A stretch of DNA of 20,366 nt from positions 1 to 20,366 of IMG/VR virus record IMGVR_UViG_3300042883_000164; one strand, given 5' to 3'. A program made the translations under genes and the position numbers. Source of the DNA: a virus. The notes below the pieces were generated by a model that saw only the letters and a list, made by a program, of their open reading frames with translations, did no database searches and had not been told where the DNA came from. The number at the start of each line of letters is the position of its first letter. Positions within the stretch are counted from its first letter, which is position 1. Positions 1-20,366 of the stretch are shown piece by piece.

Positions 1-1
1 C

Positions 2-295
2 AGCAGTCAAGGACTGTTGTGGAGTCCAGATGAAGGGCTTTACAAACGTGATGCTGCCGGTAAGAAGAGCGAGTTTTTAAGTGATGAGTTAGACGACATT
101 GCACGTTATTTGTTGGGTAATAATGCAACTGCTGCTGACCTAGGAAGTGTAGAAAGTATCATGGCTGCAATTCCCGATGAAGCCAAACGCAATGAAATAT
201 TTGCCAAGGCCAAAGCCAGTTCCAGTTGGCAGGCTGCTACCCCCGATGTTGGTACCAACGAATGGTTTGTGCGTATGAGGAACAAATTGATATGA
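2..295 (+). CDS. Unidentified phage protein, C-terminal part (5' truncated)
   Basis: The reading frame is open from the first base of the window to a TGA at 293-295, so the true start lies upstream; a TTG at 17 is only an internal leucine. About 97 residues are visible, mildly acidic, predicted mostly helical, with no motif I recognise. Its stop overlaps the next start (ATGA, 292-295), which implies translational coupling to the capsid-targeted gene that follows. By position it probably belongs to the same virion block, but that is inference only. Confidence 0.7.
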   Translation, partial: SSQGLLWSPDEGLYKRDAAGKKSEFLSDELDDIARYLLGNNATAADLGSVESIMAAIPDEAKRNEIFAKAKASSSWQAATPDVGTNEWFVRMRNKLI

Positions 296-1494
296 GATTT
301 CGTGAATTTGTTCTCAAAGAATCTGCTGCACCAACTGTTGGACGTAAGTATCAACACGTCGAAGATTTAATCTTTACAGGTATACCATCAAAGAATATAC
401 CTGCTGGTGCCGAAGGTGGTCGTGCTGCTGTGAGAATTATACAAGGCATGGCCAGCACTGGCGGTGCCAACGAAATTAAATGGGATGGCAGTCCTGTAGT
501 GTATTGGGGACGCGACGAAGATGGTACATTTAGACTCATACCTAAAAATGCTTGGGAATATTTAAAGCGCGGTAAAACACAGGCCGGAGAAGGTGTAACT
601 ACACTGATGTCTAGCCCCAACGATATTAAAAACTTTATTCTAGGAACAGGTAAAACTGAACCAGGTAAAGAAAAACAAAGACAGGCCTATGCCAATCAAC
701 TTGCCGATCTATGGCCTTACTTTGAACAAGTCAGTCCTGAGGAAGGATTCTTAGAAGGCGGCCTATTATTTTATCCTGGCAGAAAACCCAATGGTAAACC
801 TGCGCAAGCAATACTAAATCCCGAAACCGGAGAGTATGAATTTTCTCCTAATATCTCCGGATTTCATATCGGCAAAAACAGTGATCTAGGTAAACGTATC
901 AAAGGTGCCAAGTTGATGGTTGCTGCCACAGGATATTATCAATCAATTGGTAGCGATGAAGGCAGATATCCCGATGCGGAAGGGTTGTCAACCCCAGACG
1001 TTATAGTTCAAGGTACTACCTATGTAGAGCAAGCACCAGGCATCGATACCGACTTATTGAACGATGCTAATGCTTTTATTGATGAAAACGAGCAGGCTAT
1101 TGACAGTTTCCTACAACGCAAGCGACCCGGTCCTAGCGGTGAAGAAGAAGTTGTTAACTTGTTTGGTGATATACTGTATAAATTCTATAACGAAAATCTG
1201 CGAGTAGCCGGAGTTAAAGAAAAGTTCAAAGCATGGGCTGAAAATGCCATGGATGCTAAAAAAATTCCTAGATCAAGAACAACAGAAATTTTAAATAATC
1301 CAGGCTTAGATGCGGTGTTAACTGCTGTGGAAAAACTAAGTGCAGCCAAGATGGACATGCACAGACGAGCCAGTGCTGGAACACACAGCGGCATTAGACA
1401 AACCAAACCTGAAGGGTATGTGTATATAGATCCCGTAACTGGTCAACACGTTAAAGCAATTGATCAAGCCACATGGGCTCCGAGGAAAGATTAA
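292..1494 (+). CDS. Capsid-targeted nucleotidyltransferase/ligase-like protein (KxDG motif)
   Basis: This 400-residue protein starts at the ATG overlapping the previous stop; starting there, rather than at the upstream in-frame ATG at 226, gives the N-terminus MRFREFVLKE, close to the T4 capsid-targeting sequence MKTYQEFIAE. Residues 20-30 (HVEDLIF) and K63-W64-D65-G66 match a family of aquatic T4-like phage proteins. KxDG is the lysine nucleotidylation motif I of ATP-dependent ligases and capping enzymes. EGGLLF (155-160) could stand for motif III, EGYVY (374-378) for motif IV and HVKAID (386-391) for motif V, in the right order. The covalent nucleotidyltransferase fold is inferred from these short motifs alone; substrate is unknown. 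The next gene, also tagged, has a different nucleotidyltransferase motif, so the two may act together, perhaps inside the capsid or after injection. Confidence 0.75.
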   Translation: MRFREFVLKESAAPTVGRKYQHVEDLIFTGIPSKNIPAGAEGGRAAVRIIQGMASTGGANEIKWDGSPVVYWGRDEDGTFRLIPKNAWEYLKRGKTQAGEGVTTLMSSPNDIKNFILGTGKTEPGKEKQRQAYANQLADLWPYFEQVSPEEGFLEGGLLFYPGRKPNGKPAQAILNPETGEYEFSPNISGFHIGKNSDLGKRIKGAKLMVAATGYYQSIGSDEGRYPDAEGLSTPDVIVQGTTYVEQAPGIDTDLLNDANAFIDENEQAIDSFLQRKRPGPSGEEEVVNLFGDILYKFYNENLRVAGVKEKFKAWAENAMDAKKIPRSRTTEILNNPGLDAVLTAVEKLSAAKMDMHRRASAGTHSGIRQTKPEGYVYIDPVTGQHVKAIDQATWAPRKD

Positions 1495-1495
1495 T

Positions 1496-2917
1496 ATGTT
1501 ATTACGTCAACTGTTTGAAGAAATTGCAAAAACTAGTCAAAACAACACCGCAGTGTTAGGCTGGGGTCGTGGTATGGGCCACAAGGGACATATGTTACTG
1601 GCAAGGGCTGTGTTACATCATGCACAAGAAATGGATGCCAAGGCATATTTTGTAGTGTCAAGAACCAGTCTTGTGGACCCTGCAACTGGTCAACCGTGGG
1701 CAGATAGGCCTACATTTACCAAGACCAAAGATGATCCACTGACTCCCGAAGAAAAACTAGCCACTTATAGAAAAGTGTTTCCGCAAAATGCAGAAGTGTT
1801 CAGTGTAGCATCTGCAGACGCTAGTACGTTAGATAAAGTGTTGGCCAAAATTGCCGAGGACGGATTTAGTAAAGTTATTTTAGTTGTAGGGGAGTTAGAA
1901 AAAGATTCTTTTAGTTTCTTAACTAATCCCGATAAGTCCGGCGTTCCCCCCTATCAGCGAGCAGGCTTAAAAGATCTAGAAATAATTTCTAGACAAGATA
2001 CCAAGGCACCAGGCAGTGATCCAGCAGCGCCAGATTACCAACAAGGCCCACGTGCTACTCCCATGCGAGCAGTGTTGACTGATCCTGACAAAAGTGAAGA
2101 AGAACAATTTGCAGTATGGCGAGATGCCATGCCCGATGATCTCAGCGACGACGAAGTAATGGACTTAATGAACAAGGCCAAACAACGTATGGCGGCTGTG
2201 CCTGCGGCCAAAAATGCCAAGAAAGCCAAACAGGCCGTGGCTGAAATTTCATTAGGTGAAGGTCCATCGTTACCTAGCACATTAAAAAGTATTGCTACCA
2301 ATGGCGAACCTATAACACAATTATACGGCAAACTAAAAGCCATGGCCAAGCGTTGGGTGGAAAACAACGGTTCACTAAAAGGCTTCCACCGCAATGCTGC
2401 CGGTCAAAGTGCTCAATGGTTTCACAACTTCTACTTTGATAAACTACAGGCCGACTTGTATGCACTGTCTAAACAATCACCAAGATATGCTGCGCCATTG
2501 ATCAACTATTTAAAAGACGCTAGCGAAGATCGTGAAAGTCGTATTACATTTACAGAAATCAGCAGATCATTGCCTCCTATATTATTCAAGATGGGCAAAC
2601 AGATGGGTGATCAAAGCCTAACACAGTTTGCCTACAGTTGGAACTCTCGTAGAGAAGAATACGAATCTTATCTTGCCAATTTAGAAGCAGAAGACGATAC
2701 AGACGACGAGTATGATGAACCTGAAATTAAACCTGAGAAAAGCAAAGTTCCCGGGCAACAAAATGCACAAGTTGAACAGATCGTCAATGACATACTTGCT
2801 AAACTTCCTAAAAATGTAGCAGGCGATATTCGCAATGCCATTGCCCGTGCTCCTAACAAACTACAGGCACTACAGCAAGAATTATCTAAACGTAAGATTC
2901 AAGGTGTGGCGGAATAA
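1496..2917 (+). CDS. Capsid-targeted HxGH nucleotidyltransferase-like protein
   Basis: The start at 1496 follows the previous stop by one base and has a GAGG-type ribosome site; it gives MLLRQLFEE, a capsid-targeting-like N-terminus. Residues 20-32 (VLGWGRGMGHKGH) look like the N-terminal loop of the NMNAT/cytidylyltransferase superfamily, where HxGH (29-32) binds the nucleotide phosphate. LTPEEKLATYRKVFP (82-96) and the strand SKVILVVG (125-132) fit the continuing Rossmann-like domain, to about residue 180. The rest of the 473 residues is helical and charged, with an acidic stretch around 415-430, an internal VAEISLGEG segment and a final QGVAE. Homologues in cyanophages are often labelled cytidylyltransferase; the real substrate (NMN, CTP or other) cannot be told from sequence. 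I know of no classical structural role for this fold, so a packaged enzyme is an attractive reading. Confidence 0.75.
   Translation: MLLRQLFEEIAKTSQNNTAVLGWGRGMGHKGHMLLARAVLHHAQEMDAKAYFVVSRTSLVDPATGQPWADRPTFTKTKDDPLTPEEKLATYRKVFPQNAEVFSVASADASTLDKVLAKIAEDGFSKVILVVGELEKDSFSFLTNPDKSGVPPYQRAGLKDLEIISRQDTKAPGSDPAAPDYQQGPRATPMRAVLTDPDKSEEEQFAVWRDAMPDDLSDDEVMDLMNKAKQRMAAVPAAKNAKKAKQAVAEISLGEGPSLPSTLKSIATNGEPITQLYGKLKAMAKRWVENNGSLKGFHRNAAGQSAQWFHNFYFDKLQADLYALSKQSPRYAAPLINYLKDASEDRESRITFTEISRSLPPILFKMGKQMGDQSLTQFAYSWNSRREEYESYLANLEAEDDTDDEYDEPEIKPEKSKVPGQQNAQVEQIVNDILAKLPKNVAGDIRNAIARAPNKLQALQQELSKRKIQGVAE
2900..2914 (+). repeat. 15-base repeat encoding QGVAE, copy 1 (copy 2 at 6842-6856)
   Basis: CAAGGTGTGGCGGAA at 2900-2914, encoding the last five residues of the HxGH protein, is identical to 6842-6856 within the linker of the 404-residue protein. 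Both are in frame and use the same codons, including GCG. A diverged relative encodes QEGVEEG at 6593-6613. Identity at DNA level rather than only protein level suggests copying of a linker module. Confidence 0.6.
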
Positions 2918-2918
2918 C

Positions 2919-3140
2919 ATGGATGAATTAGATTACATTAAGAAGTTGGCTGGCATTAATGAATTTAAAGGATTCCAACCGGTAAATATAGAGAACATGA
3001 GTCATACGGCTGCTGCAATTAAACAGAAAGAAAAGGATCTAGGTCTAAAGCCCGGAGACAAAGATTGGTTTAAGTTGTGGTTTACATTACCATATATGAC
3101 TGGCAGTGTTAACAGCCATTTTAGAGGACGCAAGAAGTGA
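2919..3140 (+). CDS. Small conserved phage protein with LAGINE-type N-terminus
   Basis: This 73-residue protein starts one base after the previous stop. Its N-terminus, MDELDYIKKLAGINE, carries the ELxxIxxLAGIxE pattern frequent in small T4-like virion or scaffold proteins, and INE fits the (L/I)xE rule of T4 gp21 protease sites. The C-terminal half is basic and aromatic (KDWFKLWFTLPYMTG, then RGRKK). It has no enzymatic motif. It sits between two genes with capsid-targeting-like starts and its stop overlaps the GTG of the next gene, so co-expression and a virion role are likely but not proven. Confidence 0.65.
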   Translation: MDELDYIKKLAGINEFKGFQPVNIENMSHTAAAIKQKEKDLGLKPGDKDWFKLWFTLPYMTGSVNSHFRGRKK

Positions 3141-3511
3141 AACTACGAGAATTGTTTGAAGTTAAAGCAGGTGTGATTGGTAAACGATATCAACAGGCTA
3201 CTCGTGGTCTTAACACATTCGGTGACGGTGAAAGAAGTAGTGGTGACTATACACAATACAGACTAAGTCTAGCACTGGCCTGTTCAGACGGGGTAACTCC
3301 TCCAGACATTGATCCCAAGACATGGCATGGCAAAAGAAAAACAGCACATCCTTACACAGAAGAAGAGCAGGCCATGTTAAATCAAAGTTACAAGATTGTT
3401 GGGGCTAGTCATAAAGATCTTAACAAAGGCGATATGCGTAGTCAAGAACTGGACACTACTAACGTTGTTAGTCCTATTGCTAAACCCAAAAGAAATAAAT
3501 ACGGCATATGA
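3137..3511 (+). CDS. Capsid-targeted small basic protein, function unknown
   Basis: This 124-residue protein uses a GTG start overlapping the previous stop (GTGA). The start is supported by the resulting N-terminus MKLRELFE, one of the capsid-targeting-like tags of this block. The body is basic and polar, with no transmembrane segment or catalytic motif I can name. The stretch around residues 45-75 (LALACSDGVTPPDIDPKTW...) appears to be its most structured part. It overlaps the next gene by ATGA. After tag removal it would be a roughly 115-residue basic protein, a composition common for DNA-contacting internal head proteins; this role is inferred. Confidence 0.65.
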   Translation: MKLRELFEVKAGVIGKRYQQATRGLNTFGDGERSSGDYTQYRLSLALACSDGVTPPDIDPKTWHGKRKTAHPYTEEEQAMLNQSYKIVGASHKDLNKGDMRSQELDTTNVVSPIAKPKRNKYGI

Positions 3512-4713
3512 AAATACGCGAAGTGATTAACGAAGGATGGACTCAGAAATACAAAAAAAGTATTAACTGTAGTCATCCTAAAGGCTTTAGTCAAAAGGCT
3601 CATTGTGCAGGTAAAAAGAAACACAATGAATCCGTTGAGATGGAAATGGTCTGCGAAGATTGCGGCATGTGCGAAACACATGGAGACCATTCGCATGATA
3701 ATTTAGATGAAGCCTGCTGGAAGGGTTATCACAAAGACGGTATGAAGACCATGTTTGGCAAACGCTATCCCAACTGTGTCAAGAATAAAAAAGAAAGCCT
3801 AGAAACTTATATACGCAACGGTGAATGTCCAGGTTGCGGCGGAGCAATGGTCGCCGAAGGACAATTAAACGAAAAACAGGATGCCTGTTATCACAAAGTA
3901 AAATCAAGATACAAAGTGTGGCCGTCAGCGTATGCGTCAGGAGCGTTAGTGCAGTGCCGCAAAAAAGGTGCTGCCAACTGGGGCAATTCCAATGAAAGTA
4001 TTACACAAGAAGAATATGATGCACTGGACGAAAATTTAAAAAAGTGGTTCAGCGATAAATGGGTTCGTTTTGGTCCGGATGGTAAAATCAAAGGCGACTG
4101 TGCTAGAGGTGACAGCAGCGAAGGAAAACCCAAGTGTTTGCCACAGAGCAAAGCACATAGTTTAGGTAAAAAAGGTCGCGCTAGTGCGGCCAGTCGTAAG
4201 CGTAGAGAAGACCCCAATCCAGAGCGCAGAGGTCCTGCTATCAATGTCAAGACTAAGAAAGAAAATATGGAGGAAGGTATGGACGATCTGGTTAGAATAT
4301 TAGAGTTGAGTGGATTAAATCTTTCTGCTGATGAGCAATTTGACATCATTGAAGACATGGTGGAAAGTTTAGCATTACAGCACGGAGTCGATACAGAGAT
4401 TATCTGGGAAGATTTTGAATCAGTAGATGATCAAGAATTGTTAAATGAAGCAGCCGCTTGGAGAACTAGCAAAGGCAAAAGCAAAACCGGCGGATTAAAT
4501 GCCAAAGGTGTAGCCAGTTATCGTAGAGAAAATCCAGGCAGTAAATTACAAATGGCAGTGACAACTAAACCTAGTAAGTTAAAACCAGGTTCAAAAGCAG
4601 CCAAACGCCGCAAGAGTTTTTGCGCTCGTATGGGTGGCATGAAGGGCCCGATGAAAAAACCCAACGGCAAACCTACTCGCAAGGCATTAGCACTGCGTAA
4701 ATGGAACTGCTAA
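3508..4713 (+). CDS. Capsid-targeted Cys-rich multi-module basic protein
   Basis: This 401-residue protein begins MKIREVINE, a capsid-targeting-like tag, at an ATG overlapping the upstream stop. Behind it lies a chain of short modules, several of which I recognise as units that recur separately in aquatic T4-like phages: a KKSINCSHPKGF/AHCAGKK unit (11-38), a CxxCxxC His-rich unit (49-66), CWKGYH...YPNCVK (70-92), CPGCGG (107-112), CYHKVKSRYKVWPSAYASGA with C150 (127-158, DUF5872-like), a KWVRFGPDGKIKGDC unit running into a very basic Ser/Arg stretch (179-247), an acidic helical spacer (252-315) and a C-terminal AAWRTSKGK...RKWNC unit (315-401, DUF6321-like). Cysteine pairs suggest metal or disulfide knots. 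No enzyme is implied; DNA binding or condensation in the head is plausible. Between modules lie VAEG and MEEG segments that could be protease linkers. Confidence 0.75.
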   Translation: MKIREVINEGWTQKYKKSINCSHPKGFSQKAHCAGKKKHNESVEMEMVCEDCGMCETHGDHSHDNLDEACWKGYHKDGMKTMFGKRYPNCVKNKKESLETYIRNGECPGCGGAMVAEGQLNEKQDACYHKVKSRYKVWPSAYASGALVQCRKKGAANWGNSNESITQEEYDALDENLKKWFSDKWVRFGPDGKIKGDCARGDSSEGKPKCLPQSKAHSLGKKGRASAASRKRREDPNPERRGPAINVKTKKENMEEGMDDLVRILELSGLNLSADEQFDIIEDMVESLALQHGVDTEIIWEDFESVDDQELLNEAAAWRTSKGKSKTGGLNAKGVASYRRENPGSKLQMAVTTKPSKLKPGSKAAKRRKSFCARMGGMKGPMKKPNGKPTRKALALRKWNC

Positions 4714-5502
4714 ATGCGTGCCAGTGAATTCGTAACCGAACGTAAAAACTACAAGCGAAAGTCTAGGTATGCAGCCTATGGTCCTGGACCTTACGGCGGC
4801 TATGGATACTATGCTGGCTATAGTGGAGACTCGGGAGAAGGTGGTGGTGATGGCGGTGGTGGCGAAAGCATTGAGAATGAAGCATTTGATCAGCCTTATA
4901 AACTTAAATGGGAACCCAGCGACTACGGCGATGTTGATGCAATAGCCCGAATGGATGATGGCAACTACCTAAGCATTATGTTCAACAAGGGATTTAGTCA
5001 AGATACCAAAGAAGAAGCATGGAGTGTTGAATTCTTTAGAAACAACAGCCAAGAAGTCACCGGTGAAGGTGATGCACAGCGTGTGTTTGCCACTGTGTTA
5101 AGTGCTATACAAACATTTATTAAAAAGTACAAGCCCAATAAGGTATACTTTTCAGCCAGTAAAGAAGTCGAGCAAGGACAAAACGCACAAAGTAGAGCTA
5201 GCCTATATGATACGTTAGTTCAGCGTTATGCCAGAGCATGGGGATTTAAAGCATTCCGTGCTGATACAGGTAACAAAGTAATGTACGAATTGACTAGGAT
5301 TAAACCCATTGTTGCCAAACCTGTAGCGGAAAACTTTGCTGATGGAAAGAATCCTCAGGACAAAGGTGACAGCAAGCGTTATGGAGTTCCTACCAAAGCA
5401 TCAGTCAGCACACTGCGTAAAGTGGCTAAACAAGGTGGTCGCAAAGGCCAATTAGCACATTGGATGGCCAATATGAAAAGCGGCCGATCTAAGAAGAAAT
5501 AA
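4714..5502 (+). CDS. Capsid-targeted Gly/Tyr-rich phage protein
   Basis: This 262-residue protein starts directly after the previous stop. Its N-terminus MRASEFVTE resembles the T4 capsid-targeting tag. Next come a basic stretch (KNYKRKSRY), a low-complexity Gly/Tyr segment (about 20-35) and a Gly/Glu/Asp segment (36-51), likely disordered. A folded domain of about 140 residues (58-195) follows, containing YLSIMFNKGF and WSVEFFRNN and resembling a conserved domain of unknown role seen in aquatic T4-like phages. A VAENFADGKN segment then leads to a basic C-terminal module (about 210-262, KRYGVPTKASVSTLRKVAK and QLAHWMANMK) that recurs at the ends of other phage proteins. Function unknown. Confidence 0.7.
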   Translation: MRASEFVTERKNYKRKSRYAAYGPGPYGGYGYYAGYSGDSGEGGGDGGGGESIENEAFDQPYKLKWEPSDYGDVDAIARMDDGNYLSIMFNKGFSQDTKEEAWSVEFFRNNSQEVTGEGDAQRVFATVLSAIQTFIKKYKPNKVYFSASKEVEQGQNAQSRASLYDTLVQRYARAWGFKAFRADTGNKVMYELTRIKPIVAKPVAENFADGKNPQDKGDSKRYGVPTKASVSTLRKVAKQGGRKGQLAHWMANMKSGRSKKK

Positions 5503-5513
5503 CTTGAACGATG

Positions 5514-5521
5514 GTAAATAT
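5514..5521 (+). promoter_or_regulatory. Candidate T4-type late promoter element (GTAAATAT)
   Basis: The 38-base gap before the endolysin gene contains GTAAATATA, similar to but not identical with the T4 late -10 element TATAAATA. It is one of few gaps in an otherwise overlapping gene array. It lies at the left arm of the hairpin described at 5520-5542. AT-rich matches arise often by chance, so this is weak. Confidence 0.25.
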
Positions 5522-5542
5522 AGCATAAGGAATAAATGCTAT
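5520..5542 (+). promoter_or_regulatory. mRNA hairpin presenting the endolysin ribosome-binding site
   Basis: ATAGCAT (5520-5526) pairs perfectly with ATGCTAT (5536-5542), a 7-bp stem around a 9-base loop AAGGAATAA. The loop holds the Shine-Dalgarno AAGGA and the right arm contains the first two bases of the start codon at 5541. Folding should limit ribosome access to the endolysin start. T4 gene e is known to be controlled by a comparable hairpin that hides its ribosome site in early transcripts. Confidence 0.55.
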
Positions 5543-6173
5543 GTTTCAGTTTGACTTTACATTAGATAAATTAGCAAGATGTATCAGCAAAAACAAAAAT
5601 CCACAATTGTGGTATGATGCGTTTTGTGAATATTTTCCAGCATTTGATATTGTTACACCATCACGTGTAGCAGGGTTTGTGGCGCAATGCCAGCACGAAA
5701 GCCTGGACTTTACTATCTTACAAGAAAATTTAAACTACGGTGCCAAAGGGCTTCGTGGGTTGTTTGGCAAGTATTTCCCCAATGACGAGTTAGCACGTCA
5801 ATATGAACGCAAGCCTGAAATGATTGCTAACAAAATCTACGGCGGACGTATGGGCAATGGCCCAGAAGCGTCGGGCGAAGGATGGAAGTATCGCGGTCGT
5901 GGCATTATACAGATCACTGGCAAAAGCAATTACGCACAATGTTCCAAGGACTTGTTCCAAGACGATACACTGGTACGTGATCCAGATCTATTAAGAGAAC
6001 CAGAGTGGGCAGTATTAAGTGGCTGCTGGTTCTGGCACAAAAATCAATTAAACCAATGGTGTGATCAAGGTGATATGAATACACTAACTAAAAAGATCAA
6101 TGGTGGGTTTATTGGTCTCGAAGATCGTATTCATCATTGGAATATTGCTCTTGATCTTATGGAAGCAGAATAA
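5541..6173 (+). CDS. GH19-family endolysin
   Basis: This 210-residue protein is a glycoside hydrolase family 19 (chitinase-like) lysozyme that would cut the glycan backbone of peptidoglycan. The family signatures are FVAQCQHES (46-54) with the probable catalytic acid E53, QENLNY (61-66) with a second acidic residue E62, YRGRGIIQITGKSNY (117-131), and the late TKKINGG segment (183-189). There is no signal peptide or transmembrane segment and no added wall-binding domain, so release would need a holin not found here, unless it is a virion enzyme used at entry. Start ATG is supported by AAGGA eight to nine bases upstream, inside a hairpin loop. It is an untagged gene within a block of capsid-tagged genes and overlaps the next start by one base (TAATG). 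Confidence 0.9.
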   Translation: MFQFDFTLDKLARCISKNKNPQLWYDAFCEYFPAFDIVTPSRVAGFVAQCQHESLDFTILQENLNYGAKGLRGLFGKYFPNDELARQYERKPEMIANKIYGGRMGNGPEASGEGWKYRGRGIIQITGKSNYAQCSKDLFQDDTLVRDPDLLREPEWAVLSGCWFWHKNQLNQWCDQGDMNTLTKKINGGFIGLEDRIHHWNIALDLMEAE

Positions 6174-7387
6174 TGTTAATTAGACAACTATTAGAAAACA
6201 AAAAAGGCATCAAGGCTGTTAAGTATAACAAGAAGCCTAAAGCACATACACCTGCCGAAGAGCGCAAGGTTATAGGACCCGATGCTCCTAAGAAAAAAGA
6301 AAAAGTAGCAGAGCAAGATATAACTCGTAGAGTAACTCCTAATGCGGACGGATCATTTCCTGATCCAAATATTAATCGTCTAACAGGCAAACCTAATCCT
6401 CCAGCAGCAGAACCAGCACCTAGCAATGTAAAGTCAGATGGCGCAACTGTGGAATACAGTGGCAAAACATACGACGTAATGGTATTTGGTGACAAAAGTA
6501 TTAGACCAAGAATATCAGGTAGTGACACAGTTGTCAGTGCCAAAGTGTATACCAAGGGCAACAAGATGTTTGTGCTATTAGATTCACCGGCGCAAGAGGG
6601 TGTAGAAGAAGGCCGTGATGGTAACGATGTTGAAGAATTTTTACACAAAGTTGCACGATCCGGCGACAACGGCTTTGACATGCTATACAATGCACAACAA
6701 GGCAAATACGGCAGAGAAATTGAACAAGCAATACAAGACATGTATGACAATATCTCTATCGATACAGGGTATCACGGCGACGATGACTTTGAACAAATTT
6801 ATGATCGTATGCTGGACAACATTGAAGCCGATTACGGTCAGCAAGGTGTGGCGGAAGGCGGTAGAAACTATGACGACAATCGCACAGGTTTTGGTCGTCC
6901 TGAACGTGACATGAGTGACGAATCTAATTTGTTGTATATCTACAAAGACGGTCGTGTTAAGCAACGTATGGTTTCAAACCGTGTAGAACGTGAAGCACGG
7001 GCAGAAGGTTTTAGAGACACGCCCGAGCAGGCATTAAAGATGCACGGAATTATTGCAAGTAAATTTAAACCAGGCAAATGGATTCAAAAACAAGGAGACC
7101 AATGGGTTGATGTTTACCCGTTTGGCAAGCCGGATGATATTGCAGAAACTGCAACTCCAGGTGCAACCAGTGCCGGCAATGTAGCCACTTTAGGTATGAA
7201 TCCTAAACTAAGCCCTGGACCAGCAAGGGGCAAAAAGAGTTATATAGGAACACCGGGTAAATCAGGCACCAAGGCGCCACCGCAGCCCAAAGTCAATCAA
7301 CCTAAAACAAAACACGGAACAGCAGTAAATGCACTTGATATGAAATCAAACATTTTCGGCGGCGGTAAAGCGATAAAACGTAAATAA
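6173..7387 (+). CDS. Capsid-targeted linker-rich multi-domain protein with GV(A/E)EG linkers
   Basis: This 404-residue protein begins MLIRQLLEN, a capsid-targeting-like tag, at an ATG overlapping the endolysin stop. A basic, proline-rich, probably disordered region (10-90) is followed by a small beta-rich domain (about 90-138, VEYSGKTYDVMVFG to KMFVLLDSP). Then come linker QEGVEEG (141-147), an acidic helical module (148-223), linker QGVAEG (224-229), a second module (about 245-325) with LLYIYKDGRVKQRMV and WIQKQGDQWVDVYPFG, and a disordered basic Pro/Gly tail with a repeated pattern of small residues. The beads-on-a-string layout suggests separate domains that could be released by cleavage at the linkers, which contain xxE sites. 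No catalytic motif is visible. Confidence 0.7.
   Translation: MLIRQLLENKKGIKAVKYNKKPKAHTPAEERKVIGPDAPKKKEKVAEQDITRRVTPNADGSFPDPNINRLTGKPNPPAAEPAPSNVKSDGATVEYSGKTYDVMVFGDKSIRPRISGSDTVVSAKVYTKGNKMFVLLDSPAQEGVEEGRDGNDVEEFLHKVARSGDNGFDMLYNAQQGKYGREIEQAIQDMYDNISIDTGYHGDDDFEQIYDRMLDNIEADYGQQGVAEGGRNYDDNRTGFGRPERDMSDESNLLYIYKDGRVKQRMVSNRVEREARAEGFRDTPEQALKMHGIIASKFKPGKWIQKQGDQWVDVYPFGKPDDIAETATPGATSAGNVATLGMNPKLSPGPARGKKSYIGTPGKSGTKAPPQPKVNQPKTKHGTAVNALDMKSNIFGGGKAIKRK
6842..6856 (+). repeat. 15-base repeat encoding QGVAE, copy 2
   Basis: Exact copy of 2900-2914, here followed by GGC to give QGVAEG between two modules of the same protein. Confidence 0.6.
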
Positions 7388-7392
7388 ATAAT
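7381..7392 (+). promoter_or_regulatory. Candidate late promoter region (TAAATAAATAAT)
   Basis: TAAATAAATAAT overlaps the stop of the upstream gene, in the 20-base gap before the gene at 7408, whose Shine-Dalgarno CGGAG follows. It resembles T4-type late -10 elements rich in TAAATA. No further element supports it, and the composition makes chance matches common. Confidence 0.2.
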
Positions 7393-7407
7393 AGAACGGA
7401 GTTTAAT

Positions 7408-8355
7408 ATGCACGATATGCATCACATGCCAGAAAACGATCACGAAGCAGCCATGGCTCGCGCTGATCTGTACAAGTTAGCACAATACAGTGCCAAACTG
7501 TTTAAAATGATTCAAGAAGGTCAACAACTAGAGGGATGGGTCCAGGCCAAGATTACCAAATCTGCTGACTACATTGCCAGTGTTTATCACTTTATGGCCT
7601 ACGAAATGAAAGTTTCTGAATACGGTGAAGCATTGGAAAATGCCGAAGTTTACGAAAATGATCTACGTGGTCAGTTGCAACAACGCCTAGTTGAAGCAAA
7701 AGAAAAGGTCAAAGCATTGAAAAAAGTAGATGCTATGAAACACAAGCGTCACAAAACTGACAAAGAATTAGAAGAAATGCGTCAACTGGCCAATGAAGAA
7801 AAGTCTTCTACAGGTGGCGAGATTGATCGTTCAAAGAAAGGTGTTACTAAACACAAACAGAATCCAGATCGCTTTAGCGATGAGCCGCACACTGAACCTA
7901 AGAGTCAGGCCAAGTCACAAAGTGCTGCCGACAAAGCCAAAGACAACGCCATGGATAAAGCCGAAGAGAAAGAAGGCAAGAACTATGAAAAACGTTTTCC
8001 AGGTTCTGTGACTCGTGTTAAAGACGGCAAGAAAGTTTCAGAAGGTGCTAGGCCAGACTTCTTAGATATTGACGATGACGGTAATAAAAAAGAGAAGATG
8101 AAAGATGCGGCTGCTGACAAGAAAGGTGCTGCTCCTAAGAAAGGTGTAAATCCTTTTGCTAAAAAAGGTGCTGCTCCTAAGAAAGGTGTTAATCCATTTG
8201 CCAAGAAGACCAACGAAGCACTTAAAGGTGGCCAGAAGAAATTAGACACTGACAACGATCAAGACATCGATGCTAAAGATTTGGCTGCATTACGTGCTAA
8301 GAAAAAAGATAGAATCAAAGAAGCAGTGACTGCGTCTAAGACCAACAGTAGGTAA
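7408..8355 (+). CDS. Lys-rich phage protein with helical N-terminal domain and EF-hand-like loops
   Basis: This 315-residue protein has a conserved helical N-terminal domain (about 10-110: ARADLYKLAQYSAKLFKMI, GWVQAKITKSADYIASVYHF) that I associate with aquatic T4-like phages, then a coiled, Lys/Glu-rich region to about 200. Two acidic loops follow: DIDDDGNKKEKM (220-231), a degenerate calcium loop, and DTDNDQDIDAKD (280-291), which matches the DxDxDxxxxxxD EF-hand/dockerin spacing. Between them is a perfect tandem pair of a 14-residue basic unit (239-266). The His/Met-rich start (MHDMHHM) is unusual. It lacks the capsid-targeting tag. CGGAG lies upstream of the ATG. A head-associated, metal-binding scaffold or DNA-contacting role is possible but unproven. 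Confidence 0.7.
   Translation: MHDMHHMPENDHEAAMARADLYKLAQYSAKLFKMIQEGQQLEGWVQAKITKSADYIASVYHFMAYEMKVSEYGEALENAEVYENDLRGQLQQRLVEAKEKVKALKKVDAMKHKRHKTDKELEEMRQLANEEKSSTGGEIDRSKKGVTKHKQNPDRFSDEPHTEPKSQAKSQSAADKAKDNAMDKAEEKEGKNYEKRFPGSVTRVKDGKKVSEGARPDFLDIDDDGNKKEKMKDAAADKKGAAPKKGVNPFAKKGAAPKKGVNPFAKKTNEALKGGQKKLDTDNDQDIDAKDLAALRAKKKDRIKEAVTASKTNSR
8122..8205 (+). repeat. Tandem 42-base repeat (2 copies) inside the Lys-rich gene
   Basis: Units 8122-8163 and 8164-8205 each encode KGAAPKKGVNPFAK; the protein units are identical while four bases differ at third codon positions, so the copies are under protein-level constraint or are not recent. Confidence 0.85.
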
Positions 8356-8361
8356 TGTTTA

Positions 8362-8796
8362 ATGGATGAATTAAAACAGGCATTGAAACAGGCATTTGCT
8401 AATTCATTTGCATTTTATTTGAAAGCACATTATTTTCATTGGAATGTAGAAGGGATGTTGTTTTCGCAGTTTCATGATTTCTTCGGTACCATCTATCAAG
8501 AAGTATATGCCAGCATAGATCCATTTGCAGAAAATATCCGTAAGATTGATTCATATGCACCCGGCAGTTTTTCTAGACTGAGTCAGTTGGCTGAAATCAA
8601 TGATGAGGAAAGAATTCCTCCAGCAAAAAATATGTTAGAGATTCTTTTACAGGATAATGACATAGTTTTAGAAAGTATTAAAACAGCATATGACGCTGCT
8701 GAATCAGTAGGTGCTGTGGGGTTAAGTGATTTTCTTGCTGGGCGGCAAGATGCACACATGAAGCATGGTTGGATGCTGAGAGCAACATTAAAATAA
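8362..8796 (+). CDS. dps: Dps-like ferritin (DNA-binding, iron-storing mini-ferritin)
   Basis: This 144-residue protein has the Dps/ferritin-like four-helix layout. The ferroxidase site of Dps is fully recognisable: H26 in HYFHWNVEG, H38 in FHDFF, and D53 and E57 in SIDPFAENI, with the spacing known from E. coli Dps (H51, H63, D78, E82). The C-terminal helix (FLAGRQDAHMKHGWMLRATL) also matches. Dps forms 12-subunit shells that oxidise and store iron and shield DNA from peroxide. The basic DNA-binding N-terminal tail of E. coli Dps is absent, since the first helix begins almost at once. The gene sits between two probable virion genes, starting seven bases after the upstream stop; a role in the infected cell or within the virion is possible. 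Confidence 0.9.
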   Translation: MDELKQALKQAFANSFAFYLKAHYFHWNVEGMLFSQFHDFFGTIYQEVYASIDPFAENIRKIDSYAPGSFSRLSQLAEINDEERIPPAKNMLEILLQDNDIVLESIKTAYDAAESVGAVGLSDFLAGRQDAHMKHGWMLRATLK

Positions 8797-8808
8797 TTGG
8801 AGAATAGC

Positions 8809-10011
8809 ATGGACATGAAGCAACTGATCGCTCAAATCGATCACATCGAAAATAAACAAATACTTAATGAGGATGCTCATTATACTACTGCACCAGTCAA
8901 CAATAGACCACAAGTCAGTAAAAGTAACAATCAAACATCTATCTACGAAATGTTGATTAAAGAGTTTGGTTACGATTTAAACGAAGCACCAGCAGTACCG
9001 AATCCGTATCAAGGTGCAGATGCTGCTAAGTTTGCAGCAATGAGCCCGCAAGATCAAGCATGGTTAACTAAAGGTGGTGGCGTTCCTGATATCAACGATG
9101 AGTTTATTTTGGCTCGTGCCCCTAACAAAGGTAAAGCAGCTGGAGGTGCGGCACAACCGGCTGCACCGGCCCAAGTCCCAGCCGGAATTAATCCAGAAAC
9201 GGGTGAGAAATATGATGATGGCACAAATGCTCCGTTACAAGAACCGCCAGGTGCTGAGAAACCGGCAGGGGGAGGCGATACTGGAGAAGTTCCTGGAGTA
9301 ACAACTCAGTCAGGTGCAACGCCAACAGTCCCAGCCGGAATTAATCCAGAAACGGGTGAGAAATATGATGATGGCACAAATGCTCCGTTACAAGAACCGC
9401 CAGGTGCTGAGAAACCGGCCGGAGGGGCAGCACAGCCAGCGGCACCAGCTGCACCAGCTGCTAATAAATCAATGACTCCTGCAATCACTGCTTATGCAGC
9501 CTCAATGGGTCTACTAAAAGGCGGTAAGCCAGATGTTGCTGCTATTAAGAAGTTTCAACAAGACAACGGATTAAAAGCAGACGGTATTATTGGTCCTAAC
9601 ACTGCAGGTGCTATTCTATCTGCACAAAAGCCCGGAATGGCAGGTAGTGGGCGTGGAGGTCAAGGCGGACCAACAGCGGCACAACTAGCACAGGCACCTA
9701 AGCCAGCAGGCGGTGGTGCACAACCGGCTACTGGAAGTGTGAAACCTAGATATAAAACACCTCAAGAATTTGATAAAGAAATTGATAGATTTAGTAAAAG
9801 TGCAAATCCCAACTTACCACCAAATGCAAGATATATTGCTACCTTACAAGCCGAAAAGGCTGCATTGAGCGGCGGTGCACCACAACCGGCGGCACCAGCA
9901 GTTGCAAAACCTGCATTGCCCGGACAAATTAGCGATACCCCGGCGGCAGAAAGTGTCAAATCACAAGATGATGCTATCTTGGAACGAATAAGAACAGCAT
10001 TGTTTAGATAA
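8809..10011 (+). CDS. Pro/Ala-rich protein with peptidoglycan-binding domain
   Basis: The ATG at 8809 is chosen because TTGGAG (8797-8802) makes a good ribosome site for it, whereas the in-frame TTG at 8797 has none. The 400-residue product has a polar helical N-terminus (MDMKQLIAQIDHIE, then a second helix IYEMLIKEFGYDLNEAP), a long low-complexity Gly/Pro/Ala region, and a PG_binding_1-type domain at about 222-272 (AYAASMGLLKGG, IKKFQQDNGLKADGIIGPNT). The C-terminal third is again Pro/Ala-rich with two short helices. A 31-residue segment is duplicated exactly at DNA level. It may anchor a virion component or enzyme to the cell wall; no catalytic domain is present. The operon ends at the terminator just downstream. 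Confidence 0.8.
   Translation: MDMKQLIAQIDHIENKQILNEDAHYTTAPVNNRPQVSKSNNQTSIYEMLIKEFGYDLNEAPAVPNPYQGADAAKFAAMSPQDQAWLTKGGGVPDINDEFILARAPNKGKAAGGAAQPAAPAQVPAGINPETGEKYDDGTNAPLQEPPGAEKPAGGGDTGEVPGVTTQSGATPTVPAGINPETGEKYDDGTNAPLQEPPGAEKPAGGAAQPAAPAAPAANKSMTPAITAYAASMGLLKGGKPDVAAIKKFQQDNGLKADGIIGPNTAGAILSAQKPGMAGSGRGGQGGPTAAQLAQAPKPAGGGAQPATGSVKPRYKTPQEFDKEIDRFSKSANPNLPPNARYIATLQAEKAALSGGAPQPAAPAVAKPALPGQISDTPAAESVKSQDDAILERIRTALFR
9174..9266 (+). repeat. 93-base exact direct repeat, copy 1
   Basis: Identical to 9327-9419, offset by 153 bases (51 codons), so the frame is kept. It encodes 31 residues containing INPETGEKYDDGTNAPLQ. The 60 bases between copies are unrelated. Full identity including silent sites indicates a recent duplication or gene conversion. 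Confidence 0.95.
9327..9419 (+). repeat. 93-base exact direct repeat, copy 2
   Basis: Second copy of 9174-9266. The flanks are also similar (GGAGGxGC...CAxCCxGC, encoding AAQPAAP-like residues before copy 1 and after copy 2), so the ancestral unit may have been longer. Confidence 0.95.
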
Positions 10012-10013
10012 AG

Positions 10014-10039
10014 AAAAAGCGCCCCAGGGGCGCTTTTTT
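10014..10039 (+). terminator. Bidirectional intrinsic terminator
   Basis: GCGCCCC (10019-10025) and GGGGCGC (10027-10033) form a GC-rich stem, 6 bp with a 3-base loop, flanked by AAAAA on the left and TTTTTT on the right. It starts just after the stop at 10011 and overlaps the 3' end of the converging minus-strand gene, so it can end transcription from both sides. Confidence 0.92.
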
Positions 10040-10355
10040 AATGCCAATTGCCTTGATAACAGTGCAATAATTCGTGTCCTAATGTGTGCATAGTGGCTCG
10101 TTGAGGCACAATGATTACACAACGATTGCCGTCCCAAAAACTGCATGCATTAACTGCAAACCCAAATGACTTGCCCAGTCTTCGACGACTTTCTGTTTCG
10201 CATGCTTGTTGAACATTGGGCACTGGTTTTACCGTGATCAACATCTCCTCGTGAGTGTTTTTGTTCATTTCAAATTTTCTGTTGGGATCATCCCAATTTT
10301 GTGCATAAACACTTTGGCTTATAATCAGCATTGCTGTCAGTAGTTTTTTCATCAT
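10038..10355 (-). CDS. Small secreted HExxH protein (possible metallopeptidase-like)
   Basis: This 105-residue protein is the only credible minus-strand gene. It has a signal peptide (MMKKLLTAMLIISQSVYA, probable cleavage after residue 18), so export to the periplasm is expected. Four cysteines (52, 71, 79, 99) could form disulfides. Near the C-terminus lies H94-E-L-L-H98, the zincin HExxH motif, with H105, the last residue, a possible third ligand. At this size it is far shorter than usual metallopeptidases, so it might be a minimal peptidase, a binding protein or a degenerate form. It is transcribed against both neighbours, ends in the shared terminator and starts in the divergent region at 10356-10409, as expected for an autonomous accessory gene. 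Confidence 0.75.
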   Translation of the reverse strand: MMKKLLTAMLIISQSVYAQNWDDPNRKFEMNKNTHEEMLITVKPVPNVQQACETESRRRLGKSFGFAVNACSFWDGNRCVIIVPQRATMHTLGHELLHCYQGNWH

Positions 10356-10360
10356 TAACG

Positions 10361-10390
10361 TTGACCTTAAGTTACTAAGTAGTGTATACT
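10361..10390 (+). promoter_or_regulatory. Sigma70-like promoter of the replication block
   Basis: TTGACC (10361-10366) and TATACT (10385-10390) are separated by 18 bases, followed by a Shine-Dalgarno AAGGAG (10399-10404) and the ATG at 10410. It lies in the divergent gap between the minus-strand gene and the DsbA-like gene. The -10 region (AGTGTATACT) is near palindromic around GTATAC and might also serve the minus strand. It closely resembles the promoter at 14550-14578. Confidence 0.7.
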
Positions 10391-10409
10391 ATAACATCAA
10401 GGAGTAATT

Positions 10410-10679
10410 ATGTCAACTAGAATGTATGGACCCGAAGAAAAAGCCAAATTGGAACGTTTAATTAACGAAGGCCAAAATATCTTACGTGAGGTTGAAGACC
10501 TCAAAGAAGGGCTTAGAGAAACTGTCAAGGCAGTGGCTGAAGAACTAGAAGTTAAACCCAGTGTTATCAACAAAGCCATTACTATTGCACACAAAGACAA
10601 TTGGAAAGAACACGAACAGGCATGGAACGACATCGAAATGATTTTGGGTGTTACTGGACGTTTACCCAAAGATGAATGA
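10410..10679 (+). CDS. dsbA: DsbA-like double-stranded DNA-binding protein
   Basis: This 89-residue helical protein resembles T4 DsbA, a small double-stranded DNA-binding protein described as affecting late promoter regions. The best-matching stretch is ELEVKPSVINKAITIAHKDNW (residues 46-66), which parallels the ELGVDGKMFNKLLALYHKQ region of T4 DsbA as I remember it, followed by an acidic helix (EHEQAWNDIEMIL). The first half is a long charged helix or coiled coil (EEKAKLERLINEGQNIL). It is the first gene after a sigma70-like promoter and has an excellent AAGGAG ribosome site. The next gene overlaps its 3' end by eight bases. The assignment is from remembered similarity, so moderate. Confidence 0.7.
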   Translation: MSTRMYGPEEKAKLERLINEGQNILREVEDLKEGLRETVKAVAEELEVKPSVINKAITIAHKDNWKEHEQAWNDIEMILGVTGRLPKDE

Positions 10680-10959
10680 ACTATTAAAACCAACATTTGA
10701 TTGGATACGTGATGACTTTAAGTCTAATCGAGTTCGCTTTGTTATTGAACTTTTTGCTTGGGCTATTAGCATTGGTTGTAGTATTACAATGGCGCTCACC
10801 GTACCCACTCCTCCGCTTCTTACTCTTTATCCCCTTTGGATTCTTGGCTGTGCTATGTATGCTTGGGCTGCTTGGACTAGGAAATCTTTTGGTATGCTGG
10901 CTAACTATTGTCTGCTGACTACCATAGACACTGTTGGATTAATAAGGATGGTATTTTGA
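10672..10959 (+). CDS. Small integral membrane protein (3 TM)
   Basis: This 95-residue protein has a short amphipathic charged N-terminus (1-20) and then three hydrophobic segments at about 22-44, 49-68 and 73-95, with charged turns (TRKSF). The start at 10672 overlaps the DsbA-like gene by eight bases and aligns with the usual N-terminus of this type of small phage membrane protein. I recognise the pattern WAAWTRKSFGMLANY...IDTVGL from aquatic T4-like phages, but know no function. It overlaps the next gene by one base. Holin activity cannot be excluded from size and topology, but its place in the replication block argues against it. Confidence 0.7.
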   Translation: MNELLKPTFDWIRDDFKSNRVRFVIELFAWAISIGCSITMALTVPTPPLLTLYPLWILGCAMYAWAAWTRKSFGMLANYCLLTTIDTVGLIRMVF

Positions 10960-11804
10960 TGAGACGTTCAAGCATTAAAACCTCATTTGGCGGAGAAGTT
11001 CCTTTTACTAAATTTATTAGTGAAGATTTGGCCACTCAGCAAAGATTATTAGATGCATTAAATCTTGCCATCGAAGACGGATATACTGTTAAACCGGAAG
11101 ATCCGACTGCAGATTCGAAACGTGTAGATTTAACAGTTCAAGATGCAGAAGGCAATGTTCTACTAGTAATCGAAAGCCAGGATGCTACCGGCTGGTTAGA
11201 CTCTGTGCATGCTAGTAAAATCATGTACTATATGTGGGACAAGGGATGCGAACAAGGTGTAATTTTATCCGAAGATGCCGATGAGTATATCATGAGTTTT
11301 GTAAGGTCTCTTAATACTGATCATAACTTTAGTATCACATTGCTCAAAACACTTATCTACGGCGACGAAAAACCATTCGTTGATTTTGTTCCACTAATAA
11401 GAGGAAGTGATATTGAATACACTTCAAATGTAAGAACTCGAACAGAACCAGATCCTCAAAAAGTAAGTTTATTGCAAGATCTTGCAAATAACAATCCTGG
11501 ATTATTTACTAATGTAACTGGGCGATATGCTAGCCATATTAAATTAGGTGCTAGTTCTATGAACGTTGGTATTGTTCCTTATAAGAATGGCCGATTCTGG
11601 GTCGACATCTGGCATGGTGGAAAACATAATACTGATAATTTTAGAAATACTTTTACAGAATTATGTGACCAAAACGGATGGGAAGCCAAATTCCAGCAAG
11701 CTCGTGCTTATGTAAATGGAGACGGCGGCGTTGCTGCCGACGAAGGTATTCATATCTTTAAAACATTCATGCAAGCATTAAAAGAAAATAAAATTCATGC
11801 CTAA
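10959..11804 (+). CDS. PD-(D/E)xK-like protein with DUF4268-like C-terminal domain
   Basis: This 281-residue protein starts at an ATG overlapping the upstream stop. Residues 50-105 contain RVDLTVQDAEGNVLLVIESQ with D57 and E72-S-Q74, then DSVHASKIMYYMW: this resembles the ExQ variant of the PD-(D/E)xK nuclease core found in DUF4268-type restriction-related proteins, where a conserved His/Tyr helix follows the ENQ strand. The C-terminal part (about 180-275, MNVGIVPYKNGRFWVDIWHGG...FRNTFTELCDQNGWEAKF) resembles the DUF4268 domain. It may be a nuclease or an inactive relative; the Ser within ESQ is acceptable as x, but Q replaces the usual Lys. Its position just before polymerase suggests a DNA-processing or anti-host role. 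Domain calls are from pattern resemblance only. Confidence 0.65.
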   Translation: MRRSSIKTSFGGEVPFTKFISEDLATQQRLLDALNLAIEDGYTVKPEDPTADSKRVDLTVQDAEGNVLLVIESQDATGWLDSVHASKIMYYMWDKGCEQGVILSEDADEYIMSFVRSLNTDHNFSITLLKTLIYGDEKPFVDFVPLIRGSDIEYTSNVRTRTEPDPQKVSLLQDLANNNPGLFTNVTGRYASHIKLGASSMNVGIVPYKNGRFWVDIWHGGKHNTDNFRNTFTELCDQNGWEAKFQQARAYVNGDGGVAADEGIHIFKTFMQALKENKIHA

Positions 11805-11861
11805 CTATACACTAAATAAAAAGTAATGGCAGGCGTGGCCATAATCCGCATTGTAGGTATT

Positions 11862-11885
11862 TGCAAGCCATAAATTGCATAGGAG
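11862..11885 (+). promoter_or_regulatory. Putative gp43 translational operator hairpin plus Shine-Dalgarno
   Basis: TGCAA (11862-11866) pairs with TTGCA (11875-11879) around an 8-base loop GCCATAAA, and AGGAG (11881-11885) follows one base later. T4 gp43 represses its own translation by binding a hairpin with a 5-bp stem and 8-base loop just upstream of its ribosome site; the geometry here is the same, though the loop sequence differs from T4. A second inverted repeat, ATGGC/GCCAT, is at 11826-11842. Confidence 0.4.
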
Positions 11886-11893
11886 AAAACAAT

Positions 11894-14560
11894 TTGTATG
11901 TAGACGCATTTTTTCAGCGTGATGCTGATATCATCAAGATAGTTGAACGTAGTAACGAAGGTAAACGGATATTTAAAGAATATCCAGTTCGCTACACGTT
12001 TTATCATCAAGACCCCAAGGGCAAATATCAAAGTATTTTTGGAGAACCATTGTCACGAGTGGTATCTAAAAACAGTAAAGATTTCCGTAAAGAACTTGCT
12101 ATTCACAGCAACAAAAAACTTTACGAAGCAGATATTAATCCAATCTTTTCAACGTTAAGTGAAAATTATCTAAACGCCGAGGCTCCCAAACTCAATGTGG
12201 CGTTTTGGGATATTGAGGTGGACTTTGATCCAGAACGTGGCTATGCTTCACCCGAAGATGCATTCATGCCAATTACTGCTATCGCTGTTCACCTACAATG
12301 GTTAGACACACTGGTCTGTTTGGCTATGCCTCCCAAGGGCATGTCAGTTGAACAGGCGCAACAATTGGTCAAGGATATTCCCAACACACACATCTTTGAC
12401 AACGAAGCAGACATATTAGATACTTTCTTAAATTTGATTCAAGATGCAGACATCTTAAGTGGTTGGAACAGCGAAGGCTTTGATATGCCTTACACTGTAA
12501 ACCGCATTACCAAAGTGCTCAGCAAGGATGATACTCGCAGACTTTGTCTTTGGGACCAATATCCCAAAAAACGTGAATATGAAAAGTATGGTAAATCGGC
12601 TATCACTTACGACATTCACGGACGGGTGCATTTAGACAGTCTCGAACTGTATCGCAAATACACCTATGAAGAACGGCATACCTATCGACTGGATGCCATC
12701 GGTGAGATGGAGGTAGGGGAGACCAAAACAGTTTACGAAGGTACTCTTGATCAATTATACAAAAATGATTTCCGAAAATTTATAGAATACAACCGTCAAG
12801 ACTGTGCATTGTTAGATAAACTAGATAAGAAATTGAAGTTTATCGACTTGAGTAATAAACTAGCACATGAATGTACTGTGTTGTTACAGACCACAATGGG
12901 TGCTGTGGCTGTTACCGAACAGGCCATTATCAATGAGTGTCATCGCAGAGGCTTCCAAGTTCCCAACAGAATAAAACGCGATGAACTTGAAGACACTGCT
13001 GCCGCTGGTGCATATGTTGCATATCCTAAAGAAGGATTACAAGATTGGGTGGGATCGTTGGACATTAACAGTCTGTATCCGTCAGCGATTCGTGCGCTGA
13101 ACATGGGTCCTGAAACCATTGTGGGACAACTACGTCCGGTACAAACTCAAGAATATATCAATGAACAGACTACTCTTAAGAAAAAATCTTTTGCGGCAGC
13201 GTGGGAAGGCATGTTTGGCAGTATGGAATATGATGCAGTGATGCGTCAAGACAAAGCGTTTGACATTACCATTGATTGGGAAAACGGCGACAAGGATGTA
13301 TTAAGTGCTGCCGAAGTATATCATTTGATTTATGAAAGCAATCAGCCTTGGATGTTAAGTGCAAATGGCACAATCTTTACTTACGAGAAAGAAGGTATCA
13401 TTCCCGGACTGTTAAAGCGTTGGTATGCTGAACGTAAAGAGATGCAGGCCAAACTCAAAGAATGTATCAAAGCAGGCAACAAAGTAGAAGAAGAATATTG
13501 GGACAAGCGTCAGTTAGTTAAAAAGATTAACTTGAACAGTTTGTACGGTGCTATTCTTAACCCAGGCTGTAGGTTCTTTGATAAACGAATTGGTCAGTCA
13601 ACTACCTTAACAGGTCGACAAATTGTCAAACACATGGCCGGTAAAGTAAATGAAATTGTCACAGGCGATTACGACTATCGTGGCAAAGCAATTATCTACG
13701 GTGACACAGACTCATGCTACTTTAGTGCTTACAAAACTCTACAAAAAGAAATTGACAAAGGTAGTATTCCGTGGACTAAAGAAACTGTTATTCAACTTTA
13801 TGATCAAATCGCCGACGAAGTTAATAACACATTCCCACAGTTTATGTTGGATGCATTTCATTGTCCAAAGACACGTGGTGAAGTTATTAAAGCAGGTCGA
13901 GAAATTGTTGCCTCAAAAGGACTGTTTATTACTAAAAAGAGATATGCAGTACTGTATTACGACAAAGAAGGAAAACGAACAGACGTCGACGGCAAGCCAG
14001 GTAAGATCAAAGCCATGGGACTGGATCTGAAACGTAGTGATACGCCAGAATTTATTCAAAACTTTTTAAGTGATGTGTTGGAGAAAGTCTTAACTGGTAC
14101 TACCGAACAAGAAGTATTGGATCATATTACTGAATTCCGCACTAACTTCAAAGCCCGCCCCGGTTGGGAAAAAGGTTCGCCTAAACGTGCTAACAATGTT
14201 TCGGCATATCGAGGCAAAGAAGAAAAGGCAGGCAAGACCAATATGCCAGGACACGTTCGAGCAAGTCTCAACTGGAACACTCTCAAACGCATGTATGATG
14301 ACAAATACTCCATGAATATCACAGACGGACAAAAGGTCATTGTGTGCAAACTAAAAGCAAATCCGCTGGAGTATACATCTGTAGCGTATCCTGTAGATGA
14401 ACTGAGATTGCCTAAATGGTTTCAAGATCTACCATTCGATCACGAAGAAATGGAACAGACGATTATTGACAACAAATTAGATAACCTTATCGGTGTTCTA
14501 AACTGGGACGTCAAGAGCACCGAAGAAAAAAATACATTTAATAAATTATTTGACTTCTAA
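11894..14560 (+). CDS. 43: Family-B DNA polymerase, T4 gp43 type
   Basis: This is the replicative polymerase with proofreading. From the TTG at 11894 it has 888 residues, near the T4 length of 898. The 3'-5' exonuclease motifs are FWDIE (D106, E108), GWNSEGFD (N192, D197) and YNRQD (Y299, D303). Polymerase motif A is DINSLYPS (390-397), motif B KKINLNSLYG (543-552), motif C YGDTDS (602-607), and ITKKRYAVL is the KKRY region. The C-terminus TFNKLFDF resembles the clamp-binding tail of RB69 gp43 (FDMFDF). The start is odd: no in-frame ATG fits, while TTG at 11894 lies eight bases after AGGAG and aligns with the T4 N-terminus. A TTG at 11861 would have no ribosome site. A hairpin upstream suggests self-repression. 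The clamp gene follows directly. Confidence 0.97.
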   Translation: MYVDAFFQRDADIIKIVERSNEGKRIFKEYPVRYTFYHQDPKGKYQSIFGEPLSRVVSKNSKDFRKELAIHSNKKLYEADINPIFSTLSENYLNAEAPKLNVAFWDIEVDFDPERGYASPEDAFMPITAIAVHLQWLDTLVCLAMPPKGMSVEQAQQLVKDIPNTHIFDNEADILDTFLNLIQDADILSGWNSEGFDMPYTVNRITKVLSKDDTRRLCLWDQYPKKREYEKYGKSAITYDIHGRVHLDSLELYRKYTYEERHTYRLDAIGEMEVGETKTVYEGTLDQLYKNDFRKFIEYNRQDCALLDKLDKKLKFIDLSNKLAHECTVLLQTTMGAVAVTEQAIINECHRRGFQVPNRIKRDELEDTAAAGAYVAYPKEGLQDWVGSLDINSLYPSAIRALNMGPETIVGQLRPVQTQEYINEQTTLKKKSFAAAWEGMFGSMEYDAVMRQDKAFDITIDWENGDKDVLSAAEVYHLIYESNQPWMLSANGTIFTYEKEGIIPGLLKRWYAERKEMQAKLKECIKAGNKVEEEYWDKRQLVKKINLNSLYGAILNPGCRFFDKRIGQSTTLTGRQIVKHMAGKVNEIVTGDYDYRGKAIIYGDTDSCYFSAYKTLQKEIDKGSIPWTKETVIQLYDQIADEVNNTFPQFMLDAFHCPKTRGEVIKAGREIVASKGLFITKKRYAVLYYDKEGKRTDVDGKPGKIKAMGLDLKRSDTPEFIQNFLSDVLEKVLTGTTEQEVLDHITEFRTNFKARPGWEKGSPKRANNVSAYRGKEEKAGKTNMPGHVRASLNWNTLKRMYDDKYSMNITDGQKVIVCKLKANPLEYTSVAYPVDELRLPKWFQDLPFDHEEMEQTIIDNKLDNLIGVLNWDVKSTEEKNTFNKLFDF

Positions 14561-14578
14561 CAAAAAAACCTATATACT
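14550..14578 (+). promoter_or_regulatory. Sigma70-like promoter before the sliding clamp
   Basis: TTGACT (14550-14555) and TATACT (14573-14578) are 17 bases apart; the -35 box lies within the last codons of the polymerase gene. AAGGA (14585-14589) and the clamp ATG (14596) follow. With five of six consensus bases in each box and ideal spacing, this allows clamp and downstream genes to be made more strongly than polymerase. Confidence 0.72.
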
Positions 14579-14595
14579 AACACAAAGGAATTATT

Positions 14596-15324
14596 ATGAA
14601 AGACATTTTACAAGACATCGTAGCACACACTCATAGTCTAGGCTTTTTGCCTCTGGTTAAGATTACCAGCGAAAGCGAAACCATTATTGAATCAATCGCC
14701 GAAGATCGATCAGTAGTAGTGCAGGCAAAGACACATAAATTGGTTGACGAATTCGAAGGTGTATTTGGAATGCCTAATTTAGACAAGTTGGCATTGCATT
14801 TGAAAAATCCAGAGTACAAAGAAAATGCAAAAATTGCAGTAGTTAAAGAGCAACGCAACGGCAAAGAGATCCCAACTGGATTGCATTTTGAAAATACCAT
14901 TGGAGACTTTGTCAATGATTATCGATTCATGGTGGCCGAAATTATTAATGAGAAATTAAAAACTGCCAAGTTTAAAGGTGCTAATTGGGACGTAGAATTT
15001 CAACCAAGTGTTGCCAGTATTCAACGACTTAAATTACAGGCTCATGCTCACAGTGACGAAACTACGTTCCAAGTTAAAACTGAAAACGGTAACTTGATTT
15101 TCTTCTTTGGGGATGCCAGTACTCACGCAGGTAGTTTTACATTTCAGTCTGATGTTAAAGTTAAATTTAAACACAATTGGGCATGGCCGGTGACGCAAGT
15201 TATCAGCATCTTAAATCTAGGTGGTGACGTCACTATGCGTATTACTGATCAAGGTGCTATGCAGATCACCGTTGATTCGGGTCTTGCGGAATACAACTAC
15301 ATCTTACCAGCACAGAGTAAGTAA
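14596..15324 (+). CDS. 45: DNA polymerase sliding clamp, T4 gp45 type
   Basis: This 242-residue protein has the size and character of T4 gp45 (228 residues), the trimeric ring that tethers gp43 to DNA and also serves as the mobile activator of late transcription. Supporting features are the two-domain beta-rich pattern, an N-terminal helix segment, the central LKLQAHAHSDETTFQV region, FQSDVKVKF, and the typical C-terminal clamp ending (DVTMRITDQGAMQITVDSGLAEYNYILPA). It has its own promoter and an AAGGA ribosome site. In T4, regA, 62 and 44 lie close by in the same cluster, with 44 and 62 next to 45; here the clamp follows polymerase directly and the clamp-loader genes are not in the window. 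Its stop overlaps the DpdA start by one base. Confidence 0.92.
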   Translation: MKDILQDIVAHTHSLGFLPLVKITSESETIIESIAEDRSVVVQAKTHKLVDEFEGVFGMPNLDKLALHLKNPEYKENAKIAVVKEQRNGKEIPTGLHFENTIGDFVNDYRFMVAEIINEKLKTAKFKGANWDVEFQPSVASIQRLKLQAHAHSDETTFQVKTENGNLIFFFGDASTHAGSFTFQSDVKVKFKHNWAWPVTQVISILNLGGDVTMRITDQGAMQITVDSGLAEYNYILPAQSK

Positions 15325-17006
15325 TGAATAAAAATCTGACAGCACAGCAAAGCGATTACGCATACTTCTTGCCGGCTACATCAGGTTTCTACTCAACGTT
15401 CATAGGCAAACAACGCTATGGAAACTATGTAGATCCTGCACGTATACCACCAAGTTTAGTAAATGGTGTAGAAAGTCTCAACTATCTAAATCCAGATAAA
15501 GGTGCATTTTACTTTGATCATTGCCTATACTCTGCAGGACATGCTAACTTAGATCTTACTAAGCCAGACGAAACAGAAGATATGTTTCGTAATAGAGATC
15601 GCAGTACCTCGTGGGTATTAGGTGACTCGGGTGGATTCCAGATTGGTAAAGGTGTATGGGAAGGCGAATGGCGTGACCCCACAGGTCCAGAAGTTGCTGC
15701 CATGTGGGCAGAAGTCAATGCCAAAGGTGTTGAACTTGTACCACAACTGCACCCTACTGGCGATCCTAAGACTGACAAGAATGGGAACCCCAAGTACACC
15801 AAAGTAGATCATCCCAAACTGTATCAAGCCCGTTTAGATGCCGCACAAAAGAAGCGTGAACAAGTATTGACTTGGATGGATGCACTTATGGACTATGGTA
15901 TGGTGCTTGATATTCCAGCATGGGTAGAACGTAGTCCCGCAGGACGTAAGGCAACTGGTATTGAATCGTATCAACAGGCAGTAAATGCCACTAGATTTAA
16001 TAACGAATACTTTATTAAACATCGTAATGGCAACTGCAAGTTCTTAAATGTTTTACAAGGTGAAACACACGATCAAGCAGATGATTGGTATCAACAGGTC
16101 AAAGACTTTTGTGATACTAAGGTCTACGGTGACAAAGCGTTTAATGGTTGGGGCATGGGCGGACAGAACATGTGTGATATCCATCTTGTACTCAAACGAC
16201 TAGTGGCTCTACGCTTTGACGGACTGTTAGAACAGGGTCAACATGACTGGATGCACTTTTTAGGTACTAGTAAACTTGAATGGGCTGTGCTACTAACAGA
16301 CATTCAACGTGCTGTTCGTAAGTATCATAATCCAAGTTTTACTATATCGTTTGACTGTGCAAGTCCGTTCTTAGCCACTGCCAATGGACAGATTTATATC
16401 AACACAGAAACTGAAGATCGTACTAAATGGGTCTATCGTATGCAGGCGAGTGCGGATGATAAGAAGTATGCCACTGACAGCCGCTTGTTTAAAGATGCTG
16501 TATTACAAGATGGTATATTTGAAAAGTTTGAAACTAGTCCGATTATTGATCAAATGCAGATGAAAGAAATTTGCATCTATGCGCCAGGCGACCTAAATAA
16601 AAATGGTAAAGAAGGCAAGACATCGTGGGATTCGTTTAGTTATGCACTAATGATGGGACATAATGTTTGGATGCACTTGAACGCAGTACAAGAAGCCAAT
16701 CGACAATATGATTTGGGCAAATTACCTGCCATGTTAGTTGACGAACGCTTCGATAGAGTGTATTATAAGGATGTAGTTGATGCAATCTTTGCTTGTGATA
16801 ATAGAGACGATGCCAATGCAATCGTTGAGTATTACAGTAAGTTTTGGATGACTATTATCGGCACACGTGGTGCAACTGGCAAGAAGACTGTCAATGCACA
16901 CACCAAGGCTGAAGAATTTGGTATTCCTAATGTAGATTTTTCTGACTTAAAAATAGTTAAGAACGAAGAACCTATTGTTACAACTTTTGATAGTTTATTT
17001 GAATGA
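15324..17006 (+). CDS. dpdA: DpdA-like DNA 7-deazaguanine transglycosylase
   Basis: This 560-residue protein has the TIM-barrel tRNA-guanine transglycosylase (TGT) catalytic set: DSGGFQ (101-106) with the base-binding/catalytic Asp101, LDIPAW with D196, VLQGE (243-247), GWGMGGQ (275-281), HFLGTSK (311-317) and SFDCASPF (342-349) in which D344 matches the TGT nucleophile (FDCVxPT). The CxCxxC...H zinc site of true TGT is missing: after D344 only C345, C417 and C491 remain. Together with greater length and a phage context, this points to DpdA, the TGT relative that swaps guanine for preQ0-type bases in DNA, known from the Salmonella dpd cluster and phages such as 9g. Such DNA resists many restriction enzymes. 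The start ATG overlaps the clamp stop, so it is co-transcribed with replication genes. The preQ0 synthesis genes folE, queE and queC are not in the window. Confidence 0.85.
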   Translation: MNKNLTAQQSDYAYFLPATSGFYSTFIGKQRYGNYVDPARIPPSLVNGVESLNYLNPDKGAFYFDHCLYSAGHANLDLTKPDETEDMFRNRDRSTSWVLGDSGGFQIGKGVWEGEWRDPTGPEVAAMWAEVNAKGVELVPQLHPTGDPKTDKNGNPKYTKVDHPKLYQARLDAAQKKREQVLTWMDALMDYGMVLDIPAWVERSPAGRKATGIESYQQAVNATRFNNEYFIKHRNGNCKFLNVLQGETHDQADDWYQQVKDFCDTKVYGDKAFNGWGMGGQNMCDIHLVLKRLVALRFDGLLEQGQHDWMHFLGTSKLEWAVLLTDIQRAVRKYHNPSFTISFDCASPFLATANGQIYINTETEDRTKWVYRMQASADDKKYATDSRLFKDAVLQDGIFEKFETSPIIDQMQMKEICIYAPGDLNKNGKEGKTSWDSFSYALMMGHNVWMHLNAVQEANRQYDLGKLPAMLVDERFDRVYYKDVVDAIFACDNRDDANAIVEYYSKFWMTIIGTRGATGKKTVNAHTKAEEFGIPNVDFSDLKIVKNEEPIVTTFDSLFE

Positions 17007-17248
17007 CATTACCCGACGAAAGATATCGTGCTGTAGTAAAAACTCAGGAGTTCTTAGTAGAGATCCTAAATACTCCTCGAGTTCCTAAAGCAATTAAAGA
17101 TAATGCCCGGTGGTGTCTAAGACACTATCCAAGTGCCTGGGATATGAAACGTGCGGCTGAGAATTGTCCCGATTTATTTCAAGAACGCATGGAACCAGTG
17201 ACTAGGCTTTTTAAACAATACGAAGAAGGCAAGAAAAATGAAGCGTGA
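17003..17248 (+). CDS. BPSL0761-like small protein
   Basis: This 81-residue protein starts in an ATGA overlap with the DpdA stop. Its sequence MTLPDERYRAVVKTQEFL, PRVPKAIKDNARWCLRHYPSAWD follows the pattern of the BPSL0761 family (TxPDERTRAVVxTREFL ... LRHYPS), small bacterial proteins of unknown function that I associate with Burkholderia and relatives. It is helical, soluble and lacks catalytic motifs. Its presence suggests gene exchange with a proteobacterial host. The next gene overlaps its 3' end by 11 bases. Placement between DpdA and a T-fold-like gene makes a link to DNA modification thinkable but unsupported. Confidence 0.75.
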   Translation: MTLPDERYRAVVKTQEFLVEILNTPRVPKAIKDNARWCLRHYPSAWDMKRAAENCPDLFQERMEPVTRLFKQYEEGKKNEA

Positions 17249-17753
17249 TTATTCAGACGGTGTGGCTGACAACGTAATTTTCTTTATTGGCAATGAGGTA
17301 GAGCATACTCCTGCATTTGGCTTGCGTACACTATTTGTTACTGGAGTTCAACCAGTCGACAATATTGCATTAAACTTACACGGATGTGAGCACATCTTTT
17401 TTGGCGCTAATCACAGTTTTAATCCTTCGTTCAACGACTATGATGGTTGGAAGGCTTGGGAAGACATGATCGAATTCTTCCTTAAAAAAGATTATCTATG
17501 TAGTCTTGACATTCCATTATCAGCAGTAGAAGAATTTCACGATGGTGGTCTAAACGAACACGCAAACTTTATTCCACAGATAAGAGTGCCAATTCCTTAT
17601 GTAAAACTTTGGAATTATAATACAATGCTTAAAATAGATGATAAAGATTTTAAGGCAACTAATCCCGGTGTGTGGTCCCACAGTCTACACACACTGATGG
17701 ATCGTAGTAAGTTTACAGACTGGAATCAATATAAGCAGGACAAAGCACTATGA
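17238..17753 (+). CDS. Conserved phage protein of unknown function next to DpdA
   Basis: This 171-residue protein overlaps the BPSL0761-like gene by 11 bases; AAGAAGGCAAG upstream may act as ribosome site. It looks like an alternating alpha/beta protein: NVIFFIGNEVEHT, LRTLFVTGVQP, CEHIFFGANHSFNP, a helix WKAWEDMIEFFLKK, LCSLDIPLSAVEEF, FIPQIRVPIPYVKLWN. Many conserved-looking His, Asp and Asn residues lie at strand ends (H21, H48, H51, H59, D98, H106, H113), which would suit an enzyme. I believe similar proteins occur in aquatic T4-like phages, but I know no function. It could be a partner of DpdA. Confidence 0.7.
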   Translation: MKRDYSDGVADNVIFFIGNEVEHTPAFGLRTLFVTGVQPVDNIALNLHGCEHIFFGANHSFNPSFNDYDGWKAWEDMIEFFLKKDYLCSLDIPLSAVEEFHDGGLNEHANFIPQIRVPIPYVKLWNYNTMLKIDDKDFKATNPGVWSHSLHTLMDRSKFTDWNQYKQDKAL

Positions 17754-17920
17754 AAACAGAAAAAAGCACTGTGAAACCTACAGTAAGCAAAGAAGAAGAC
17801 ATACAACAAGATCAATTGTTAGAACTAATGATTAGACAAAATCAATTACTAGAATCCATTGATTGGAAATTATGGGAATTGTATAAATCGTTAGTTAAAG
17901 ACGAAGAGCCTACTAAATGA
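17750..17920 (+). CDS. Short charged helical protein (56 aa)
   Basis: A 56-residue frame starts in an ATGA overlap with the upstream stop and ends in an ATGA overlap with the next start, so it fills the space between them exactly. The product begins MKTEKSTVKPTVSKEED and continues as an amphipathic helix rich in Leu, Gln and Glu (QLLELMIRQNQLLESIDWKLWELYKSL), probably a coiled coil. Function is unknown; a small adaptor or oligomerisation subunit is possible. The overlaps at both ends are the main support. Confidence 0.7.
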   Translation: MKTEKSTVKPTVSKEEDIQQDQLLELMIRQNQLLESIDWKLWELYKSLVKDEEPTK

Positions 17921-18312
17921 TTATTAAACAAGACATTCGCCCTAACAAAATGATATGGGTTACTTTTCGTAAAGAAGGTATTCACAAATATCCAGCAGCC
18001 GCAACTGATCCCAATTTAGCAACAGGAGACGAATATGACGTTTCGTTTTTGGCTACTCCCCATCGCCATATCTTTCACTTTAGGGTGTGGCTATCTGTTA
18101 CGCATAACGACAGAGACGTGGAGTTCATTCAATTCAAGCGATGGCTTGAAAAACTGTATTCTAGCGACCAAGGTGTATTGTCGTTAGATTACAAAAGTTG
18201 CGAGATGATGTCAGATGATTTATATGACACTATCTCACAAAAGTATCCAGGCCGTGAGGTTTGGATTGAAGTCTCCGAAGACGGAGAAAATGGTTCATTT
18301 ATTAAGTATTAA
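17917..18312 (+). CDS. Divergent QueD/PTPS-like T-fold protein
   Basis: This 131-residue protein resembles a family found in diverse phages with the pattern PHRHxFHxxVxxxVxHxDRDxEFxxFKRWLE ... SCEMxxxDLxxxIxxKYPGR ... VEVSEDGENG. The order of elements parallels 6-pyruvoyl/6-carboxy-tetrahydropterin synthases: an early His (H23), an HxH pair followed by a strand (H49, H51), the DVEFIQFKRWLEKL stretch in place of GMVxDFxxLK, a Glu after Ser-Cys (E96) in place of PTxEN, and a final strand with Glu (WIEVSEDGEN). The catalytic Cys between the first His and the HxH pair, and the DH pair, appear missing, so the reaction may differ or be absent. With DpdA upstream, involvement in 7-deazaguanine supply is an interesting inference. 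Start overlaps the preceding stop (ATGA). Confidence 0.75.
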   Translation: MIIKQDIRPNKMIWVTFRKEGIHKYPAAATDPNLATGDEYDVSFLATPHRHIFHFRVWLSVTHNDRDVEFIQFKRWLEKLYSSDQGVLSLDYKSCEMMSDDLYDTISQKYPGREVWIEVSEDGENGSFIKY

Positions 18313-18325
18313 GGAAAAGGCTATT

Positions 18326-18568
18326 ATGGCTAACGAACATTTGCAAAAATATCTGCGTATGACTAGAGAAGTTTCTACAATTTTTGATGATTTAGATAAT
18401 TTTCTTAATTTCTGCAGGTTTGAATTGCTGCCGTTTAATGAAGCAGATCTTTATAATCGAGGAAGCCCAAGTTGGAGGGCGTATGAAAATTCTAAACGCC
18501 CTCGTAGAGAATATGGCGATCGTAAAGAATGGAAACCACGAGGTAATAACAGTTATCGGTCACGTTGA
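18326..18568 (+). CDS. Small basic phage protein, function unknown
   Basis: The ATG at 18326 is preferred over in-frame upstream starts because AAGGAAAAGG lies just before it and it falls after the previous stop. The 80-residue product has a helical N-terminal half (QKYLRMTREVSTIFDDLDNFLNFCRFELLPFNEADLY) and an Arg-rich, probably disordered C-terminal tail (RPRREYGDRKEW...YRSR) that could contact nucleic acid. I do not recognise a family. The glycosyltransferase gene starts three bases after its stop. Confidence 0.6.
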   Translation: MANEHLQKYLRMTREVSTIFDDLDNFLNFCRFELLPFNEADLYNRGSPSWRAYENSKRPRREYGDRKEWKPRGNNSYRSR

Positions 18569-18570
18569 AC

Positions 18571-19671
18571 ATGACTATATTTCTAATTGATTTAGAAGCG
18601 GTTTCTACTCGCTATACCGGCGAGTGGAAATTACACGTTCCTCAACTACTTAAAAAGACAGGACACAATGTCAACATTATATCAGGTCCTACGGATATTC
18701 CTAGTGCTACCACTCCTGGAGCATTTCTCAACTTTGGCGGCACTAATATATACAAATCTAGTCAAGTGGAGCAGATGGGTCGCTTATTTTGCAACGGATC
18801 CGTTAATCCCGGCGATCATTTTGTGTTTACTGATGCTTGGCATCCAGGTATCATTAATCTAAAGTACATGAGTGAGTTGTTGGGCATTCCAGTAACTACA
18901 CACGGGTTATGGCATGCTGGATCATATGATCCCCAAGATTTCCTAGGGCGTCTTGTTGGCAACAAACCTTGGGTTAGACATGCCGAGAAAAGTTTCTTTC
19001 ATGCATTTGATCACAACTACTTTGCCACAGACTTTCACATTAGAATGTTTGTAGACAACTTGCTAGAAGATGGTTATAAAAGTGAGAATCCTTATTATGA
19101 AGAAGACTACGACGAGTATCAACTTAGTAGTAAGATAGTGCGTACAGGGTGGCCTATGGAGTATATGGATACTACGTTAACTGCATATAAAAATATGCCC
19201 AAGCGTGATCTTATTCTATTCCCACATCGTATTGCTCCAGAGAAACAAGTTGAAATCTTTAGAGATTTAAAACACTGGTTACCACAATATGAATTCGTAG
19301 TATGTCAAGATCAGCAACTAACAAAAAACGAGTACCATAACTTACTAGGTGAAGCAAAACTAGTGTTCAGTGCTAATCTACAAGAAACACTGGGTATTAG
19401 TTGTTATGAAGGTGCTATAGTAGATGCTATCCCTATGGTGCCAGATCGGTTGTCATACAGTGAAATGTATTTTGATACATTTAAATATCCTAGTAAGTGG
19501 ACTGAAAACTATGACACCTACACTGCCTACAGGCCTGATCTATGTCGTGCTATTATATCACATATGGACAATTACAAAACTAGATTGCCTATGTTGAAAA
19601 AACAAACGGAGACTCTACATGAGCAATTTTTCTCAGCCAACAATCTCATCAATAGATTTACCAAGCACTAA
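18571..19671 (+). CDS. GT-B glycosyltransferase (GT4-like)
   Basis: This 366-residue protein is a GT-B-fold glycosyltransferase. The N-terminal Rossmann domain begins MTIFLIDLEA with a typical WKLHVPQLLKKTGHNVNIISG. The C-terminal domain carries LILFPHRIAPEKQ (214-226), with the Arg/Lys pair that usually holds the sugar-nucleotide phosphates, and QETLGISCYEGAIVDAIPMVP with the EX7E motif (E272, E280). The ATG at 18571 is preferred; a TTG at 18565 would overlap the preceding stop. The acceptor is unknown: modified DNA bases, virion proteins or host surface sugars are all possible. The next gene begins within its last 53 bases. Confidence 0.85.
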   Translation: MTIFLIDLEAVSTRYTGEWKLHVPQLLKKTGHNVNIISGPTDIPSATTPGAFLNFGGTNIYKSSQVEQMGRLFCNGSVNPGDHFVFTDAWHPGIINLKYMSELLGIPVTTHGLWHAGSYDPQDFLGRLVGNKPWVRHAEKSFFHAFDHNYFATDFHIRMFVDNLLEDGYKSENPYYEEDYDEYQLSSKIVRTGWPMEYMDTTLTAYKNMPKRDLILFPHRIAPEKQVEIFRDLKHWLPQYEFVVCQDQQLTKNEYHNLLGEAKLVFSANLQETLGISCYEGAIVDAIPMVPDRLSYSEMYFDTFKYPSKWTENYDTYTAYRPDLCRAIISHMDNYKTRLPMLKKQTETLHEQFFSANNLINRFTKH

Positions 19672-20056
19672 GTCTATAGACGATATATTAAAAGATTGCA
19701 TGACCATTGCCAGTAGTGCATCTAGCGATACTATCACTATCACCCCCGGCGACATGTCATATAACTATACTACGGCCGGGACCCTTAGTGGCAATACTAT
19801 AACATTTTCAGGTGCTGGCGCACAGCCAACATATTATACAGGGTCAAGTGGAATTTCAACTATTACATTAAACGGAATAGATGCTAGTAGTTACTCTTTT
19901 AACTTACCAGAAGAATGGGTTGAAGCATTTCCGGACTGGCATAGAGTTGAAGATATGTGTAAAAAGTATCCGGGTTTAGAAATAGCCTTTAGAAATTTTC
20001 AAACTGTTTATCAATTAGTAAAGGATGATTATGATAATCCAGTTCCTAAAAAATAA
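19619..20056 (+). CDS. Phage protein with Ser/Thr-rich beta part and conserved C-terminal domain
   Basis: This 145-residue protein starts inside the end of the glycosyltransferase gene, with GGAG (19608-19611) seven bases upstream. The first 90 residues are rich in Ser, Thr, Gly and Ile (TITITPGDMSYNYTTAG, NTITFSGAG, STITLNG), as in repetitive beta structures of virion proteins. The last 50 residues (LPEEWVEAFPDWHRVEDMCKKYPGLEIAFRNFQTVYQLVKDDY) form a helical unit I recognise as widespread in aquatic T4-like phages, usually of unknown function. A virion or fibre accessory role is possible. Confidence 0.7.
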   Translation: MSNFSQPTISSIDLPSTKSIDDILKDCMTIASSASSDTITITPGDMSYNYTTAGTLSGNTITFSGAGAQPTYYTGSSGISTITLNGIDASSYSFNLPEEWVEAFPDWHRVEDMCKKYPGLEIAFRNFQTVYQLVKDDYDNPVPKK

Positions 20057-20366
20057 ATTTTTTAATTTGTTAGAACGCAATGATCGTAAAAGAATTATTA
20101 TGGACCGTGTGGACAACGAACCGTACCTTGAACGGTACTATGTTTTCCTTAAGGACAGAACATGGTTTCCATTTAATGTGTTTCTACACAAGTTTCTTAA
20201 GTCAGACCCCGATGATGTGCATGATCATCCATGGCCTTACGCTACTCTGATATTAAAAGGTGGATACTATGAATGGACTCCTGTTTTTGACAGCGTGGGC
20301 AAAATGATAGCCGAAACGTGTACTTGGCGTGGGCCAGGCCATTTTCGTACTTCAAGTGCTAACAGT
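20031..20366 (+). CDS. Cupin-like conserved phage protein (3' truncated)
   Basis: The frame starts at an ATG 26 bases inside the previous gene, with AAGGA (20021-20025) just before it, and runs off the window; 112 residues are visible. An in-frame ATG at 20100 would drop the conserved lead-in. The sequence DRVDNEPYLERYYVFLKDR, FPFNVFLHKFLKSDPDD and VHDHPWPYATLILKGGYYEW belongs to a common T4-like phage family with a cupin-like core, the HDHPW His pair being a likely metal or substrate site. Function is unknown in that family as far as I know. Confidence 0.8.
   Translation, partial: MIIQFLKNKFFNLLERNDRKRIIMDRVDNEPYLERYYVFLKDRTWFPFNVFLHKFLKSDPDDVHDHPWPYATLILKGGYYEWTPVFDSVGKMIAETCTWRGPGHFRTSSANS

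Follow-up and report, generated by a model that had tools for sequence, protein, structure and literature searches.

A clamp-adjacent DpdA-like phage enzyme and its co-conserved glycosyltransferase: a candidate pathway to glycosylated 7-deazaguanine in phage DNA

Phage DpdA inserts the 7-deazaguanine base preQ0 (PMC6884629), and two described forms of this enzyme lie closest to the locus analysed here. DpdA1 of Enterobacteria phage 9g adjoins the DNA polymerase and clamp genes and is accompanied by Gat-QueC, not by a glycosyltransferase (GT), while the DpdA2 type of Vibrio phage nt-1 (also represented by ACP17 gp123 and X1 WEM34307) combines TGT motifs with a replication context and FolE/QueE neighbours, nt-1 itself possessing QueC and no GT. 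The product of FolE, QueD and QueE is 7-carboxy-7-deazaguanine (PMC13329287), a base which would be the branch point of a pathway that lacks QueC. With regard to the decoration of DNA with sugars, the alpha- and beta-glucosyltransferases of T4 are phage GT-B enzymes with post-replicative action on modified DNA bases and are linked to hydroxymethylcytosine genes, and, according to a paper of 2025, the sugars of hypermodified DNA are attached to hydroxyl handles of 5-hydroxymethyl-dU or -dC (PMC12783734). A full-text search of one open-access collection returned no title or abstract reporting a glycosylated deazaguanine in phage DNA.

The locus compared with these systems lies in a 20,366-nt stretch of jumbo-phage DNA (the window). 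Its best explanation is, with reasonable confidence, the replisome-tethered insertion of a 7-carboxy-7-deazaguanine-derived base into phage DNA, probably followed by glycosylation. The more specific reading, in which a glycosylated 7-deazaguanine reaches phage DNA through a clamp-tethered DpdA, a dedicated GT4-like GT and a 131-aa partner, by a pathway common to two DpdA subgroups of unrelated phages, is given an even chance; the base in that reading is probably built on 7-carboxy-7-deazaguanine.

The DpdA-like enzyme and its placement

The reading frame at 15324–17006 (plus strand) is intact and encodes 560 residues, described here as a putative DpdA-like DNA-guanine transglycosylase on the basis of its translation, fold, homologues and tree position. 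Two TGT motifs occur in TGT order: VLGDSGGFQ supplies D101 (codon 15624–15626), the counterpart of the general acid/base aspartate, and FDCASPFLATANG supplies D344 (codon 16353–16355, within FDCASP), the counterpart of the nucleophile, aligned with DCVMPTRNARNG of E. coli TGT. In the same alignment D196 (codon 15909–15911, within LDIPA) falls on the TGT base-recognition aspartate. None of the 163 unique homologues departs from D101, Q106, D196, W255, H311 or D344, in agreement with the original prediction that D101 and D344 are kept.

As a single sequence, the protein has no match in PHROG, Pfam (including the tRNA-TGT family PF01702), NCBIfam or PADLOC, nor in the PDB by phmmer. A family profile built from a 38-sequence alignment is co-linear with E. 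coli TGT over the DSGGFQ, LQG/IQG, GG and FDC.P..A.NG motifs (hhalign, P = 1.2e-5), a weak resemblance (P ~1e-5), and its matches at E<=1 in the whole PDB are nearly all TGTs (best 0.0058). The AlphaFold2 model (pLDDT 89.2, pTM 0.87) has TGTs as its best 12 PDB matches in Foldseek (12/12), led by 1efz (E = 8e-8, probability 1.00), with TM-scores normalised to the targets of ~0.5. The modelled protein is thus assigned the TIM-barrel fold of the TGT superfamily together with its catalytic aspartates. The tRNA-TGTs (PF01702) share this fold, the catalytic aspartates and the zinc-site His-Asn pair, but differ in having CxCxxC and in forming a separate clade, with no clamp tail and no replication operon.

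The zinc motif was originally said to be lost, and CxCxxC is indeed absent from the window enzyme, though the zinc-site pair H446-N447 is retained in at least 160 of the 163 unique homologues. Zinc cysteines are present in only two of these 163 members, both basal (L202 and L203), and L203 matches the archaeosine TGT model TIGR00432 (2.1e-8). Loss of these cysteines was ruled out as the hallmark of the distinct DpdA subgroup proposed originally, because they are equally missing from DpdA1 of 9g and from DpdA2 of nt-1, ACP17, X1 and L357 (five of five enzymes checked). In a maximum-likelihood tree, whose several long branches advise caution over the deeper joins, the window family forms a third clade (31 rows, 99/98) outside those of DpdA2 (100/100) and TGT (100/100).

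Of the known groups, the family profile is nearer to DpdA2 (hhalign, P = 2.5e-8) than to TGT, and against 9g DpdA1 it shows no detectable similarity beyond one motif. It differs from DpdA2 in having DSGGFQ and LDxP in place of DSGGLQ and FDEIP and in being ~100 aa longer. The same profile recovers DpdA2 of nt-1 and ACP17, and finds no match in Campylobacter phage CP220 or halovirus HVTV-1, the two viruses through which DpdA3 and DpdA4 were compared, a result that is suggestive only. Together, these comparisons of sequence suggest that the window enzyme represents a new DpdA subgroup.

Members of the family were found in at least 595 IMG/VR stretches. A further 13 records of sequenced jumbo phages also hold one, among them PA5oct, Paride, Phosso and Vibrio phage 2.275.O, and none of the phage matches bears a DpdA annotation. 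Scans of IMG/VR for nearest relatives, with the PA5oct and 2.275.O proteins as queries, gave no match. Homologues also occur in ~35 bacterial genomes, mostly of Alphaproteobacteria; a separate full-length canonical TGT is present in all 16 searchable genomes with a homologue, which is therefore not the tRNA enzyme of those bacteria.

The chromosomal branch (L167–L201), found in Alphaproteobacteria, Limnohabitans and Polynucleobacter, often adjoins an uncharacterised partner of 550–640 aa and may represent a system of DNA modification or defence that has so far escaped description. A YhhQ-like transporter lies near some bacterial homologues, those of Rhodobacteraceae among them. In Polynucleobacter (L168:3828-9311), inspection by eye gave the order DNA cytosine methyltransferase-like ORF, 370-aa ORF (which may be a restriction enzyme), 554-aa partner and enzyme. 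In Shinella, the enzyme has beside it a 1330-aa SMC-like ATPase (L176:504-4496) and a divergent 863-aa protein (L176:5352-7943) with no Pfam match, in which a glycosyltransferase-like stretch with a DDD motif was noted by eye.

Replication neighbours and the C-terminal tail

The enzyme gene is preceded by a family B DNA polymerase (11861–14560, plus strand; phrog_262 at 1e-201, PF00136) ending in NTFNKLFDF and, directly upstream, by a PCNA-type sliding clamp (14596–15324, plus strand). Sequence searches placed the clamp protein in no family and it was recognised by structure: its model is of moderate confidence (pLDDT 73.5), and its best 50 PDB matches in Foldseek are all PCNA or other clamps (50/50, E ~1e-9), so that the earlier naming of a clamp fits despite the lack of a database name. 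The final base of the clamp ORF (15324) is the first base of the DpdA-like ATG, and the translational coupling to the replication cluster claimed from the sequence is thus real. Furthermore, the clamp gene accompanies the DpdA-like gene, upstream of it, in 158 of 159 viral loci, and the polymerase, clamp and DpdA genes of phage 9g also stand in a row. The PA5oct homologue of the window clamp (EST35_0314, L082:6915-7661, 36% identity) is annotated as a structural protein on the basis of mass spectrometry. Elsewhere in the window (8797–10011), a protein combines near-identical proline/alanine-rich direct repeats (AGINPETGEKYDDGTNAPLQEPPGAEKPAGG) with a peptidoglycan-binding domain.

The enzyme ends in a tail modelled as disordered (pLDDT <50 for residues 540–560), which carries the predicted clamp-binding-like motif TTFDSLFE (16980–17003, plus strand). 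When the last 70 residues were searched for the pattern Fxx[LIM][FY], it occurred in 96 of 127 unique viral tails, against 5.4 expected and a maximum of 13 in 500 shuffles, and in nine of 12 tails of non-redundant members (0.4 expected); chromosomal members show no enrichment (1 of 36, against 1.5 expected). Relatives of the polymerase bear the same kind of motif at their C-terminus in 147 of 159 cases. A looser form (for example, SLEDLFA) is found in 46 of 54 DpdA2 tails, including the ACP17 type, against 4.0 expected, and the DpdA1 of 9g terminates in LQDLFDE. In T4, gp43, gp55 and gp33 attach to the clamp by C-termini of a similar hydrophobic-acidic kind, which can replace one another (PMC2988020), with further close parallels in the bacterial beta-clamp motif QL(S/D)LF and in the PCNA-bound methyltransferase Dnmt1 (PMC9690074). 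Judged from these sequence patterns, the tail of the phage enzyme would bind the sliding clamp.

Precursor genes, glycosyltransferase and module partners

No folE, queE or queC lies within the window, as originally noted, and the accompanying suggestion that precursor genes lie beyond it proved right: contig L004, which matches the window at 99% identity along 8,972 bp, carries FolE at 11193–11939, equivalent to ~22587–23333 on the window scale and 2.2 kb past its right edge. In this contig a UDP-glucose/GDP-mannose dehydrogenase and a HIT protein are encoded between the GT and FolE. The linkage to precursor genes that marks a DpdA in the functional sense is seen across the records searched, with FolE in 22 of 22 (18 of 18 long viral contigs, which are fragments, and four named phage records) and QueE in 16 of the 18 long contigs, the remaining two of which stop just after FolE (16/16 testable). 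QueE is likewise present in PA5oct, Phosso, 2.275.O, ACP17 and X1; that of a related contig matches all five QueE models with scores under their cut-offs. QueC was not found in 17 of the 18 contigs, in PA5oct or in Phosso, and gave one weak match, while the homologue of Vibrio phage 2.275.O adjoins QueF, YhhQ, QueC and FolE. A phosphoribosyltransferase (L353:9894-10451 and relatives; PF00156, 2e-10), encoded in 31 of 43 complete clusters, could recycle the guanine freed by base exchange, and the 256 kb phage contig G001 holds at least 19 radical SAM matches at 140–225 kb, an unusual density beyond QueE alone.

The window also encodes a GT-B/GT4-like glycosyltransferase of 368 aa (18565–19671, plus strand), so classed by its E-x7-E motif (QETLGISCYEG) and by PF00534 (Glycos_transf_1), which is detected in three of six family members (best 9.4e-6) and not in the window protein itself. 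The GT is present in 18 of 18 long contigs as well as in PA5oct, where its start overlaps the DpdA-like stop, and in Phosso, where it adjoins FolE and QueE at a distance from DpdA; it was not found in Vibrio phage 2.275.O, nt-1 or 9g. In ACP17 and Xanthomonas phage X1, the GT adjoins DpdA2 inside the FolE/QueE cluster. As a query against the phage collection, the GT found only 19 records, ACP17 and X1 among them, and in a scan for the GT alone (many of whose loci belong to the phage group of the window) all 80 loci had deazaguanine genes and none had QueC. Among DpdA2 loci with full flanks, 32 of 33 carry the GT and 0 of 33 QueC, as opposed to QueC in six of six and GT in 0 of six for 9g-type DpdA1. 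After removal of near-copies, 47 loci had the GT only, three had QueC only and none had both (Fisher p = 5e-4, the DpdA1 group being small). This exclusion is not absolute, because PhiXhv-type phages have a distant homologue of the GT beside a Gat-QueC-like gene. In Xanthomonas phage PhiXhv-15 (L315:3669-6903), the gene bearing the annotation fructose-6-phosphate aminotransferase includes a QueC domain (likely Gat-QueC); after it come a sugar deacetylase and the distant homologue of the GT. This may be a further pathway to a glycosylated deazaguanine.

A 131-aa protein with HRHxFHF and SCE motifs (17917–18312, plus strand) follows the same pattern as the GT, being present in 42 of 43 complete clusters and 32 of 33 DpdA2 loci and 54–58% identical in ACP17 and X1. 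A QueD-like identity, proposed by eye from the two motifs, received no support from Pfam, a PDB profile or hhalign. Beside it, a conserved 171-aa protein (17238–17753, plus strand) is found in 140 of 146 loci and 32 of 43 complete clusters. On the strength of their co-occurrence, the GT and the 131-aa protein are assigned to the module; in unrelated phages the two are found with DpdA2 as well, again with no QueC. Like the T4 glucosyltransferases, the GT would act on a modified DNA base; unlike them, it is GT4-like and linked to deazaguanine genes.

Competing explanations and the proposed pathway

The original DpdA-like reading is supported by the fold, the invariant residues, the clustering with FolE and QueE, the link to the replisome, the tree and the separate TGT of bacteria. 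Insertion of preQ0 (or preQ1), with host QueC finishing the base and the GT serving, for example, a host receptor or virion protein, is a possible but distinctly less likely account. It draws on the presence of QueC in many hosts, on the known preQ0 insertion by phage DpdA (PMC6884629) and on the 2.275.O member, a neighbour of QueC, QueF and YhhQ in a phage without the GT; nevertheless, essentially all GT-carrying loci are without QueC yet hold FolE and QueE, and the GT occurs alongside two distinct DpdA families, in phages that are unrelated, and hardly anywhere else. As QueC is missing from the module, the preQ0-type base of the original prediction is not the likeliest one, and 7-carboxy-7-deazaguanine or a derivative would be the most likely.

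As for the enzyme itself, further DpdA subfamilies (DpdA3 and DpdA4) were reportedly defined by Cui et al. in 2023 (a study cited in PMC13329287), and the window enzyme might be a distant member of one of them and hence not new; this appears improbable, given a profile that reaches the DpdA2 of nt-1 and ACP17 and nothing in CP220 or HVTV-1, and given that no phage match is annotated as DpdA. Still less probable is a tRNA-modifying TGT acting on host or phage tRNAs during infection: the fold and chemistry are those of tRNA-TGT, but the clamp-binding-like tail and clamp adjacency, the separate clade, the lack of a PF01702 match, the canonical TGT encoded separately in the genomes of relatives and the zinc cysteines lost as in the DNA-acting DpdA1 and DpdA2 all speak against it. 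The faintest prospect is that FolE and QueE serve folate or host metabolism and that the TGT-like protein has drifted from catalysis to become an accessory of the replisome; the PA5oct FolE does lie near a thymidylate synthase gene, but QueE is not known to act in folate metabolism, and the catalytic residues are all invariant across wide divergence.

In the favoured pathway, a 7-deazaguanine base would be made by phage FolE and QueE, with QueD from the phage or its host. From the fold and residues of the enzyme, D344 would attack C1' of the deoxyribose and guanine would depart with the assistance of D101, the 7-deazaguanine base taking its place. Tethering to the phage sliding clamp, through a C-terminal motif shared with the phage DNA polymerase, would direct the enzyme to newly made phage DNA, and the module probably rewrites that DNA at the fork. 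The base would next be modified by the co-conserved GT and the 131-aa protein, probably through the addition of a sugar, which may yield a DNA decoration so far undescribed, and the modified DNA should be shielded from host nucleases.

If correct, this reading adds to DpdA a widespread branch with hundreds of viral contigs and chromosomal homologues, and may provide the first sugar-decorated deazaguanine in DNA. The clamp tether would explain how a phage DpdA picks new phage DNA, by a peptide of the same kind as that of the polymerase, comparable to the use of PCNA by Dnmt1. Since the enzyme and the GT are both encoded by PA5oct and Paride, isolates with a record of laboratory study, the prediction is directly testable, and the laboratory phage ACP17 (DpdA2 type) also carries genes of the module. 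The modification may, furthermore, bear on the escape of PA5oct and Paride from host defences.
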